Below are positions 1-64,000 of a stretch of 64,000 nucleotides of DNA, piece after piece (positions within the stretch are counted from its first letter, which is position 1; each line of letters starts with the position of its first letter). The stretch lies in NCBI GenBank assembly GCA_009773005.1, contig WOUT01000006.1:1-64000 (forward strand), in the 5' to 3' direction. Below the pieces are notes generated by a model that saw only the letters and a list, made by a program, of their open reading frames with translations, did no database searches and had not been told where the DNA came from. The translations under genes were made by a program, and so were the position numbers. Source of the stretch: Chloroflexota bacterium (lineage in GTDB: Bacteria; Chloroflexota; Anaerolineae; Anaerolineales; Anaerolineaceae).

Positions 1-79
1 CTCCGTTTTGTTTGGTTTGAGCGCTATAACAATAACGGATTTTTCCCTTTCCTGCTATTCTTTTACTTTCCTCTGTCCA

Positions 80-102
80 ATATGTAGTGTAAACCTACAT
101 AT
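80..102. promoter_or_regulatory. Inverted repeat upstream of the marR promoter
   Basis: Two perfect 8-bp arms (ATATGTAG and CTACATAT) are separated by 7 bases, 27 bp before the -35 box of the MarR gene. It could be an operator or the end of a transcript entering from outside the window. There is no T-run after it. Confidence 0.45.
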
Positions 103-128
103 GTCAAATAACAATGTCATTTTACCCC

Positions 129-156
129 TTGACAAAACAGAAACTACTTGTATAAT
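129..156 (+). promoter_or_regulatory. Sigma70-like promoter of the marR gene
   Basis: A perfect -35 TTGACA (129-134) and a perfect -10 TATAAT (151-156) are spaced by 16 bp, 41 bp before the MarR start codon. This is a strong consensus promoter, as expected for a gene kept in check by a repressor. Confidence 0.85.
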
Positions 157-160
157 ACAA
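148..160. promoter_or_regulatory. Likely MarR operator over the -10 box
   Basis: TTGTAT-A-ATACAA is a perfect 6-1-6 inverted repeat covering the -10 hexamer. MarR-family dimers bind palindromes of this size, so autorepression is likely. A related palindrome lies before the next gene at 697-710. Confidence 0.6.
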
Positions 161-196
161 ATATACGTAATTACAAGTTATTAAGGATCACAGCTC

Positions 197-661
197 ATGA
201 GCGCAAGCTCCCTCGACTTATTTGCCAGCAATCTACAGCGCCTAATTAGCCACCTTGTCAGAGAATACGAACTCTGCGATCAGATATGCACTGGGCAGTA
301 TCGCTTGACGGCTTCCCAGGGCTACACAATCCTCACCCTGCCTGAAAGCGAGAGCATGACGATGAACGCGTTGAGTGAGGCTATGGGGCTGGCCAATAGC
401 ACGATGACGCGCATGGTTGATCAACTTGTTGAAAAGGGTTTTGTCCGCCGCATGACGGACGATGAAGATCGCCGCGTGGTGCGGGTGTGCCTTACTTTGC
501 AAGGGCAAGAATCGCGGCACAATCTGGAACAGGCCCAGCAATACTTTTTTGGATTGGTACTTGCTGAAATTTCACGGGAAGAACGGCAAGACATCCTTCA
601 GAGTTTTGAGCGAGTCGTCACCGCCATTGAAAAGGTGCGCAAAAGTGGTTGTATCCCATGA
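197..661 (+). CDS. MarR-family transcriptional regulator
   Basis: This 154-residue protein has the size and winged-helix pattern of MarR repressors. The recognition-helix region around residues 60-75 reads LSEAMGLANSTMTRMVD, followed by the wing with DDEDRRVVRV, the typical D-x-R-D/DRR signature near residues 88-98. ATG at 197 follows an AAGGA ribosome site at about 183. It leads a same-strand cluster with ArsD-like, ArsA-like, CrtC-like and PIG-L genes and probably controls itself and that cluster through palindromes in its own promoter and before the ArsD-like gene. There is one Cys pair near the N-terminus (residues 27 and 31), which might sense a thiol-reactive signal or metalloid, but that is inference. 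The ligand is unknown. Confidence 0.88.
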   Translation: MSASSLDLFASNLQRLISHLVREYELCDQICTGQYRLTASQGYTILTLPESESMTMNALSEAMGLANSTMTRMVDQLVEKGFVRRMTDDEDRRVVRVCLTLQGQESRHNLEQAQQYFFGLVLAEISREERQDILQSFERVVTAIEKVRKSGCIP

Positions 662-696
662 GAGCATTTGCAACTCACTTTTTTTATTCATGTATT

Positions 697-710
697 TAGT
701 ATATACAAAT
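697..710. promoter_or_regulatory. Second MarR-type palindrome before the ArsD-like gene
   Basis: GTATATAC (699-706) is a perfect palindrome with matching TT/AA flanks, 33 bp before the ArsD-like start. It resembles the palindrome in the marR promoter and may be a second binding site, giving the downstream genes their own regulated promoter. Confidence 0.4.
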
Positions 711-742
711 AATGTATTAAGCAAATAAAGGAGATCAGTATA

Positions 743-1105
743 ATGAAACTTGGATTTATGAGCAAGGAAAAACCAGTGGGTATTGTAATTATTACGGGTA
801 GCTGCTGTATTCCCGGTATGGCGCCGCTCGATGAACGCACCCATCAGGTAGTGGAGCAAGCCATCTCCAATACTGGCGTAAACGCCCAAGTGAAAACCCT
901 GCCAGTCACCACCGCTTACATAGGCGGTGCGCCGAAGGACGTGATCGCGCAACTCGTCGGGAAATATAATCAGTCCGGCCAAATCGGGTTGCCTGCAATC
1001 CTGATTAATGGGAAAACCGTTTCGTTCGGCGTACCCGAGATCGAACAAATCGAAACCGCGCTTCTTCAAGCGGTAAATATCACCAAGGAGAAAACCAATG
1101 GATAA
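743..1105 (+). CDS. ArsD-like thioredoxin-fold metallochaperone
   Basis: This 120-residue protein has the ArsD layout: a first beta strand ending in a vicinal Cys pair (ITGSCCIPGM, residues about 18-27), a helix, and a Gly-Leu-Pro cis-Pro strand (QIGLPAILINGKTV, near residues 79-92). ArsD hands As(III) or Sb(III) to the ArsA ATPase. Here only the first Cys pair is present; the C-terminal Cys pairs of plasmid-borne ArsD are absent, so metalloid delivery is likely simpler or the partner differs. A good AAGGAG site precedes the ATG, and the 3' end overlaps the ArsA-like gene by 8 nt, which indicates translational coupling and a shared job. The ligand is not proven. Confidence 0.7.
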   Translation: MKLGFMSKEKPVGIVIITGSCCIPGMAPLDERTHQVVEQAISNTGVNAQVKTLPVTTAYIGGAPKDVIAQLVGKYNQSGQIGLPAILINGKTVSFGVPEIEQIETALLQAVNITKEKTNG

Positions 1106-2018
1106 TAAATTCGTCAACATCATGTCACCAAACGGGTCAACCAAGTATCTTTTCTTTGGCGGCAAAGGCGGCGTCGGCAAGACAACGCTGGCTACCACAA
1201 CTGCCGTGTGGTTCGCCGATCAAGGCTACCGAACGACCATCGTTTCCACTGATCCCACCGTGAGCCTCTCAACCATGTTCGGTCAGGAGATCGGCGGCGA
1301 GACGCGGGTTCCCATCCGCCACGTATCCAATCTATGCGGGCTTAACATCAATCCCAACGACGCCAAAGGAGTTTTTCAAAAACGTCTGAACAGCGTCATG
1401 GGTCAGATGACCGGGACTTTTGGGGGTGACATCGTCAGCACGCCCTGTGCTGAGGAGATGGCAACCTTCGATCAATTCGTGACCTTTCTGGAAGAACCAG
1501 ACAGCGAGGTGATCGTTTTCGACACCGCTCCCACAGGCAAGTCATTGCGTGAACTTGCCATGCCGTTCGACTGGGCTGGTTTTCTGCAAAAACAAATCCA
1601 GGATGGCAAGGAACTGGCGCGCCTGATGAACATGGATGAGGATTCTTTCGACAAACTGGAACAGGATAAGCTCCGCTACGAAAACGCCCTATCAGTTTTG
1701 CGTAATCGATCGACAACGGTCTTCAATCTGGTTCTGCTGCCAGAGCGGTTGCCAATCGAGGAAACTTACAGCGCCATTACCGGTCTGGACCGACTCGGTA
1801 TCTCGGTTCAATCACTTATTACTAACCAGTGCATCCTGCCCGAAGTCGTCGAAGGTAACCGTTTCCTTGCAGCAAGGGCTGAAGTGCAGTCCCGCTACCT
1901 GGACGAGATTGGATCGCGCTTTAAGGACTTAATCCAGACGCGTCTTCCGTTGTTGGACCACGATGTGTCCGATTTGGCTTCATTGCGACAAGTTGGAAAA
2001 ATCATTTATGGAGAGTAA
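1098..2018 (+). CDS. ArsA/Get3-type ATPase, single half
   Basis: This 306-residue protein carries the deviant Walker A GGKGGVGKTT (residues about 22-31), the switch region VFDTAPTGKS (near 140) and the overall ArsA/Get3 fold. A Cys in TPCAEEMATFDQF (near 115) matches the position of the E. coli ArsA metalloid ligand Cys113, but the second and third ligand cysteines are not apparent. Plasmid ArsA is a fused double of about 580 residues; this is one half and would act as a homodimer, as archaeal ArsA/Get3 proteins do. It overlaps the ArsD-like gene and precedes a CrtC-like gene. No ArsB or Acr3 pump is in the window, so a role in metalloid export is not secured. Confidence 0.85.
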   Translation: MDNKFVNIMSPNGSTKYLFFGGKGGVGKTTLATTTAVWFADQGYRTTIVSTDPTVSLSTMFGQEIGGETRVPIRHVSNLCGLNINPNDAKGVFQKRLNSVMGQMTGTFGGDIVSTPCAEEMATFDQFVTFLEEPDSEVIVFDTAPTGKSLRELAMPFDWAGFLQKQIQDGKELARLMNMDEDSFDKLEQDKLRYENALSVLRNRSTTVFNLVLLPERLPIEETYSAITGLDRLGISVQSLITNQCILPEVVEGNRFLAARAEVQSRYLDEIGSRFKDLIQTRLPLLDHDVSDLASLRQVGKIIYGE

Positions 2019-2022
2019 CAAA

Positions 2023-3075
2023 ATGTCAAAACGAGTGCTATTTGGGGAGGGAGATGAGTTTCTCAAGCGTGAGGGACTAACGCTTGAGCCAGAAATTTGG
2101 GAAGACGGTCTGCGCACCGACACCGGACCAGGCAACTTTGAATGGTGGTACTTCGACGCACATTTCGATGATGGCTCCACTGTGGTCATTGTATACCACA
2201 CTAAACCGTTATTGCTGCGCACTGGTCCGCTTAAACCTATGATCGCTATCACCATCACACGCCCCGATGGGCAAAAATTGAGCAGCTTTCCAATCTACCG
2301 TCCTGGTCAATTTGAAGCAGAAAAAGATCAATGTGATATTCGAATCGGCCCCAGTCGAGTCCACGGCGACCTCCATCGGTACGAGCTTCACGCCGAGGGC
2401 AGTAATTTGAGTGCCGACCTGGTGTTCACCGGGCAAGTGCCTCCCTGGCGACCTGGATCGGGCTTCAATTATTACAACGAGGAGCTTACCCGCTTCTTCG
2501 CCTGGCTGCCCTCCATCCCTTTTGGTCACGTTGAGGGCACATTGACCTATGATGGTCAAACGCGTCCTGTGCGGGGCACAGGCTATCATGACCACAACTG
2601 GGGCAACATTGGCTTGAACGAGGTGCTGTCACACTGGTATTGGGGGCGCGCCCATCTGGGCGACTACACTCTGATCTTTGCTAATGTAGTGGCGGCAGAC
2701 AGTTACAACAACCAGGTATTCCCTGTATTCCTGCTTGCCAAAGGCAGCCGCGTTCTAACAGACGACGGTCGCTTCCTCACTTTGCAAAAGGGAGAAGAAC
2801 AAACTCACATAAGCCGAAAGACTTTTCCAGGTCGGTTGGATTTTTATTGGCAGCGTGACATCGAAACAATTCATCTCGCGATACGAAAGCCCCGGATTAT
2901 TGAGTCTACCAGTATGCTTACCGGTTTACCGGGTTGGAAACGCTCGTTGGCGCGGTTGTTTACCAATCCTTATTACTTCCGTTTTGAGGCAGACCTGGAA
3001 CTATCTGTGAGTATTTCAGGAGAGTGCTCCATAGAACACGGACCTGTAATCTATGAGTTAATGATTTTGCATTGA
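2023..3075 (+). CDS. CrtC/AttH lipocalin-like family protein
   Basis: This is a 350-residue protein of the hydroxyneurosporene synthase (CrtC)/AttH superfamily, a double lipocalin-like beta barrel. The family signatures are visible: an N-terminal FEWWYFDAHFDDG (residues about 40-52) and the central GYHDHNWGN (near 188-196). Characterised members include carotenoid 1,2-hydratase and a Diels-Alderase-like group, so the fold does not fix the reaction. ATG at 2023 is chosen over upstream in-frame codons because it follows GGAGAG directly and starts 4 nt after the ArsA-like stop. No carotenoid genes are nearby; association with a PIG-L deacetylase and an ArsA-like ATPase is unusual. Confidence 0.72.
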   Translation: MSKRVLFGEGDEFLKREGLTLEPEIWEDGLRTDTGPGNFEWWYFDAHFDDGSTVVIVYHTKPLLLRTGPLKPMIAITITRPDGQKLSSFPIYRPGQFEAEKDQCDIRIGPSRVHGDLHRYELHAEGSNLSADLVFTGQVPPWRPGSGFNYYNEELTRFFAWLPSIPFGHVEGTLTYDGQTRPVRGTGYHDHNWGNIGLNEVLSHWYWGRAHLGDYTLIFANVVAADSYNNQVFPVFLLAKGSRVLTDDGRFLTLQKGEEQTHISRKTFPGRLDFYWQRDIETIHLAIRKPRIIESTSMLTGLPGWKRSLARLFTNPYYFRFEADLELSVSISGECSIEHGPVIYELMILH

Positions 3076-3167
3076 GAAGAGTTACGCCAAGTAAATTAAC
3101 GACAGGGCACGATTCTTGTTTCAACACACAATTAAAAGAAAGGTGATGTTTTTCAGAAAACAATTCG

Positions 3168-4037
3168 ATGAGTAATTTTTCCTCTTTGTCCAAAAATTCC
3201 AACCGACGACTGCTCGCCGTTTTTGCTCATCCGGATGATGAGACGTTTGGTCCGGGCGGTACCCTGGCGCTTTACGCATCCAGAGGGGTTGAAGTCCATC
3301 TGATCTGTGCCACGCGCGGTGAGGCTGGAGAAGCGCCGCATGGACTGAATGGATTTGTTTCAATCGGTGAAATGCGCGAGGATGAGTTACGCCGGGCTGC
3401 CTCGGTGTTAGGGCTAAAAACCGTGCGCTTTCTAGATTATCGCGACTCGGGCATGCCTGGCTCGCCAGACAATCATCATCCCAAGTCGCTGGCTATGGCT
3501 CAATTAACCGAGATTGCACAACAAATTGCCGGTCATATCCGGGAAATTCATCCGCAGGTCATCGTCACTTTTGATCCGATTGGAGGGTATCGCCACCCGG
3601 ACCATATCGCAATTCAGCGGGCAACCGTGAAAGCCTTCGGCATGGCAGGAGATCCCGGACAGAATATCCAGGGTCTGCCACCGTATTCCCCCTCTAAACT
3701 GTATTACTCGACATTTTCGCGCCGTATCTTGCGTTGGGTAGCGCGTATCCTGGTGTTAATAGGGCAGGATCCGCATCATTTTGGAAAAAACAGGGATATT
3801 GATCTTAAATCACTGGGTGACAGTGACTTTCCTATCCACGCAACTATATCAATTCGCAAGGTTTTGAAAATAAAAGATCAAGCCTCTGCATGTCATGCCA
3901 GTCAGGGTGGTGGTTGCAACGGACCTGTGAGGTGGTTGCAACGCTGGTTTGGTAGAAACGACACGTTTATGCGCGCGATCCCGGCTGCACCTCCTCTGCA
4001 AATGGAACGTGATCTATTCGAAGGGGTTGAGCTTTGA
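3168..4037 (+). CDS. PIG-L (LmbE) family deacetylase
   Basis: This 289-residue protein shows the zinc-binding AHPDDE motif (residues about 20-25) and the distal HPDH motif (near 143-146), both diagnostic of PIG-L deacetylases such as MshB and BshB, which remove acetyl groups from N-acetylglucosamine conjugates during thiol cofactor synthesis. A thiol cofactor link would fit a metalloid-related cluster, but no other mycothiol or bacillithiol gene is present. The last 90 residues hold a CHASQGGGCNG stretch with two Cys. The gene lies 92 nt after the CrtC-like gene. Its start lacks a strong Shine-Dalgarno site. Confidence 0.82.
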   Translation: MSNFSSLSKNSNRRLLAVFAHPDDETFGPGGTLALYASRGVEVHLICATRGEAGEAPHGLNGFVSIGEMREDELRRAASVLGLKTVRFLDYRDSGMPGSPDNHHPKSLAMAQLTEIAQQIAGHIREIHPQVIVTFDPIGGYRHPDHIAIQRATVKAFGMAGDPGQNIQGLPPYSPSKLYYSTFSRRILRWVARILVLIGQDPHHFGKNRDIDLKSLGDSDFPIHATISIRKVLKIKDQASACHASQGGGCNGPVRWLQRWFGRNDTFMRAIPAAPPLQMERDLFEGVEL

Positions 4038-4507
4038 CTAACAAATGATAATTCGTTTACCAAATATAGAGATTCACATCGAAAGCCTCTGAAAAGGACA
4101 TATAGGGACGTAATTCTACAAAGGCATTGCTTTAGGCAGACTGATAACCAGCCAGAATATTAACGATAACGCTGGCCGAACCCGTTGGAACAATTTGTTG
4201 CTCCGGTCTCGCACATGGCGATGCGGGTTCAAGTAGCAAGAGGGTCCAGGAAGATTTATACGCTCCTGTCATTCTTGCTGGTTTATTGAAGGCCCGCTGG
4301 TTGATGGCTGATGAGAAAAAGAATCAGCGATTGATTTTGACATCCTTTCCACCTCAACCCTTACCGAGCGAGTTCAGAACATTTAAAAATCAAATATCTT
4401 AAAACAAGAGCAGTTGGTTATTTTTTCGAGCGATATCAACATGTGTATAACCAATTGCTTCAGTCTTGCAAGCAAGATGATTTAGGGAAAATTATGCACG
4501 TTGCTAT
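4038..4507. other. 470-bp gap without a recognisable gene
   Basis: An open frame of about 75 codons runs on the plus strand from about 4153 to the TAA near 4401, without a good start or a recognised family. It might be a decayed coding end. No tRNA, terminator or promoter stands out. Confidence 0.4.
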
Positions 4508-6169
4508 TCACTCCATACTGGTTTGAGCAACCACAAATCGGTTGCGTCCCTCATTTTTGGCACGGTACAGGGCAGAATCGGCAGCTGATAGTAGACTCTC
4601 AATCGTCTCCCCGTGTTCTGGGAAACTTGCAACCCCTATGGAAACGGTGATGGCTGGAAGTGATTCTTCCTGGTACCGTACATTCATGCGTTGGATTTCG
4701 CTATGCAATTTTTCAGTCCGCCGGAGAGTGTCGTCCAGTGAAGCCTCCGGTAAAATCAACAAGAATTCTTCGCCGCCATAGCGGCAGGGTATGTCTTCAC
4801 CTCGGAAATTCTTCTTTAATAATTCGCCCAATTCGATTAAAACTGCATCTCCGGCCGGGTGACTGTAGGTATCGTTGAAGGATTTGAAGTGATCAATATC
4901 AAGCATGATCACGCTGAGGGCCGCCTTTCGACGCGCAGCTCGATCCAACTCTCGCATGAATGTTTCCTCCATATAACGCCGGTTGAATAAGCCAGTGAGC
5001 GGATCTCGTATTGCCTGGTAGCGCAGGGTTTCCTGTAATCCAAGGTTCACCAATGCTAGCGCAGCGTGCTCGGCCACCGTCTCAGACAACTGTCGTTTCA
5101 TCATGAGGCCCTCCGCCGATTGCTTTTCCAGAGTTCGCAGAAGTTTTGGGTATCTGAAATGCAGAATGCCCAGCGTCTCGTCGTGCGCAAGCAGAGGAAC
5201 ACAAAGGTACCCATCTGGTCTGGGTTTTCCGAGTGACGGACAGAAACCGCTGTGGCTGTTCAAATCGTCAGACGAGTACAACTTCCCCAGACGCAGCGCC
5301 CAACACTCATCAGATGAAAGCGCGCAGCCAGGCAGTTGAAGCGGGGCGTCCCCCCAGGTAGCGATTGGCTCTAAAATGCCAGATGTTTTATTTAGGACAT
5401 AAAGCGCGCCGGAAACGTTTGGGAACAAACGCCTGAAGAAATTAGCAATGACGTCATAAGCTTCCGCGACGGTAAGGCAGGTTTGTAGCCGATTGCCCAT
5501 CTCGTTAAGCAGGCTTAAATCTTCCAGATGCCGGTTTTGAACTTTCTGTTTTGCGTTTGCTGCTTCAGTTGCAAGCTGGGCTTTTTGGAACCGCAAGAAT
5601 AACAGCGAGATCGAGGCGGCAGTAAGAACCAGCACAAGCGCGGAACCAATATCATCTACCTGCTCCACTTGCTCCACCTTCGCATGGTAGTGGGCACTGA
5701 CCTCGTCAAGTATTTGGATAAAAGATTCGAAGGCTGGGTCCACTTGTTCTTCGTCAAAGACCCATGCCTGGTCAAAATCGCCTTCCGAGACCAGCTTGAT
5801 CTCTTCAGAGATGGCAGAAACATAGGTTGAGTAAGCTCGGCGAACCGAAAGCAGGCCTTCTCTATCTGGGTCTAATTGCTCCAATTCCCTCAATAATTGT
5901 TCCATATCATTACGGGCGTTTTCCAAGTTCTCAACCAATTCCGTAGTGATGTGTCCTTCTCCGATGGACTGCCATTCCAAAGCAGAGAGATGATAAGCAT
6001 GAACGTTGAGGAGCAAGAGCAAATGTTCAGCACGATCGCTTTCCTTGACAATGCGCCGAAGCGCGGCATTGGCGCAGATTGCTGCCAGTGCAATAAAGAA
6101 CACCAGCATTAGAACCAGTAAACCGGAGATGCTATACTTGTTTTTTAGAGGGAAAATAGTTTCAGTCAT
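4508..6169 (-). CDS. Membrane diguanylate cyclase with GAF and GGDEF domains
   Basis: About 553 residues: a membrane segment near residues 12-35, an outside helical sensor region of about 135 residues rich in acidic heptads, a second membrane segment near 175-195, a coiled linker, a GAF domain (about 220-380) and a C-terminal GGDEF domain. The catalytic motif is RYGGEEF and the product-inhibition I-site RGED sits exactly five residues before it, so an active, feedback-inhibited c-di-GMP synthase is expected. ATG at 6169 follows AAAAGGCG; a TTG 11 codons upstream is possible. It stands alone, facing away from the nuclease gene. Confidence 0.9.
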   Translation of the reverse strand: MTETIFPLKNKYSISGLLVLMLVFFIALAAICANAALRRIVKESDRAEHLLLLLNVHAYHLSALEWQSIGEGHITTELVENLENARNDMEQLLRELEQLDPDREGLLSVRRAYSTYVSAISEEIKLVSEGDFDQAWVFDEEQVDPAFESFIQILDEVSAHYHAKVEQVEQVDDIGSALVLVLTAASISLLFLRFQKAQLATEAANAKQKVQNRHLEDLSLLNEMGNRLQTCLTVAEAYDVIANFFRRLFPNVSGALYVLNKTSGILEPIATWGDAPLQLPGCALSSDECWALRLGKLYSSDDLNSHSGFCPSLGKPRPDGYLCVPLLAHDETLGILHFRYPKLLRTLEKQSAEGLMMKRQLSETVAEHAALALVNLGLQETLRYQAIRDPLTGLFNRRYMEETFMRELDRAARRKAALSVIMLDIDHFKSFNDTYSHPAGDAVLIELGELLKKNFRGEDIPCRYGGEEFLLILPEASLDDTLRRTEKLHSEIQRMNVRYQEESLPAITVSIGVASFPEHGETIESLLSAADSALYRAKNEGRNRFVVAQTSME

Positions 6170-6743
6170 CGCCTTTTTGATTCTCTGGGCACGGTCTGCC
6201 AAACTTTATGACTTGCTTTTATCGCCTAAGCGCAGCGGCTAATTAATGTGCAACTTAGCGTTTGGTCCGATGACAAAACTTCAAATTCATCATATCATAA
6301 AAAAAAATGCAAATCTCTCGTTTTAACAACGAATCTTAACTCAAGGTTTTATTGAAGCAAGGGACCGCTGGTAAACCTTGATCGCGTGAGATAACAAGAG
6401 AATCACCATCGCTCCGTAAACATACTACTGATTTTCAGGCAACATGCTACGGATATCGAGTGGGATTGCTTTTTGGATGTTCAAGTTCAATGAGATAGAA
6501 AGCAACTCGAAACCACAGTGGCCTTTTTACCACTGTTCTCCTTTTTACCACTGTTCTCATTTCGCTTGCTTTTTTCTTATTTTTCATTACAATAAAAGGT
6601 GTCTCTTTGCAGTGGGGAACATGTACTGGGATAATGATCCAATCGCAGTACACAACTATTCCACAACCATTAATATCTCAACATAGCATAACGAAAGATT
6701 TTCTCGGCAATTCTCATACTCAATTTTTGGATGGAGGAATCGC
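6170..6743. other. Divergent intergenic region, 574 bp
   Basis: This AT-rich gap separates the diguanylate cyclase from the secreted nuclease and must hold both promoters. It contains a perfect 18-bp tandem duplication (listed separately). I see no convincing riboswitch or small gene. Confidence 0.5.
6523..6558. repeat. Perfect 18-bp tandem duplication
   Basis: CTTTTTACCACTGTTCTC occurs twice without a gap (6523-6540 and 6541-6558), about 190 bp before the nuclease start. It may be a slippage product or a doubled regulator site. Confidence 0.9.
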
Positions 6744-9700
6744 ATGAAAAAGACTTTCCAGTTGTTGCTGCCCGTCGTTGTCATTTTGGCAATGTTATTG
6801 GGCTTTGTGCCTGCATACCCTGTGCAGGCGGTATCTCCGAATATCGTCATCAGCCAGGTATATGGCGGTGGCGGAAATAGCGGGGCTCAATATCAGAACG
6901 ATTTCATTGAATTATATAATCTTGGTACGACCCCAATCGATATTACCGGTTGGTCGGTACAATATGCATCGTCAGCAGGATCCTCTTGGCAAAAAACCTC
7001 ACTTACGGGAACAATTCAACCCGGAAAGTACTACTTAATCCAGGAGGCAGTCGGTACCAGTTGCAGCGGTCTTCCATGTGGCGTTCCATTGCCTACTCCC
7101 AATGCTACAGGATCCATCGCCATGAGCGCTACTGCCGGCAAGGTAGCTCTCGTAAACAATAGTACAACATTGACCGGTACATGCCCGGCAGGATTAGTTG
7201 ATTTCATTGGATATGGAGCAGCTAATTGTTCCGAGACATCACCGACTCCTGCATTGTCCAACACAACCGCTGCTCTCCGAAAATTGAACGGCGCACAGGA
7301 CACCGATAACAACCTGGCAGATTTCACCATCGGCGCGCCCAACCCGCGCAATACTCCCCCGCCAGATGCCGCGCCTGCAGTGGTTTCTACGGTACCAGCT
7401 GATGGGGCATCTGCGGTGCCCTACGATACTGATGTAACTGTAACTTTTACGGAACCAGTGAATGTCACGTCTGCATGGTATACGCTCTCCTGTTCTATAA
7501 GTGGGAGTCACACCGCTGCAGTTTCGGGAGGACCGACAACTTTTACTATTAATCCAGATACGGATTTTATTTCGGGTGATAGCTGTACGCTTACAGTTCT
7601 GGCAAACCAGATTACAGATCAAGACTTAAATGATCCCCCTGACAATATGATCGCAAATTTCACAGTGGGCTTCTCAACTGCTGACGCCTGCACTCTATCG
7701 TATACTCCAATTTATGAAATTCAGGGCAGCGGCGCTACAGTTGCACTTACGGGTTCGCGAACTACAATGGGAGTTGTCATCGGTGATTACGAAGGTCCCT
7801 CACCTGCCCTGAGAGGATTTTTCATACAGGATTTAACTGGTGACGGAAACCCCGCTACCTCTGATGGAATTTTCGTGTTTGAAGGCAGCAATGCTAATAG
7901 TGTGAACCTCGGTGATGTCGTCCGAGTCACAGGAAATGCAGGCGAAAACCAAGGACAATCGCAGATCAGCATTGGAAATATCATCAAATGCGGAACCGGA
8001 AGCGTTGATCCGGTTGACGTGACGCTGCCATTCGCGTCAGCAGATTACACTGAACAGTATGAAGGCATGCTCGTGCGTCTGCCACAGACCTTAACCGTTA
8101 CCGAAATGTATCAACTCGGACGGTTTGATGAGGTATTGCTCTCATCAGGTGGACGCCTGCAGCAGCCAACCAACGTCACCACACCGGGTGCAGCAGCCTT
8201 GGCGCTTCAAGATCAAAATAATTTGAACCAGATTCTTGTGGATGACGCCTCACAGGCACAAAACCCTGACCCGATCCTGTTTGGCCGTGGCGGACTGCCG
8301 CTTTCGGCATCCAATACGCTGCGAGGCGGGGATACGGCGACCGGTATCGTGGGTATTATGACCTACACCTGGGGTGGCAACAGCGCCAGTCCGAATTCTT
8401 TCCGTGTGCGCCCGATCAATGCACTCAATGGGTATGTCAACTTTGAAGCCTCCAACCCGCGTCCAGAATCCGCACCTGCGCTGACTGGCCGGGTCCGTGT
8501 CGCCGGGATGAACCTGCTCAATTTCTTTAACACCTTTTCTGGATGCACGAACGGTGTTGGTGGATTGGCAACAGACTGCCGTGGCGCTGAAAATCAAATG
8601 GAATTTGACCGTCAGTGGCAAAAGACCGTGGCTGCGATCACTGGTACCAATGCGGATGTGATCGGCGTCATCGAAATGGAAAATGATGGCTATGGAACAA
8701 ACAGCGCGATCAAGTTCCTGGTGGATCAACTCAATGCCGCGGCTTATCCCGGTACTTATGCCTTCATTGACGCAGATACAGGCACAGGACAGACTAATGC
8801 TTTAGGTCTTGACGCAATCAAGGTTGGGCTGGTTTATAAAACCGCTAAAGTTACCCCCGTAGGCACGACGGCAGCATTGAATTCAGAAGCATTCATAAAT
8901 GCCGGTGATTCAACGCCACGCAACCGTGCAGCCCTGGCCCAAGCCTTTGAAGAAGTTGGTACTGGTGCCCGGTTTGTGGTGACAGTCAACCACCTGAAGA
9001 GTAAAGGTTCTGCCTGCAACGCTCCAGATGGTTTGGATGGACAAGGCAACTGTAACATTGTGCGAACCAACGCAGCCAACATACTCACCGCCTGGCTTGC
9101 CAGTGACCCGACGCGAACAGGCGACCCTGATGCGCTGATTATCGGCGACTTAAACGCATACGCCATGGAAGATCCCATCACCGCAATCAAATCCGCAGGA
9201 TACACCAATCTGGTGCATCAGTTTGGAGGGGATGAAGCGTACTCCTATGTCTTTGACGGACAATGGGGTTATCTGGATCATGCCCTGAGCAACGCTTCCC
9301 TCACACCTCAGGTGACCGGAGTGAGCGACTGGCACATCAACTCGGATGAACCCAGCGTCCTGGATTACAACACGAACTTCAAGACTGCGAATTTAATTAC
9401 AACACTCTATGCTCCTGATGAATTCCGGATTGCAGACCACGATCCCATTTTGATTGACCTTGATCTTGTCAACAATCCACCTACTGCGAGCGCTGGTGGA
9501 CCCTACGTTGCAAATGAAGGTGACCCGTTAATCACTTTGAATGCCACTGGTTACGATCCAGATGGTACCGCTGTCACTTTCGCCTGGGATCTGGATAACG
9601 ATAACGTTTTTGAGGTTTCAGGTCAAACAGCCACTCTTGACCCCGTAGATGGCGCCTTTGATTACCCGGTTTCCGTAAAGGTAACCGATGCGACAGGCCT

Positions 9701-10406
9701 ATTCACTGTGTCCACCACAACAGTCCATATTGAAAACATCGCCCCCATGTTGGGTGCGATCACTGGTCCAATTGAGCCAGTTGCAATTACATCGCCTGTG
9801 AGCGTCAGCGGTGGCTTCACCGATCCCGGTATCCTGGATACCCACATCGTTTCCATCGATTGGGGTGACTTAACTACTTCTGCTGGTACTGTAACAGAAT
9901 CGAATGGTTCTGGTTCTGTCCGTGGTTCTCATACATACACAACCCCCGGTGTCTATACCATCTCAATGGTCGTCACGGATAAAGACGGAGCAGTATCCAA
10001 CACCGTCACCTTTGCCGATGTGGTCATCTATAATCCAAACGGCGGGTTTATCACCGGCAGTGGGTGGTTCATCTCTCCTGCAGATGGTTATAAAGCAAAA
10101 TTCGACGTCATGGCAAAATACCATAAGGGTTCTATCATCCCAGAGGGAAACACCGAATTTATCCTTAGCGATAGCTTCATTTTTAGAAGCACCAGTTATG
10201 GATGGCTGGTGGTGGCTGGCAAGTATGCACAACTCAAAGGCAGTGGTACGATCAATGGTGAAGGAGAGTACTTCTTCATGATTACAGAGTTGGATGATTC
10301 TCCGGATACCCTTCAAATTAAAGTGTGGGATGCTGCTGGTGCGATCATTTATGATACGGTGACCATGCAACCTTTGGGAGGTGGAAACATAAGTATCAAG
10401 AAATGA
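6744..10406 (+). CDS. Secreted ExeM/NucH-like nuclease with Lamin-tail and PKD domains
   Basis: A 1220-residue exported protein. In order: signal peptide (1-29, VQA cleavage), Lamin-tail domain (about 32-150, NDFIELYNLG), a bacterial Ig-like domain (about 206-310), an OB-type region, an endonuclease/exonuclease/phosphatase domain (about 580-905), two PKD domains (about 905-1090) and a C-terminal post-PKD domain with YGWLVVAGKYA. Nuclease motifs are EMEND (near 640), NHLKSKGS (near 748), GDLNAY (near 800) and ADHDP (near 898), matching the Mg-binding and His/Asp residues of the EEP superfamily. ExeM/NucH relatives digest extracellular DNA. ATG follows TGGAGGAA. A terminator follows directly, so it is a single-gene unit. 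Confidence 0.92.
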   Translation: MKKTFQLLLPVVVILAMLLGFVPAYPVQAVSPNIVISQVYGGGGNSGAQYQNDFIELYNLGTTPIDITGWSVQYASSAGSSWQKTSLTGTIQPGKYYLIQEAVGTSCSGLPCGVPLPTPNATGSIAMSATAGKVALVNNSTTLTGTCPAGLVDFIGYGAANCSETSPTPALSNTTAALRKLNGAQDTDNNLADFTIGAPNPRNTPPPDAAPAVVSTVPADGASAVPYDTDVTVTFTEPVNVTSAWYTLSCSISGSHTAAVSGGPTTFTINPDTDFISGDSCTLTVLANQITDQDLNDPPDNMIANFTVGFSTADACTLSYTPIYEIQGSGATVALTGSRTTMGVVIGDYEGPSPALRGFFIQDLTGDGNPATSDGIFVFEGSNANSVNLGDVVRVTGNAGENQGQSQISIGNIIKCGTGSVDPVDVTLPFASADYTEQYEGMLVRLPQTLTVTEMYQLGRFDEVLLSSGGRLQQPTNVTTPGAAALALQDQNNLNQILVDDASQAQNPDPILFGRGGLPLSASNTLRGGDTATGIVGIMTYTWGGNSASPNSFRVRPINALNGYVNFEASNPRPESAPALTGRVRVAGMNLLNFFNTFSGCTNGVGGLATDCRGAENQMEFDRQWQKTVAAITGTNADVIGVIEMENDGYGTNSAIKFLVDQLNAAAYPGTYAFIDADTGTGQTNALGLDAIKVGLVYKTAKVTPVGTTAALNSEAFINAGDSTPRNRAALAQAFEEVGTGARFVVTVNHLKSKGSACNAPDGLDGQGNCNIVRTNAANILTAWLASDPTRTGDPDALIIGDLNAYAMEDPITAIKSAGYTNLVHQFGGDEAYSYVFDGQWGYLDHALSNASLTPQVTGVSDWHINSDEPSVLDYNTNFKTANLITTLYAPDEFRIADHDPILIDLDLVNNPPTASAGGPYVANEGDPLITLNATGYDPDGTAVTFAWDLDNDNVFEVSGQTATLDPVDGAFDYPVSVKVTDATGLFTVSTTTVHIENIAPMLGAITGPIEPVAITSPVSVSGGFTDPGILDTHIVSIDWGDLTTSAGTVTESNGSGSVRGSHTYTTPGVYTISMVVTDKDGAVSNTVTFADVVIYNPNGGFITGSGWFISPADGYKAKFDVMAKYHKGSIIPEGNTEFILSDSFIFRSTSYGWLVVAGKYAQLKGSGTINGEGEYFFMITELDDSPDTLQIKVWDAAGAIIYDTVTMQPLGGGNISIKK

Positions 10407-10427
10407 TCTTGTAAGATGATGTACGCT

Positions 10428-10458
10428 CAGAGGCACAGTGTCGCTGTGCCTCTGTTTG
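10428..10458 (+). terminator. Terminator after the nuclease gene
   Basis: A perfect 11-bp stem (CAGAGGCACAG / CTGTGCCTCTG) with a 5-nt loop is followed by a short T tract, 21 bp after the stop codon. Confidence 0.8.
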
Positions 10459-10746
10459 GTTAGACCATAAAAACAAGTGACTAACTATAACTTCCTCACG
10501 GGCACAAATCATTCAATCATCCTGGTTAAAAGCGTGTTTGAATTTAGAACCAGGTCGGCGATATCGGCGATACACTTCCATTTGATGTAAGCCGCTGGAG
10601 TACAGGATCATCATGTAAGTAATAATTGATTCCTTTAAATGGACCTGTAAATGGACCGCTAGACCAACCCAAGACTGTGATAAACTTTGCTTCTACATAT
10701 TAAAACATGGACAAGCCAACCCGATCAAACTAATGAGAGGATACTT
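10459..10746. other. Gap before glmS with a possible coding remnant
   Basis: On the minus strand a 48-codon frame without Met runs from about 10690 to the TAA at 10544 and has protein-like composition; it may be the decayed end of an old gene. A 7-bp inverted repeat (10521-10527 and 10548-10554) and a short direct repeat (TAAATGGACC twice, about 10635-10656) are also present. Confidence 0.3.
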
Positions 10747-12534
10747 ATGTGCGGTATTTTTGGCATTGTGACTGAAAAAGAAGAAAAGCTGGGCCCAATT
10801 TTGATCGAGGCAGCCAGACGTCTCACCTACCGCGGATATGATTCGGTCGGAGCGGCAACCATCAGCGGCGGCAAAATTGACCTGCGCAAAGACGTCGGCC
10901 GGGTGGATGAAGTAGCCGCCAAGTACCACCTATCCGAGATGACCGGTCAGCGCGGCATTACCCAACTGCGCTGGGCGACCTTTGGTGAACCTTCACAGAT
11001 CAACTCTCAACCGCACCTCGATTCAGATGGTGACATTGTGGGCGCGCACAATGGCAACGTGGTCAACAACGTCGAGCTCCGGCAGCAATTCATTGCAGAA
11101 GGGATGACCGTCCGTTCGCAAAACGACGGCGAGTCCTGCGTCCATGCCGTCGAACGCTACATTAATAAGGGTTATGATTTCATCGAAGCGATCCGCCTGG
11201 CATACGGTGACTTGCAGGGCGATTACGCGTTCGTCATCGGGCAGATCAACGATGACAAACTTTATGCCATCAAAAAAGGCTCGGGTCTGGTGGTTGGGAT
11301 CGGCGAGGGCTTTACCTGTGTTTCTTCAGATCTGCCTTCCTTACTACCGCTTACTTGCACGATCATCCGCCTCAATGATGGGGAGATCATCACTCTATGG
11401 GCGGATCGAGTGGATCTGCGCTCGGTCCGAGACGGCGCTATCATCGACCGCCAGCCTGAATTGATCACCGAAGAGATGAGCGCCGTTCAGAAAAGCGGCT
11501 TTGACCACTTCATGCTCAAAGAGATCCACGAACAGCCCCAGGCGGCGCGTGAAGTGCTGCACATGCTGGAAGGCAGCACAGACGTTCAAACCGTGCTGGA
11601 TAAGATCAAAGCCGCCCGCCATGTTTACTTCCTCGGATGCGGTACAAGCTATCACGCCTGCCAGGCAGGCTCAGTTTACTTTGCCCAGCTCGCCAGTAAA
11701 TCCGTCATTCCGGTCGTGGCAACCCAGTTCATTCCTCAATACCTGCCGGCGGTCAACCATGAGGATGTCGGCATTTTCGTCAGCCAATCGGGTGAGACCA
11801 AAGATGTGCTGAACGCCCTTCAGGCTGCCGAAGCGTCAGGCATGACCTGTTACGGGCTTGCTAACGTCATCGGTTCAACCCTCACCCGTTCCACCGCTGC
11901 CTGGTTACCGTTGTGCTGCGGCTATGAGATCAGTGTGCCCGCTACAAAAACCTTCACCAACCAGGTGGTCACTTTTCTTTATCTGGCGTACCGTTTGGGA
12001 GATCGCGACACCAAAGAACTTGAAAATATTCCCGAATTGATGGAGCAGACGATTGTATTGACCGCGCCGCAAGTAGAGGCGCTAGTCCCGTCCATCAACG
12101 CATGGAACGATCTCTATTGCCTTGGCTACGGCGCAACCTATGCCATGGCGCTCGAGGGAGCTCTCAAGCTTAAAGAGATCACCTACGCGCATTGTGAAGG
12201 CATGCTTTCGACTGAATTCAAACACGGTCCGCTCTCTGCAGTAACAAAAGACTTCCCCATCCTGTTCGTGGCTGGACCACAGGATGTACCGTTGATCGTC
12301 AGCGGGCTCAATGAAGTCACCTGCCGCGGTGGACGAGCTATCGCCATTGGTGAAGAGGACGAACGTTTGCGCGCTAATGCCAGTGATGTCATCATCATCC
12401 CAAGCTCCAGCCCGATGATCTCCTCCCTGCTAGCCGTAATCCCCCTCCAGCTGCTTTCGTATCAAATGGCAGTCGCCAGAGGGTATGATCCGGACTTTCC
12501 GCGGAATTTGAGTAAAACCCTAACCGTGGATTGA
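10747..12534 (+). CDS. glmS: GlmS-like glutamine-dependent aminotransferase
   Basis: This 595-residue protein has the GlmS order: N-terminal Ntn glutaminase starting with the nucleophile Cys (MCGIFGIV), then two SIS domains (near 290-420 and 460-590). GCGTSYHA and SQSGETKD are the sugar-phosphate-binding SIS motifs; TEFKHGP and the C-terminal PRNLSKTLTVD match the isomerase part. GlmS makes glucosamine 6-phosphate from fructose 6-phosphate and glutamine for cell wall precursors. ATG at 10747 is chosen because mature GlmS must begin with Met-Cys; GAGAGG precedes it. Odd points are RWATFG in place of the usual RWATHG and NSQPH in place of NAHPH in the glutaminase domain, so a divergent sugar aminotransferase is possible. 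Confidence 0.87.
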   Translation: MCGIFGIVTEKEEKLGPILIEAARRLTYRGYDSVGAATISGGKIDLRKDVGRVDEVAAKYHLSEMTGQRGITQLRWATFGEPSQINSQPHLDSDGDIVGAHNGNVVNNVELRQQFIAEGMTVRSQNDGESCVHAVERYINKGYDFIEAIRLAYGDLQGDYAFVIGQINDDKLYAIKKGSGLVVGIGEGFTCVSSDLPSLLPLTCTIIRLNDGEIITLWADRVDLRSVRDGAIIDRQPELITEEMSAVQKSGFDHFMLKEIHEQPQAAREVLHMLEGSTDVQTVLDKIKAARHVYFLGCGTSYHACQAGSVYFAQLASKSVIPVVATQFIPQYLPAVNHEDVGIFVSQSGETKDVLNALQAAEASGMTCYGLANVIGSTLTRSTAAWLPLCCGYEISVPATKTFTNQVVTFLYLAYRLGDRDTKELENIPELMEQTIVLTAPQVEALVPSINAWNDLYCLGYGATYAMALEGALKLKEITYAHCEGMLSTEFKHGPLSAVTKDFPILFVAGPQDVPLIVSGLNEVTCRGGRAIAIGEEDERLRANASDVIIIPSSSPMISSLLAVIPLQLLSYQMAVARGYDPDFPRNLSKTLTVD

Positions 12535-12789
12535 AAAAGAGATAGGCATAACAATAAAATAGGGCGCAAATTCAAATTCTTGCCCCCAGTTCGTGTTCAA
12601 AAACACCCACTGATCAAGGGGTATCGTCTGTAATCCCTGCCCTTTGTGTCCGATGATATAAATCTACGCATTCGGAAGTCGTTATTATCATGAAATCGTA
12701 CAAAAGCTCCATGAGGAGTTCAGTGGGGTAAATATTTTGCGTGAATTTCGGAATTTTCAAACTGCGTGATTATTCAATTGCCAACCGGT

Positions 12790-15222
12790 TCAATTAAGTA
12801 ATTTTTCCGCCTCCCCCGCTCCCAATGGTTTTGAAAGAAAAAATCCTTGCCCAAATTTACATTGCAGGTCTTGGAAAATTCGTAATTGTTCGCTATCTTC
12901 AATTCCTTCAACAACTGTGTTCAATCCTATTTGGTGAGCCATGTTGATGATCGACTTGCATATTTCATAACTCTTATTACTTTCCTCAATCCCCTGTGCG
13001 AATATCTTATCAATTTTAATTTCATTGATCGAAAAAATTTTCAGGTTGCTTAAGGAAGAATAACCAGTGCCAAAATCATCGATCGAAAACGAAACTCCCA
13101 TATTCCGAAGATCAGATAAATGGTCATTTATTGTTGACTGATCCATAATAAATGTGTTTTCTGTGATCTCCAGATTCAAGCGGGCAGGATCTAAACCTGT
13201 ATTGTTAAGAATTTCCTTGATTCTTTCAACCGCACCATTATTAATTATTTGTTTTCCTGAGATATTTACACTGATCGACATTGAGGATGAATCAGGATAT
13301 TCGAGGTGCCATTTGTGCATTTGGGAGCAAGCTTCATTTAATACCCAATCCCCAATCGGGTTTATGGCGCCTGAATCTTCAGCGATCGGGATAAAATCAT
13401 CCGGTTCCAATAATCCACGCATCGGATGCTCCCAGCGAAGAAGCGCTTCAAACCCTGAAATGCTGCCAGATTGCAGCCGGTATATTGGCTGAAACTGAAG
13501 GATAAATTCATTGTTGGTTATTGCACGATGGAATTCACTTTCAACCATAAATTGGTAGGTGGCTGCCGTTCCCATTTCGATGGTAAAGATCTCAAACCTC
13601 GATTTTCCACCCTTTTTTGCAGTATACATGGCGATATCTACATCACGTAATATTTCTTCAGAATTCTTATACCCGCTAATGCCCTGGACTATCCCGATAC
13701 TGCAAGTAATCAACGCTTTGTTACCATTATAAAGATACGGCCTCTGTAACTCAGATAATATACGGTTAGCCACTGATAAAGTCACATTTTTCTTGCGAGT
13801 GTTTTCGAGAAGAATTACAAACTCGTCTCCACCAAACCTCGCTAACGTATCAACTGATCTGATACATTTATTCAACCTTTGACCGAGTTCGATCAAAGCC
13901 AGGTCTCCAACAGTATGTCCAAGGACATCGTTGATAGCCTTAAAGTTGTCTAAATCAAGGAATAGTACAGAATAATCCCACTTGTTCTCTCTTATGTTCT
14001 TTTCGATGGCATGATCCAATCGATTGATCAATAAAACGCGGTTCGCCAAACCTGTTAAAGCATCATGCATCGCGTCATACGATAACTTCTTCTGGATCAG
14101 ATTACGCTTTACGATTTCTTCTTGGAGATCTTTATTGGCATTATCCAGATTCCTGGTTTGCAGTTTTAATTGTTCGAGTACTTTTGTCAGATTTTTCACC
14201 AACTGTTCGTTTTCATGCAATACAATTAGTTGACGCAAGATTACAAAACCGAAGATAAATCCAACACCAATAATTAACTCATTCTTTACTGAGAGATCAG
14301 AATCATGATAAACAACTAATAGAACAAACGCGCCTGCGATAGTAAAGTATGGAAAATAATATAATAATTTTGGAATCCTGGTTCGTAATGCAACAACATT
14401 CGCATTCTCATTAGTAATTAAGGTATCAGTTTTGGCTGACACAGCTTGATATAAACCGGCATAGGCAATTAGAATACTGGAATACCACCAGCCCAGGTCA
14501 AGTAAATTGCCGCTAATATACGTCTCTGATAAACTTTGCAACCCAAAAATACAATCAGTAATAATTAATAAAAGTACACTAAAACTCAAGATCCAGGTTG
14601 ATCCTGAATATGAGGTTTCTGATCTATAGTAGAGCACGACCATTAAGGCGAAAAGTAGAATCAAATCACCGACCGGATAAGCGATAGCCAGAACTTGTTC
14701 AAGCGGTGAAACGCCTGTTTGCGAAACGAGGGTTGGCGCGAACAAAAACACCCAAAAACCCAACGATGCTGCTGACATGATAATGCTGATATCCAAACCT
14801 CGTTTGATCCATTCCACTGGTTTTAATTTCGTCGATATCAAAAAAATAACCCCAACGAGAAAGAGCGGGTAAAAAAATAAATAAGCGGCATCAGCAGAAG
14901 AAGGAAAAGGAGTAGCGTGCAAAATCACTTCATTGTAAGTCCAAAGAACGTCCCCTGAAAAGGTAGCAAACTGGGCAACCGCAAGAATTGCCCACCCGTT
15001 AGATAACTTTTTTGAAACCCGACGGGATCGAATTGACGCGGCAATAACTCCAACAAATGCGAGAAGATTGTAAAATATCGACAAAGTATTCGATACTGCA
15101 ATACGGGTGTTTTCGGTAGAAATTTTTTTTTCGAGTATGTACGTTACCAAGGGAATTACTAATACAATTATTGTTAGTAATCGAAAATGACTCAATCGAT
15201 TTTGAAAATATGATTTAATCAC
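12790..15222 (-). CDS. Multi-spanning membrane GGDEF-EAL protein
   Basis: About 810 residues. The first 330 hold around nine hydrophobic helices, followed by a coiled linker, a GGDEF domain (about 380-545) and an EAL domain (about 560-810). The GGDEF motif is intact (RFGGDEF) with an I-site RSVD five residues before it. The EAL domain keeps EALLRW, EITEN, DDFGTGYSS, KIDK, VVEGIE and GQGFF, all metal and catalytic residues, so both synthesis and breakdown of c-di-GMP are possible. A GTG at 15222 follows GAGGT and is my choice; a TTG at 15276 would add 18 residues. It is transcribed alone, convergent with glmS. Confidence 0.9.
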   Translation of the reverse strand: MIKSYFQNRLSHFRLLTIIVLVIPLVTYILEKKISTENTRIAVSNTLSIFYNLLAFVGVIAASIRSRRVSKKLSNGWAILAVAQFATFSGDVLWTYNEVILHATPFPSSADAAYLFFYPLFLVGVIFLISTKLKPVEWIKRGLDISIIMSAASLGFWVFLFAPTLVSQTGVSPLEQVLAIAYPVGDLILLFALMVVLYYRSETSYSGSTWILSFSVLLLIITDCIFGLQSLSETYISGNLLDLGWWYSSILIAYAGLYQAVSAKTDTLITNENANVVALRTRIPKLLYYFPYFTIAGAFVLLVVYHDSDLSVKNELIIGVGFIFGFVILRQLIVLHENEQLVKNLTKVLEQLKLQTRNLDNANKDLQEEIVKRNLIQKKLSYDAMHDALTGLANRVLLINRLDHAIEKNIRENKWDYSVLFLDLDNFKAINDVLGHTVGDLALIELGQRLNKCIRSVDTLARFGGDEFVILLENTRKKNVTLSVANRILSELQRPYLYNGNKALITCSIGIVQGISGYKNSEEILRDVDIAMYTAKKGGKSRFEIFTIEMGTAATYQFMVESEFHRAITNNEFILQFQPIYRLQSGSISGFEALLRWEHPMRGLLEPDDFIPIAEDSGAINPIGDWVLNEACSQMHKWHLEYPDSSSMSISVNISGKQIINNGAVERIKEILNNTGLDPARLNLEITENTFIMDQSTINDHLSDLRNMGVSFSIDDFGTGYSSLSNLKIFSINEIKIDKIFAQGIEESNKSYEICKSIINMAHQIGLNTVVEGIEDSEQLRIFQDLQCKFGQGFFLSKPLGAGEAEKLLN

Positions 15223-15533
15223 TAATAAACCTCGAATAACTCTCGGTCTAAATATTACCGAGTAAAAATTTCGCAACGATTACAATGCTTTTAGGATAAT
15301 TTCAATTATATATTAGATTATAATAATTTTGTAGTTAATTTATTGTAAATACCATTAAACAATTGTAGAAATAGCAGGAATTAATGTTTGCTTCTTATAT
15401 AAAAAACTGCGGCGTTAATAAACGTAAATGCAACTGCAAGATAAATGTCATACAAATAACAAGACTGCCTGCGTATTGGCATATTCAATAGGTTACATAA
15501 GTCCCTATTTTTCCGTAATTGTCTGATGACTGA
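15223..15533. other. AT-rich divergent spacer
   Basis: This stretch lies between the GGDEF-EAL gene and the GNAT-like promoter. It is very AT-rich and shows no open frame with a plausible start. Promoter elements for the minus-strand gene must lie here but none is clear. Confidence 0.4.
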
Positions 15534-15562
15534 TTGACACTCCCTTTTCAGCCTGCTATACT
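15534..15562 (+). promoter_or_regulatory. Sigma70-like promoter of the GNAT-like gene
   Basis: TTGACA (15534-15539), 17-bp spacer, TATACT (15557-15562), 41 bp before the start codon. This is close to consensus. Confidence 0.85.
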
Positions 15563-15602
15563 TTTTTAATACATATCTATTCTCTCTAGAAAAGGATTTG
15601 AA

Positions 15603-16328
15603 ATGAAAGTAGATCTCCCGACCGCTGTATCTGTTGAAGAAATGAAAATTGATGTCCGCGAAATTGAAGGCATATTGTCCTCTCCTCCGATGAAGATGCC
15701 TGTCTGGACTGGCGCCCAGGTAAAACTGCCAGATGGTCGCATGCTCTACATCCGTTCAATTCAGGATAGCGATATTAAACCAATGCTTGGCTACCTCGAA
15801 AAAGTCATGAAAGTGGAAAAAGACTTTTATGACATCGTTGGTGTGCGTGTTTACGGTGAAGTGCTTGCACTGGTCCGAAAACGCTTAAAGGATCCCTTTA
15901 CCTTCGTTGGTCTCGTCGATGGTGAATGGCTCGGATTCGCCAATGGTCGTGCCTGGGACAAAGATATTGCTGTCAGCCTTCACACCCTGACCTTCTCCCG
16001 CCGCGCCAAACTCGGTTGGCCGATGTACTACGCCAAGACCTACTACGCGATGGAAATGCTCAAGGTTCAAGAGTGGTGGTCAACCTTCGAAAGCTACAAT
16101 GGCTGGCGAATGGCTGGTCTATCCATGGCACAACCCACCAAACCATTCCCGCAATTCCAGCACGAATTGGGCGGCGCCAAGATTTTCTATGTCAATCAGG
16201 ATATGTGGACAGGCCGTTTGAAAGAGTATTGCAAACAAATTATTGGTGATGATTTGAATTTCAAGGTTACCGATGAAGTTCTAAAAGCCAATGAAAACTT
16301 CCACGTTTCAGAAACTCTTGATCTCTAA
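15603..16328 (+). CDS. GNAT-fold-like protein of unknown substrate
   Basis: A 241-residue soluble protein. The middle (residues about 38-130) reads like the start of a GNAT acetyltransferase fold: a strand with LPDGRMLYIRSIQDSDI, a helix, then FVGLVDGEWLGFANGR. The acetyl-CoA pyrophosphate loop is not clear, so catalysis is uncertain. It has its own strong promoter and a terminator, so it is a separate unit just ahead of the FdrA operon on the same strand. It may belong to the same catabolic locus, but the function cannot be named. Confidence 0.55.
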   Translation: MKVDLPTAVSVEEMKIDVREIEGILSSPPMKMPVWTGAQVKLPDGRMLYIRSIQDSDIKPMLGYLEKVMKVEKDFYDIVGVRVYGEVLALVRKRLKDPFTFVGLVDGEWLGFANGRAWDKDIAVSLHTLTFSRRAKLGWPMYYAKTYYAMEMLKVQEWWSTFESYNGWRMAGLSMAQPTKPFPQFQHELGGAKIFYVNQDMWTGRLKEYCKQIIGDDLNFKVTDEVLKANENFHVSETLDL

Positions 16329-16352
16329 TAAATAATATTAATATTACGTCTT

Positions 16353-16397
16353 ACATCCTCTGTATTCTGTCCATTCGAACCAGGGGATGTTTTTTTT
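16353..16397 (+). terminator. Terminator after the GNAT-like gene
   Basis: ACATCCTC and GGGGATGT form an 8-bp stem with one mismatch and a long loop, followed by a run of eight T. It isolates the GNAT-like unit from fdrA. Confidence 0.7.
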
Positions 16398-16453
16398 CAC
16401 AAACATACTATCAAAGTCATGAAGTTTGTCATACAAATAGAGATTAAGGTAAT

Positions 16454-16482
16454 TTGACTAGGATTTTTCGGCGTGTTATAGT
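16454..16482 (+). promoter_or_regulatory. Sigma70-like promoter of the fdrA operon
   Basis: TTGACT (16454-16459), 17-bp spacer, TATAGT (16477-16482). The transcript would carry a leader of about 195 nt before fdrA, long enough for regulation. Confidence 0.75.
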
Positions 16483-16508
16483 GAATTATGTCCCTTGTTG
16501 CTATTTTG

Positions 16509-16636
16509 GAAAATCGGAACATAAGGAAATAATATTGAAATTTCAAATTAATATTGCCAATTCCTTGCCCAGTCTAACAAACAGCCATTTTCCAATTCGC
16601 AAAATACGATTTTCGTAAAATCTCTATGAAAATCGT
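16509..16636. promoter_or_regulatory. Repeated GAAAATCG boxes and hairpin in the fdrA leader
   Basis: GAAAATCG occurs at 16509-16516 and 16628-16635 and as its reverse complement at 16607-16614. The last two form a perfect 9-bp inverted repeat (ACGATTTTC 16606-16614, GAAAATCGT 16628-16636) with a 13-nt loop. This could be a repressor operator set with looping or an RNA hairpin in the leader. Confidence 0.5.
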
Positions 16637-16685
16637 TAGTTGTTAATTCTTGTGTTTATAAAATATTTTCCTCTCAGGAGCGATA

Positions 16686-18419
16686 ATGGCAACTGTAAAA
16701 ACTGAAATTCGCAGTGGTGTGTATTATGACTCAGCCAAGTTGATGCAATTGCAGAGAACTTTGGCTGGTCTGCCCGGAATTCTTGACGCTGGCGTTGTGA
16801 TGGGAACTGATTCCAACAAGGAATTACTTGCTCATATCGGACTCGATTCTGCAGAAGTGATGGCTTCAAAACCGGATGAATTGGTGATTGTTGTCAAATC
16901 GGATGACGCCAAAGCCGCAACCGAAGCATTATCCAAAGTGGATGAACTTCTCGCAGCCCGTAAAGGCAATCAGGACCAGGATTATTTACCCCGCTCGCTG
17001 GAATCTGCGGCTGAAATGCTGCCGAATGCCAGCTGGGTGATCATCTCAGTGGCAGGCCGCTATGCCGGAGGTGTGACCAGAGAAGCCTTGCGCCTGGGTA
17101 AACATGTTCACTTATTCAGTGATAATGTTTCGGTTGAAGAAGAAATTGAGTTAAAGAAACAAGCCCGCGAATTAGGTCTACTCGTCATGGGACCTGACTG
17201 TGGTACAGCCATGATTGGCGGAATGGGACTGGCATTTGCCAACAAGATCCGCCTCGGCCCGATCGGCATCGTGGCAGCAGCCGGTACCGGTTTGCAGCAG
17301 GTGGCTTGCCGCATCCATCAATTGGGCAGCGGCATCACCTCAGGTATTGGAACAGGCGGCAAGGACTTGTCAGAAAAAGTAGGGGCAATCACCTTTCTAA
17401 TGGCCTTGGATGTGTTAGCCCGCGACCCGGATACCAAAGTGATCGTGCTCACCTCCAAACCACCCTCACCAAAGGTAGCAGAAGAAGTATTGAAAGCAGC
17501 TCGTAAAGCCGGGAAACCCGTGGTGGTGAACTTTATTGCCCGGGCAGTGACCACCCTGCATGAAGGCAACCTCTTCTTTGCCACCGGGTTGGATGATGCC
17601 GCCCGTTTGGCTGTGGAACTTGCCAACCATCCGCCAAAGATCACAAGCGAAGCTGATCTCGAGTTGGAAAAATTCAAGCCGGAGCAGAAATATTTGCGCG
17701 GTCTCTTTTCTGGTGGTACCTTAGCCTATGAAGCCCAGCACATTCTGGCTGGTTATTTACCCAAGGTTTGGGCAAACTCCCCGATCAACAAAGAGTTCAA
17801 GATGACGAATGCCCTGGTCAGCCAGGAACATTCTATTATCGACCTCGGTGAGGACGAATTCACTGTAGGGCGCCTGCACCCAATGATGGACAATGAACTG
17901 CGCATCCGCAGGTTATATGAAGAAGCCAAAGACCCCGAGGTGGCAGTGATCATGCTGGATGTGGTGATAGGATATGGTTCACACCCCGACCCCGCCAGCG
18001 AAATTGCTCCAGCGATCAAGAACTGCCTCGAAGAGGCCAAAAAGGCCGGAAGACACCTTGAACTTGTGTGCGTCGTCACCGGAACCGATGAAGATCCGCA
18101 AGATTTCAATTCCCAGATCCAGCAGTTGAAAGAAGCCGGCGCGTGGGTAGACACCAGCAACGAAGTTGTCGTTCGCCGCATTGGCCGCATTCTTCGCGGA
18201 CTTGCAGAGCGTGGCAGTGTTGAAGCTGCAATGATCGGTAAACCGGTCGATTTGAATACCTTGAAGAAACCCATGGAAGCTATCAACGTGGGTCTTGAGT
18301 CTTTTTCAGAGAATCTGAAAGACCAGGGCGCTCCCCATGTTCAGGTTGATTGGAAACCACCCGCTGGCGGTAATGAACGCCTGATGGGTATTTTGGAAAG
18401 AATGAAACAAAAATCTTGA
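16686..18419 (+). CDS. fdrA: FdrA-family protein (oxamate carbamoyltransferase-type subunit)
   Basis: This 577-residue protein matches FdrA in length and layout: an N-terminal ACT-like piece with MGTDSNKELL (about residues 38-48), then CoA-ligase-like domains related to succinyl-CoA synthetase, with LLVMGPDCGTA (near 158) and GTGGKDLSEKVG (near 220). In E. coli, FdrA together with YlbE and YlbF forms the oxamate carbamoyltransferase of anaerobic allantoin use, which releases carbamoyl phosphate. Here a DUF1116 (YlbE-type) gene follows at 48 nt. AGGAG precedes the ATG. No YlbF (DUF2877) or carbamate kinase gene is seen in the window, so the substrate is not certain. Confidence 0.88.
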   Translation: MATVKTEIRSGVYYDSAKLMQLQRTLAGLPGILDAGVVMGTDSNKELLAHIGLDSAEVMASKPDELVIVVKSDDAKAATEALSKVDELLAARKGNQDQDYLPRSLESAAEMLPNASWVIISVAGRYAGGVTREALRLGKHVHLFSDNVSVEEEIELKKQARELGLLVMGPDCGTAMIGGMGLAFANKIRLGPIGIVAAAGTGLQQVACRIHQLGSGITSGIGTGGKDLSEKVGAITFLMALDVLARDPDTKVIVLTSKPPSPKVAEEVLKAARKAGKPVVVNFIARAVTTLHEGNLFFATGLDDAARLAVELANHPPKITSEADLELEKFKPEQKYLRGLFSGGTLAYEAQHILAGYLPKVWANSPINKEFKMTNALVSQEHSIIDLGEDEFTVGRLHPMMDNELRIRRLYEEAKDPEVAVIMLDVVIGYGSHPDPASEIAPAIKNCLEEAKKAGRHLELVCVVTGTDEDPQDFNSQIQQLKEAGAWVDTSNEVVVRRIGRILRGLAERGSVEAAMIGKPVDLNTLKKPMEAINVGLESFSENLKDQGAPHVQVDWKPPAGGNERLMGILERMKQKS

Positions 18420-18466
18420 TCAAGTTGGCAATGATCCATTGTAATTAAATACCTGGAGGAATAAAC

Positions 18467-19711
18467 ATGGTAGATATAGAAAAAGCAAATGCATTAGTTT
18501 GTGAACGTTTTATGGAAGCGCGCCCGGTTGCTACTACCTTAGCCAAAGCGATTGAGGTAGTACCTGGTTTACACGACAACATGCTTCTTCACGCCGGACC
18601 CCCCGTTACATGGGAGAGAATGTCCGGCCCGATGAAAGGAGCCATGATGGGCGCTTTGATCTTCGAAGGCAAAGCCAGGAATGGCGAAGAAGCAGAGAAG
18701 ATGCTGCAATCTGGCAAGATCGAGTTCTCACCCTGCCATGAGCATATGTGCACTGGCCCGATGGCTGGCGTGATCTCACCATCCATGCTTGTATACGTCG
18801 TTGAAAACCAGACCCACAAGATCAAATGCTTCTCTAATTTGAATGAAGGACGCGGCAAAGTGCTGCGCATGGGCGCTTACAGCCAGGACGTTTTGGACAA
18901 ATTACAATGGATGGAATCCACACTCGGCCCGACGGTCAAAACCGCACTGGAAGCCATGGGTGGCATCGATATTCGCGCCATTCTTTCCAAAGCGCTGCAC
19001 ATGGGTGATGACGGGCATAACCGCCTGGACGCCGCCTCTGTTTTGTGGACAACCCAATTGGCGCCCTATATTGCCAAGACCGCCAAAGACAGCGCCACTG
19101 CTTTTGAAGTAATCAAATTCCTTGGCGAGAACGCCTTAAGCATTCTAAACCCGGTTATGGCTGGTTGTAAAACCATGACGGCTGCCGGTCATAATGTGGA
19201 GGGCAGCACGATTGTTACCATCATGGCACGCAATGGCACGGATTTTGGCATTAAGGTCAGCGGTTTGGGTGACACTTGGTTCACTGCCCAGGCCCCGATT
19301 GTGAAAGCGCTCTACTTTCCTGGTTTCAAAGAATCAGATGCCTGCCGCGATATTGGCGACAGTGTTATCACTGAAACGGCTGGCATCGGTGGCTTTGCCA
19401 TGGCAACTGCCCCCGCCCTGGTCACATTCATTGGCGGAGTACCCAGAGACGCCATTAATACTACCCTCGATATGTATGAAATCACCTATGCCGAGCACAA
19501 ACAGTTTACCATCCCATTCCTTGATTTCCGCGGCACCCCCACGGGCGTTGATATCCGCAAGGTTGTCGAAAAACAGATCACCCCGCGGGTGAACACAGGC
19601 GTTGCACACAAAGACCCAGGTGTTGGACAGGTTGGCGCTGGTGTGGTATCAGCACCGATGAGTTTGTTCGAAGACGCACTTGTCGCCTTCGCTGATAAAT
19701 ACGGTTTCTAA
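18467..19711 (+). CDS. DUF1116 (YlbE-type) protein
   Basis: This 414-residue protein has the length and features of the DUF1116 family, the YlbE partner of FdrA in oxamate carbamoyltransferase. Gly-rich motifs such as HAGPPVTWERMSGPMKGA (about residues 44-60) and HMCTGPMAGVISPSM (near 92-106) are typical. It is soluble and carries a good GGAGGA site 8 nt before the ATG. Position between fdrA and the cyclase gene supports one operon and a heteromeric enzyme with FdrA. The reaction in this organism is inferred from the E. coli example only. Confidence 0.83.
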   Translation: MVDIEKANALVCERFMEARPVATTLAKAIEVVPGLHDNMLLHAGPPVTWERMSGPMKGAMMGALIFEGKARNGEEAEKMLQSGKIEFSPCHEHMCTGPMAGVISPSMLVYVVENQTHKIKCFSNLNEGRGKVLRMGAYSQDVLDKLQWMESTLGPTVKTALEAMGGIDIRAILSKALHMGDDGHNRLDAASVLWTTQLAPYIAKTAKDSATAFEVIKFLGENALSILNPVMAGCKTMTAAGHNVEGSTIVTIMARNGTDFGIKVSGLGDTWFTAQAPIVKALYFPGFKESDACRDIGDSVITETAGIGGFAMATAPALVTFIGGVPRDAINTTLDMYEITYAEHKQFTIPFLDFRGTPTGVDIRKVVEKQITPRVNTGVAHKDPGVGQVGAGVVSAPMSLFEDALVAFADKYGF

Positions 19712-19736
19712 TTCCATACTCAGAAAAACGGAGGCT

Positions 19737-21407
19737 ATGATGGATCGAGAAAGTTTTATTAGGATGATGAGTGAAGCCAAATTATTTGACCTTACTCAAG
19801 GCTGCAGTATTTTTACTCCCCCCTGGCCGGGTGAAAAATCTCTTGAGGTACACTTCTTCAAGCGTGTTACCGGCGCCTATGGCGGCGGACAGGGCGCGAA
19901 CGGTCAAATCTTGAATTGGAGCAACACGGTCGGTACTCACCTGGTGGGTGAACGGGCGTTCCATTCCGGCGGTCGCGCCATTGCTGACATTCCTTTGGAA
20001 GACTTGTGCGGTCCTGGTGTGATCGTCGATATTTCAGATATAGTTTCTGATTACAGTATCATCACTCCTGAAATGATCATGAAGAAAGCCGAAGTTAATA
20101 AAGGCGACATTCTGATCATTAATACCGGTTATCACAAATATTCCTGGGACCAGCCACAGGTGAACAACAAAAAAGCGCAAGGCGGGGTTGAATCCATGGA
20201 ATTTGGTTTCCTTGTTCGTCATCCCGGCCCTTCAATTGAATTCTACAAGTGGGCGCTTGAAATGAAACTCAAGGTTGTCGGCGTGGATTGTGGCGCGGCA
20301 GAGCATCCCATGAATACCCCGATCCGCCGAATGCATGAAAACCACTTCAAACTGGCTGAGGAAAAACTTAAAAAAGAAACCGGCAAAACCTGGGATGAAA
20401 CATTCCCACAGGGTGAATACTACGATCTCACTCACATCACCATGCCGAAACACCACCTTGTGCTTGCCGAGTGTATCGTAGGTGATATCGACAAATTGCA
20501 AAATAAACGCGCCTGGATCCAGATCATGCCAATCCCTTACATGGAAGTGGAGACTGCCTGGTCGCGCGTAGCAGCCCTGACCGCACCTGATGGGATGAGT
20601 GAAGATGATTTCATAGAGGCGATGGAAAAATCAGAAATGATCGATATGACCGTCCCCTTCAGCGTCCAAACGCCTCAGTGGCTTAATTATGTTCCGTTAA
20701 GCGTCACCTACACCAAGCGAGTCGGTGGACAATATTTCGGCATGGGACGCAACGGTTCTATCTGCAACGCCAGTATTCACCTCGCCACGCATATGGATGG
20801 CGAAAAGCACTTCTATCCCAACGGTCGCACAATTGGGCAAGTGCCTTTGTCTGAGTGGGTAGGACCTGGCGTCATCGCAGATATCTCTGAACTCGTCAGT
20901 GATTCCAGCGTCTATACGCCAAAGATGATCCAGGAGGTCGTCGACATCCGCAAGGGTGACATTCTGGTCATCAAGACAGGTTGGAACAAGTACGGCTGGT
21001 TCAGTAAAGATTCTGATGAATTCCGGTATATGGTCAAACACCCGGGCCCCTCAGCCGATTTTTCAAAATGGGCAACCGATATGGAAATCAAGTGGATAGG
21101 TGTGGATGCAGTATCCGCTGACCACCCCATGAATACCATTATGCGCATCTGGCACCCCAAGACGTTTGCTGAAGCCAATGCCAAACTGATCAAGGACTTT
21201 GGGAAAGATTGGGACGAGATGTACCCAATGGATGGTTTTTATCAGGATATGCACCTAAACCTTTTCCCGAAGAAGATCGTGCATGCCGAGAACCTGGCAG
21301 GTGATATTGCCACTGCCAAGAGCGGCCGCTATTACATCGGCTGCTACTTGCAGAAAGCCATGGAAGCAGAATCCATGTGGGGTCGCTTCGTAGCTTTCAA
21401 AGAGTAA
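19737..21407 (+). CDS. Tandem cyclase-family protein (KynB/isatin hydrolase-like), first half degenerate
   Basis: A 556-residue fusion of two cyclase-family domains (Pfam cyclase; relatives are kynurenine formamidase and isatin hydrolase, metal-dependent amide/lactam hydrolases). Usual length is 200-270, so this is an internal duplication (about residues 1-280 and 285-556). The second half keeps the metal motif H-x-x-T-H-x-D-x-x-x-H (IHLATHMDGEKH). In the first half the same place reads TVGTHLVGERAFH, where the first His and the Asp are lost, so it is probably structural. The conserved GPGVI[VA]DIS strand occurs in both. ATG at 19737 is chosen because CGGAGG lies 3 nt ahead. It likely hydrolyses a ring amide feeding the FdrA/DUF1116 step. 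Confidence 0.82.
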   Translation: MMDRESFIRMMSEAKLFDLTQGCSIFTPPWPGEKSLEVHFFKRVTGAYGGGQGANGQILNWSNTVGTHLVGERAFHSGGRAIADIPLEDLCGPGVIVDISDIVSDYSIITPEMIMKKAEVNKGDILIINTGYHKYSWDQPQVNNKKAQGGVESMEFGFLVRHPGPSIEFYKWALEMKLKVVGVDCGAAEHPMNTPIRRMHENHFKLAEEKLKKETGKTWDETFPQGEYYDLTHITMPKHHLVLAECIVGDIDKLQNKRAWIQIMPIPYMEVETAWSRVAALTAPDGMSEDDFIEAMEKSEMIDMTVPFSVQTPQWLNYVPLSVTYTKRVGGQYFGMGRNGSICNASIHLATHMDGEKHFYPNGRTIGQVPLSEWVGPGVIADISELVSDSSVYTPKMIQEVVDIRKGDILVIKTGWNKYGWFSKDSDEFRYMVKHPGPSADFSKWATDMEIKWIGVDAVSADHPMNTIMRIWHPKTFAEANAKLIKDFGKDWDEMYPMDGFYQDMHLNLFPKKIVHAENLAGDIATAKSGRYYIGCYLQKAMEAESMWGRFVAFKE

Positions 21408-21420
21408 AATTGAACAACTA

Positions 21421-21460
21421 ATAGACCTTCAGGTGAGATAATTCCTCCCTGAAGGTCTAT
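21421..21460 (+). terminator. Perfect 13-bp stem-loop between the cyclase and hydroxylase genes
   Basis: ATAGACCTTCAGG and its exact complement enclose a 14-nt loop. No T-run follows, so it may be a partial terminator or an mRNA-stability hairpin separating two parts of the locus. Confidence 0.6.
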
Positions 21461-21467
21461 TGAATAA

Positions 21468-21495
21468 TTGAAAAATTGGCATTATCCATTAAAAT
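21468..21495 (+). promoter_or_regulatory. Possible promoter of the hydroxylase genes
   Basis: TTGAAA (21468-21473), 16-bp spacer, TAAAAT (21490-21495), just after the stem-loop and 56 bp before the FAD-subunit start. Reasonable but not strong. Confidence 0.4.
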
Positions 21496-21551
21496 AGAAT
21501 GATTGTTGCCGTACGTGTTCTGAACCGCAATTTTTCAGGAGGCAGAAATAA

Positions 21552-22433
21552 ATGAAGCCAGTTAAGTTTGATTATTACGCCCCCGCCAGTGTTGATGAAG
21601 CACTCGATACGCTGGCAGAACTTGGCTATGACGGGAAGGTACTTGCAGGAGGTCAGAGTTTGATCGCCGCGATGAACTTCCGTATGGCTAGACCTGCTGC
21701 ATTGGTCGACCTCAATAACGTCCCAGAACTTTCTTACATTAATCCCACCCCGGAAGGCGGTCTCGCAATAGGCACGATGACCCGGGTATATCAAGTGGAA
21801 CACGACCCGGAAGTGGCCAAGCGCTTCCCGCTGCTGCCCGAAGTTGCCAAGTTCATTGCACACTCCCAAATCAGGCGACGCGGCACATTCGGCGGCGCGA
21901 TCGCGCATGCCGATCCGGCCGGACAATTGCCAAGTATCGCGGTTACGATGGACGCGAATCTCCTGATCCGCGGAAAAGGCAAAGAACGCTGGGTAAAAGC
22001 CGCCGACCTTATTATCGGTCCTTTCATGACCACTATTGAACCCGATGAAATGCTGGCAGAGGTAGTTCTCTCTGCTAACCCTCCACGCACAGGCAGCAAC
22101 TATCAGCAAGTTTCCCGCCAGAGCGGCGGGTACGCCCAGGCTGCCGTTGCCTCTATAGTGACTTTGGATGAAAACAACCTTTGCAAGGCTGTTCGATTGG
22201 TGTTGATGAGCGTTGGTGAAGTTCCGATTCTGTCACAAAAAGCCAGCCAAATCCTGGTTGGTCATGTACCCACGGCAGATGCATTCAAAGCCGTTGCCGA
22301 AGCCGCTGCCACGTCCGAAATTGACCCAGCAACTGACTTGCACGCAACTGCAAAATATCGCCGCAACCTTATCCGTGTGTTAGTGGCGCGTTCCCTCGCC
22401 GAAGCCTTCGGCCGCGCGAAAAGAGGAGGCTAA
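21552..22433 (+). CDS. Molybdenum hydroxylase FAD subunit
   Basis: This 293-residue protein is the FAD-binding middle subunit of the xanthine dehydrogenase/CO dehydrogenase family. The two FAD contacts are visible: AGGQSLIAAMNFRMARP (residues about 32-48) and RRRGTFGGAIAHADPAG (near 113-129). It passes electrons from the iron-sulfur subunit to an acceptor. Start has AGGAGG upstream. It is followed after 1 nt by the 2Fe-2S subunit gene and then the molybdopterin subunit, the usual medium-small-large order. Confidence 0.93.
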   Translation: MKPVKFDYYAPASVDEALDTLAELGYDGKVLAGGQSLIAAMNFRMARPAALVDLNNVPELSYINPTPEGGLAIGTMTRVYQVEHDPEVAKRFPLLPEVAKFIAHSQIRRRGTFGGAIAHADPAGQLPSIAVTMDANLLIRGKGKERWVKAADLIIGPFMTTIEPDEMLAEVVLSANPPRTGSNYQQVSRQSGGYAQAAVASIVTLDENNLCKAVRLVLMSVGEVPILSQKASQILVGHVPTADAFKAVAEAAATSEIDPATDLHATAKYRRNLIRVLVARSLAEAFGRAKRGG

Positions 22434-22434
22434 C

Positions 22435-22914
22435 ATGACTAAACTATTTCCTGTTTCCATTAATGTGAACGGGCAGGTCTATGAGCGTCAGGTTGAAGCA
22501 AGGTTGCTCTTAAGTGATTTCTTGCGACACGAGCTTGGCCTCATGGGCACCCACGTTGGCTGCGAACATGGCATCTGCGGCGCTTGCACCGTGCTTTTTG
22601 ACGGCGAGGCTGTGCGTTCCTGCTTAATCTTCTCGGTTCAAGCTTCCGGTCACGAGATCAGGACTGTGGAATCATTGGGAACCCCCGAAAACTTGCACCC
22701 CCTTCAGGAAGCGTTCAGTGAAAAACACGCCCTGCAATGCGGATTCTGCACACCCGGGTTCCTGATGACCCTTGTTCCTTTCCTGGAACAAAATCCCCAT
22801 CCAACGGATGACGAAGTTCGTGAAGCAATTGACGGGAATATCTGCCGCTGCACCGGTTATGAAAAAATAATCGAAGCAGCTCAGGAAGCCTCGAAAAAAA
22901 TGTCTTCGCGGTAA
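22435..22914 (+). CDS. Molybdenum hydroxylase [2Fe-2S] subunit
   Basis: This 159-residue protein carries two [2Fe-2S] cluster motifs: the plant-type CEHGICGACTVLFDG (residues about 43-57) with a further Cys near 64, and the family-specific CGFCTPGF plus CRCTGY (near 102-109 and 138-143). It links the molybdenum site to FAD. Length is normal for the small subunit. It starts one base after the FAD-subunit stop codon, so the two are coupled. Confidence 0.95.
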   Translation: MTKLFPVSINVNGQVYERQVEARLLLSDFLRHELGLMGTHVGCEHGICGACTVLFDGEAVRSCLIFSVQASGHEIRTVESLGTPENLHPLQEAFSEKHALQCGFCTPGFLMTLVPFLEQNPHPTDDEVREAIDGNICRCTGYEKIIEAAQEASKKMSSR

Positions 22915-22937
22915 TTAAGAAGGATAAAGGTGATACT

Positions 22938-25283
22938 GTGACTGGAAAATATTTTGGTCAACCGATAAAACGACTGGAAGATAAACACTTGCTCTCTGGA
23001 AGAGCCAAGTTTATCGATGACATTGAAATCCCCGGAATGCTGCATGCCGCCTTCTTACGCAGTGATTACGCGCACGCCATCATCAAAAAGATCGATGTGT
23101 CTGAAGCTCGCAAACACCCGGGTGTTGTGGCGGTGTACACTGCTGAAGATTTCGGCGATTATTGGAAGCCCGGCCCTTTGCAGGTTCCTCCTCCTACCGC
23201 TATCAAAGGATCACAGTTCAATGCGCGGACTTTGGTTCCCATTGCTAAAGGCAAAGTGCGTTTTTCTGGCGAGCCTGTTGCAATTGTGATCGCAGAATCC
23301 CGCTATATCGCAGAAGACGCGCTTGAAGATATCATCTTCGATGCCGAACCTCTGCCAGCCGTGATCGATCTGGAAAAAGCCTGGGAAGATACCTCCGTGA
23401 AGGTGCACGACGATCTTCCTTCCAACCTGGCCGCCCTGGTCAAACAGGAAGCCGGGAACTACGAAGAAGCCAAAAAGCAGGCTGATGTTGTAGTTTCCAG
23501 AAAATTGTATGCAGACCGAGTTGCCGGCGCCGCCATGGAAAATCGCGGCTTTGTGGTCAACTGGGACGAACGCAATCAGGAAATGGTGGTTTGGGCAACC
23601 ACCCAGGCGCCCCTTCCGCTTCGAATTGCCATTGCCGGTAAAATGAACCTCATTGAAAACCAGGTGCGCGTTATCACTCCATTCATTGGTGGCGGTTTTG
23701 GCCCCAAAATCATGACTTCGCAGGCAGATGATGTGCTGCTGCCATGGATCTCAATGAAACTCAACAAACCGATCAAATGGCTGGAAGACCGCCGTGAAAA
23801 CTTCCTCGCCACGACTTCTGAGCGAGATCAGGTGCATTATTGCGAAATTGCGCTAAAGAAAGATGGAACAATCCTTGGTTTCAAAGACGTCTTCTATCAC
23901 AATACAGGGGCATACGATCCCTATGGAATGACAGTCCCGCTGAATACACAAACTCACACAGTAAGCAATTACCGTATTCCCAATTTCTATACTGAGATAC
24001 GCATGGTCTTCACCAATGAAATGGTGGTAACCCCGGTTCGCGGCGCTGGCAGACCTGAAGGTGTTTTCGTGATGGAACGCATGATGGATGCCGCCGCCAA
24101 AGAACTCAAGATGGATCCGGCAGAAATCCGTATGAAAAACCTGCTCAAACCAGAGGAATTCCCCCTGAAAACAGGCATAATCGGTCAGGATTTCGTGGAG
24201 GGTGTTCTGGATAGCGGTGATTACAAGGGCAACCTGGTAAAACTGCTCGAAATGGTTGAGTATGAGAAATTCCGCAAAGAGATCCAGCCACAAGCACGCA
24301 AAGAAGGCAAACATTTAGGTATAGGCGTGGTTGCCTTCACCGAAGGCACTGCAGTTGGTCCTTATGAGGGCGCGCGGGTCACTATTGGAAACAACGGCAA
24401 AGTTAGCGTCGCCACAGGCATCAGCACTCAAGGTCAAGGGCATTTCACAGTCTTTGCACAGATTGTCGCGGAGCAGCTCAATGTTAAAGTTGAGGATGTA
24501 AAAGTAATCACTGGGGATACCAATCACTTCCATTGGGGCGCAGGCACATTTGCCAGCCGCGGCGCCACGATTGCCGGAACTGCAATCCATAACGCTTCAG
24601 TCCTTGTGAGACAAAAGATTTTCGCTACCGCCAGCAAATTCCTTGGCGTACCTGAGGATCAGGTTGAACTGTGCGAAGGCTCCGTTTGTGTCAAAGGCAA
24701 GCCTGAAATTTCAATTTCGCTGGGAGAATTGGCAGGAAAAGCCAACCCGATGCGCGGCGCAGTCGAAGCGGATGTAAAACCCGGTCTTGAAGCGACCGCG
24801 TACTTCGCTCCTCCGCATGGCGCAACCGGTTCAGGGGCTTGTGCAATTATCGTTGATGTTGACCCCGAAACCCTCAAGATCAAGATCGACCGTCTCGTAC
24901 TCGTTCACGATTGCGGCACAGTCATCAACCCACTCTTGCTCGAAGGACAAATCCAGGGCGCCATTTCTATGGGAATTGGAAACGCTTTCTATGAGAAGAT
25001 CGTGTATGATGAAAACGGCCAACTGCTGACAGCATCCTTTATGGATTATCTGATGCCGCAAGCCACAGACATGCCCAATAAAATGGAAATTGGACATTTG
25101 CACACCAGCAGCCCGTTAAATCCATTGGGCATGAAGGGTGTTGGAGAGGCTGGAGCGATCCCCACTCCTCCGGCTTTTGTGCAGGCTGTTGAAGATGCTT
25201 TGATTGAATACAATCTCGACATTGCAGATTCCAACCTCAACCCGAGCATGATCTTTGAATATATGCATAGGTCCAAAAAATAG
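22938..25283 (+). CDS. Molybdenum hydroxylase catalytic subunit (form II-like, not CO dehydrogenase)
   Basis: This 781-residue protein binds the molybdopterin cofactor. Visible motifs include GGGFGPK (near 253), the active loop PVRGAGRPE (near 369), GQGHFTVFAQI and the catalytic Glu in GVGEAGAIPTP (near 733). The loop has RGAGR rather than the Cys-containing VAYRCSFR of true CO dehydrogenase, so the substrate is an aromatic or aldehyde-like compound, perhaps a purine. It starts with GTG (translated Met) after AAGGATAAAGG. Context with an NCS2 nucleobase permease supports a nucleobase substrate, but the sequence does not identify it. Confidence 0.92.
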   Translation: MTGKYFGQPIKRLEDKHLLSGRAKFIDDIEIPGMLHAAFLRSDYAHAIIKKIDVSEARKHPGVVAVYTAEDFGDYWKPGPLQVPPPTAIKGSQFNARTLVPIAKGKVRFSGEPVAIVIAESRYIAEDALEDIIFDAEPLPAVIDLEKAWEDTSVKVHDDLPSNLAALVKQEAGNYEEAKKQADVVVSRKLYADRVAGAAMENRGFVVNWDERNQEMVVWATTQAPLPLRIAIAGKMNLIENQVRVITPFIGGGFGPKIMTSQADDVLLPWISMKLNKPIKWLEDRRENFLATTSERDQVHYCEIALKKDGTILGFKDVFYHNTGAYDPYGMTVPLNTQTHTVSNYRIPNFYTEIRMVFTNEMVVTPVRGAGRPEGVFVMERMMDAAAKELKMDPAEIRMKNLLKPEEFPLKTGIIGQDFVEGVLDSGDYKGNLVKLLEMVEYEKFRKEIQPQARKEGKHLGIGVVAFTEGTAVGPYEGARVTIGNNGKVSVATGISTQGQGHFTVFAQIVAEQLNVKVEDVKVITGDTNHFHWGAGTFASRGATIAGTAIHNASVLVRQKIFATASKFLGVPEDQVELCEGSVCVKGKPEISISLGELAGKANPMRGAVEADVKPGLEATAYFAPPHGATGSGACAIIVDVDPETLKIKIDRLVLVHDCGTVINPLLLEGQIQGAISMGIGNAFYEKIVYDENGQLLTASFMDYLMPQATDMPNKMEIGHLHTSSPLNPLGMKGVGEAGAIPTPPAFVQAVEDALIEYNLDIADSNLNPSMIFEYMHRSKK

Positions 25284-25350
25284 GTTATTCAGGTATACTA
25301 ATACCTTCGAATTACAACTGATAAAAATAAATTGACAGGAGGTTGTTTGT

Positions 25351-25806
25351 ATGATTATTGAAGGTGAGCACACTTTCAAAGGTCCGCGGGAAGTTGTTTA
25401 TGACATGTTCAACGACCCCAATGCCCTCGCTACCGCTGTGCCAGGAATGCAGAAATTGGTCAAGGTCGATGACACACATTATGAAGGGGCTATAAATCTC
25501 CGCATTGGCCCCATAAATGCGTCATTTGCTGGCGTTTTATCATTATCCGATGAAAACCCGCCTGAAAGCTGCACCTTGAACATCGACGGGAAAGGGATGG
25601 CCGGGTTTGCCAAAGGTGTTGGAAAAGTTCATTTTACTGACCTTGGCGATAATTCAACATTATTGAAATACGCCGGTGATGTGAATATTGGTGGAACGCT
25701 TGCGAGCGTCGGTCAACGCATGATCGACAGCGTAGCGAAATCAATGATCAAATCAGGGCTCGAAAAATTAGAAAAAACATTGGAGGAAAGATGGCAACAG
25801 AAGTAA
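25351..25806 (+). CDS. CoxG-like SRPBCC protein
   Basis: This 151-residue protein fits the CoxG/SRPBCC helix-grip fold: it begins with a beta strand and a short helix (GEHTFKGPREVVYDMFNDP) and ends with a long C-terminal helix. CoxG proteins travel with molybdenum hydroxylases; in CO dehydrogenase systems CoxG anchors the enzyme at the membrane through its C-terminus. Here the C-terminus is not hydrophobic, but the next gene, overlapping by 16 nt, encodes a one-helix membrane protein that could do that job. AGGAGG precedes the ATG. Confidence 0.87.
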   Translation: MIIEGEHTFKGPREVVYDMFNDPNALATAVPGMQKLVKVDDTHYEGAINLRIGPINASFAGVLSLSDENPPESCTLNIDGKGMAGFAKGVGKVHFTDLGDNSTLLKYAGDVNIGGTLASVGQRMIDSVAKSMIKSGLEKLEKTLEERWQQK

Positions 25807-25964
25807 AAAACAATACAGCAGAATCGAAAAAAGAACATACTGTCAGCGAACCGAAAAGCGGTTTGAAGGGTTTACTTAAGATAGCAGAAGTAAGAATGCT
25901 CCTTTTTGTCATTCCCGTTGCGCTTGCCCTGCTAGTTCTTGCCTTGGCACTTAAAGCAAATTAA
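25791..25964 (+). CDS. 57-residue single-helix membrane protein overlapping coxG
   Basis: ATG at 25791 lies inside the coxG-like gene (16-nt overlap) with GGAGGAAAG just ahead, a near-ideal ribosome site. The product has a charged, flexible first half with many Lys/Glu and one hydrophobic helix near residues 36-53 (MLLFVIPVALALLVLALA), and ends KAN. The topology suggests a tail-anchored or N-in membrane protein. By position it may be the membrane anchor missing from this CoxG-like protein. No family is recognised. Confidence 0.72.
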   Translation: MATEVKNNTAESKKEHTVSEPKSGLKGLLKIAEVRMLLFVIPVALALLVLALALKAN

Positions 25965-25976
25965 TCGGCGTAATCA

Positions 25977-26004
25977 TGTGTGGGGGGGTTTCCCCCCCCC
26001 ACAA
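25977..26004. repeat. Poly-G/poly-C hairpin
   Basis: TGTG followed by seven G, a TTT loop, nine or ten C and ACA can fold into a very stable stem. It lies 13 bp after the 57-residue gene. There is no T-run, so termination is uncertain, and the homopolymer runs may also vary by slippage. Confidence 0.55.
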
Positions 26005-26010
26005 CCCATC

Positions 26011-26039
26011 TTGACAAATTGATGTATCATATATATACC
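26011..26039 (+). promoter_or_regulatory. Promoter of the NCS2 permease gene
   Basis: A perfect TTGACA (26011-26016) is followed by an AT-alternating -10 region (TATATA at 15 bp or TATACC at 17 bp). The leader to the permease is about 150 nt, and contains GGAGGTG at about 26061 that serves no gene I can see. Confidence 0.55.
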
Positions 26040-26198
26040 AAGATGGAAAAGAAAATCACAGGAGGTGCTTATCGGGGTAGGATTGATTTTGCACTTTAGG
26101 TAGTAAATGAAATTTTTGTAATTTGCAATGGTTCGAAACAGAAAGCAATTGAATTTCAAAAATCCAAATCATAAACACAGGATGGAAGGAAAAAACCT

Positions 26199-27626
26199 AT
26201 GGCAACTACTTCAAAAGTGATGGGCTACCTACCTCAGGACACCCCACCATTCGGCAAGATGGTTTTGCTTGGTTTCCAACACGTTCTTACCATGTTCCCC
26301 GCGACCGTGTTGTGCGCCTTACTCATGCACTTTGATGTTTCCACTGTTTTGGCAGTCACCGGCTTCGGAACAATCGTAGCTCTGATTGGCGCCAAACTCT
26401 CAATGGGTAACTACATCCCCTTGTACTACGGTTCAAGCTTCAGCTATATCGCCGCAGTAACAGCGGTTGTGGCAGTCATGGAGCCCGGTCTTGGATTTGG
26501 TGTTGCTGCCAAACCCGAAACCATCGCCGTTGTTCAGGCTGGCTTCATCGCAACCGGTCTCATCAACATTATCGTCGGCTTGATTATCCGATTAACTGGC
26601 GGCAAAGCGGGCATCGATAAAGTTCTGCCCCCGGTCATCACCGGCTCTGTCGCTATTGTCATTGGTATCGGCCTTGGTTATGCAGCCCTTACCATGGCAT
26701 CCGGCACCTGCTGCGGCGTTGATCCTGCCACTGCTCCAGCTGTAACCCTCAAATGGTGGTTGGCTGCGATCGTGACCTTCCTGGCCGCGGTTGTCTTCTC
26801 TGTCTACCTGCAGGGTAAGGGCTTCATTGGCATGCTCCCGATCCTCCTGGCAGCAATTGTTGGCTACCTTGTCGCCATCCCCTTGGGTTTGGTCAATTTC
26901 GCCAGCATCGGTACCACCGCTCTGTTTACAGTGCCGCAGATCACCTTCCCGAATTTCGCAGATCCCCTTACCGTAACCGTGCTCATTGGCGTTGGTATTA
27001 TGGCCATTGCGACCATTCCGGAATCCACCGCGCACCTGTACCAGATCAGCTTGTATGTTGACCATTTGGCTGTGGAATTAAAACGCGAAAAACTGGGCCT
27101 TTCCAAATTCATTGGCCTCAACCTGATGCTTGATGGTCTGAATGACCTCATCAATGGTATCTTTGGCTCCACCGCGGGCACCAACTATGGAGAGAACAAC
27201 TCCCTCATGGTCATCACCCGCAACTACTCCGGTACAGTCCTCCTTACTGCCGGTGCAATCTCAATCCTTTTGGGCTTCATTGGCCCACTCAAGGATGCCA
27301 TCCTGACTCTCCCAACTGCAGTTTCCGGTGGTCTCTCCATCTACCTCTTCGGTGTCATTGGTATGCAAGGTATTGCGCTGATGATGGCCGAAAAAGTTGA
27401 TCTCTATGATCCCGGTAAACTAGCCCTCGGCGCCATGATCCTGATCGTTGGCATCGGCGGCAACATCGGTTACCCTGGCGGTTTCCTGCCCATTCCCCTT
27501 CTAAAGGGTGTCTTCCCCTATGGCTGGCCCGCGATCGCAACCGCTGCAGTAGTTGGTATTCTGGTTAACCTGATCTTCGTCCTCATCAAACCACCAGTGG
27601 TTCGTTCCACTGAAGTTTTGGAGTAA
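26199..27626 (+). CDS. NCS2-family nucleobase permease
   Basis: This 475-residue, roughly 14-helix membrane protein is of the NCS2/NAT family, which brings in uracil, xanthine or uric acid with protons. Key residues are visible: IPESTAHL (near 274, the first conserved Glu) and YGENNSLMVITRNYS (near 329), the family signature. The Glu in YGEN is the form found in uracil permeases; xanthine/urate carriers usually have Gln there. So a pyrimidine may be the substrate although the neighbours include a purine-type hydroxylase. It ends the catabolic locus and is followed by a terminator. Confidence 0.92.
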   Translation: MATTSKVMGYLPQDTPPFGKMVLLGFQHVLTMFPATVLCALLMHFDVSTVLAVTGFGTIVALIGAKLSMGNYIPLYYGSSFSYIAAVTAVVAVMEPGLGFGVAAKPETIAVVQAGFIATGLINIIVGLIIRLTGGKAGIDKVLPPVITGSVAIVIGIGLGYAALTMASGTCCGVDPATAPAVTLKWWLAAIVTFLAAVVFSVYLQGKGFIGMLPILLAAIVGYLVAIPLGLVNFASIGTTALFTVPQITFPNFADPLTVTVLIGVGIMAIATIPESTAHLYQISLYVDHLAVELKREKLGLSKFIGLNLMLDGLNDLINGIFGSTAGTNYGENNSLMVITRNYSGTVLLTAGAISILLGFIGPLKDAILTLPTAVSGGLSIYLFGVIGMQGIALMMAEKVDLYDPGKLALGAMILIVGIGGNIGYPGGFLPIPLLKGVFPYGWPAIATAAVVGILVNLIFVLIKPPVVRSTEVLE

Positions 27627-27687
27627 TTAAAAGACCAGGCTCCCTGTTTATTTTGACCAAAGAAATCTGGTCATTATTCAGGAACAA

Positions 27688-27733
27688 AAAACGCTCCCCG
27701 CGGTCACTTTTGGCTTCGGGGAACGTTTTTTTT
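27688..27733 (+). terminator. Terminator after the NCS2 permease gene
   Basis: AACGCTCCCCG and CGGGGAACGTT pair with one mismatch, and eight T follow. It closes the catabolic locus. Confidence 0.82.
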
Positions 27734-27775
27734 CGAACATAAGATATAATCTTTATACTTTTTGAGAATATTTAT

Positions 27776-28660
27776 ATGATTCTGTTAACAGGTGCAGCAG
27801 GTAAAACTGGCCGAGCGATATTACAAGCCCTGGCAAGACGTGGCGAGGTTGTTCGTGTATTGGTTAGAACGCACGAACAATCTATATTTTTGTCTAACCT
27901 AGGTGCACAAGATTCGTTAATAGGTGATTTACGGGACAAATCCACTGTTGCACAGGCGGTGCAAGGTTGTGAAAGCATTTATTTTATCTGCCCAAATTTA
28001 ACACCTGACGAAGTTCAAATTGGTGAAAGCTTGCTTGAGTCCGCGCGAGTTGCCAATGCTCATCGATTTGTATATCATTCCGTTTTGCACCCGCACGTTG
28101 AATCAATGCCGCACCACTGGCAAAAAATGAGAATGGAAGAACGCTTGTTTGAATCAGGTATTGATTTCACTATTCTTCAACCTTGTGCTTATATGCAAAA
28201 TATTCTATCCAACTGGAAATCAATAATTGAGCAAGGTGTCTACGCAGTTCCATATGCAACATCAGCCCGAATAAGTATCGTGGATATTAACGATGTGGCT
28301 GAAGCAGCCGCCGTTGTGTTGACGGATGAAAAGCATTCGAATGCAATATACGAGCTGGCAGGTCCACAACCCCTCTCTCAGGTTGAAGTAGCGGCGATCC
28401 TTAGTACAATTCTTGGAATTGTTGTTAAGCCTGCAACAATTGACCGCAAGGTTTGGGCAGAAAGTGTCCAAAAGAACAATTTTTCTGATTATCAAATTAA
28501 AACATTGCTTCTGATGTTTGAATACTATGAAAAATACGGTCTGGTAGGGAACTCAAACATTTTGAGTCAACTAATAAACCGGACTGCCACAACATTTGAA
28601 AATTTCTTGAACCACCACATCCCGAATGTTCAGCCATTAATCCAAGGAGGAACCAAATAA
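27776..28660 (+). CDS. NmrA-like NAD(P)-binding protein
   Basis: This 294-residue protein is an atypical short-chain dehydrogenase of the NmrA/HSCARG group. It starts with the dinucleotide-binding strand MILLTGAAGKTGRAIL (GxxGxxG) followed by an Arg-rich turn (VLVRTHEQ) suited to NADP. It lacks a clear YxxxK catalytic pair, as NmrA redox-sensing proteins do, so it may be a sensor rather than an enzyme. It begins a three-gene operon with two small unknown genes (3-nt gap, then a 4-nt overlap). Confidence 0.82.
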   Translation: MILLTGAAGKTGRAILQALARRGEVVRVLVRTHEQSIFLSNLGAQDSLIGDLRDKSTVAQAVQGCESIYFICPNLTPDEVQIGESLLESARVANAHRFVYHSVLHPHVESMPHHWQKMRMEERLFESGIDFTILQPCAYMQNILSNWKSIIEQGVYAVPYATSARISIVDINDVAEAAAVVLTDEKHSNAIYELAGPQPLSQVEVAAILSTILGIVVKPATIDRKVWAESVQKNNFSDYQIKTLLLMFEYYEKYGLVGNSNILSQLINRTATTFENFLNHHIPNVQPLIQGGTK

Positions 28661-28663
28661 ATT

Positions 28664-29170
28664 ATGGACAAGAATAAGAGTTTGCAATACAATTTTGCAT
28701 TTGAAGCCATGCCAATTTTATTCCACAGTCAAACCTCTGGATTTATGAACCACCTGGAAAAAGATGGCATCGAGTTCATTAAGTTCTGGTGGAATCATGT
28801 TGGAGACCGAATGGAGGAATCCAAACGGATTACGCCTGCAGGAATTACCTTCGACGTCGAACAGATAGATAAAAATACAAGACTCGTACTCATCACTCTG
28901 CCAACTCCGAAGGAAGATGGAGACGCATATTTTCTCGCTTTGATCGCCAGACCTGAAAAACGTTTCGCATGGGTACGATTGCCAAACACGGCTGTATATG
29001 TTTTAAGTAGATATGACGAATGCCAGGCAAAATATCAAACCGCGTTTGGAGAATTATCTCCACGCGGTTTGTATCGAGAACGCGGTATTGGATTGAATCC
29101 AACAAAATTGGATTTTAAACGCGTTGTGAAGGCTAAACTTGAGAAGAACAAACCGGAGAAAAAGATATGA
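28664..29170 (+). CDS. Unknown 168-residue soluble protein
   Basis: I do not recognise this family. The protein has no signal or membrane segment, is alpha/beta in pattern, has a basic C-terminal tail (KAKLEKNKPEKKI) and several aromatic residues early (FIKFWWNHVGDRM, residues about 38-50). It starts 3 nt after the NmrA-like gene and overlaps the next gene by 4 nt (ATGA), so the three are translationally coupled. Confidence 0.7.
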   Translation: MDKNKSLQYNFAFEAMPILFHSQTSGFMNHLEKDGIEFIKFWWNHVGDRMEESKRITPAGITFDVEQIDKNTRLVLITLPTPKEDGDAYFLALIARPEKRFAWVRLPNTAVYVLSRYDECQAKYQTAFGELSPRGLYRERGIGLNPTKLDFKRVVKAKLEKNKPEKKI

Positions 29171-29562
29171 AGTTTTCAACTGGGTTATTGGTTGTCATTG
29201 TCTCAATGGTATTCTTTTACCTGCGTATCGCATGGCTGCGGGGGCGGAAAAAACGCTTTGAACGGGATTATGCGCTTAAACGTCGCAGGGTAAACGGCCG
29301 CTCAAAAGGCGCTGCCTTGCCGCAAAAAGCGCCGGGCACTCCTCCTTACGGGATCACAAACTGGTTTTTTGTCGCCATTGCCTTTATCATCATTATCTTT
29401 GGAATGCTGATGTATAACAAAATGACGATTCTAGGTTACGACCTCATAAAGGACGTAGAGTTAGTTGCCAAGTATGCTGAGTTCTGGTATATCCCTGTGG
29501 CATTGGGTGTTGTCATTTTTGCTTTTTGTTTCAAAATCGACAAACCAATACTGGACGATTAA
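29167..29562 (+). CDS. Unknown two-helix membrane protein
   Basis: A 131-residue protein with a hydrophobic N-terminal helix (about 5-20), a strongly basic loop (RGRKKRFERDYALKRRRV, residues about 25-42) and further hydrophobic helices near 66-82 and 108-122. The positive loop should face the cytoplasm. It ends the NmrA operon. Function is not recognisable. Confidence 0.7.
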   Translation: MKFSTGLLVVIVSMVFFYLRIAWLRGRKKRFERDYALKRRRVNGRSKGAALPQKAPGTPPYGITNWFFVAIAFIIIIFGMLMYNKMTILGYDLIKDVELVAKYAEFWYIPVALGVVIFAFCFKIDKPILDD

Positions 29563-29599
29563 GCAAACATATTCTTTCAACTCTTATTGGAACAACAAA

Positions 29600-29624
29600 C
29601 GAGGAAGCAGATTTTGCTTCCTCG
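29600..29624. terminator. Shared terminator between convergent genes
   Basis: A perfect 9-bp stem (CGAGGAAGC / GCTTCCTCG) with a 7-nt loop lies between the NmrA operon and the histidine kinase gene, both ending here. T-rich sequence flanks it on both sides. Confidence 0.75.
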
Positions 29625-29647
29625 TAATTCTTAATTAACAGGATTTA

Positions 29648-31324
29648 TTACAAGAGTCCCTTGTATTTTGGACTTTCTTCTTCCTTGTTCACATTGTGGT
29701 GCTCTGGCAAAATAATCGTAAATCGAGCGCCTTCACCGGGGCTGCTCTCAACTAATATCTGACCGCCATGCGCCTGAATGATACGGCGAACCAGCGATAG
29801 ACCAAGTCCAGTGGCCTGACCCCGGTTTTTCGTTGAAAAAAAGGGTTCAAATATTCTGTCAAGGTCCTCTTCAGTAATGCCAGAGCCAGAATCACGTACT
29901 TCTACATAAAATTTTGCATCTTCGTAATGTGTTGTGATCTTGATCTCGCCTTTTTCCATATCAATCGCTTCAATCGCATTCATAAGAAGATTGATCCATG
30001 CACCTTGAAGATGATTTGTGCTTCCCATCAATAAGGGCATGTTTTCGCCCCGATCAAACCTTATTGAGATCTTTCTGGAAAGGAATTCATGTGATACCAG
30101 CATTAAAGCAGTTTGCATTGATTCATTTAGGTCAAACGCTTCTACGTCATAACTTTCTTTGCGTACCAGTCCGAGAATATTCTTGACAACATGGTTCGCC
30201 CGGATACTTGCCATCTCGATTAACTTTACAGACTGGATCATATCCGTTTGATCAGGCGGAATATCTTGCAGCAACATTTGAGCATTCGCAAGCACTGTAG
30301 TGAGAGGGTTATTGATCTCATGGACTATGCCAGCAGCTAATTGCCCCACTGCGGCCAGTTTTTCACCCTGGATCAATTCGGCTTCCATTTTTCGTTTTTC
30401 AGTTATGTCCTGTTCGATGAGTATGACTTGCTGAGGTTTTTCTTCATTTTCGATGATCGGGTATATACTGATCTCCCATTCTAATTTGTCGCTATTATTC
30501 TTCCTGTGGTTGTCGGTTCGTTTGGAAGGATTAGACGTTTGAAAAGATTTTTCAACCAAACAACCGGTACATGGACTATTCAGACCAAACAAAACTTCGT
30601 GGCAAATCCTTCCAACCAATTCTTTTGGGAGCTTTTTAGCTCGCAGCGCGCGAGCCTGATTAATTGCATTTATTTTATAGTTTCGATCCACGATATAGAA
30701 TGCTGCCGGAATATTATCAAACAGAGTGCGGAGAGTGTTTCGCGAATGCAGTAATTGAAGTTTGCTTGCTTTTAACTCGTCTCCGGTTGATTCGACCTCA
30801 TTAATCATTTTGTGATAAAACAGATGATCTGCCAGTTTTGAAGCGAACAATGCCAATAAAGAACTCTCATGGTCATCTAAAACAGAATTTGCCAAATTGA
30901 TCAACCCAACAGATCCCAATGGAATTGAATGACTCATGAGTGGACAGGCTGTCAGCGAATGATTATTCAACCCCGCTGCAGAATCTACTGGAGGAAAATA
31001 CAAATGGTTATCCGCCAGACTGCTAACCTGGGTTATTTCATTGTTTTTGAACGATGTCCATAAGATTCCGCTTTTCACCGGGAGATTGCTTGAGACCTTC
31101 CAATCTGTTCCTTTCGTGCACTCTTTTTTGATCGTTTCTTCATGCTTTTCTTCGCTGACAAATAGCGCCACAATTGCTTCTGCGCCAAAAAAGTCTTTCA
31201 TCATTTTAAGATACTGGTGATCCGGATTTAATACATCAGACCCCTGGTTTTGTGCAATTGCAATCAACCGAAGCGCATCCCGCAAACGATCCGATTTCGA
31301 AGATTTCTGATCAGTGTCAGTCAT
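29648..31324 (-). CDS. Soluble GAF-PAS histidine kinase
   Basis: A 558-residue cytoplasmic sensor kinase: GAF domain (about 30-175), coiled linker, PAS domain (about 200-310), HisKA with phospho-acceptor H in AAGIVHEINNPL (near 345) and HATPase with NLLMNAIEAI, DSGSGI and GLGLSLV. The PAS domain has a Cys cluster (CHEV...SPCTGC, C-x11-C-x2-C) that could bind a metal or haem or sense redox state. ATG at 31324 is chosen because it follows GGAG and overlaps the stop codon of the response regulator gene (ATGACTGA), so both are co-translated. The partner is the upstream regulator. Confidence 0.92.
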   Translation of the reverse strand: MTDTDQKSSKSDRLRDALRLIAIAQNQGSDVLNPDHQYLKMMKDFFGAEAIVALFVSEEKHEETIKKECTKGTDWKVSSNLPVKSGILWTSFKNNEITQVSSLADNHLYFPPVDSAAGLNNHSLTACPLMSHSIPLGSVGLINLANSVLDDHESSLLALFASKLADHLFYHKMINEVESTGDELKASKLQLLHSRNTLRTLFDNIPAAFYIVDRNYKINAINQARALRAKKLPKELVGRICHEVLFGLNSPCTGCLVEKSFQTSNPSKRTDNHRKNNSDKLEWEISIYPIIENEEKPQQVILIEQDITEKRKMEAELIQGEKLAAVGQLAAGIVHEINNPLTTVLANAQMLLQDIPPDQTDMIQSVKLIEMASIRANHVVKNILGLVRKESYDVEAFDLNESMQTALMLVSHEFLSRKISIRFDRGENMPLLMGSTNHLQGAWINLLMNAIEAIDMEKGEIKITTHYEDAKFYVEVRDSGSGITEEDLDRIFEPFFSTKNRGQATGLGLSLVRRIIQAHGGQILVESSPGEGARFTIILPEHHNVNKEEESPKYKGLL

Positions 31325-32105
31325 TTTTCTCCATGTGAGATTCACCTCTCACTGTATATCCATACCCCGGGATTGTTTCGATAAAAGTTGGACAGGTTGG
31401 ATCGGTTTCAATCCGCATTCGTAGATTCTTGATGTGCACTCGCACCAGGTCAGGGCTGCCTGCATCGGAGGGATAATCCCAAATGACACCTAATAATCGA
31501 GCCGGTGAATAAATTTCACCGGGATGACTCATAAAATTATAAAGTAAATCATATTGAATCGGGGTAAGCAACAATTTTTTCTTATCCGGCATTGTTAATT
31601 CAAATGTCTTAATATTTAAAGAGTAGTTTCTTATCTCAATTACTGGATTGCCATCTCGTTTGTCGGCAGAATGTGAAAGATTGTTTATATTTTGTTCATC
31701 GTGTTTCTTGTCATGAACAGGATGCCGCTCAGATGTCCGGCGCAGCACTGCGCGTACCCTTAGAACTAATTCTTCAATGTTAAAAGGTTTATTAATATAG
31801 TCATCCCCTCCGGCTTTAAAACCTTTAATATGATCCTCTTCTCTCGTTTTAGCAGTTAAAAAAATGATTGGAACGTCCATTAATGCTGAATCTGCCCTCA
31901 TTTCCCGGCACACTTCATACCCATCCATTCCAGGCATTACAACATCTAGCAAAACAAGATCCGGTTTTTTCTTTCGGGCCAGTTTCAATGCCTGGACGCC
32001 AGAACTCGCCAATTCGACATTAAATTTTTCTCGATTTAAACAACGCTCAATCGTCAGAGCGACGTTATCATCATCTTCGACCAGGAGAATATTAGTACCG
32101 TCCAA
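31317..32105 (-). CDS. OmpR/PhoB-family response regulator
   Basis: A 262-residue regulator with a REC domain (acidic pocket ED-D near residues 10-12, phospho-acceptor Asp in LVLLDVVMPG near 54, Lys in INKPF near 105) and a C-terminal winged-helix DNA-binding domain (about 155-255). A polar linker of about 30 residues, rich in His, joins them. Translation begins with TTG at 32105, preceded by GAGGT at a good distance. It is the first gene of the pair with the GAF-PAS kinase. Regulators of this class bind 11-bp direct repeats like those before the MacAB-like operon at 52991, but a link is only a guess. Confidence 0.92.
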   Translation of the reverse strand: MDGTNILLVEDDDNVALTIERCLNREKFNVELASSGVQALKLARKKKPDLVLLDVVMPGMDGYEVCREMRADSALMDVPIIFLTAKTREEDHIKGFKAGGDDYINKPFNIEELVLRVRAVLRRTSERHPVHDKKHDEQNINNLSHSADKRDGNPVIEIRNYSLNIKTFELTMPDKKKLLLTPIQYDLLYNFMSHPGEIYSPARLLGVIWDYPSDAGSPDLVRVHIKNLRMRIETDPTCPTFIETIPGYGYTVRGESHMEKND

Positions 32106-32250
32106 TGTAAACCTCGTAAAACTGCATTTTGAGCTTACTTTTAACGATGTTCAAATCATATACGTATATTATATTAGGTTTTAGAAATTTCGTTTTATTT
32201 TGAGAAACATTTTTAAACTGAAAGACAGAAAAATATTAGCAAGAGATAAA

Positions 32251-33147
32251 TTACCGTAACCCGAATAACAATCTGATTTTTTCGTCAACACCCACCACCC
32301 AGTTGGAAATTGCCGTGTTCGTTGCTAGTTGGGTTATAGTAGCTAGTTTGCCTGTTAACAGAAGGGTTCCCATGGTGATTAACAATAGCCCACTGATGAT
32401 TCCGGTAGTGTGTAAAGGGATTCGTTTTTTTCCAAGTTTTAGCTCGAAACCTTTTCCTCGAATAAATTTCCAGAATCGGCTTCCATTTCCAAGCCTACTA
32501 AAAAATGTGGAAATGATGATCAATGGTAGACCTAGCCCTAAAGCGTATATGAATGACAGGAAGGCACCTTGAAAGATTCCTGTCCCTTGGGTAACCAACA
32601 AAGTGAGGATTGCTCCTAATATGGGTCCGATGCACGCAGTCCATCCAATGGCAAAAGTCGCGCCATATACAAAAGAACCAAGAATGGTTCTTGCGGGACT
32701 ATCCTGAAACTGTACACCTGTAAACCCTTTACCAAAAATACTCAATATTCCAAATGCAATGATGATGATTCCACCAATAAATGAGATCAATGAAAGATTA
32801 CGGACAAGGAGATTTCCAAGGGCAGTTATACTTGCCCCCAAAATGGTCATGGTGGCTGCAAGACCCATAAAGAAAGCAATCGTCATCAGGACAATATTCT
32901 GTTTGCTGCTTTGAAATGAGTACGCAAAATATGCAGGCAGAATCGGTAACGAGCAGGGTGAAAGAAAACTAAGAAGACCAGATAAAAATGCTGCAGGTAT
33001 AAGTGCCAGCATGGTTACACCGGTTTGTTCTCTCGCTTGCCCAGTATTGAATGATATTAGTAAGGCTAAAATAGCCAGGGCGATTACGATCCCCAGTATT
33101 GTTTTTCGCCCATGCTTTTTTTGAGGATAATTCTCATCCTGATTCAT
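32251..33147 (-). CDS. ccdA: CcdA-type thiol-disulfide membrane transporter
   Basis: A 298-residue protein with about seven membrane helices of the CcdA/DsbD-beta family, which carries reducing power from thioredoxin across the membrane to outside thiol proteins. The two reactive cysteines are visible in LSPCSLPILP (near 65) and GWTACIGPILG (near 175). A hydrophilic loop rich in Lys separates the last helices. It lies divergent from a DsbA-like gene, suggesting that it reduces that protein or a cytochrome-maturation partner. Confidence 0.88.
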   Translation of the reverse strand: MNQDENYPQKKHGRKTILGIVIALAILALLISFNTGQAREQTGVTMLALIPAAFLSGLLSFLSPCSLPILPAYFAYSFQSSKQNIVLMTIAFFMGLAATMTILGASITALGNLLVRNLSLISFIGGIIIIAFGILSIFGKGFTGVQFQDSPARTILGSFVYGATFAIGWTACIGPILGAILTLLVTQGTGIFQGAFLSFIYALGLGLPLIIISTFFSRLGNGSRFWKFIRGKGFELKLGKKRIPLHTTGIISGLLLITMGTLLLTGKLATITQLATNTAISNWVVGVDEKIRLLFGLR

Positions 33148-33297
33148 AAAGAATTTTTTCCTTTTAATATATAGACGCGTGATTTGGAAATATTCTTACC
33201 TTACTATAGTAACCGGAAGAGGTAAGAATCCATTATCAGGCAACGTCAAATATTGTGAACCTATTTTTGATGTGGCTACTTTTTTAGGAGACTAATT

Positions 33298-33936
33298 ATG
33301 ACGAAGAAATCGACAAGGATTAACACCAAAAAAATACTTTTTCCAGGTATTGCAATAGCTGTAATTCTACTGATCACGGTCATCTTCGTTGTAAGAAGTG
33401 ATCAGAAGGACGGCGCAGTAAGCATTGAAATTCCCGTTCGGTCATTGGGACCAATCACTGCTCCTGTTGTTGTTCAGGAGTATGCAGACTTTGGCTGTAT
33501 TACCTGCAGAGTATGGCACCAACTTGGAATCATTGAAAAAATACAGCAAAAGTACGGAGATAAAGTTAGATTTGAATGGCATGATTTTCCTGTTATAACT
33601 GCCAACTCGCCCAAAGCAGCTGAAGCTGGTTTATGTGCAAATGATCAGGGACAGTTCTGGAAGTTTCATGATGTGGTTTACAAGAATTATCCAAAATTGT
33701 CAGTTGAGGATTTAAAGAATTACGCTCTTGGTCTCGGATTGGACAGTAAGATTTTTAACGAATGTCTGGATTCTGGAAAATACAAGAAGGATGTTCAACA
33801 AGAATTAAAAAATGGTTATAGTTATGGATTCAAAGCCACTCCTTCATTCAAAGTGAATGATCAGGTACTGATCGGTCCACCTTCATTCGAACAGCTTTCG
33901 GCGATTATCGACGAATTATTGGTGTCTGGAAAATAA
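33298..33936 (+). CDS. Membrane-anchored DsbA-like thiol oxidoreductase
   Basis: A 212-residue protein with an N-terminal anchor helix (about 13-30) and a DsbA/thioredoxin_4 domain. The active site is C-I-T-C (near residue 66-69) after the family start QEYADFGC, and a cis-Pro loop reads KATPSFKVND (near 183). It acts outside the cell membrane, making or shuffling disulfide bonds. It is divergent from ccdA, with a 150-bp shared promoter region, and 44 nt before a second exported protein. Confidence 0.9.
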   Translation: MTKKSTRINTKKILFPGIAIAVILLITVIFVVRSDQKDGAVSIEIPVRSLGPITAPVVVQEYADFGCITCRVWHQLGIIEKIQQKYGDKVRFEWHDFPVITANSPKAAEAGLCANDQGQFWKFHDVVYKNYPKLSVEDLKNYALGLGLDSKIFNECLDSGKYKKDVQQELKNGYSYGFKATPSFKVNDQVLIGPPSFEQLSAIIDELLVSGK

Positions 33937-33980
33937 AAATAGTAATAGTTAATCAGGTTATGCGATAGGAGAAAAAGAAA

Positions 33981-34844
33981 ATGAAAAAGATATTGGTAAT
34001 AGGATTAGTTACAATACTGGTAGTGTTTTTTGGGGTTACAGGTTTTTTTGCTTTCCGTCAAGATGTGCCCAAAAGCAAAGTTGGTTCCTTGCAGTCAATC
34101 ACGGCAAATCCAACGCCAAACTCAAAGGGAGTAGTCGATTTGACCCTCATCATGACTGGAGGATCGTTCAATCTGTCTTCCTCCGGTTCTTCTGAATCTT
34201 CGGTTAATATCGAAACAAACATCCAGGATTGGGTACCTCAGCAGACAGCAACCGGAGAAGGTTATAGAATTGAACAACCAAACCGTCCTCGTAATAATTG
34301 GCAGAAGGTTGATTACACCGTGAATAATTGGCGTATTAATGCAGGGCAGAATCCCATGGATCTAAAAATTGATGCAAGGATTTGGGATGGCGAGATTGAC
34401 CTTACTGGCGTCGACTTACGCAGTTTCCAACTTGCTGATTTGAACAGTAATTCTACAATTCGATTTGATAAACCAACAAAATTATATGACACTTTTTTAA
34501 TTGATTCTGTCCGGTCAAAAATGAATGTATATGGATTGCTGAATTCTGGCGCAAAAAACGTGATCCTAAAGATTCCCTTTGGAAATTATCTGGTAGATTT
34601 TTCCGGACAACTACAACAGGATATGTCCGCAGTAATCACGACCGGATTTGGAAAAACCAGACTTGAAATTGCTGATTCGGCTAATGTTCAGATTACCTAT
34701 ATAGGACAAACTCGAAAAGCAACTATCGAAGGAGATTGGAGTCAAGGAGAAGGAACAACCTTTATTCACTCTAATCCAGGATATTTACTTGATATTGTTG
34801 TGAACAGTGATCAGGGAGACCTTGAGGTTGTGGTTGTTAAATAA
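33981..34844 (+). CDS. Exported beta-repeat protein, LiaF/DUF4097-like C-terminus
   Basis: A 287-residue protein with an N-terminal membrane helix and an outside domain. The last 130 residues have short beta repeats (STIRF, KMNVYG, NVILKIP, KTRLEIAD) typical of the toastrack-like domains of LiaF_C/DUF4097 proteins. The first half is unfamiliar. Located 44 nt after the DsbA-like gene, it is probably co-transcribed, and a terminator follows. It may help sense or respond to envelope stress; this is inference. Confidence 0.68.
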   Translation: MKKILVIGLVTILVVFFGVTGFFAFRQDVPKSKVGSLQSITANPTPNSKGVVDLTLIMTGGSFNLSSSGSSESSVNIETNIQDWVPQQTATGEGYRIEQPNRPRNNWQKVDYTVNNWRINAGQNPMDLKIDARIWDGEIDLTGVDLRSFQLADLNSNSTIRFDKPTKLYDTFLIDSVRSKMNVYGLLNSGAKNVILKIPFGNYLVDFSGQLQQDMSAVITTGFGKTRLEIADSANVQITYIGQTRKATIEGDWSQGEGTTFIHSNPGYLLDIVVNSDQGDLEVVVVK

Positions 34845-34857
34845 GCGTTTCTATAAA

Positions 34858-34890
34858 AAACACTTCTTGCAGACATGTTAGAAGTGTTTT
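34858..34890 (+). terminator. Terminator after the exported beta-repeat gene
   Basis: A perfect 10-bp stem (AAACACTTCT / AGAAGTGTTT) with a 12-nt loop and a short T tract, 13 bp after the stop codon. Confidence 0.85.
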
Positions 34891-34955
34891 GAGTTAAGCC
34901 TTACTTTTTTCCAGATTTAGTAGATGCTCATTTGGGTTTTATTTTTCGGGAAGAG

Positions 34956-35246
34956 TTATACTGCATGTAATATACGGGATAATGCCTCATACTCTTCGCG
35001 GCAATCCGGGCACATGTCCAGATGGTAAAGGACCAAGGGGAGCAGACCGACCACATCCTCGCCGCGGATGGCCATTTCAGTGTATTGATCCAGTAATCCG
35101 TGAACATCATCGCAGGTTAGTTCAACGTTCTGTGTATTTTGGATCATGTGCAGCATTTTTGCAGCTTGATCAGGTGAAATATTCATCTTCATCTTATCAA
35201 GAGGCGTTTTCTTTCTTTGCCGGAAAAGTCGTGTAAATAAGTTCAT
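34956..35246 (-). CDS. Zinc-finger anti-sigma-like protein
   Basis: About 96 residues. It carries the zinc anti-sigma pattern: an early Cys-x3-His-like pair (CDDVHGLLDQYTE, near 43-55) and HLDMCPDCREEYEAL (near 76-90) with His and CxxC. Such proteins hold an ECF sigma factor inactive until a redox or stress signal acts. It lies 51 nt downstream of the sigma factor gene on the same strand. It lacks a clear transmembrane helix, so it would be a soluble sensor. ATG at 35246 is preferred over an upstream ATG because GGAGA lies about 10 nt ahead. Confidence 0.78.
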   Translation of the reverse strand: MNLFTRLFRQRKKTPLDKMKMNISPDQAAKMLHMIQNTQNVELTCDDVHGLLDQYTEMAIRGEDVVGLLPLVLYHLDMCPDCREEYEALSRILHAV

Positions 35247-35297
35247 ACAATCAGATCTCCAATGCATTAGACGCGGTCTTTGTTTGAATTATTACTT

Positions 35298-35933
35298 TCA
35301 TTTCTCAAATACTGCGAATAATTCTTCTGGTGCAATTCCTTGTTTTTCCATGTGGTGTTTTAACTTTAACCGGGCATCATGAAGTAATTTGTATAATGCG
35401 TTTCTTTCGGTATCCATCCTGCGAGCGACTTCCTCTAAAGGCATTCCATGGATTGCAACTGCCATCAATGCTGTCCGTTGCTTTTCAGTTAATTCCTCGA
35501 GCATAACCTTTTGTATTATGGACATCATTTCTCGTTTTTCAAATGACGATTCGATATTAACCCCCATGTCTGGAATTTCATGAGGCTCATCTCCTTCTTC
35601 TTTTCCCTCTATCAATTGATCAAGCGAAGTTTCTTTCCATTTTGCCCTACGGAGTTCAGTAAGCGCAACCCGTACAGCAATTGTGTATACCCATGTTGTA
35701 AACTGGCTGCGTTCCTCAAAGGAGTCTAAGCGAGCCAGAACTCGAAGAAGGGTTTCCTGTGTTACTTCTTCTACCAATGAAGAAAAACGGAGATCGTCCT
35801 GTTGGATCCACTTTGCAAGTGCATAAGGTATACCGGTAATAATAATTTTAGACAAGTCAGCAAGTGCAACTTCCCGCAGCTCTCCAGGTGACCTAAGACT
35901 TGTCAGCCATTCTTCATTGGTGCGATTTCCCAT
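35298..35933 (-). CDS. ECF-type sigma-70 factor
   Basis: A 211-residue sigma factor with region 2 (about 50-115, LVEEVTQETLLRVLARL and FTTWVYTIAVRVAL) and region 4 (about 145-200, LTEKQRTALMAVAIHGMPLEEVARRM) and no region 3, the pattern of ECF factors. ATG at 35933 follows GGAG at 8 nt; an upstream ATG would add 15 residues. The zinc anti-sigma gene follows it, forming the usual pair. Targets cannot be told from the sequence. Confidence 0.9.
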   Translation of the reverse strand: MGNRTNEEWLTSLRSPGELREVALADLSKIIITGIPYALAKWIQQDDLRFSSLVEEVTQETLLRVLARLDSFEERSQFTTWVYTIAVRVALTELRRAKWKETSLDQLIEGKEEGDEPHEIPDMGVNIESSFEKREMMSIIQKVMLEELTEKQRTALMAVAIHGMPLEEVARRMDTERNALYKLLHDARLKLKHHMEKQGIAPEELFAVFEK

Positions 35934-36241
35934 AATGGTTCTCCAACTGAAATAAGTATACTGCCCTTTAAAAGACACGTATAAAAAATCCTTCTAAAGA
36001 TATATTGCATTAATGATTAGGTACATTTGTTGAAGACTCTTATAATTCTAAATGGTTATAATCAAAAGAGGGCATTCCCCCGCAGCTTGTGTCCCCGCAA
36101 CTTGCTGCGAAAAATAGTAAGACTGAAGGATGAGTGAAACATGGAGGAAGAGTCACAACATCTCGATATTGATATATCACTTTGTATGTCCAGCGATCCA
36201 TTGTAAAATACTATCAGGTAATTTCGGAACCAGGAGGAAAA
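35934..36241. other. Divergent spacer between the sigma factor and the haem lipoprotein
   Basis: About 300 bp with AT-rich promoter-like stretches (TATAAT at about 36039 and again at about 36057). A C-rich segment can fold (CGCAGC 36082-36087 with GCTGCG 36105-36110). I do not recognise a riboswitch. Confidence 0.4.
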
Positions 36242-36556
36242 ATGAAAAGATCACTGTTAATTATTTTTGTGGTAGTTTTAGTTTTCATTGTTTTAATGTC
36301 CGGCTGCACACAAGCCATTAAAACCAACACCCCAACCGGGATAGCTCCAACAAGCCCACCTTCCAGCGTTATGGATGGTAAAACGCTGCTTGAAACACGC
36401 TGCACTGTTTGTCACACACTTGATCGTGTAAGCGCAAAAAAAACCGACTTTGCAGGTTGGGAAAAGACAGTGAAACGAATGATTTCTAATGGTGCGGAAC
36501 TGACATCAGAAGAACAAACAATTCTCATTCAGTATCTGGCAGATACCTACAAATAG
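36242..36556 (+). CDS. Small c-type cytochrome lipoprotein
   Basis: A 104-residue protein with a lipoprotein signal ending in MSGC (Cys near residue 21), a Thr/Pro-rich spacer and a c-type haem site CTVCH (near 57-61). Met in KRMISNG or a later residue may be the sixth ligand. It would carry one electron at the outer face of the membrane. GGAGGAAAA precedes the ATG. It lies near thiol-redox genes (CcdA, DsbA-like), consistent with a CcdA role in haem attachment. Confidence 0.85.
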   Translation: MKRSLLIIFVVVLVFIVLMSGCTQAIKTNTPTGIAPTSPPSSVMDGKTLLETRCTVCHTLDRVSAKKTDFAGWEKTVKRMISNGAELTSEEQTILIQYLADTYK

Positions 36557-36620
36557 GAAGTTAATTACCGAAACTCCCCCAAGCCTAGGGCATTTCACAT
36601 TTAGAATTAGTTGAAATTAT

Positions 36621-36890
36621 CTAAATCACATAGACAGAATCGACAATGCCCACTATCACAGAAATGACAGGCGCATCCGGGTTATTCAACACTTGTCTTG
36701 CTCCCCCACCTTCCCGGTTGATGAGCACGGTGTCACCGATCCCTGCGTGGGTGCAGTCGAGGGCAATAAAATCTTCATCCGGTTTGTCACCCTCCAAAAT
36801 CAGAGGTTGAACAACCAACAGCCTCCGATTTTTAAAATCGGGGTGACTGATCGTAGTAACCACTGTGCCAACAACTTTTGCTAGGATCAT
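36621..36890 (-). CDS. BMC-P pentamer shell protein (EutN/CcmL family), copy 1
   Basis: An 89-residue vertex protein of the EutN/CcmL family, which closes the corners of a bacterial microcompartment shell. It begins with the family strand MILAKVVGTVVTT and has HAGIGDTVLI near residue 49-58. ATG at 36890 follows GAGGCGAA; a longer upstream frame would overlap the next copy and lacks such a site. It is the last gene of the BMC operon. Confidence 0.9.
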   Translation of the reverse strand: MILAKVVGTVVTTISHPDFKNRRLLVVQPLILEGDKPDEDFIALDCTHAGIGDTVLINREGGGARQVLNNPDAPVISVIVGIVDSVYVI

Positions 36891-36900
36891 TTCGCCTCGA

Positions 36901-37221
36901 TCAGGTATATTGAGTGACACCCTTTTTCATCGTGTAATCAAACTCGTCATCGGGCCGAATATGCAATTCATCCACGACCCCAATCAACGCCAGGTCTACC
37001 GGAACAAACTTAACTTCGGGCATTGCCAACGCCGCTTCACGGGAACGGACCATGACACACAGGTCTCCGATGCCGGCCTGAACGACATCAACCGCTACTT
37101 GAAGAACGCCAACCGCTTCCAGTCTCTTGTTAAGCGGCTGCACAACCAGTAGTTTGAGCCCTTCAGTGCCCGGGTATTTGACAGAACACACAGCCGTCCC
37201 TTTAACGCGCCCAAGCAGCAT
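36901..37221 (-). CDS. BMC-P pentamer shell protein (EutN/CcmL family), copy 2
   Basis: A 106-residue EutN/CcmL pentamer protein with MLLGRVKGTAV at the start and AGIGDLCVMVRSREAA in the middle. It has a C-terminal extension of about 15 residues (DDEFDYTMKKGVTQYT) compared with copy 1. The start lies 3 nt from the end of the preceding operon gene. Three different pentamers in one locus suggest either alternative vertices or different placement. Confidence 0.9.
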   Translation of the reverse strand: MLLGRVKGTAVCSVKYPGTEGLKLLVVQPLNKRLEAVGVLQVAVDVVQAGIGDLCVMVRSREAALAMPEVKFVPVDLALIGVVDELHIRPDDEFDYTMKKGVTQYT

Positions 37222-37224
37222 AGG

Positions 37225-37587
37225 TTACTTTACTCCCACGTTGTTCAATACCCGCGTGATAATTGTCTCCAGTAAATCCGCGTCAATCTGGTTGCCCAAT
37301 TTTACTTTGACTGCGTCACGAATCCGCTGCCTCAACTCTTCTTCGGTGGGTCCGGCTGGCTCGCTACACTTTGTGCATGGTATTTTTGTTTCTACCGGCT
37401 GCGAGAGATACGGTCTAATCGGGGCGGAAGGCGGAAGCTGGTGCGGCTGCAACAGGCTGACCCCCAAGCGCTGAGCCTTTTCAAACGCCAGTTCAGTGAG
37501 CACAACATCGTCGCAGACCGTGAGTGACATCTCGCCTCGCCTGGCCATATCCTCAATATCCCGTTCAGTTATAAATGTTTTTGCCAT
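37225..37587 (-). CDS. Small BMC-locus protein with a CxxC and an encapsulation-like tail
   Basis: A 120-residue protein. The first 48 residues (FITERDIEDMARRG...LAFEKAQRLGVSLL) resemble the short N-terminal module found in some BMC-associated enzymes such as EutQ/EutT relatives. A Pro-rich linker with CTKC (near residues 72-75) follows, and the last 40 residues form an amphipathic helix pattern (TEEELRQRIRDAVKVKL). That tail is like the signals that attach cargo to shells. It is likely a core-organising or metal-binding cargo protein; no enzyme domain is visible. Located between BMC-T and BMC-P genes. Confidence 0.7.
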   Translation of the reverse strand: MAKTFITERDIEDMARRGEMSLTVCDDVVLTELAFEKAQRLGVSLLQPHQLPPSAPIRPYLSQPVETKIPCTKCSEPAGPTEEELRQRIRDAVKVKLGNQIDADLLETIITRVLNNVGVK

Positions 37588-37621
37588 AAACTGCTCCTGT
37601 GGTTTTTTGCCACCATTTTTA

Positions 37622-38248
37622 TTAGCCCGGGATACCTTCCAAACCCTGCAGCGCAGCTACCGCAGCGTTTTTGGCGGTGATGATTTCTGACTCGCTGCCC
37701 GATAACCACATACGTCCAAAACGCCCAACCGACGAGACATGCACGATCTTGATGTTGGCTTTCTTCTCAGCTTCATTACACGCATAGTTGATATAGGCAG
37801 CCGGAGCGCATTCCAAAACCAACAGAGTCTCACCCGGCACAAGCATGCTGCCGCGCCTGAAACGATTGATCAACTGCGACTGGTATGGATCAATGCGGGT
37901 GATCACCTGGGTGGAAACGACTTCTGGCTTGATACGGTCTTCTTTCTTAAGTCCAAGACGGTCAAGCACCACTTGCCCGGCTTCCAACACGGCCGCCTGA
38001 TTGAGAGAATGAACTTCGAACATTCCAAATTCACGTTCAACGATCTGCGCGCCAGGTTTGGCTTCTGTAGCTTTGACCGCAATGTCGACTACACGAAAAA
38101 CTTCATTGCCAGGAGCCATCTCAACATACAGAGCAGCCATCCCCTCAACTGGTAAATCGCCCTGAGTGATCGTTCCAACAAATGCAGCGTACTGAGCTTG
38201 CATGCGGTCGATAAAACAATAACATCGCAATGAGAAAGCGTCAGCCAT
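37622..38248 (-). CDS. BMC-T tandem shell protein
   Basis: A 208-residue protein made of two fused BMC domains (about 1-100 and 108-205), the layout of trimer-forming shell proteins. Family-like segments are FEVHSLNQAAVLEAGQVVL (first half) and LECAPAAYINYACNEAEK (second half). Trimers often have a larger, gated pore for bigger metabolites or cofactors. GGAGGAGG precedes the ATG. A 245-bp gap separates it from the BMC-H gene upstream. Confidence 0.9.
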   Translation of the reverse strand: MADAFSLRCYCFIDRMQAQYAAFVGTITQGDLPVEGMAALYVEMAPGNEVFRVVDIAVKATEAKPGAQIVEREFGMFEVHSLNQAAVLEAGQVVLDRLGLKKEDRIKPEVVSTQVITRIDPYQSQLINRFRRGSMLVPGETLLVLECAPAAYINYACNEAEKKANIKIVHVSSVGRFGRMWLSGSESEIITAKNAAVAALQGLEGIPG

Positions 38249-38493
38249 TATTCCTCCTCCAACCAGTCTGTGCCAGAATTTTACAGAACTGCCTAAAATT
38301 CAGTCTACAAGTCATAAAGACAACCCGATATCCACTCATTCACCATGAAACCCGTGGTCACTCAAAGGATATGCTGATTACAATCAACATAATAAACGTT
38401 GACTCCAATGAGAATGTCCCGATCCCGAAGAAGACCAAGTAACTATTAAGCCTTCAGGCAGGGAATCGGGGCTGGTGACAACAGGTAGTCGGG
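38249..38493 (-). other. Gap inside the BMC operon with a hairpin
   Basis: On the minus strand CCCGATTCC and GGGATCGGG can pair with one mismatch just downstream of the BMC-H gene, with no T-run. It may protect or partly end the BMC-H transcript so that hexamers are made in excess. No small gene with a good start is seen. Confidence 0.4.
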
Positions 38494-38823
38494 TTATTTC
38501 TTGGCTTCAGAACCACAGCCGCCGATACTCCCTTTTGAATTCTGGGGGAGGATCATTTCGATATCCTGATGCGGTCTCGGGATCACATGTACCGATACCA
38601 GTTCGCCGATTCGTTTGGCGGCTGCGGCGCCAGCATCAGTGGCAGCTTTAACTGCGCCAACATCGCCGCGTACCATAACGGTCACGAAACCACCGCCGAC
38701 ATATTCCGAACCGATCAGGACGACATTAGCCGCCTTAACCATGGCATCAGCGGCTTCCACCGCCCCAACCAAACCACGTGTTTCCACCATTCCTAAAGCG
38801 ATCAGTGCAGTATCAAAAGCCAT
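38494..38823 (-). CDS. BMC-H hexamer shell protein
   Basis: A 109-residue shell hexamer protein very close to the PduA/EutM type: [18 protein letters not shown] at the start, [19 protein letters not shown] in the middle and HVIPRPH near residue 79-85. The pore loop is Y-V-G-G-G where PduA has K-I-G-S-G, so the pore lacks the Ser side chain. The Gly/Lys-rich tail ([12 protein letters not shown]) follows the fold. It is the only BMC-H in the window and must form most of the shell facets. Confidence 0.95.
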
Positions 38824-38854
38824 TTTCTAAATCCTTTCTCGTAATAAGGTTCGG

Positions 38855-40315
38855 TTATCTTGATCTGAGTATTTCTTCGACAACACTCCGTACTACCGCT
38901 TCGATCTCATATGGTGCAGGACCAATTCTTGGTTCACCAGGGATCATCGCTTCTAGCGGAGGAGCAGATAATTCATATGCCAGACGCTTGATATTGAATA
39001 GATGATAGGCGGTCACATTATCACCCGTGATAGACCCGCCCACCCCTCCAGCGCCCAATGTTAAAGAAGGCATTACGCCGGTTGTTAAACCAATCGCGCC
39101 CATCGTACCCATCGTGTTCACAGCGATGCGGAAGACCGGCTTTTCCAATCCAAACGCCATGATGACTTTTTCATCCTTGGCATGGATGATCAGACTGTGT
39201 CCTCTGCCGCCAAACTGGATCAACTCAATGCAGCGTTCGCAACCAGCCTCCCAACCATCGGTTTCATACCAACCCAATACCGTGGTCAATTTCTCGCGTG
39301 AGAGTGGTTCTTCTTTTCCGGTTTGACTCAATTTTGCTACCAGTATGCGCGTGTTTCTTGGGGTCTCAAAACCAGCCATGCCTGCCAGATAATCCGCAGG
39401 TTTACCCACCGTGGCAGTGTTCATGCCGCCATCCGGGTTAAAGAGCAGCTTGCGCAGCAAGTTTGCCTGTGCTTCATTAACAAAATAAGCGCCCTCTTGT
39501 TTCATAAGTTCTTCCAACCGCCGGGCAATTGGCGTGTCCGCGACAACCGCCTGCTCTGTGGCGCATATCGTTGAGCAATCAAAGGCTTTACTTGCCACAA
39601 TATAGCTGGCCGCTTTTTCGATATCCGCCGAGCGGTCCACATAGACGGGCACATTCCCCGGTCCGACGCCATAAGCCGGTTTTCCGGTGGAGTGCGCGGC
39701 CCGAACCATGGGAGTTCCGCCCGTGGCAAGAATCAACGCCACATTTTTGTGGCTCATCAACTCCTGCGTTCCTTGAAGAGAAATGTTCTGCAGGCATGAG
39801 ATCAATCCGCGCGGCGCGCCATTCTCTTCGGCAACCTTTGCCAATAAAGAAGCGGCTTCGAAGCAGCAGCGAGCCGCCGAGGGATGCGGCGCAATGACAA
39901 TGGCATCACGCGCCTTGACCGCAATCAAGACTTTGTAGATGACGGTTGAAGTTGGGTTGGTACTGGGGGTTAACGCGGCAATGACCCCCATTGGCCAGGC
40001 GATCTCGTATATCTTTTTCTTCTCATCCACCTTGACAACGCCGACGGTTTTAATATCCTTGATGCTATCCCACACACCGCGCGCGGCAAATTGATTTTTT
40101 AGTTTTTTATGAGCAGCAACCCCGTACCCTGTTTCTTCATGTGCCATTCTGCCCAACCGCTCTGCGGCGGCATAGGCAGCCTCAGACATGGCGGCGCAAA
40201 CCCGGTCCACCAGTTCCTGAGACGCCCTTGACCAGACTTTCCAGGCTTCGTATGCCTGAACCGTCAATTGGCGGGCTTCCTGGATGGAAACAAGGTCTTT
40301 ATCGAATTCGGTCAT
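38855..40315 (-). CDS. BMC-associated CoA-acylating aldehyde dehydrogenase (PduP/EutE type)
   Basis: A 486-residue dehydrogenase converting an aldehyde with CoA and NAD to acyl-CoA. The catalytic Cys lies in DCSTICATEQ (near 247-256), and LTPSTNPTST is the typical NAD-binding turn of PduP/EutE enzymes. The C-terminal 20 residues (PYEIEAVVRSVVEEILRSR) form an amphipathic helix, a likely encapsulation peptide at an unusual end. With DeoC in the operon the probable substrate is acetaldehyde. No phosphotransacylase or alcohol dehydrogenase gene accompanies it, so CoA and NADH recycling inside the shell remain open. Confidence 0.9.
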   Translation of the reverse strand: MTEFDKDLVSIQEARQLTVQAYEAWKVWSRASQELVDRVCAAMSEAAYAAAERLGRMAHEETGYGVAAHKKLKNQFAARGVWDSIKDIKTVGVVKVDEKKKIYEIAWPMGVIAALTPSTNPTSTVIYKVLIAVKARDAIVIAPHPSAARCCFEAASLLAKVAEENGAPRGLISCLQNISLQGTQELMSHKNVALILATGGTPMVRAAHSTGKPAYGVGPGNVPVYVDRSADIEKAASYIVASKAFDCSTICATEQAVVADTPIARRLEELMKQEGAYFVNEAQANLLRKLLFNPDGGMNTATVGKPADYLAGMAGFETPRNTRILVAKLSQTGKEEPLSREKLTTVLGWYETDGWEAGCERCIELIQFGGRGHSLIIHAKDEKVIMAFGLEKPVFRIAVNTMGTMGAIGLTTGVMPSLTLGAGGVGGSITGDNVTAYHLFNIKRLAYELSAPPLEAMIPGEPRIGPAPYEIEAVVRSVVEEILRSR

Positions 40316-40322
40316 ATTGTAA

Positions 40323-40613
40323 TCAGCTCTTGCGGAAGACGACTTCTCCGCCCACTTCCAATGAATCGATCATCGCCATGATCACAGCATCCACAGGGGT
40401 ATCTTTGGTGATGTTTGTCTGACGCGCGCTGGACCCCCCTGCCGTAAGCACTAAATCGCCAATGCCTGCATCCACGGTATCAATAGCCACATAAGGTTTC
40501 CCAACCGGTTCACCGCGTTCATCCGTCTGCCTGACGATCATTAATTTTCGACCGATCAGCTTTTCGTCTTTTATCGTTGATACTGTTGTTCCGATCACAC
40601 GCGCAATTAACAT
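40323..40613 (-). CDS. BMC-P pentamer shell protein (EutN/CcmL family), copy 3
   Basis: A 96-residue EutN/CcmL vertex protein beginning MLIARVIGTTVST, with DAGIGDLVLTAGGSSARQ near residue 57-74, the part that lines the fivefold axis. ATG at 40613 is chosen because it matches the family N-terminus; the longer frame runs into deoC. It sits between deoC and the aldehyde dehydrogenase gene, 13 nt after deoC. Confidence 0.92.
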   Translation of the reverse strand: MLIARVIGTTVSTIKDEKLIGRKLMIVRQTDERGEPVGKPYVAIDTVDAGIGDLVLTAGGSSARQTNITKDTPVDAVIMAMIDSLEVGGEVVFRKS

Positions 40614-40626
40614 GTAGACTCCTAAA

Positions 40627-41556
40627 TCAATACGCCTTGCTTGAGGCAACGGGCGCTGCCGTGGATTTTGCTTCCGGTCCGCCAGCCTGAATGATCTTGA
40701 CTCCCGCGCTTGCGCCAATCCGGGTGGCGCCGGCAGCGACCAACGCCTCGGCATCTTCATGGGTGTAAATGCCGCCTGACGCTTTGACCCCGATCGTAGG
40801 TCCTACCGTCTTGCGCATCAAGGCAATGTCATGAACAGTTGCTCCCCCTCCGGAAAACCCGGTGGAGGTTTTTACGTAATCCGCGCCAGCCTCTTTCGCC
40901 AAGAGACAAGCGATCACTTTTTCTTCATCAGTGAGCAAGGCGGTTTCAATGATCACTTTTACAAGCGCTCCGGCAGCATGGGCGGTTTCAACCACGCCGC
41001 GAATGTCTTTGGCGACCAATTCTGATTCACCCGCTTTTAGCGCACCGATGTTGATGACCATGTCAATTTCGGTCGCTCCATTATCCAACGCATTGCGGGT
41101 TTCAAAGGCTTTGACCTCTGCAGAGGTCGCCCCGAGTGGAAAACCGATCACAGTGCAAACCTTGACATCAGATCCGCGCAATAAATCGGCACATAATCTG
41201 ACGTGGGTAGGGTTGACGCATACAGACGCAAAATGATATTTACGCGCTTCAAAGCAAAGCTGCGCGATCTTGTCAGAGGTTGCATCCGGTTTTAACAACG
41301 TGTGGTCGATCATCCCCGCCAGTGAGGGTTCTTGTGGAATGACGCCCAGGGTTGAGGTGATGCGCTCTGCACCTGCGCTAACCACATGACCAGCGTTATC
41401 AAAACACGTTTTCACTTTTACCCCGCTGGCAACTTCAATGACACAGGTTTCACCAACAGGGGTTTGCTGTTTGCCTTCTTGTTCGACCATCGCCAGCAGC
41501 ACTTCGCGGGTGATGATCTCAACCAGCGCTTCAACTGTTTTAATATCAGGGGGCAT
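40627..41556 (-). CDS. deoC: Deoxyribose-phosphate aldolase with N-terminal targeting extension
   Basis: A 309-residue DeoC, about 80 longer than usual. The TIM barrel holds the catalytic residues: the Asp in [11 protein letters not shown], the Schiff-base Lys in DYVKTSTGF (near 227) and the second Lys in GVKASGGI (near 258). It splits 2-deoxyribose 5-phosphate into glyceraldehyde 3-phosphate and acetaldehyde. Residues 1-22 ([19 protein letters not shown]) form an amphipathic helix typical of BMC encapsulation peptides, followed by a flexible linker. The ATG overlaps the rpiB stop by one base (TAATG), so the two are coupled. Confidence 0.93.
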
Positions 41557-42182
41557 TATGATTTACCATCCTTCAAAAAAGACTTTTCGATCGCGATGAT
41601 CTTTTCCACGCGTTTGGCATGCCTGCCGCCACCAAATTCGGTGGAGAGCCAGGTCTTGAGGATCTGTTTTGCCAGATTCACACCAATCAGACCCGCACCG
41701 AGGGTGAGCACATTCGCGTCGTTGTGTTCCCGGCTGTTAACTGCGGTGGCATTGTCATAGCACATGGCAGCCCTTACACCCGGGACTTTATTTGCGCTCA
41801 TGCATGAACCGATCCCGGCGCCATCGATCACGACACCGCACCAGGCCCTGCCAGAAATCACCAACTGGGCAACTGCGAGCGCTATATCGGGATAATCAAC
41901 TGCTTCTTTGGTGTCAGTGCCACAATCGATTACTTCATAACCCTGTTCAACCAGATCTGTTTTTAGAATTGCTTTCAGATCCACTCCCCCGTGATCTGTA
42001 CCAATGGCAACCACTTTTTTGGGACTGCCAACAGATTGATTGGTTTCTGGAACAGGAGTTGGTTTTGAAGCTTCAACAGCCTGATTAACCGAAATCTGGA
42101 CAGGATGAACCATCCCGCCCACCGTTTGGTGGACGATTCTTTCTACAAGGTTGTGGAGCTGCTCGTCTGAGAGTGGCTGCAT
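41556..42182 (-). CDS. rpiB: RpiB/LacAB-type sugar-phosphate isomerase with targeting extension
   Basis: A 208-residue protein: residues 1-22 ([18 protein letters not shown]) form an amphipathic encapsulation-like helix, then a Pro-rich linker, then an RpiB fold starting [14 protein letters not shown] (near 52). RpiB interconverts ribose 5-phosphate and ribulose 5-phosphate. In E. coli RpiB the base is the Cys in CGTGIG; here the same place reads DGAGIG, so Asp replaces it, with a new Cys four residues after the motif (GSCMSANK). [10 protein letters not shown] is kept. This could be an altered base or another sugar phosphate. It is the first gene of the BMC operon. Confidence 0.88.
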
Positions 42183-42201
42183 TTTGCCTTAAACTCCATA
42201 C

Positions 42202-42230
42202 TTGACGAATGTGCAAAAAAGTTGGATAAT
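42202..42230 (+). promoter_or_regulatory. Promoter of the gntR gene
   Basis: TTGACG (42202-42207), 17-bp spacer, GATAAT (42225-42230). The start of transcription would fall at the edge of the palindromic operator, so the regulator likely represses itself. Confidence 0.75.
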
Positions 42231-42235
42231 CTAAC

Positions 42236-42255
42236 TGGTAGTGACCACACTACCA
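42236..42255. promoter_or_regulatory. GntR operator palindrome in the BMC control region
   Basis: TGGTAGTG and CACTACCA form a perfect 8-4-8 inverted repeat between the divergent promoters. It lies just after the gntR -10 box and just after the BMC start region, so one dimer could block both. Confidence 0.75.
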
Positions 42256-42267
42256 CTGACAAATATT

Positions 42268-42296
42268 ATAATACCACTTCAAAAATAAAATGTCAA
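42268..42296 (-). promoter_or_regulatory. Promoter of the BMC operon
   Basis: On the minus strand a perfect TTGACA (42296-42291), 17-bp spacer and TATTAT (42273-42268) point toward rpiB. The -35 box overlaps the gntR start codon. The leader to rpiB is about 80 nt. Confidence 0.8.
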
Positions 42297-43027
42297 GAAC
42301 AATCGACCCGTACAATGCGTTGCCAAAATACATTCAACTTGCTTCCATTTTACGTCAAAAGATTGAAGATGGCGAATGGGAACCGCGCTCACCTATTCCT
42401 TCAGAGCGCCAGTTGGAAGTACTTTACAACATCAGCCGCACGACAATTCGCGAGGCGATCGATCACCTCATGCGCCAGGGTTATATTTACCGGGAACACG
42501 GACGAGGTACTTTCGTCTCCCCACAAAAACTGCAAAAAACTTTGATGGAACTGACTAGTTTTTCGGAAGATCTGATCAAACGCGGCATCCAACCCGGACA
42601 AATCATTCGCAGTCTGACCAGCGTCCTTCCTCCAGTCAAGATTTTACAAAAACTTGAGCTCGCTCCGGGCACCCACGTGCTGTGCATCGAACGCATCCGG
42701 CTCGGTGACAACACGCCCATTGGGTTGCAAACCTCTTATTTAGCCCTCGCTGAGAATCAAACCATCACTTCAGAAGAAATGGAAAGCTCGGGCTCACTTT
42801 ACCGTATTTTGCAGGAAAAATTCAACATCATCCCCTCTGAAGCGGATGAAACGCTTGAAGTCACCCTTGCCACTCCTGAAGAAGCTGATCTGCTGCAGAT
42901 CGCCGAAGGCGCACCTCTGCTTCTAAGCGAGCGGGTTTTATTTGCGCAAAACCGGAAACCAATAGAGTTTGTAAAAATCTTGTATAGAGGAGATCGTTAC
43001 AGATACTACGCCAGGCTAACCAGGTAA
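42290..43027 (+). CDS. GntR/HutC-family regulator of the BMC locus
   Basis: A 245-residue regulator with an N-terminal winged helix (about 1-75; IPSERQLEVLYNISRTTIREA, then GRGTFV) and a C-terminal UTRA/HutC ligand domain (about 95-240; LCIERIRLGDNTPIGLQTSYL and the closing YRGDRYRYYARLTR). UTRA domains bind small sugars, sugar phosphates or amino acids, so a sugar phosphate from the BMC pathway is a reasonable effector. It is divergent from the BMC operon with a shared operator. There is no clear Shine-Dalgarno site. Confidence 0.93.
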   Translation: MSRTIDPYNALPKYIQLASILRQKIEDGEWEPRSPIPSERQLEVLYNISRTTIREAIDHLMRQGYIYREHGRGTFVSPQKLQKTLMELTSFSEDLIKRGIQPGQIIRSLTSVLPPVKILQKLELAPGTHVLCIERIRLGDNTPIGLQTSYLALAENQTITSEEMESSGSLYRILQEKFNIIPSEADETLEVTLATPEEADLLQIAEGAPLLLSERVLFAQNRKPIEFVKILYRGDRYRYYARLTR

Positions 43028-43060
43028 CAAACCAAACCTAAAAAAACAACTCCTTTTAAT

Positions 43061-43585
43061 TCACTTTACAACAGAATAACAATAACTATCTCGCGGCTCA
43101 TCGCTAATAATCGGATGAACGATGTATCGTCAAAGAATGCCTTCTCTTTGCATGCCGGCTTTTTCCAGCACTCGCGCTGAAGCAAGATTCTCAATATCGC
43201 AGATAGCCCTACCCGGTAAATACTTTCCTGCGCTACTGCCCATTTCACAACAGATTTTGTGATTTCGGTGCGTAACCATTCCCCCAGTATTCCCGCGCGA
43301 TTAAATAACCCAAACCTGCACAGTGCTGATCGAGGCGCAGTTCGATCATGCCAATTAATTCATGATCTTTCTTTCGCACAACTAATCTGTTCCATCCTTC
43401 CAACATTGACTACAACCACGAATAAACTCATGTGTGATATTGATGTTTTTAAGGGCTCGCCAAATGAGATAGTTGGTAACTTCATTGTCTTGAGCGTATT
43501 TCTGGAAGATGATTTTTATCTCATCCAGTACAGGCAGCTACAGAAGAAGCCGGGATATTACGAGCTTTTCAGGCGGTTTTTCCAT
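43061..43585 (-). pseudogene. Broken RimJ/RimL-type GNAT acetyltransferase
   Basis: Reading several frames on the minus strand from an ATG at 43585 recovers most of a GNAT protein of about 174 residues: KYAQDNEVTNYLIWRALKN, then THEFIRGCSQCWKDGTD, KKDHELIGMIELRLD, LGYLIAREYWGNGYA, ENLASARVLEKAGMQREG and the closing DEPRDSYCYSVVK. These are typical RimJ-family pieces in the right order. In-frame stops (a TAG after RLLL and a TGA after EGIL) and at least three frame changes break it. It begins 7 nt after the amidase stop, so it was once in that operon. Confidence 0.85.
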
Positions 43586-43591
43586 CAAAGA

Positions 43592-45247
43592 TCATCCAAA
43601 ATATATCTTGGGCAGCTTCCTTTCGACGACTTGCTCGGCATTATATGCCACCCGTAGAAGCAGGTTTTCTTCCCAGTGACGACCGATCGCCTGCATGCCA
43701 ACCGGCATACCGCGTACATCATAACCGCTGGGAAAACTGATCGCAGGTAAACCAAGCAAATTCCCCGGGATGATAAAACGCATCATTTCCGTATCCAATG
43801 ATAGGTCAGACCATCCACCTTCGCGTCCGCCGGGTAAAACCGGCTGAGCTGCCTTAGCGGTTGCCGGGGTCAGGATCACATCCACCCCCTCAAAAACCGT
43901 GTTGAAATTATTTATCGCCCGGGTGCGCATGCGCTGCGCCTGAAGGTAATCGATGGCTGTCAGCGCCTCACCGATCACCAGATTCAACCTCACCGGCGCT
44001 CCCTGCTCCTTGCGATGATCAGCATATTGTCGCATACATGCCGCCATCTCAGCCAATATGGTGACCGCATGCGCCACGCGGGTGGCATTCAGGTCTGGAA
44101 TGCTGATCTCCTTGATTGTCATCCCGCGAGCCTTGAGCTGCTCTACCAAGGCATAATTCGTCTTGACCACCTCCGGGTTGGCATGTTCAAACCACTCGGG
44201 ATAGATGCCCCCAGTGATGCCTTTCAGATCGGGTACGTTCCAATCTTTGAGCGTCACTGCTGGCTGCTGCACGGTATTGTGGTCTTTTTGATCGACACCG
44301 GCGATAATCGAATAGACCAAGGCAGCGTCTTCCACACTGGCTGCCAGCGGTCCCAGGTGAGCAACGCTCCAACATAACGGTGCTGCTCCAAATTCACTAA
44401 TCCGACCAAAAGTGGATTTCAAGCCAACGATTCCGCATAAGGAAGCCGGGATGCGGATCGAACCGCCGCCGTCCGCGCCAATTGCTGCAGGGACGATACC
44501 CGCCGCAACCGCTGATGCGCTTCCACTTGAACTACCACCAGAATCGCACGCGGGATCGTAGGGATTTTTGACCGTTCCATGAGTATCGTTATAGCCATTC
44601 GGGTTGATCCCGATCTCGTGCATATTGGTCTTTCCAACCAGTAGCGCCCCGGCATCCCGCAGGCGGGCAACCAATGTCGAATCCTGTTTGACTGGCTCTT
44701 TTCCCATGAAGAGGGTGCCCACCGTCGTCGGATACGGCAACATATCAATCTCATCCTTAACTGCGACAGGTACGCCATCCAACAGGCTGAGCGTTTTTTT
44801 CTGCGCATAGCGCTCTGTGGAAGCCTTTGCCTGCGCTAATACGTCGTCGCGATAAACCGCGATAAAAAGTTTCAGATCAATAGATGATTTCTCGCTGCTT
44901 GAAATTGCTTTCAGAACTTTTTCCGCAACTTCCAGAGGCGTGGTTTCACCACTCCGATATGCCCTGGCATAATCTGACATGGTTCGATATGGAAAATTAT
45001 CCGGCTTTCTCTGGAGATTAGCCTTGAATTCCTCCGGCCGGATCTGGTTCTTCGGCTGAATGAATGGATAAAGTGTGGGAACTTCTGTAAAGTCCATGCG
45101 GCGAAGCATGGTTATTCCACCATTTTCGAGTAAACCGGGCATCAGGGCTCTTCTCGCAACCGGGTTTTCCACGGCAGACGTGAAGAGTTTTAATGCAGTT
45201 CCAGTAAGTTTCGGCAGGCTAAGGGATTTGAGATCGTATGTGGTCAT
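43592..45247 (-). CDS. Amidase-signature family hydrolase
   Basis: A 551-residue amidase-signature enzyme. The Ser-cisSer-Lys triad is visible: Lys in [11 protein letters not shown] (near 160), the Gly/Ser stretch [16 protein letters not shown] (near 236-251) and the nucleophile Ser in [14 protein letters not shown] (near 260-266). Such enzymes hydrolyse amide bonds in small molecules; the substrate is not readable. Start follows AGAGGT. The N-terminal 90 residues precede the domain. It lies convergent with gntR and is followed by a dead acetyltransferase gene. Confidence 0.88.
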
Positions 45248-45330
45248 TTTACCTCTTTGATTTAGAAAGAATCGAATTTAACTATTTAAACCCTTTTATG
45301 AAATATAGTTCCTGTAAAACTCGCTTATTT

Positions 45331-47445
45331 TCACAAGGAGGGAGGGACAATGTACGCTATAAAGTCGCGCCCTTCGATGGGGTTGGAGTGATAGATTGAA
45401 AATCCCTGCGGATAGAGCATTTCCAAGCGCTCCATACCCGTTATATCGTCATATTTTACAAGGAATAACTTTGCGCCGGGGTTGGTAAGGGTCGTTTCGA
45501 GATCTTGCGGCCAAATCGCATAATCCCGACCAACATACCCGGCGCTGATCGCCACCAGTCGCGTATCAACCCAATGCGGTACACCCACAACCCACACATT
45601 GTCTGCATTCCCGCTCGTTTCGATGAAATTTTTTGCTACCTCTCCCATTTGTGTTGTATTCCAGGTCGCCCGCGCGTATTGCTCCGGATATTGTTTCAAC
45701 GCGATATCATAGTTTTGGAATGCGGAAATTGCAAGGATCAGCACACCAACAATTACAACAAGCGCCTTTGTAAAAATCCTCGACGCTCTTGACCACAGAC
45801 TGGCAAGCAAAGTCTCTAGTCCAATTGCACTGATTAAAAAGATAGGCACTGACGCCCCACCTGCCCGGCTGAGCGACGGGTTCTCGTCAGGGAAAGCCAG
45901 GGAAAGGATTGAGGGAAGCATTAATACGGGGATCGAAATCAATAGAAAGAGATCCTGCCAGGAACGGGAGCGAATCCACCTATAGAGCAGAAGGAGTAAT
46001 CCCAAGAAGTAAAGCCCGGCTGAATACACATCCAGGGCAGGTCTGCCCGGGATGGAGATCACCCAGGTGCTGCCATCTTTCCAGAACGGCATAGTTGCGG
46101 CGCTCCAATAATTGCTGAAGAATATTTTTGCCACTTCTCCGGGTAATTGTCGTTCTGCGTCAGTCATGCGCGTTAAAGCACGGAACCCGAACAAATCAGG
46201 ATATTCAAATGAGAATCGCAGCAAAGGCAGAAAAATCACAAGTGCAAACAAGGCTAACAAACCCAATGCCCACCAGGTATTTCGAGTCGCTCTGTTGAAT
46301 TTTTGGTGCGCAAGGTAAATGATCACTCCCGCAACCACCACGAAAGGCATGATCCTGAAGGCGCTGTAACCTAATAAACCCAAACCCAGCAGGATTCCAG
46401 CCAAGATGAAATCGTTGCGTCTGGATTGGCGAATTCCGCGGAACAGGTAGAAGAGAACGGGCGCAACAAAAACCGGTGCCAACACCACCCTCAACCCCAC
46501 TCTTGCGATCATATTCGGCCACGAAGCAAAGCCCAGCAGCAGCATGGCGAAAAGCCCCGTCCAGTGGCTGCCGATTTCATTCCCTAGTTTATAGACATAG
46601 ACCAGTGAAAGCAAAAAAGCTAGCGCCATAGTAAGCTTAAGGGTGAAAAAGTTCAACCCGGTATGGAGGTATTTAACAAAAAATGCTGTGAGATAAAAAT
46701 GGATCGGCTCTCTGCCAGCATTGTTGGGAAAAAAGATCGAAAATTGCCCGTTCAAAATGGTGTTCACATCCAGCAACTTCTCTGTATGATCGCTGGTCAT
46801 GTTGTAAGGGATGGTATTCAACTGGTTGAGATGGAACCAGGCCGAGATCAGAAAAGCAGCCAATACAAGAACTTTCCAGTAATCAAACCGGAAGGATATG
46901 ATCGGGTTTTTAATAAAACTTAATATCTTGATTTTTTTAGATTCCCAATCTGTCTTTTTTTCCGGTAACCAAAAAGTCAACAATCCGGATGCCAAAGTCG
47001 CAATCCAGAGGATCACATTCAATGATGTGAATCGGTTGCCATTGAACGCCAGGAAAGAGATGAATAACAGTGGAATAAAAAAGAATAGCGGGGTACGGTG
47101 AATAGTTAAGTCAATTGATTTATCATCACGTATACGATGCGGCTGGATGCGCCACTCTTTTTTTAATAGCGCATAAATCAACATACATCCAGAAGCGAAA
47201 TAAAAGTAAACCCCCGAATTTGGATTTTCCGCAGGTGGTTCAAGCAACCTTTGTGCAACCAGAGCCAGAATCAGCGCCAGTAATGAGCGCCAAGGCAACC
47301 TGGTTAAGAAAAACACCTTGGGAGTGTGAGTCTCACCAATACTTGTTTCCACCAAAGCCGGTTTTGTTGATATTTCGGAGTGGGAAAACAAGCTGCGAAC
47401 GCTTAACTTCGATTTTAGATAATCAAGAAGACTTGGTTCTTCCAT
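45331..47445 (-). CDS. Multi-spanning PMT-like glycosyltransferase
   Basis: A 704-residue membrane protein with about 13 hydrophobic helices. The pattern fits GT-C glycosyltransferases of the PMT/ArnT group: an outside loop with TSDHTEKLLDVNTIL (an Asp-rich first loop), then NNAGREPIHFYL, and a C-terminal soluble domain (about 560-700). These use a lipid-linked sugar. ATG at 47445 follows AAAAAGGATG and avoids overlap with the methyltransferase gene; the longer open frame upstream is inside that gene. Placed after two methyltransferase genes, it belongs to an envelope glycan cluster. Confidence 0.78.
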   Translation of the reverse strand: MEEPSLLDYLKSKLSVRSLFSHSEISTKPALVETSIGETHTPKVFFLTRLPWRSLLALILALVAQRLLEPPAENPNSGVYFYFASGCMLIYALLKKEWRIQPHRIRDDKSIDLTIHRTPLFFFIPLLFISFLAFNGNRFTSLNVILWIATLASGLLTFWLPEKKTDWESKKIKILSFIKNPIISFRFDYWKVLVLAAFLISAWFHLNQLNTIPYNMTSDHTEKLLDVNTILNGQFSIFFPNNAGREPIHFYLTAFFVKYLHTGLNFFTLKLTMALAFLLSLVYVYKLGNEIGSHWTGLFAMLLLGFASWPNMIARVGLRVVLAPVFVAPVLFYLFRGIRQSRRNDFILAGILLGLGLLGYSAFRIMPFVVVAGVIIYLAHQKFNRATRNTWWALGLLALFALVIFLPLLRFSFEYPDLFGFRALTRMTDAERQLPGEVAKIFFSNYWSAATMPFWKDGSTWVISIPGRPALDVYSAGLYFLGLLLLLYRWIRSRSWQDLFLLISIPVLMLPSILSLAFPDENPSLSRAGGASVPIFLISAIGLETLLASLWSRASRIFTKALVVIVGVLILAISAFQNYDIALKQYPEQYARATWNTTQMGEVAKNFIETSGNADNVWVVGVPHWVDTRLVAISAGYVGRDYAIWPQDLETTLTNPGAKLFLVKYDDITGMERLEMLYPQGFSIYHSNPIEGRDFIAYIVPPSL

Positions 47446-47462
47446 TTGTGCATCCTTTTTGA

Positions 47463-48287
47463 TTATTTCCGGCGAACGATGTAGAAGGTGCAGGTTCCTT
47501 CTGATTGGATGGAGGGTTCTAAATATGCCTTTTGCGTGATCCACTCTGTAAATATCAGATTCCAGCGAGCAGGCACCAGGATCCATTTTCCAAATAATTT
47601 GCGCGTAATGAGCGAAGGCAGCCCAAAGTAGTGACCCCACTCCAACACTCGCAGGGCGCGCGGCGAAAAATAATGCCACCAATCCACCAGTTCAAAACCG
47701 GCTTTTTCCAGCCTGGCTTTCCAAATTTCAGGGGCGTCGCAATGATAATGACGGGCGATGCGGTTGAAAAAGCGGCGGTAACCGTTCGCTGCGAATTTTA
47801 GTCCGATGCGGTCGAAAAAATTACTGACAGATAAAGCGCCCAGGAAGTTTTGGTTCGGGACACAAAAAACGAATGGGGCGCCTGGTTTTAATACACGCGC
47901 CAGATCAGCCATGACCGGGTCAAGATCTGGAATATGCTCCAGAACGGAATTACTCACTGCGCTGGCGAAGAAACTCGCTGCGTATGGGATTGTTTCCCCG
48001 GAAGCCTCAATAACTTTCAGGTATCTACCGCGTTTTACTGCCTCGCGTAATGGCGCGCCCAATGGGTCCAACCCCACTTCCAGGGGGCGGTCAAACGCGA
48101 GTGCGGCGAAATGGCCATCGCCGCATCCGAGGTCAATAGTTGGAGAAGGGAGCTCAATGTTTTCATAGAACCGGGCTTCAACCGCGCGCAGCAATCCTCT
48201 GAAGTAAGGCAGACTGGAGATGTGCAGCCACAGGTGATCTTTTTTTGCGTTATCCGCTTCAACCGGGATGTGGTGATGAAGGGTCAT
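47463..48287 (-). CDS. Class I SAM-dependent methyltransferase
   Basis: A 274-residue protein with the SAM-binding motif IDLGCGDGHFAAL (near 52-64) and the following acidic strand, then VSNSVLEHIPDLDPVMADLARVLKPGA (near 110-137), typical of Methyltransf_11 enzymes. The C-terminal 90 residues may contact the substrate. It overlaps the FkbM gene by 4 nt and precedes the glycosyltransferase gene by 17 nt, so the three form one operon, likely for methylated surface glycans or lipids. Confidence 0.88.
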   Translation of the reverse strand: MTLHHHIPVEADNAKKDHLWLHISSLPYFRGLLRAVEARFYENIELPSPTIDLGCGDGHFAALAFDRPLEVGLDPLGAPLREAVKRGRYLKVIEASGETIPYAASFFASAVSNSVLEHIPDLDPVMADLARVLKPGAPFVFCVPNQNFLGALSVSNFFDRIGLKFAANGYRRFFNRIARHYHCDAPEIWKARLEKAGFELVDWWHYFSPRALRVLEWGHYFGLPSLITRKLFGKWILVPARWNLIFTEWITQKAYLEPSIQSEGTCTFYIVRRK

Positions 48288-49114
48288 GAGCGCTCTTTCT
48301 TATGGGTGGATTTTTCAGCATATAGAAACGCAAGTTCCTGGTGCACCGGGTTTGGGGTCAAACGGGTGACAAACCCGTTAATATTCAGAAAATCGATCAT
48401 TTCTTTTCGAGTATGAACGGTCAGTCCATCATGGATCTCCATACATATGCGGTCAATTTGTGCGAGTGTTTCTTTTGGAGTAGTGAAAAGGATTTCATAT
48501 TCACCACCTTCGCAATCTATTTTTAGATAGTCGCACTTTTGGATTGAAAAAGATTTCATCAATTCATCCAGGGTGATGGTACGTACATCTATCTCATGGC
48601 CTGTTTCGTGTGAGACAGCAGTTGAATTTTGAACGACCTTTCCTTCTGTAACCGTCAGGGAAGTTGTTCCATTTGAAGAGGCAATTGCGCCAGTAAAAAT
48701 CTCAGCGTTCAACACTTTGTTCTTTTCCAGGTTAACCCGTAAAAGGGATACTGACTGCGGATAGGGTTCAACTGCGATCAAACGACCGTGGGGAATTTGT
48801 TTGCCAGCCCAAACAGAATAATCACCAAGCGCTGCGCCAATATCAATAACAGTCCAGTGATCCTGCAATGTGACACTGGCTTGCTCATACTGCCGATCAA
48901 GAATCGTTTCTTTGAGAATCCAGATATCCATTAGGCTGAATACCATAAAAGATTCGCCTCTTTTCAAATTAACCCTGCAAGCAGAGTGTGTTGACTTTTT
49001 GGTCAACAAACTGATTAAAACACTGGGGTTACGAATTCCCTTGATAAGAGTAATTATCGATTTAAAGTAGTATCGAAATGCAGATTGTGTCAATCCTTCA
49101 CCTATAGCTCTCAA
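48284..49114 (-). CDS. FkbM-family methyltransferase
   Basis: A 276-residue SAM methyltransferase of the FkbM family, which methylates sugar hydroxyls. VIDIGAALGDYSVWAG (near 89-104) is the SAM motif, VEPYPQSVSLLRVNLEKN (near 115-132) the acidic strand and YLKIDCEGGEYEIL (near 194-207) the FkbM signature. The start is uncertain: the longest frame uses TTG. It begins the glycan operon. Confidence 0.87.
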   Translation of the reverse strand: MRAIGEGLTQSAFRYYFKSIITLIKGIRNPSVLISLLTKKSTHSACRVNLKRGESFMVFSLMDIWILKETILDRQYEQASVTLQDHWTVIDIGAALGDYSVWAGKQIPHGRLIAVEPYPQSVSLLRVNLEKNKVLNAEIFTGAIASSNGTTSLTVTEGKVVQNSTAVSHETGHEIDVRTITLDELMKSFSIQKCDYLKIDCEGGEYEILFTTPKETLAQIDRICMEIHDGLTVHTRKEMIDFLNINGFVTRLTPNPVHQELAFLYAEKSTHKKERS

Positions 49115-49146
49115 TTATAAACGACATGCATGATCCTGGTTTTAAA

Positions 49147-49172
49147 CAAAAAAGCCTCCAGTCTCCGGAGGC
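49147..49172 (-). terminator. Terminator after the DAK2-like gene
   Basis: On the minus strand GCCTCC / GGAGGC form a perfect 6-bp stem with a 7-nt loop followed by a run of seven T. It lies 18 bp past the stop codon. Confidence 0.82.
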
Positions 49173-49189
49173 ATTCAACTCATCCAATC

Positions 49190-49864
49190 TTACTTCCTGG
49201 GCGCCAATTTGCTTACCACCTGCAGCAGCGTGTTCGCTACGAGTGCGCCTGATTGCGCCCGGTGTTCAGAGGTACCCATCCTGCTGGATGCCACCACCGC
49301 GTTCAAGATCGCGTCCAGATTGTTACTCCCTGCCTTTTTTGCCTGGGCAAATGCCATGCCAGCATTGAGGAGTTGGCCAATATCAATTTGTGGTAACTCA
49401 CCTTGCTGCGGTGTGCTGGGCGCAGCTGGCTGCTGCGTGCTTGAAAATCCTCCAAACAGGCTTCCTAAAAGGTCAGCGCCGCCATCAGACGAAGGTGCGC
49501 TTGCAGCAGGGACAGTATCTTGCGCGCCCAGCAGCGTTTGAATTAACGTTATCGCGCTGTCAGGAGTAATTGATTTCACGCCCTTAAATTGCGACGAGGC
49601 ATCGGATAGCCCTTCCGCGTATAACTGGGCTGAACCGCTTTGGCTTTTGTTGCGCAGGATTTGGCTGGCGTATGCCAACTGATCAGCAGGCAAGGCGTTC
49701 TTTTTTTCCTTCATTGCCTGGGTGATAACTTCAAATATTTGTACCATGTTATCCCCATGATCATGGTTGTACGTATCCGCCTGGTTTAAGGTGGTTTGAT
49801 TCTGCGCAATCGCCGTCGCGACAGTGCTAAAGAGTTTCACAAGATCCACATTTTTTGCAGCCAT
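49190..49864 (-). CDS. Degenerate DAK2/DhaL-like protein
   Basis: A 224-residue soluble protein. Residues 24-41 (LNQADTYNHDHGDNMVQI) align with the Mg/ATP motif of DhaL (usually G-D-x-D-H-G-x-N-M), with the first Asp replaced by Asn and Gly by Tyr. The C-terminus (SRMGTSEHRAQSGALVANTLL, read in part) resembles the last helix of DAK2 folds. The middle (about 115-150) is an Ala/Pro/Gln-rich linker unlike DhaL. With one of the ligands lost, ATP hydrolysis is doubtful. It is a single-gene unit with its own terminator. Confidence 0.62.
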   Translation of the reverse strand: MAAKNVDLVKLFSTVATAIAQNQTTLNQADTYNHDHGDNMVQIFEVITQAMKEKKNALPADQLAYASQILRNKSQSGSAQLYAEGLSDASSQFKGVKSITPDSAITLIQTLLGAQDTVPAASAPSSDGGADLLGSLFGGFSSTQQPAAPSTPQQGELPQIDIGQLLNAGMAFAQAKKAGSNNLDAILNAVVASSRMGTSEHRAQSGALVANTLLQVVSKLAPRK

Positions 49865-50087
49865 CTATCTGTATCTCCCGGTATATTTTTTCATATTGTA
49901 GCATATACCACCAAGACAAAAATATTTCACAATAAAAGTCATCTTTTTCCAGATCTTATGGGTCGAAACTGATCCAGGCCAGTATTGCTCAAGATAGCTG
50001 TATTGAGCAGTCAACATTCTGACGGTTGCAACCTGATGATGCATTTTTCCGTATGTACAATGGATAAATTCACATCAACGAGGACTT

Positions 50088-50894
50088 ATGAAACTAATTG
50101 ATCTATTTAAAAAGAGAACCCCTGCGCTTGGTCTTGCGTTAAGTGGCGGAGCCACGCACGGGGCTGCGCACATCGGCGTACTGCAAGTATTGGAACGCGA
50201 AGGTATCCGGCCTCAGTTTGTGGCGGGCACGAGCGCCGGAGCATTGATTGGCGCAGCTTATTGCGCTGGCGTGCCGGTGGATGAATTAAGTGAGTTATTT
50301 CTTTCCATGGATTGGCCTACCCTTTTGAGATTATCGATCAAGAAACCGTTATCCCTTTTTGATACACAGCCAATGGAAGAGTTTATCAAGAAGAAAATCG
50401 GCGATTGTGTTTTTGAAGATTTGAATATCCCTTTTGCGGCTATCGCCTGCAATATTGTGACCGGCGAACGCGTGGTGCTTGACCACGGTCCACTCGCCCC
50501 TGCCATTCGCGCCAGTGCAGCCATCCCTGGATTGTTTTCACCGGTAGAAATTGAGGGTCGTCTGTTGGTAGACGGTGGAATTGTAGATAACCTGCCGGTA
50601 GAACAAGCCCGTGCCATGGGCGCGAAGTTCATTATTGCGAGTGATGTATCAAAGCGTGGCAAACTCACCAAACGCCCTGAAAATCCTTTTGAGATCGTAC
50701 TTTCCATGATCTATATCATGCAAGAGCATGGCGCCCTGGTGAATAGTGATGCCTGCGATTGTTACATCCGCCCTGAAGTTTCACAATATTCCTCATGGGG
50801 TTTCGGAGACTCCGCGAAAGTCCTCGAGGCAGGAAAAACAGCTGCTGAAGAAGCTCTTCCTCAGTTATTCAAATTCCGCGCTCAGAAAAAGTAG
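50088..50894 (+). CDS. Patatin-like phospholipase (RssA type)
   Basis: A 268-residue patatin-family lipid hydrolase. The oxyanion loop is GLALSGGATHGAAHIGVL (near 16-33), the nucleophile Ser lies in GTSAG (near 47-51) and the catalytic Asp in VDGG (near 160-163). Members act on membrane phospholipids or lysophospholipids. It has a good start (AACGAGG upstream) and a terminator follows 31 bp after the stop. Confidence 0.92.
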   Translation: MKLIDLFKKRTPALGLALSGGATHGAAHIGVLQVLEREGIRPQFVAGTSAGALIGAAYCAGVPVDELSELFLSMDWPTLLRLSIKKPLSLFDTQPMEEFIKKKIGDCVFEDLNIPFAAIACNIVTGERVVLDHGPLAPAIRASAAIPGLFSPVEIEGRLLVDGGIVDNLPVEQARAMGAKFIIASDVSKRGKLTKRPENPFEIVLSMIYIMQEHGALVNSDACDCYIRPEVSQYSSWGFGDSAKVLEAGKTAAEEALPQLFKFRAQKK

Positions 50895-50925
50895 ATTCCC
50901 GAATTACTTTTCGGTAATATAATAA

Positions 50926-50957
50926 AGAATCTCACACCATACTGAGATTCTTTTTTT
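50926..50957 (+). terminator. Terminator after the patatin gene
   Basis: A perfect 9-bp stem (AGAATCTCA / TGAGATTCT) with an 8-nt loop and seven T. Confidence 0.9.
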
Positions 50958-50981
50958 ATATTATAGCGCTGAAAAAATGTG

Positions 50982-52253
50982 ATGGTGAATTTCAATGATG
51001 AATATGGTGCCCTGGTGAACAAATCCGGTATTTGGCAAAAATTGATCAATTTCTTTAGCTTCAAAAAGAGCATCGTGGCTGTCCTCTTGATGATCATCCT
51101 GATCGGTATGGGAGAATGGATGGCAGACCGCTTTATGCCCCTTTATATCCGCGCATTAGGTGGTGGATTAGAGGTCATCGGAGTTTTGAGCGGAATGAAG
51201 AATCTTATGGGCGCCCTGTATTCATTTCCGGCAGGGTACCTGAGCGAACGAATCGGGTACAAGAAAGCGCTGCTTGTTTTTAACTTGATCGCCTTGCTGG
51301 GTTATGCCATCGTGATCCTCTTTCAATCCTGGGTAGCTGTTTTGATTGGCGCCTTTTTCTTCCTGGCATGGTCATCTGTCTCCCTGCCCGCCACCATGAG
51401 CCTGGTCTCTTCTGTTATGCCCAGCAATAAGCGCACGATGGGTGTTTCCTTGATTTCCATCACAAAGCGGCTGCCGAAGGCTCTAGGCCCCGTGATCGGT
51501 GGTTCGTTGATCGGTATCTATGGCGAAGTTCAGGGGATTCGTTATGCATTCATGGTGGCATTTGTTTTAGGAGTGATCGCGATTTTTGTCCAGCAAAAAA
51601 TGATCAAAGAAGCTCCTCGCAGAGGCAAAGGTGAGAGTTTTAGAAACCCGTTCGCCATGTTCAAACTTATCACACCGGATTTGCGAAATTTGCTGGTTTC
51701 AGACACGATCATCCGATTTTGTGAACAAATCCCGGATATGCTGGTGGTGATGTGGGTGGTCGAAGTTAACAAAATCAGCGCATTGAATTTTGGCTGGTTA
51801 TCAGTGGTTGAAATGGTGACAGCTGTCTTGTGCTATATCCCTGTGGCGTATTTAGCAGACAGGACAGCCAAGAAGCCCTTCGTTTTGATGACCTTTATTT
51901 TCTTTACTCTTTTCCCATTAGTGTTATTATTTTCCCGCAGTCTTCCAATGATGGCGCTTGCGTTTATCGTCCGCGGTTTGAAGGAGTTTGGCGAGCCAAC
52001 CCGGAAGGCATTGATCATGGATCTCGCCCCGGAAGACAAAAAAGCTGCCGTTTTTGGAGTGTATTACTTGATCAGAGATGTCATTGTGAGCGTGGCGGCG
52101 TTTGGCGGGGTTTTCTTGTGGGCAATCAAACCCGAGATCAACTTGCTGGTCGCATTCGGGTTCGGTTTGGTGGGTACGATCTTCTTTGCCATTTTTGGCC
52201 GTGATATGAAAAACAATTTCAAACCAATTAATAATTCGTCTTTGGAGGTTTAA
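50982..52253 (+). CDS. MFS transporter
   Basis: A 423-residue protein with 12 hydrophobic helices. The MFS loop 2-3 motif reads GYLSERIGYKKAL (near 86-98), and a related AYLADRTAKKP follows in the second half (near 288). Substrate cannot be inferred; the neighbour is a ChrB-like gene starting one base after its stop, so the pair may serve oxyanion or drug export. ATG at 50982 is assumed; a GTG directly before it is equivalent. Confidence 0.88.
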   Translation: MVNFNDEYGALVNKSGIWQKLINFFSFKKSIVAVLLMIILIGMGEWMADRFMPLYIRALGGGLEVIGVLSGMKNLMGALYSFPAGYLSERIGYKKALLVFNLIALLGYAIVILFQSWVAVLIGAFFFLAWSSVSLPATMSLVSSVMPSNKRTMGVSLISITKRLPKALGPVIGGSLIGIYGEVQGIRYAFMVAFVLGVIAIFVQQKMIKEAPRRGKGESFRNPFAMFKLITPDLRNLLVSDTIIRFCEQIPDMLVVMWVVEVNKISALNFGWLSVVEMVTAVLCYIPVAYLADRTAKKPFVLMTFIFFTLFPLVLLFSRSLPMMALAFIVRGLKEFGEPTRKALIMDLAPEDKKAAVFGVYYLIRDVIVSVAAFGGVFLWAIKPEINLLVAFGFGLVGTIFFAIFGRDMKNNFKPINNSSLEV

Positions 52254-52254
52254 T

Positions 52255-52683
52255 TTGCTTTGGGTCACCCGCTCGCATGTTCATGTAGATCGAGTTGCTT
52301 GTCCATGGTTGATCAGCCGTTTTGTGGATAGTGAAGCAGAGTTCCTGTTTATTCCTGATAACCAAATCGAAATAGTAGTCTCTGAAATTGGGGCAATCCC
52401 GTTTGATGTATCAGGTTTTGAATTGGGACACAAGAATGGAAAATGCTCATTCGAATCAATAGTTGAGAGATATGAGCTAACAGACAAAGCATTGCTGCGT
52501 TTGGCAAAAATCGTCCACGCTGCCGATGTTAAGGGCGATTTACATACCGATCCGATCGCTGCCGGTCTTGAAGCCATCGCAGTCGGCTATAGTCTTAGAT
52601 TCCCGGATGACCATGCAAATCTGGCTCATCAATTTGAGGTTTATGACGCACTTTATGCCTGGTGCAGATTAGAGACAAAGTGA
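52255..52683 (+). CDS. ChrB-domain protein (chromate resistance-like)
   Basis: A 142-residue protein matching the C-terminal ChrB domain: HVDRVACPWLISRFVDSEAEFLFIP (shortened here to its key residues VACPWLISRF and FLFIP) and LHTDPIAAGLEAIA near residue 97-110. ChrB proteins control or help chromate resistance; the N-terminal DNA-binding half of full ChrB is missing, so this is a standalone domain. It starts with TTG directly after the MFS stop (GGAGG upstream), so both genes are coupled and the MFS protein may be the exporter. Confidence 0.8.
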   Translation: MLWVTRSHVHVDRVACPWLISRFVDSEAEFLFIPDNQIEIVVSEIGAIPFDVSGFELGHKNGKCSFESIVERYELTDKALLRLAKIVHAADVKGDLHTDPIAAGLEAIAVGYSLRFPDDHANLAHQFEVYDALYAWCRLETK

Positions 52684-52990
52684 TAATCACGATGAACTTT
52701 TTTTTGCATATCAGATGTATTTTCGTACCATACAACCCTCGATTCCTCGTTTCAGGACCAGGAATGAGTAAATTAGTAGCCTTGCTGTAAACTTATCCGG
52801 TCAAATTGAATCGTTATTGGTGATTGTTTTCAACGTTTTCTCAACCCAATAAATAGCAGGGTTTAAACCAAAAACTCTAATCCAATCTCTTATCGTGGAA
52901 TATTGAATTAGAGTTATCAGGCGTGTTTACCCTCAAAATAGCACAGTTATAGCTGTATCATTTTTAAAATCTCTGAATTTAAACATTCTC
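52684..52990. other. Spacer with a 14-bp stem-loop
   Basis: No gene is visible. AACTCTAATCCAAT (52873-52886) pairs with ATTGAATTAGAGTT (52902-52915) with one mismatch. It lacks a T-run and may be an old terminator or an operator. Confidence 0.45.
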
Positions 52991-53044
52991 TTCATAAATT
53001 CTTCATACATTATTCACTACTCCTTCACATCTGACTTTTATACT
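52991..53044 (+). promoter_or_regulatory. PhoB/PhoP-like four-box promoter of the MacAB-like operon
   Basis: TTCATA (52991), TTCATA (53002), TTCACT (53013) and TTCACA (53024) repeat with an exact 11-bp period, and TATACT (53039-53044) follows 9 bp after the last box. This matches the layout of PhoP/PhoB-type activated promoters, where the boxes replace the -35 element. No good -35 is present at 17 bp. An OmpR-family response regulator is expected to bind here. Confidence 0.7.
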
Positions 53045-53077
53045 TTTGAAGTCAACTGATTATTAGAAGGAGTGATA

Positions 53078-54493
53078 ATGAAAAAATCTTTACTTAAACA
53101 TCGTCCTGTTTGGCTTCTCGCTGGCTTATTGTTGGTAGCCAGCATCGCAGGAATTATCTACTGGACTCAATCTGTGGCAAGCGCGGCTGAAACAACAGCC
53201 CCTGTATTGCAAACATCCAAAGTTCGCACAGGCGACCTTGTAGTCAGCGCTAGCGGAAGTGGAAACGTCCTCTCATCCGCACAAGCTGACCTGGGTTTCC
53301 GCAGTAATGGCATCGTAGCTGAAGTATACGTAACTTCCAGCCAACAGGTTAAAAAAGGGGATATTCTCGCCAGCCTTGATAACACTTCTCAAAAAATCGC
53401 TTTTACCCAGGCTGAAGCTACCATAAAAACACTGTTTTCCGAAGCGGGTATTGCCGCTTACCAAATTGAAGCCGTCAACGCAGAAATTGCATATAACGAT
53501 GCCCTTGGTCAATCCTATACATTGAATAAACCAGTTGGTTCGTCCGACTATATTGCGATTCTAAGATCTGCGTACCTTACTGCTCAAGACAAGGTAGTAA
53601 CTGCTGAAGAAAACTTCAACCGCTATGTAGAAACTCCTGATGGTGACATTCGCAAAGCGCAAGCATTGGCCTCTCTGGCACAAGCTCGAATTGATTTGAA
53701 GGGCGCCAAAGCGAATTTAGCTTATTACGAAAGTAATCCCGATACACTAGACTCGGTATCCATTCAAGCGAACCTGGATCTCGCCGAAGCCAAAATGAAC
53801 GATGCTCAGACCGCGCTTGCTATTTTGAAAGCAGGGGATCCCGAGGCTCTGGAACAAACACTTGCTGCTGCAGATGGCACCTCGCTGGAAAAACTCAAAT
53901 TGGAATACCTCGCGTATGAAAATGCCCGCATTGCGCTTGAAAATACTCGGCTGATCGCGCCTTTTGACGGTGTCGTTATCAATCTAAATCTTGTTCCCGG
54001 ACAAAGCGTTAGCGCCAACCCGGTTTTAACCCTCGCCGCATTGGAATCTTTTCAGGTTAAATTTTTTATGGACGAAACTGACCTGGCCGGTCTTGCTGTT
54101 GGTAACCGGGTTGTTTACACATTCAATGCCTACCCTGAAACCAGCCTGGATGGCAAAGTCACTCTTATTGAACGAGCCCTTCAAACAGTAGATGGCTCCC
54201 CGGTTGTTGTTGTTTGGGGTTCCCTGCCAGAGCGTCCTTCATTCACCCTGCTGGCAGGTATGACTGTTGATGTGGAAGTGATTGCTGGCGAAGCTCAGAA
54301 AACTCTGATCGTTCCAGTACAAGCCCTGCGTGAACTTAGTCCTGGTTCATTTGCGGTCTTTGTTGTTCAATCTGATAGTTCACTCAAACTCACCCCCGTC
54401 ACAATTGGGTTGCGTGATTTTGCGAATGCTGAAATTCTAAGCGGTCTCAAAATGGGTGATGTGGTCAGCACCGGCACTGTTGAAACAAAATAA
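53078..54493 (+). CDS. MacA-like membrane fusion protein
   Basis: A 471-residue RND/HlyD-type adaptor with an N-terminal anchor helix (about 9-28), a biotinyl-lipoyl-like half (GSGNVLSSAQADLGF and VKKGDILASLDNTSQ, near 52-105), a long helical hairpin (about 110-260), the second lipoyl half (LIAPFDGVVINLNLVPGQ, near 288) and beta-barrel domains. ATG at 53078 follows AAGGAG. It is followed by an ABC ATPase and an FtsX-like permease, the MacAB arrangement of exporters acting outside the membrane. Confidence 0.92.
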   Translation: MKKSLLKHRPVWLLAGLLLVASIAGIIYWTQSVASAAETTAPVLQTSKVRTGDLVVSASGSGNVLSSAQADLGFRSNGIVAEVYVTSSQQVKKGDILASLDNTSQKIAFTQAEATIKTLFSEAGIAAYQIEAVNAEIAYNDALGQSYTLNKPVGSSDYIAILRSAYLTAQDKVVTAEENFNRYVETPDGDIRKAQALASLAQARIDLKGAKANLAYYESNPDTLDSVSIQANLDLAEAKMNDAQTALAILKAGDPEALEQTLAAADGTSLEKLKLEYLAYENARIALENTRLIAPFDGVVINLNLVPGQSVSANPVLTLAALESFQVKFFMDETDLAGLAVGNRVVYTFNAYPETSLDGKVTLIERALQTVDGSPVVVVWGSLPERPSFTLLAGMTVDVEVIAGEAQKTLIVPVQALRELSPGSFAVFVVQSDSSLKLTPVTIGLRDFANAEILSGLKMGDVVSTGTVETK

Positions 54494-54507
54494 TTACAGG
54501 TAAAAAT

Positions 54508-55236
54508 ATGAACTCCCTTATAGAAATCAAAGAATTGACCAAAGTTTACGGCGAAGAAGAAGCCACGGTTTATGCTCTGGCAGGTGTAGATGTTCAAGTG
54601 AAAAAAGGTGAATTCGTCGCTATTATGGGTCCCTCTGGGTCCGGCAAATCTACCTTAATGAATATCCTCGGTTGTCTCGATCGACCTTCTACTGGTACAT
54701 ATTTTTTAGATGGTCGCGATGTGAGCCAGTTGAGTAAAAACCAACTGGCCGAAGTCCGCAACCAGAAACTGGGTTTTATTTTTCAATCGTTCAACCTTCT
54801 CCCGCGTTTGAGCGCATTAGCAAACGTGATGCTGCCAATGCTCTACAACCCGCTTGATGACATCGATGATACTGAAGCCAGATCCCGTGCAGTAGATTCA
54901 CTGGAATCGGTTGGATTGGGCGCTCGCATGCACCATCGTCCCAACCAACTTTCAGGCGGGCAGCAACAGCGCGTAGCAATTGCCCGTGCACTGGTTAACC
55001 GACCGCCGCTCATTTTGGCAGATGAACCTACCGGTAACCTGGATTCAAAATCCAGCCTCGAAATCATGGATATTTTACAAAATCTACATAGTAATGGAGC
55101 AACGATAGTGATGGTCACCCACGAACAAGATATTGCCCATCGCGCTGAACGAGTCATTTGTGTTAAGGATGGCTTGATTCTCTCTGATGGTCACGGCGGT
55201 AAAAACCCCTGCTTGGGAAGGAAGGAATTGCAATGA
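54508..55236 (+). CDS. MacB-type ABC exporter ATPase
   Basis: A 242-residue ATPase of the LolD/MacB group: Walker [10 protein letters not shown] (near 40), Q-loop [12 protein letters not shown], signature [15 protein letters not shown] (near 147) and Walker [13 protein letters not shown] (near 168). It powers the FtsX-type permease encoded next, with which it overlaps by 4 nt. The substrate may be an outside peptide or lipoprotein. Confidence 0.95.
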
Positions 55237-56444
55237 ACCCTAATAAAATTCTTCGCTCAGCCTGGGAAGGCTTGATGCTCAATAAAGTCCGTTCTTTCCT
55301 CACCACACTGGGTGTAATAATCGGTGTCGCTTCTGTCATCATCATGCTTGCAGTGAGCGCTGGAACCGAGGCTGCGATAGCTGAACAGATTAATGCATTG
55401 GGGGCGAACCTGATTATTGTTTCACCGGCTCGAGGTGTTCCAGGCGCTTCACGCACGCTTTTAATCGATGACGCTTACGCTATCGCAGAACAGGTCGTTG
55501 GAATCACCGGTATCTCTGCCGAACAAGCCCCAGCCGCCCAGACTGTCAAAGCCAATGACATCACACTTGACTCGATCGCTGTGGTCGGTACAACAGCCGA
55601 ATTTCCTGAAGTACGCGATTATACCGTTGCTTCAGGGCGATATTTCGACTTAGGCGAAGATGATCGGAAAGCAAAAGTTGCTGTCCTTGGAGCGGGAATC
55701 GCAACCGATCTGTTTGGCACAAACGAACCGCTTGGTCAAACTGTCACTGTTGGATCTACAAAACTGACCATCATCGGTGTAATGGAATCCAAAGGTATGG
55801 TAGCTGATGTTGACTATGATGGCCGAATTTATCTACCGATTAATTTGGTCTTTCAAAAATATATGACAGTCATGACAATCGGCGGAGATCGTGTGAGAAC
55901 GATTTACGTCAAGGCTGAGAGTCAGGAAAAAATTTCAAGCATTATTACTCAAATCACAACCGTTCTTGCCGAGCGCCATGATGTGGATCCTACAAAACCG
56001 GATTTCACAGTTCAAACCCAGCAAGATATCATCGCCACACAAGAAGCCACCACAGCAGCATTCCGTGACTTGTTGGCATGGGTGGCGGGCATCTCTCTTG
56101 TCGTCGGCGGCATCGGAATTATGAATATCATGTTAGTCAGTGTCACTGAACGTACCCGTGAAATAGGGCTGCGTCAGGCACTCGGTGCACGCCCATCTGA
56201 TGTCTTGCTCCAATTCCTGCTCGAAGCCGTAATTCTTAGCCTGGCAGGCGGGTTGGTTGGCATCGCAGCAGGTGTGGGCGGTTCCTATTTGTTTGGCGCA
56301 CTCGGAACCATGCAGACCGCAATAGTACCTGCATCCATCCCGGTAGCCTTTGGCGCTGCCGCTATCGTCGGCATCTTCTTCGGCTATTACCCAGCCACCC
56401 AAGCCGCCAAGCTTGACCCTATTGTCGCTCTGCGGCACGAATAA
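55233..56444 (+). CDS. MacB-type FtsX-family permease
   Basis: A 403-residue permease with one N-terminal helix, a large outside MacB_PCD domain (about 45-260) and three C-terminal helices (FtsX domain; ISLVVGGIGIMNIMLVSVTERTREIG near 285-310). This is the usual four-helix MacB topology. It uses mechanical coupling of ATP hydrolysis to the outside domain. The ATPase is separate rather than fused as in E. coli MacB. Confidence 0.94.
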   Translation: MNPNKILRSAWEGLMLNKVRSFLTTLGVIIGVASVIIMLAVSAGTEAAIAEQINALGANLIIVSPARGVPGASRTLLIDDAYAIAEQVVGITGISAEQAPAAQTVKANDITLDSIAVVGTTAEFPEVRDYTVASGRYFDLGEDDRKAKVAVLGAGIATDLFGTNEPLGQTVTVGSTKLTIIGVMESKGMVADVDYDGRIYLPINLVFQKYMTVMTIGGDRVRTIYVKAESQEKISSIITQITTVLAERHDVDPTKPDFTVQTQQDIIATQEATTAAFRDLLAWVAGISLVVGGIGIMNIMLVSVTERTREIGLRQALGARPSDVLLQFLLEAVILSLAGGLVGIAAGVGGSYLFGALGTMQTAIVPASIPVAFGAAAIVGIFFGYYPATQAAKLDPIVALRHE

Positions 56445-56472
56445 ATTCATCTACTTAAAAAGGATATGATCT

Positions 56473-57057
56473 ATGATACGCGTTCACCTACCGATTTTAC
56501 TTATTTTATCTGCCTTGCTTCTGACAGCTTGTGGATCAAACTCCACACCGCCACCTGCTCTGGCTGTGGATACCGAATCTGCGCCTCAGTCTGTTATCAA
56601 TAATGACACCACTACCAAAAACATTGACCGGGTTGCGGTCGATACCAATTATGAAAATGCTCTCACACCACGCTTGCTGCTCGCTTTCGGTTCATTGAAG
56701 CTGGCGGAGACTCAAACAGTAATCACTTCCGAACAAGCGCCTCAGTTGATCATGCTTTGGCAGGCGCTTGATAACCTGACAAACTCTGGAACAAGCGCTG
56801 TGGAAGAGGTAGACGCTCTGCTTTTACAAATCGAGTCAACCTTAAGCTCTGAGCAAGTAAGCACCATCAACACCATGAAACTAACCCAGGTGGAACTGCA
56901 AGCATGGGCGCAAGCCAACGGTGTGACCATGGGCTCTGGTGCCGGAGGGGGACAGGGACAAGGTCAGGGGCAGGGTATGTCGCCTGAAGCCCGCGCCACA
57001 AAACAGGCAGCAGATGGAAGAACTGGCGTCACTCCCAACAGCAATAACCTATCTTGA
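56473..57057 (+). CDS. Lipoprotein, first of a paralogous pair
   Basis: A 194-residue lipoprotein with signal LLLTACGSN (lipid-bearing Cys at residue 20). The domain (about 60-150) has YENALTPRLLLAFGSLKLAET and EVDALLLQIESTLSSEQV, and is matched piece by piece in the next gene. The tail is Gly/Gln-rich (GGGQGQGQGQGM). It follows the MacB-like permease by 28 nt. It may be a substrate-binding or chaperone part of that exporter; the function is not established. Confidence 0.82.
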   Translation: MIRVHLPILLILSALLLTACGSNSTPPPALAVDTESAPQSVINNDTTTKNIDRVAVDTNYENALTPRLLLAFGSLKLAETQTVITSEQAPQLIMLWQALDNLTNSGTSAVEEVDALLLQIESTLSSEQVSTINTMKLTQVELQAWAQANGVTMGSGAGGGQGQGQGQGMSPEARATKQAADGRTGVTPNSNNLS

Positions 57058-57080
57058 AACGATCAAATAAGGAGAAAATC

Positions 57081-57671
57081 ATGAAAAAAACTCGATTCTT
57101 GCTTCCATTGCTTGCGTTTGTCCTGCTGCTCTCTGCCTGTTCCTCGGCAGCTCCATCTACTTCCACCGAGCCTACCTCGATCGCTGGGGTGTATCTGGAC
57201 ACTGAATATATTGACGCTGTCAGCCTGCGCAATCAACTAGCCTATGGCACGATCAAACTTGCTGAAACCTCTGATGCCGTTACTGCTGAACAAGCAACAA
57301 ACCTCATCCCGCTTTGGCAAGGCATCATCGCCCTCAGTGGTGACACAACCACTGCCAGCGAAGAATTGATTGCCATTCAAGACCAGATCACAACAACCTT
57401 GACGCCTGAACAATTGAAAACTATTGCTGAAATGCAGATCACCAACGCTGAGCTGAATTCATTCTATGCAGAATTTGGTGTTGTCCTCCCTACTCCTATC
57501 CCCGGAGTCACCAAAGTACCCGGTTCAGGTAGTAGCAAAACGGAAGCCGAAAAAGCTGCTGCTCGAGCTACCGCTGAAGCAGCAGGTCAGACCACTGGCA
57601 CTGGTCAATCAGCTAAGACCTTGTTGTTTGAGAAGGTCATCGAATACTTATCGGAAATTGGTAAATCATAG
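57081..57671 (+). CDS. Lipoprotein, second of a paralogous pair
   Basis: A 196-residue lipoprotein (signal LLLSACSSA) paralogous to the gene before it: YIDAVSLRNQLAYGTIKLAET, then IPLWQGI and LTPEQLKTIAEMQIT line up with the first copy. ATG at 57081 follows AAGGAGAAAATC and gives a proper signal peptide; an upstream ATG gives a charged leader. The Ala/Lys-rich tail differs from the Gly/Gln tail of its sibling. It closes the MacAB-like operon. Confidence 0.84.
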   Translation: MKKTRFLLPLLAFVLLLSACSSAAPSTSTEPTSIAGVYLDTEYIDAVSLRNQLAYGTIKLAETSDAVTAEQATNLIPLWQGIIALSGDTTTASEELIAIQDQITTTLTPEQLKTIAEMQITNAELNSFYAEFGVVLPTPIPGVTKVPGSGSSKTEAEKAAARATAEAAGQTTGTGQSAKTLLFEKVIEYLSEIGKS

Positions 57672-57819
57672 TTTCTGGCACTTCAAATGTATTTAGTCAA
57701 TATAGACTGTACTTAAATAATCATCCGTCCTTTCTCGTAAAGCAAATGAAACCAGAAAGGACGGTATTTTTTTTATGGAAACCCGAATTCATTGAGTATT
57801 TTATTCTATGCACCTTGCT

Positions 57820-59199
57820 TTAATAGATGATTATCCAGAACGGAAACGAAGCGTCCGCATGTCCACCTGAACCGATCGATACGGTTTTCGGGTTGGAACC
57901 CGGAATAGACTTATATCCACCGGGAGGGGCACTGGCGACACTCACGCAATAGGTTCCAGGCATTATTCCATTGAAGGCATAATTTCCATCGGCGCCTGTC
58001 GTTGTTGACCCAATTTCAGCGCCTGGAGATGAGCAACTGCCCGGCTGCAAGCGGATTACCGCTCCAGGGAGCTTAAACTCAGAGGGTTGGAAGATTTGAT
58101 TTCCGTTAAAGTCATTCCAGGCAAAACCACCGATTGAGCCTGGAGAAGCCGTTGAGGTCGCTGTTGCAGGAATCGGGCAAACACCGGGTTCCTTTCCAGT
58201 GGCAGTAAATCCAAGCGGCCATCTGCATGTATTATCCACCTCTGAAAAAGCCTTGAGAGGGTAAGCTTGAGATTGATAGGTTAGTGGAGAACCTGCTTCA
58301 ATGATCGTAAAGTGGTCGTTATAATCGAACCAGCCCGGTTGAAATTCTGTTTTTGCCCAAGCCCCCCACATAAAAGCCGGATCATTGTTGATCAGTGAAT
58401 ACTTGAACGCGATTTGAACAGTTCTTGGATCGTTCGGGTCAATACGCGACCAGGCAGCATCCGGGTCGCTTCCGCCACCGGAATCAAATAATTTCGTTTC
58501 GTAACCATCTCCGGTTTGTGGATGGTCGCCTTCCATTGGCAGCCGGGCTCCGACGTCACCGTTGGTATCTTTCCAAACCTGCACTCCTTCTACTGCCCAT
58601 TCAGCGCCCGGTTTTTGAACAAATACGAGCACATCTCCTCTACCGTCCACATTCAGGTCAAATTCAGCTCCATAGCTGCCACGCAATCCTCCTTCAACAG
58701 CGGTTCCTTGCAATCGGATAAGGAGAAATACCCAAGCATCCTTGCGATTTAAAGAACCCTGCAAAATATCCAGGTCGGGGAAATACTTGTCCATCGTGTC
58801 GGCATTGAATGGACGCTCAAACAAACCGATACTGAAATTTTCGCCAGCAACAACTTTTTTACTGTTGGCATACGCCGAAGTGTTCGGGTCCGTCATTCCT
58901 GATTCTCTGTTCCCCGGTGGGTTAACAGGCGTGACCAGATGGACAATTCCGGCAGTCGCCTCAACTGCAGGCTCAACCGTATTCGTTATTGTCGGGTTTA
59001 ATTCCGGTCGATTAGTGGGCGCTGGATTGCCGGCTTGAAATGCATTTGCGGTTTGTTGTAATGCTGCCAGGGTTTCTTGTACCCCTCCAGAATCAGTTTG
59101 ACCCGATGAAAATAACGGGAAATTGCAAGCCGCAAGTGCCAGCGCGACGAACAATATTGCACATATCAACTTTATCCAAGTACTTTTAACTGAAGACAT
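57820..59199 (-). CDS. Secreted lipoprotein with SdrD-B-like C-terminal domain
   Basis: A 459-residue lipoprotein with signal ALALAACNF (Cys near 24), a disordered Thr/Pro spacer, a middle beta domain (about 95-340) containing DLNVDGRGD (Ca-like loop), and a C-terminal SdrD B-like domain (about 360-455; GSIGGFAWNDFNGNQIFQPSE) as in Cna-B type stalk domains. It likely decorates the cell surface. The middle domain is not recognised. It is transcribed alone, divergent from the sortase-fold gene. Confidence 0.78.
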   Translation of the reverse strand: MSSVKSTWIKLICAILFVALALAACNFPLFSSGQTDSGGVQETLAALQQTANAFQAGNPAPTNRPELNPTITNTVEPAVEATAGIVHLVTPVNPPGNRESGMTDPNTSAYANSKKVVAGENFSIGLFERPFNADTMDKYFPDLDILQGSLNRKDAWVFLLIRLQGTAVEGGLRGSYGAEFDLNVDGRGDVLVFVQKPGAEWAVEGVQVWKDTNGDVGARLPMEGDHPQTGDGYETKLFDSGGGSDPDAAWSRIDPNDPRTVQIAFKYSLINNDPAFMWGAWAKTEFQPGWFDYNDHFTIIEAGSPLTYQSQAYPLKAFSEVDNTCRWPLGFTATGKEPGVCPIPATATSTASPGSIGGFAWNDFNGNQIFQPSEFKLPGAVIRLQPGSCSSPGAEIGSTTTGADGNYAFNGIMPGTYCVSVASAPPGGYKSIPGSNPKTVSIGSGGHADASFPFWIIIY

Positions 59200-59380
59200 A
59201 ACTCCTCCTCAAACATCTTCAAAACCAAAAGCTGCGATAAATGACAAATTCATTATATAGACACAAAATCCAGAAATCAATCATCAACTTGAGTTCTAAA
59301 TTCATGAAGTTTTTTATCCAGCTTACAACTTTGCAAACTTGGCTATTATTACCTATATATTATTACAGTATTACTATTTT

Positions 59381-59416
59381 ATTACTATAATATATTTAAG
59401 GTTTATTTATAGTAAT
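59381..59416. promoter_or_regulatory. Inverted repeat over the promoter of the sortase-fold gene
   Basis: ATTACTATAA (59381-59390) and TTATAGTAAT (59407-59416) are perfect 10-bp arms; TATAAT (59386-59391) overlaps the left arm. Further ATTAC boxes lie at 59348, 59362 and 59370. A repressor or activator site is likely. Confidence 0.5.
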
Positions 59417-59429
59417 GAAGAGGTAATAC

Positions 59430-60107
59430 ATGAAAACGATAAGTTGGAAAACAAAATTCATCTCCGCAGTCGTTATCCTGGCAATAATCTTCGCTTTGTT
59501 TCCAACTATGTCAGTTCACGCGGAGGGAACTTCTACATCAAGCAACACACTGTCACTCAAAGATTTCTCCGCGACACTGCGAAAATCAGATTCGTCCCTT
59601 CTGACGGGTCTCTACATAGATGACGTGATGGCAGTTCCTGTCCTTCAACAACCCTCTTCGAACCCAGGTTATGTTTCTTCACGCGCTGAATCAGTCACAC
59701 AATTCGGTTTAGCAAGCCAATACGGTTCCATTGGTTTACTCGCTCATAATTATCTTTCTGGTAATGATTTTTTTAATATACAATCCGGTTCTTTGATTAC
59801 CCTGGTCTATGGCGACGGGAGTGTTAAATATTATCAAGTTAGTGATATTAGAAAATACCAGGCGCTAAGCCCAAACAGCCAATATTCCAATTTCAAAAAC
59901 CTGGCAAACCCAGATGTGACCCTCACCAGCACTGATTTGTTCTATGAAACTTACGGTTTGGGTAACGTCCTGGTCCTCCAAACCTGCATCCTCGCAAATG
60001 GAGACCCTTCCTGGGGCCGCATTTTCATTATTGCAACCCCCTACGAAGAAACGCCTGACTTGTCTTATCTCAGTTACAGCTTCCTGGAAGCAGTGCACAC
60101 AATGTAA
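59430..60107 (+). CDS. Exported sortase-fold protein
   Basis: A 225-residue protein with an N-terminal signal/anchor helix (about 8-30, VHA end). The domain has the sortase pattern: LLAHNYLSGNDFF (catalytic His near 108), a strand YGDGSVKYYQV, then LVLQTCILANGDPSWGRIFI with the Cys of the TLxTC motif (here LQTC) near 187 and an Arg (GRIFI) near 198. These are the His-Cys-Arg triad of sortases, which join proteins by LPXTG-like signals. No LPXTG protein was seen in the window, so it may act on other targets or on disulfide/ester bonds. GAGGT precedes the ATG. Confidence 0.68.
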   Translation: MKTISWKTKFISAVVILAIIFALFPTMSVHAEGTSTSSNTLSLKDFSATLRKSDSSLLTGLYIDDVMAVPVLQQPSSNPGYVSSRAESVTQFGLASQYGSIGLLAHNYLSGNDFFNIQSGSLITLVYGDGSVKYYQVSDIRKYQALSPNSQYSNFKNLANPDVTLTSTDLFYETYGLGNVLVLQTCILANGDPSWGRIFIIATPYEETPDLSYLSYSFLEAVHTM

Positions 60108-60224
60108 TCTATTCATTATTTTATTCATTACTTCCATCCCTCCTCTACACAAGAGCAGCTTATTTCCGCTGTTCTTGTGTTTTAGTCCTCCTTTCATATA
60201 CAATAGAGAAAAAGGCCAAACTCT

Positions 60225-60752
60225 ATGTCAAATCAAACCATTTCACTACGAGAATTTTGCTGTAAATCACATTCAATTTGGGAAGACCAATGGTTATTGC
60301 TCACTTCCGGTGATTATGAAGAGCAAAAGTTCAACAGCATGACGATATCCTGGGGTAGTATTGGCGTGATGTGGAACAAACCATTTATCCAGGTAGTTGT
60401 AAGACCTACAAGATACACTTACGGATTCATGCAGGAATATTCTGATTTTACAGTTTGCACATTCCCTGAGGCTTATCGAAAGTCATTGCAACTACTAGGT
60501 TCAAAATCAGGCAGAGACAGCGATAAGATCGCAGCCTCTGGAATTTCTCCCTGTAAAAGCTCCATTGTTAGAGCGCCAGCTTATCTTGAAGCCAATTTGG
60601 TCATCGAATGTCGAAAAATCTATTCTGATGAATTTAGACCGCAAGCGTTTTTAGATCCAAGTATTGATAATTTATACTCAAAGAATGACTATCACACCAT
60701 TTATTACGGCGAGATTCTCGCCATCACTGGCGATCGAACCTTGTATACCTAA
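60225..60752 (+). CDS. Flavin reductase-like domain protein
   Basis: A 175-residue protein of the FMN-binding split-barrel flavin reductase-like group: FNSMTISWGSIGVMWNKPFIQVVVRPTRYT (quoted in part as FNSMTISWGSIGVMW) near residue 36-65 is the FMN contact stretch, and TYGFMQEYSDFTVCTFPE follows. Such proteins reduce flavin or bind FMN in redox reactions. Its SD is weak (AAGG). A terminator follows directly. Partner unknown. Confidence 0.8.
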   Translation: MSNQTISLREFCCKSHSIWEDQWLLLTSGDYEEQKFNSMTISWGSIGVMWNKPFIQVVVRPTRYTYGFMQEYSDFTVCTFPEAYRKSLQLLGSKSGRDSDKIAASGISPCKSSIVRAPAYLEANLVIECRKIYSDEFRPQAFLDPSIDNLYSKNDYHTIYYGEILAITGDRTLYT

Positions 60753-60755
60753 ATA

Positions 60756-60796
60756 AAAATGGATGGCTCAAGACGATCGGCCATCCATTTTGTTTT
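60756..60796 (+). terminator. Terminator after the flavin reductase-like gene
   Basis: AAAATGGATGGC and GCCATCCATTTT form a perfect 12-bp stem with a 12-nt loop, followed by a T-rich tract. Confidence 0.88.
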
Positions 60797-60856
60797 CCCC
60801 CTGCAGCGAAGTACTGGAGTTACCCTGGGAAGGGCAAATACAGAAATGAATGAAGT

Positions 60857-61978
60857 TTAGGTTGTTTCATTGTCAAACAAACCAATAAACGTCCTCACGA
60901 CTTCCGGATCATACATTTTTCCAGAAAATGTTTTTAATTCCAAAACCGCTTCATCATGGGTGCGCGGCGACCGATAAATACGTCCCTCTGTCATCGCAGC
61001 ATAAGAATCCACAACTGCGATGATCCGTGCTCCTAAAAGGATTTCTTCACCTCGCAGTCCATGGGGGTATCCTGCGCCGTCGATACGTTCATGATGTGAA
61101 AGGATCAATGGAGCAATCCTCTCCAATCCATTGAGACCTTTGACAATTTGAGCTCCAATTTCCGTGTGAGATTTCATGATATCCCACTCCCGAAAAGTCA
61201 ATGGTCCGGGTTTGTGCAGAATTTGATCCTCAATACCGACCTTTCCGATATCGTGCAGCAATGCTGCCCAACAAAGATCACGAGTTTCTCGAATAGAAAA
61301 ACCATAACACTGTGCAATTTGTTCTGAGAACAAAGTCATCCGTTTGCTATGAGATCCGCTATATGAGTCGCGGGTTTCTAATGTTTTTGACAACGCCAGC
61401 ACAGTCTCAATAGATGAATTAGCAAGTTGCTCATTGAGCTGTTTTCTATGAAGTGCATTCACAAGTTGATCCGCAATTAGATTAACCAAATAAAAAATAT
61501 CTGATGAAAAAGCATCTTCATAATGTGAATTTCTTTTTCCTAATAAGAGGATTCCCACAGCCGTTTTCTCAACATTTAGGGGGATGATCCAGTGGCAATC
61601 TTTTTCAGCCAATCCTAGTGCGGTCTTTTCTTCTGGAGATAAAGATTGGTCAAGAGAATTAGGTCGCTGGTTCGTTTCAGACCTGGCTATTCTTAAGAAG
61701 CTATCCTCAATAATCCTCGACAGTTTTGGGTCGGCATGTTGACATTGATAATGTCCGTTCTGATCAAGCATGATGATGCGGCAAATATCAATGTGCAAAA
61801 GATCCAGGATATATCCAGAAGTTCTCTCTATAATATGTTCGACAGTATCCGTGCCTACCAGAAAATGACTAAGATTTGACAATCCAGTCAATTTCTCGGC
61901 TGTTTTGGCAATTATGGCAGCCCCCCTCTGCCTAAAAGGGTGGGTATAGTTCTCAACGTATTGGGTCATTACACACAA
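60857..61978 (-). CDS. GAF-HD-GYP c-di-GMP phosphodiesterase-like protein
   Basis: A 373-residue protein with an N-terminal GAF domain (about 20-185) and a C-terminal HD-GYP domain (about 195-365). Motifs: ALLHDIGKVGI (HD near 235), KSHTEIGAQI, LSHHERIDGAGYPHGL (the GYP motif near 298) and ARIIAVVDSYAAM. HD-GYP enzymes break c-di-GMP to pGpG or GMP. All metal-binding His and Asp residues appear intact. It opposes the two GGDEF genes elsewhere in the window and stands beside the peptide operon on the same strand, 78 nt after it. Confidence 0.92.
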   Translation of the reverse strand: MCVMTQYVENYTHPFRQRGAAIIAKTAEKLTGLSNLSHFLVGTDTVEHIIERTSGYILDLLHIDICRIIMLDQNGHYQCQHADPKLSRIIEDSFLRIARSETNQRPNSLDQSLSPEEKTALGLAEKDCHWIIPLNVEKTAVGILLLGKRNSHYEDAFSSDIFYLVNLIADQLVNALHRKQLNEQLANSSIETVLALSKTLETRDSYSGSHSKRMTLFSEQIAQCYGFSIRETRDLCWAALLHDIGKVGIEDQILHKPGPLTFREWDIMKSHTEIGAQIVKGLNGLERIAPLILSHHERIDGAGYPHGLRGEEILLGARIIAVVDSYAAMTEGRIYRSPRTHDEAVLELKTFSGKMYDPEVVRTFIGLFDNETT

Positions 61979-62055
61979 AGCCTTTGATCAAAATTGCGCT
62001 CATATCAATAGCGATACCAATATATGTCTGGTTCAAGGAACCAAATTTATGCAGA

Positions 62056-62346
62056 TCAATCTGCGGCCAGGCAAGCAATTCCAGAGCGTTGCGGAAATCC
62101 ATTCATTTGCCGAGCGAACTCAGCCAAAGAAGTGGCTTGAATTGAGGATATCCGTTCAGATTCTTCCATAGCCAAGTTAAAAGCCTCACCGCCATATCCA
62201 CTCTTAATTGCCAGACGGGGATTAGCGAGCAGCAGCTTGCGGAATTTTTCGCTTACAACGGCCGCAGTCATAATGCGGCTGTATTCGCGTTCACTCTGAA
62301 CCATATGTTCATCTTGTTGATGATAATCAAAAAATATATTGCTCAT
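62056..62346 (-). CDS. NHLP/Os1348-like RiPP precursor candidate
   Basis: A 96-residue protein. Residues 35-78 (FRKLLLANPRLAI, then GYGGEAFNL and ISSIQATSLAEFA) fit the leader pattern of the NHLP-clan families (Os1348/Franean1_4349 type): F-R-x-L-L-L-x-N-P-x-x-A-I, GY, then I-x-A-x-x-L-x-E-F-A. The rest (RQMNGFPQRSGIACLAAD) would be the core and holds one Cys. ATG at 62346 follows AAGGAGAAAAAA; a longer frame adds an Arg/Lys run inside the previous gene. It overlaps the DUF5317 gene by 20 nt. No maturation enzyme is in the window, so modification is unproven. Confidence 0.6.
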   Translation of the reverse strand: MSNIFFDYHQQDEHMVQSEREYSRIMTAAVVSEKFRKLLLANPRLAIKSGYGGEAFNLAMEESERISSIQATSLAEFARQMNGFPQRSGIACLAAD

Positions 62347-62929
62347 TTTTTTTCTCCTTAAGATCCTGCGTTTTCTTTCCACCTAATATCCAGAGCAGCC
62401 AGACAACCCCTGCTGCGATAAAAATATCTCCCAGGCTGAATGCGACTCGATAATTAATCCAGTCAGGTAACGTAAATCGATCAGAAAGGAACCATAATCT
62501 TGTAAGGCTTGGTGTTAGAATAATGTCCTTTGTGTAACCAAACCTTTGTCCTATGATCCAGTTACTTTCTGGCCCAGGAATCAGTTTTTGAATAGTCTCA
62601 ACACTGATCGGCATTAAGCCGCCATTGAGGACAATCACTAGAAAATTCAGAAAAAAACCAATGCTGATCGGCCAAAAACTGAATTTTTGAATATTAAGGA
62701 GCGAAAAAATCAACAGAATAATCAGCGAACTAACTAATAAGATCGAGACTAAATTATCTGAGATGAGTTGGCGTGTCTTGGGCAAGAAGAAAGCAAAAAA
62801 CTGAGGAATGAACGCCAGCAAAACCAGTCCGGGGTATTTGAGTTCATATGCTCGATAGGTACGTTTTCCGATCCACGCTCTGCAAAGCCCGGCAGTCAAT
62901 CCGATAAAGACTGCAACGATGAGGATCAT
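62327..62929 (-). CDS. DUF5317 membrane protein
   Basis: A 200-residue protein with about five hydrophobic helices and the DUF5317 layout (starts MILIVAVFIGLTAG, has WPISIGFFLNFLVIVLNGG near residue 96 and PSLTRLWFLSDRFTLP near 140). Function of the family is unknown. It lies 9 nt after a 46-residue peptide gene and overlaps the RiPP-like gene by 20 nt, so the three genes are tightly coupled. By position it could export, process or sense the peptide. Confidence 0.82.
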   Translation of the reverse strand: MILIVAVFIGLTAGLCRAWIGKRTYRAYELKYPGLVLLAFIPQFFAFFLPKTRQLISDNLVSILLVSSLIILLIFSLLNIQKFSFWPISIGFFLNFLVIVLNGGLMPISVETIQKLIPGPESNWIIGQRFGYTKDIILTPSLTRLWFLSDRFTLPDWINYRVAFSLGDIFIAAGVVWLLWILGGKKTQDLKEKKNEQYIF

Positions 62930-62938
62930 AGGATCAAC

Positions 62939-63079
62939 TTATCCGCCTACCGACCCAGTAGCCGAAGGGGCTCCGGCGGCAAGAACAAACAAAACCAGAG
63001 TTAGGACAAATAGAATAACCCTAATGTTTTTGCTGAATTTCGAGGAGATTAGGACCAGATTGCGTGAAATTGATTTCAT
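62939..63079 (-). CDS. 46-residue exported peptide
   Basis: ATG at 63079 follows AAAAGGAG at an ideal distance. The peptide has a basic N-terminus, one hydrophobic helix (near residues 20-36, VILFVLTLVLFVLAA) and a short tail GAPSATGSVGG. The layout is that of a signal/anchor with a short outside tail, as in secreted signal peptides or precursors. It is the first gene of an operon with DUF5317 and the RiPP-like gene and has a SARP-like promoter in front. Confidence 0.72.
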   Translation of the reverse strand: MKSISRNLVLISSKFSKNIRVILFVLTLVLFVLAAGAPSATGSVGG

Positions 63080-63119
63080 GAGAAACTCCTTTTTGAATAA
63101 AGTTTATTGATGTTCAAAT

Positions 63120-63169
63120 ATTATGACAGGTACCAGGATGCAAAACAGGATGCAAAACAGGATGCAAAA
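63120..63169 (-). promoter_or_regulatory. Promoter of the peptide operon with three 12-bp repeats
   Basis: On the plus strand CAGGATGCAAAA occurs three times in tandem without change (63134-63145, 63146-63157, 63158-63169). Read on the minus strand, the last repeat ends exactly 8 bp before a -10-like CATAAT (63125-63120), about 40 bp from the peptide ATG. SARP-type regulators bind direct repeats placed 8 bp before the -10 box; their usual period is 11 bp. Confidence 0.75.
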
Positions 63170-63291
63170 TGTCATATCTTTTACATATTTCTAGTTCACC
63201 TCCTTAATATCAAAATATCAGAGAAGATTTCTCTGCTTTAATGTACTCGTAAAGGTTTATAACGGTAAAATGAAAAGAATAAACGTGGAAA

Positions 63292-64000
63292 CTATTGCAT
63301 TAATGTCTTATACAAGTTTTGGGTTTGAAGAGACGGCTCAATCTCAAGTTCCTTTTTAAGCATGTTTTTGCATTTTACATATAGGCGCGAAACCCCGGCG
63401 CGGTTACCCAACGCTGAAAAAGCCAGCATTGCAGAACGATATGCTGCTTCATTGCATGAATCTTCCTCAATTGCCCGTTCAGAATAATGTATCGCCAATT
63501 GGTATTGTTCTGTCTGAATGTATAGGTTTACAAGTTTTGTGACGGCGGTGATGAAGTTCTGGTGATATTGTTCCCGTGTGTTCAACACCCATTCATAATC
63601 CAGTTTCGGTAAATAAGCCCCCTTGTAATAATTGACTGCCAGGCGGTTATGCATGATCTGTTCATCAACTTGAGTCGCAGATTGGGCAAGTTTGATTTCT
63701 TGCAGAAAGTTCTCAACATCATATTCATATTCCAGCGAACGGTTAAAGCGGTAGTAATCTTCAATGAACGTTACGCTGTCGCCCCCCAGCGCTCGGCGAA
63801 CTCTGTAAATAGAGTTCTTGAAACGCAGCCGCAAGGTATCTTCGGTCGATTCCGGCCAGAAGGCTTCGCCAATTTCTTCTTTGGTAACGCCTTCAGGATG
63901 CTGCAGAATATAAAAAAATAAGTCCCGTGCCACTTGGGTTTTCCACTCTGAAGGTAATATTTGATGGTCACCAATTTTCACCTGGCCTTTTCCAAACGCA
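63292..64000 (-). CDS. BTAD/SARP-domain regulator, 3' part
   Basis: About 235 C-terminal residues; the 5' part is beyond the window edge (the frame is open through 64000). It shows an OmpR-like winged helix (VKIGDHQILPSEWKTQ, then EIGEAFWPEST and LRLRFKNSIYRVRRALGG) followed by the helical BTAD domain (about 100-230; AYRSAMLAFSALGNRAG). This is the C-terminal unit of large AfsR/MalT-like regulators. The operon with the 12-bp repeats lies right downstream on the same strand and is a likely target. The start given by the GTG at 63981 is probably internal. Confidence 0.85.
   Translation of the reverse strand, partial: AFGKGQVKIGDHQILPSEWKTQVARDLFFYILQHPEGVTKEEIGEAFWPESTEDTLRLRFKNSIYRVRRALGGDSVTFIEDYYRFNRSLEYEYDVENFLQEIKLAQSATQVDEQIMHNRLAVNYYKGAYLPKLDYEWVLNTREQYHQNFITAVTKLVNLYIQTEQYQLAIHYSERAIEEDSCNEAAYRSAMLAFSALGNRAGVSRLYVKCKNMLKKELEIEPSLQTQNLYKTLMQ

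Follow-up and report, generated by a model that had tools for sequence, protein, structure and literature searches.

A predicted OmpR/PhoB-type array before a MacAB-like exporter operon in an Anaerolineaceae genome and its candidate BaeR-like reader

The exporter operon and the array before it

The window, i.e., the whole stretch of 64,000 nucleotides that was analyzed, lies on contig C11 of the 2.86-Mb draft genome of a Chloroflexota bacterium (97.5% complete, 105 contigs). This genome is designated G000 and its relatives carry other G numbers; contigs and loci are given as C and L, respectively. The following features were assigned in the window:

52991-52995, plus strand: TTCAT, box 1 (from the sequence)
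53002-53006, plus strand: TTCAT, box 2 (from the sequence)
53013-53017, plus strand: TTCAC, box 3 (from the sequence)
53024-53028, plus strand: TTCAC, box 4 (from the sequence)
52991..53028, plus strand: array of four TTCAY boxes in 11-bp steps, predicted operator for two head-to-tail OmpR/PhoB-family dimers
53039..53044, plus strand: TATACT, predicted -10 (from the sequence and the gap statistics of fetched loci)
53067..53072, plus strand: AAGGAG ribosome-binding site preceding the ATG at 53078 (from the sequence)
53078..54493, plus strand: membrane-fusion adaptor, MacA/HlyD-like (PF16576, PF13437; TIGR01730 RND_mfp above cut-off)
54508..55236, plus strand: ABC ATPase, MacB/LolD-like (PF00005; best NCBIfam model MacB, below cut-off)
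55233..56444, plus strand: MacB-like FtsX permease (PF12704, PF02687)
56473..57057, plus strand: predicted lipoprotein 1, lipobox LLTAC (from the sequence)
57054..57671, plus strand: predicted lipoprotein 2, lipobox LLSAC (from the sequence; the ATG is more likely at 57081)

Given that the gaps between adaptor, ATPase, permease, lipoprotein 1 and lipoprotein 2 are only 14, -4, 28 and -4 bases, the five genes are read as one operon. It resembles MacAB-TolC in its adaptor, ATPase and MacB_PCD/FtsX permease but differs in that ATPase and permease are separate genes (261.6 and 219.6 bits versus the 966 bits of the fused ATPase-permease model, MacB NF007826) and in the two paralogous lipoproteins downstream, which are 33% identical. 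Lipoprotein 1 has no Pfam or NCBIfam match, and lipoprotein 2 has no NCBIfam match and no Pfam match above cut-off; the lipoprotein structure model is helical (mean pLDDT 71.2), with no Foldseek match at E 0.001 or better (31 rows) and none above Z 5.0. The window permease is 76-87% identical to seven orthologues, and in the identical set of seven loci the adaptor is far less conserved (36-69%).

The first-pass annotation had described four boxes at an exact 11-bp period, followed by a -10 at 9 bp and lacking a -35 element, and had seen in this the layout of OmpR-class activators. The description holds: the boxes keep the 11-bp period from 52991 to 53028, with a possible fifth, weaker register (TAAAC) at 52980, and the -10 follows at 9 bp if counted from TTCACA or at 10 bp if counted from TTCAC. 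On the plus strand, no sigma-70-type promoter was found from 52600 to the ATG at 53078, and the DNA upstream of the adaptor gene is AT-rich. The layout is that of OmpR/PhoB-class promoters, in which 11-bp direct repeats replace the -35 region, and the distance from the last half-site to the -10 is that of pstS. In E. coli K-12, the pstS promoter reads GTCAT, GTCAT, TACAT, GTCAC at 11 bp, followed after 10 bp by TATTTT, so that the geometry matches to the base: 11-bp direct repeats, four half-sites and a -10 lying 10 bp past the last TCAY. PHO boxes are described in PMC4415409 as direct repeats of 11 nt whose letters are species-specific (GTTCACC in S. coelicolor), and the PhoB dimer modelled on DNA in PMC3348028 contacts alpha, beta and sigma from sites that overlap the -35 region. 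By analogy with PhoB, two phosphorylated OmpR/PhoB-family dimers would bind the four boxes head to tail, occupy the would-be -35 position and recruit sigma region 4, whereupon transcription would begin from TATACT.

Recurrence of the array and its downstream genes

Within the window, the four-box pattern with at most three mismatches was found in three registers, all within the array (shuffle mean 0.10). A scan of the genome for further arrays, which had been proposed together with the initial description of the site, finds others: across the 2.86 Mb of G000, three exact boxes occur in the window array and at C30:20357 only, and the reversed three-box pattern has no match. The two-box pattern with a -10 (TTCAY-N6-TTCAY-N10-TANNNT) gives 5 exact matches in G000 versus 0 for its reversed form, 29 versus 19 if one mismatch is allowed, 39 versus 3 in 12 genomes of the genus, and 110 versus 22 across 61 genomes of relatives, where the 110 sites count overlapping registers (G013 C38, G000 C30) and near-copies (G019, G007). 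Two of the one-mismatch matches were rejected as promoters by ORF position, C62:23593 being inside a coding gene and C79:172751 overlapping genes on the opposite strand. An exact TTCAY-N6-TTCAY-N10-TATATT at C80:9145-9176 of G000 also lies within a coding gene and is probably due to chance.

The spacing of TTCAY pairs in 1.2 Mb of fetched loci, partly selected for carrying arrays, peaks at 11 (60 pairs), 33 (42) and 22 (40), with 37 and 38 pairs at 9 and 24. In the same loci, TANNNT follows the 11-bp box pairs at a gap of 10 in 26 of 60 cases and at a gap of 21, one box further, in 12, with at most 3 at each remaining gap in the range from 3 to 23. The orthologous exporter genes of relatives carry sites as well: G013 keeps four boxes, one of them TTCAG, and G004 and G008 keep two each. 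That the repeat arose by chance, or is AT-rich promoter DNA without a specific reader, would suit the AT-rich region upstream of the gene but is contradicted by the shuffles, the reversed-pattern controls and the conservation before orthologues, and we consider it extremely improbable. The array is very probably a genuine switch that, judging from these comparisons, recurs before a few shared cell-envelope genes in related bacteria.

A 54-position matrix was built from 31 sites of relatives, none from G000, and run over 399 kb of G000, including loci brought in by pattern. The window array ranked first (53.1), followed by the C30 gene for a secreted protein (45.0), the C83 gene for a DUF4405 protein (37.8) and the C28 gene for a DUF4405-like protein with an ABC exporter downstream of it (33.6). 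No further distinct place scored above 18.2. The C83 protein reaches 56.4 bits with DUF4405, above the cut-off of 26.7, and the C28 protein 23.8 bits, below it. A purified DUF4405 protein of another phylum is reported in PMC11334425 to have bound heme b.

The readout of downstream genes covered 36 of the 39 genus sites. Four of the 36 overlap a long ORF, namely the two C30 registers (at the 3' end of the upstream gene), the C80 site and the L293 site (at the very start of an ORF whose true start is probably later). For 30 of the remaining 32, an ORF starts 5-134 bp downstream, for one it starts 344 bp downstream, and one has no ORF behind it. According to family assignments for which one member per family was tested, small secreted proteins of one family are downstream of 11 rows (9 arrays), a linked group of DUF4405, DUF2202 and related proteins downstream of 9 sites, exporter adaptors downstream of 2, and polyferredoxins (Fer4_5) also downstream of 2, each polyferredoxin gene being divergent from a secreted-protein gene with its own array; further pairs of sites precede PepSY-like, zinc-ribbon and lipoprotein genes. 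In view of this distribution of sites, the window array is one site of a predicted regulon. At L303 (G012) and L307 (G013), two TTCAY arrays share an intergenic region, one for each of the divergent genes, whose products are a secreted protein of 193 aa and a Fer4_5 polyferredoxin.

The regulator that would read the array

In five relatives (G013, G009, G012, G001 and G006), the secreted-protein gene with its array is followed by a regulator and a kinase gene. A search with the G013 regulator yielded 87 regulators, 15 of them with an exact same-strand site at most 2.5 kb upstream. Sorted by identity to the G013 regulator, these are 11 of 18 at or above 60%, 2 of 27 at 55-59%, 1 of 29 at 50-54% and 1 of 13 at lower identity. 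None of 99 other OmpR-type regulators (101 rows outside this reader-clade search, minus two clade members) has a site within this distance. In G000, contig C105 encodes a regulator (RR_L004, L091 7433-8116) and its kinase, with mfd and uvrB as flanking genes (the pair is at L091 6041-8161). In a tree of 64 regulators, RR_L004 falls in a clade of 22 rows (support 100/95), 16 of which are array-linked, 12 by an exact site and four (G021, G017, G007 and G043) by a looser scan; in G007 and G017, the array precedes the neighbouring secreted-protein gene and not the regulator operon. Of the 19 regulators whose genes adjoin exporters of this kind, 17 fall in the neighbouring clade (100/100), and those of G022 and of G000 itself (RR_L006) branch just outside it. 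The node joining the two clades is weak (92/65), and the array-linked rows G050 and G058 are placed in the exporter-side clade. In the stretch that we take, from PhoB structures, to be the recognition helix, RR_L004 shows no difference from the G012 regulator and a single conservative one from those of G009 and G013.

By sequence, the nearest solved relative of RR_L004 is BaeR (4b09, E 3e-56). BaeR NF007982 is the best of the models listed for the regulator (238.9 bits, cut-off 380) and BaeS NF012163 the best of those listed for the kinase (254.6 bits, cut-off 500); with PhoB TIGR02154, RR_L004 scores 233.3 bits, below the cut-off of 296.2. Several observations speak against RR_L004 as the reader: its operon has no array upstream; G004, whose assembly is 80% complete, has four sites and the exporter and no match in the reader-clade search; and in G015, which has two sites, the sole regulator in that search adjoins an exporter. 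The scores below the cut-offs weigh against it as well, as do the exact C80 site within a coding gene and the position of the array in G007 and G017. G011 has neither sites nor such a regulator. The regulator gene of the window itself (31317-32105) is not among the two G000 matches of the search. A scan for autoregulation at regulator gene starts was uninformative, because most of these genes have others ahead of them in the operon. On the available sequences, the reader here is most likely a two-component system that senses stress, other than the phosphate one, and in G000 it would most likely be the BaeR-like C105 regulator together with its kinase.

Phosphate, one of the signals named in the first-pass annotation, was not borne out. 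The phosphate operon of G000, phoB-phoR-pstSCAB-phoU, lies on C39 (PhoU was named by Pfam, the others from gene order and sequence). Its pstS promoter reads TTAAC/TTAAC/TTTTT/TTAAC, followed after 10 bp by TACGAT, and in G013, G004 and G008 the homologous pst promoters likewise show TTAAC-type arrays of equal layout; a look at phosphate genes, likewise proposed there, thus finds the geometry of the window array but not its box letters. Since the pst boxes are TTAAC and the window boxes TTCAY, one geometry with different letters would serve different regulators. The window boxes also differ from the GTCAY of the E. coli pho box, and the genes behind window-type arrays are non-phosphate genes, unlike those of the E. 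coli pho regulon. Phosphate control of the exporter was rejected on account of the TTAAC-type pst boxes in the four genomes. That PhoB (RR_L002) reads the array as a Pho box, with the exporter answering phosphate starvation, is very improbable: the geometry is indeed identical to that of E. coli pstS, and, among the regulators compared, RR_L002 is the sole ordinary one that is reciprocal-best in all four close-exporter genomes, but it branches outside the array-linked clade and is itself among the 99 regulators without a site within 2.5 kb upstream. This reciprocal comparison covered 30 of 41 regulator matches in three relatives (10 of 18 in G013, 10 of 10 in G004, 10 of 13 in G008), with the row of the window regulator (C11) excluded.

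The other regulator with a reciprocal best match in those four genomes is an atypical receiver-like protein on C80 (L095 about 5755-6329). It starts with ILLIEGKRTDHPS and lacks the usual acidic pair; in G000 it reads as 128 aa, the DNA-binding domain being encoded in a different frame, and its relatives have 234-244 aa with a winged helix.

A second regulator with a comparable promoter is RR_L001, encoded on C4 (L089 5849-8609) in an operon with a Met-rich 264-aa protein and a kinase. The promoter of this operon is TTTAC/TTTAG/TTCAC/TTTAA, followed after 10 bp by TAAACT, and its boxes are about one letter from those of the window. That RR_L001 reads the array, or shares the site with another regulator, strikes us as rather unlikely. 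In G047, an RR_L001 orthologue with its kinase adjoins the exporter, the orthologue's promoter has four TTTAY boxes and the last two boxes of the exporter are TTTAC, and TTCAY sites occur in G015 and G003 at genes for PepSY-like proteins, a kind that the RR_L001 operon also encodes. Against this, the RR_L001 promoter scores 16.1 in the matrix versus 53.1 for the window, RR_L001 lies outside the array-linked clade, and G013, G004 and G008 keep the TTCAC array although their best RR_L001 matches are at about 50% identity, like unrelated regulators. As the sole reader, RR_L001 was rejected, having no close orthologue in these three genomes. RR_L006, on C33, was rejected as well, since its own exporter operon has TTCGA/TCGAC/TGCAT/TGCAC boxes and its recognition helix differs.

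Two regulator types are set apart here: one between mfd and uvrB, with a kinase, in G000, G003, G008 and G010, and one called L131 type in G001, G006, G009, G012 and G013. In the reader-clade search, the two types were not found together in any of these nine genomes. The L131-type regulator lies beside the secreted-protein gene in its five genomes (87-100% identical to that of G013), and G000 being a draft of 105 contigs at 97.5% completeness, the reader could be an L131-type regulator missing from the assembly. We regard this as improbable, given that the C30 secreted-protein gene is present, with about 20 kb of contig ahead of it and 46 kb behind, without an adjoining regulator-kinase pair, and that in G003, G008 and G010, too, the reader-clade search gave the mfd-linked type and none of the L131 type.

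Likeness to BaeSR and box letters of paralogous systems

With the C105 regulator as the preferred reader, the system can be compared with BaeSR. In enterobacteria, the BaeSR core regulon is given in PMC3160322 as spy, mdtA and acrD, i.e., exporter and small periplasmic protein, and PMC4498774 places MacAB-TolC of A. baumannii under BaeSR control. The candidate pair of G000 matches BaeR and BaeS best, and the array is common to exporter and small secreted-protein genes, which may be under the control of one regulator. The differences are that both candidates score below the BaeR and BaeS cut-offs, that the exporter here is of the ABC type and there of the RND type, and that redox proteins are among the targets; moreover, any likeness of the secreted protein to Spy would be conjectural, and neither lipoprotein nor the G013 secreted protein has a Pfam match above cut-off, be it to the Spy/LTXXQ family or to another. 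Since the best models are BaeR and BaeS, below cut-off, and BaeSR controls exporters and a small periplasmic protein, the system would work like BaeSR, without orthology being implied. Of the signals first suggested, envelope stress or another two-component signal fits best, as the candidate pair scores highest to BaeR/BaeS, if below the cut-offs, and the targets suggest envelope or redox stress.

Taken as a whole, we think it probable that the array is the operator of an activator-dependent exporter promoter, read by the BaeR-like regulator of C105 within a BaeSR-like stress system. In this scheme, the C105 regulator and its kinase would act on the exporter array, a step less certain than activation as such, and the regulator would also control the small secreted protein of C30, the DUF4405 cytochrome-like protein of C83 and, via a weaker site, the DUF4405-like protein of C28 with the ABC exporter downstream of it. 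As in BaeSR, envelope or redox stress would induce expression of an exporter and of small periplasmic proteins. In this way, a single suspected promoter would lead to a regulon that is open to testing and has a candidate regulator named for it. That regulon would place an exporter family, small secreted proteins and membrane proteins resembling cytochromes under one signal; because all are linked to it, the function of each target helps to guess those of the others. To our knowledge, the two-component systems of this phylum are little studied. Searches of open PMC papers gave no published account of the regulon, code or regulator in this phylum, whereas the operator type and the regulator family are of known kinds.

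The exporter survey comprised 57 loci, of which 52 have a permease (L241, L246 and L248 were dropped, and L279 and L280 are not exporter loci); the 52 include one duplicate, L161 repeating L249. Among the FtsX matches listed from named genomes, the useful ones, L161-L164, are at 68-77%, 61% and 53% identity, one being partial. The close matches that bear names come from Chloroflexota, one of them from Leptolinea, which points to a member of the Anaerolineales. Regulators of the wider clade are found at 19 of the 52 loci, 14 alongside the exporter and five divergent. The exporter array is TTCAC x4 in L252 and TTCAT x3 with TTCAA in L257, family f12 (L243-L245, L250, L251 and L049) has mixed TTTAY-rich boxes, and CACAG boxes occur four times in L270 and twice in L268. 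A scan score of at least 16 was reached by 21 of 46 exporter upstreams, 25 of 306 other intergenic upstreams (some of the 25 being before exporter or regulator genes) and 21 of 920 Markov shuffles; this score was devised after several arrays had been seen and is not blind. As only 21 of 46 reach 16, many exporter promoters have no array visible to the scan.

Judging from the box letters, paralogous systems seem to use an equal grammar with other letters, and a reading rule made of box letters and fixed spacing tells apart parallel systems within one genome. A broader proposition, to which we give about an even chance, is that of an order-wide promoter grammar, in which four boxes in 11-bp steps are followed after 10 bp by the -10, shared by many paralogous two-component systems, with specificity almost only in the five-letter box and TTCAY marking an undescribed envelope-redox stress regulon. 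The codes may then be TTAAC for phosphate, TTCAY for the BaeR-like regulator, TTTAY for RR_L001, TCGAC/TGCAY for the C33 exporter, whose array is weak, and CACAG for two f12 genomes. If true, regulons could be read from raw sequence, and the TTCAY code would join the MacAB-like exporter to DUF4405-type cytochromes and polyferredoxin.

The paralogous exporter operon of G000 on C33 (L042 3198-9371) encodes its own regulator and kinase; its promoter has the boxes TTCGA/TCGAC/TGCAT/TGCAC at 11 bp, followed after 10 bp by TATCTT, a weak array with a scan score of 13.3. At L159 about 380-480 (C101, G000), a stretch that begins with CACCTCTTTCACATGTTAAAATTGAAGT occurs as a direct repeat before a gene at the contig end.
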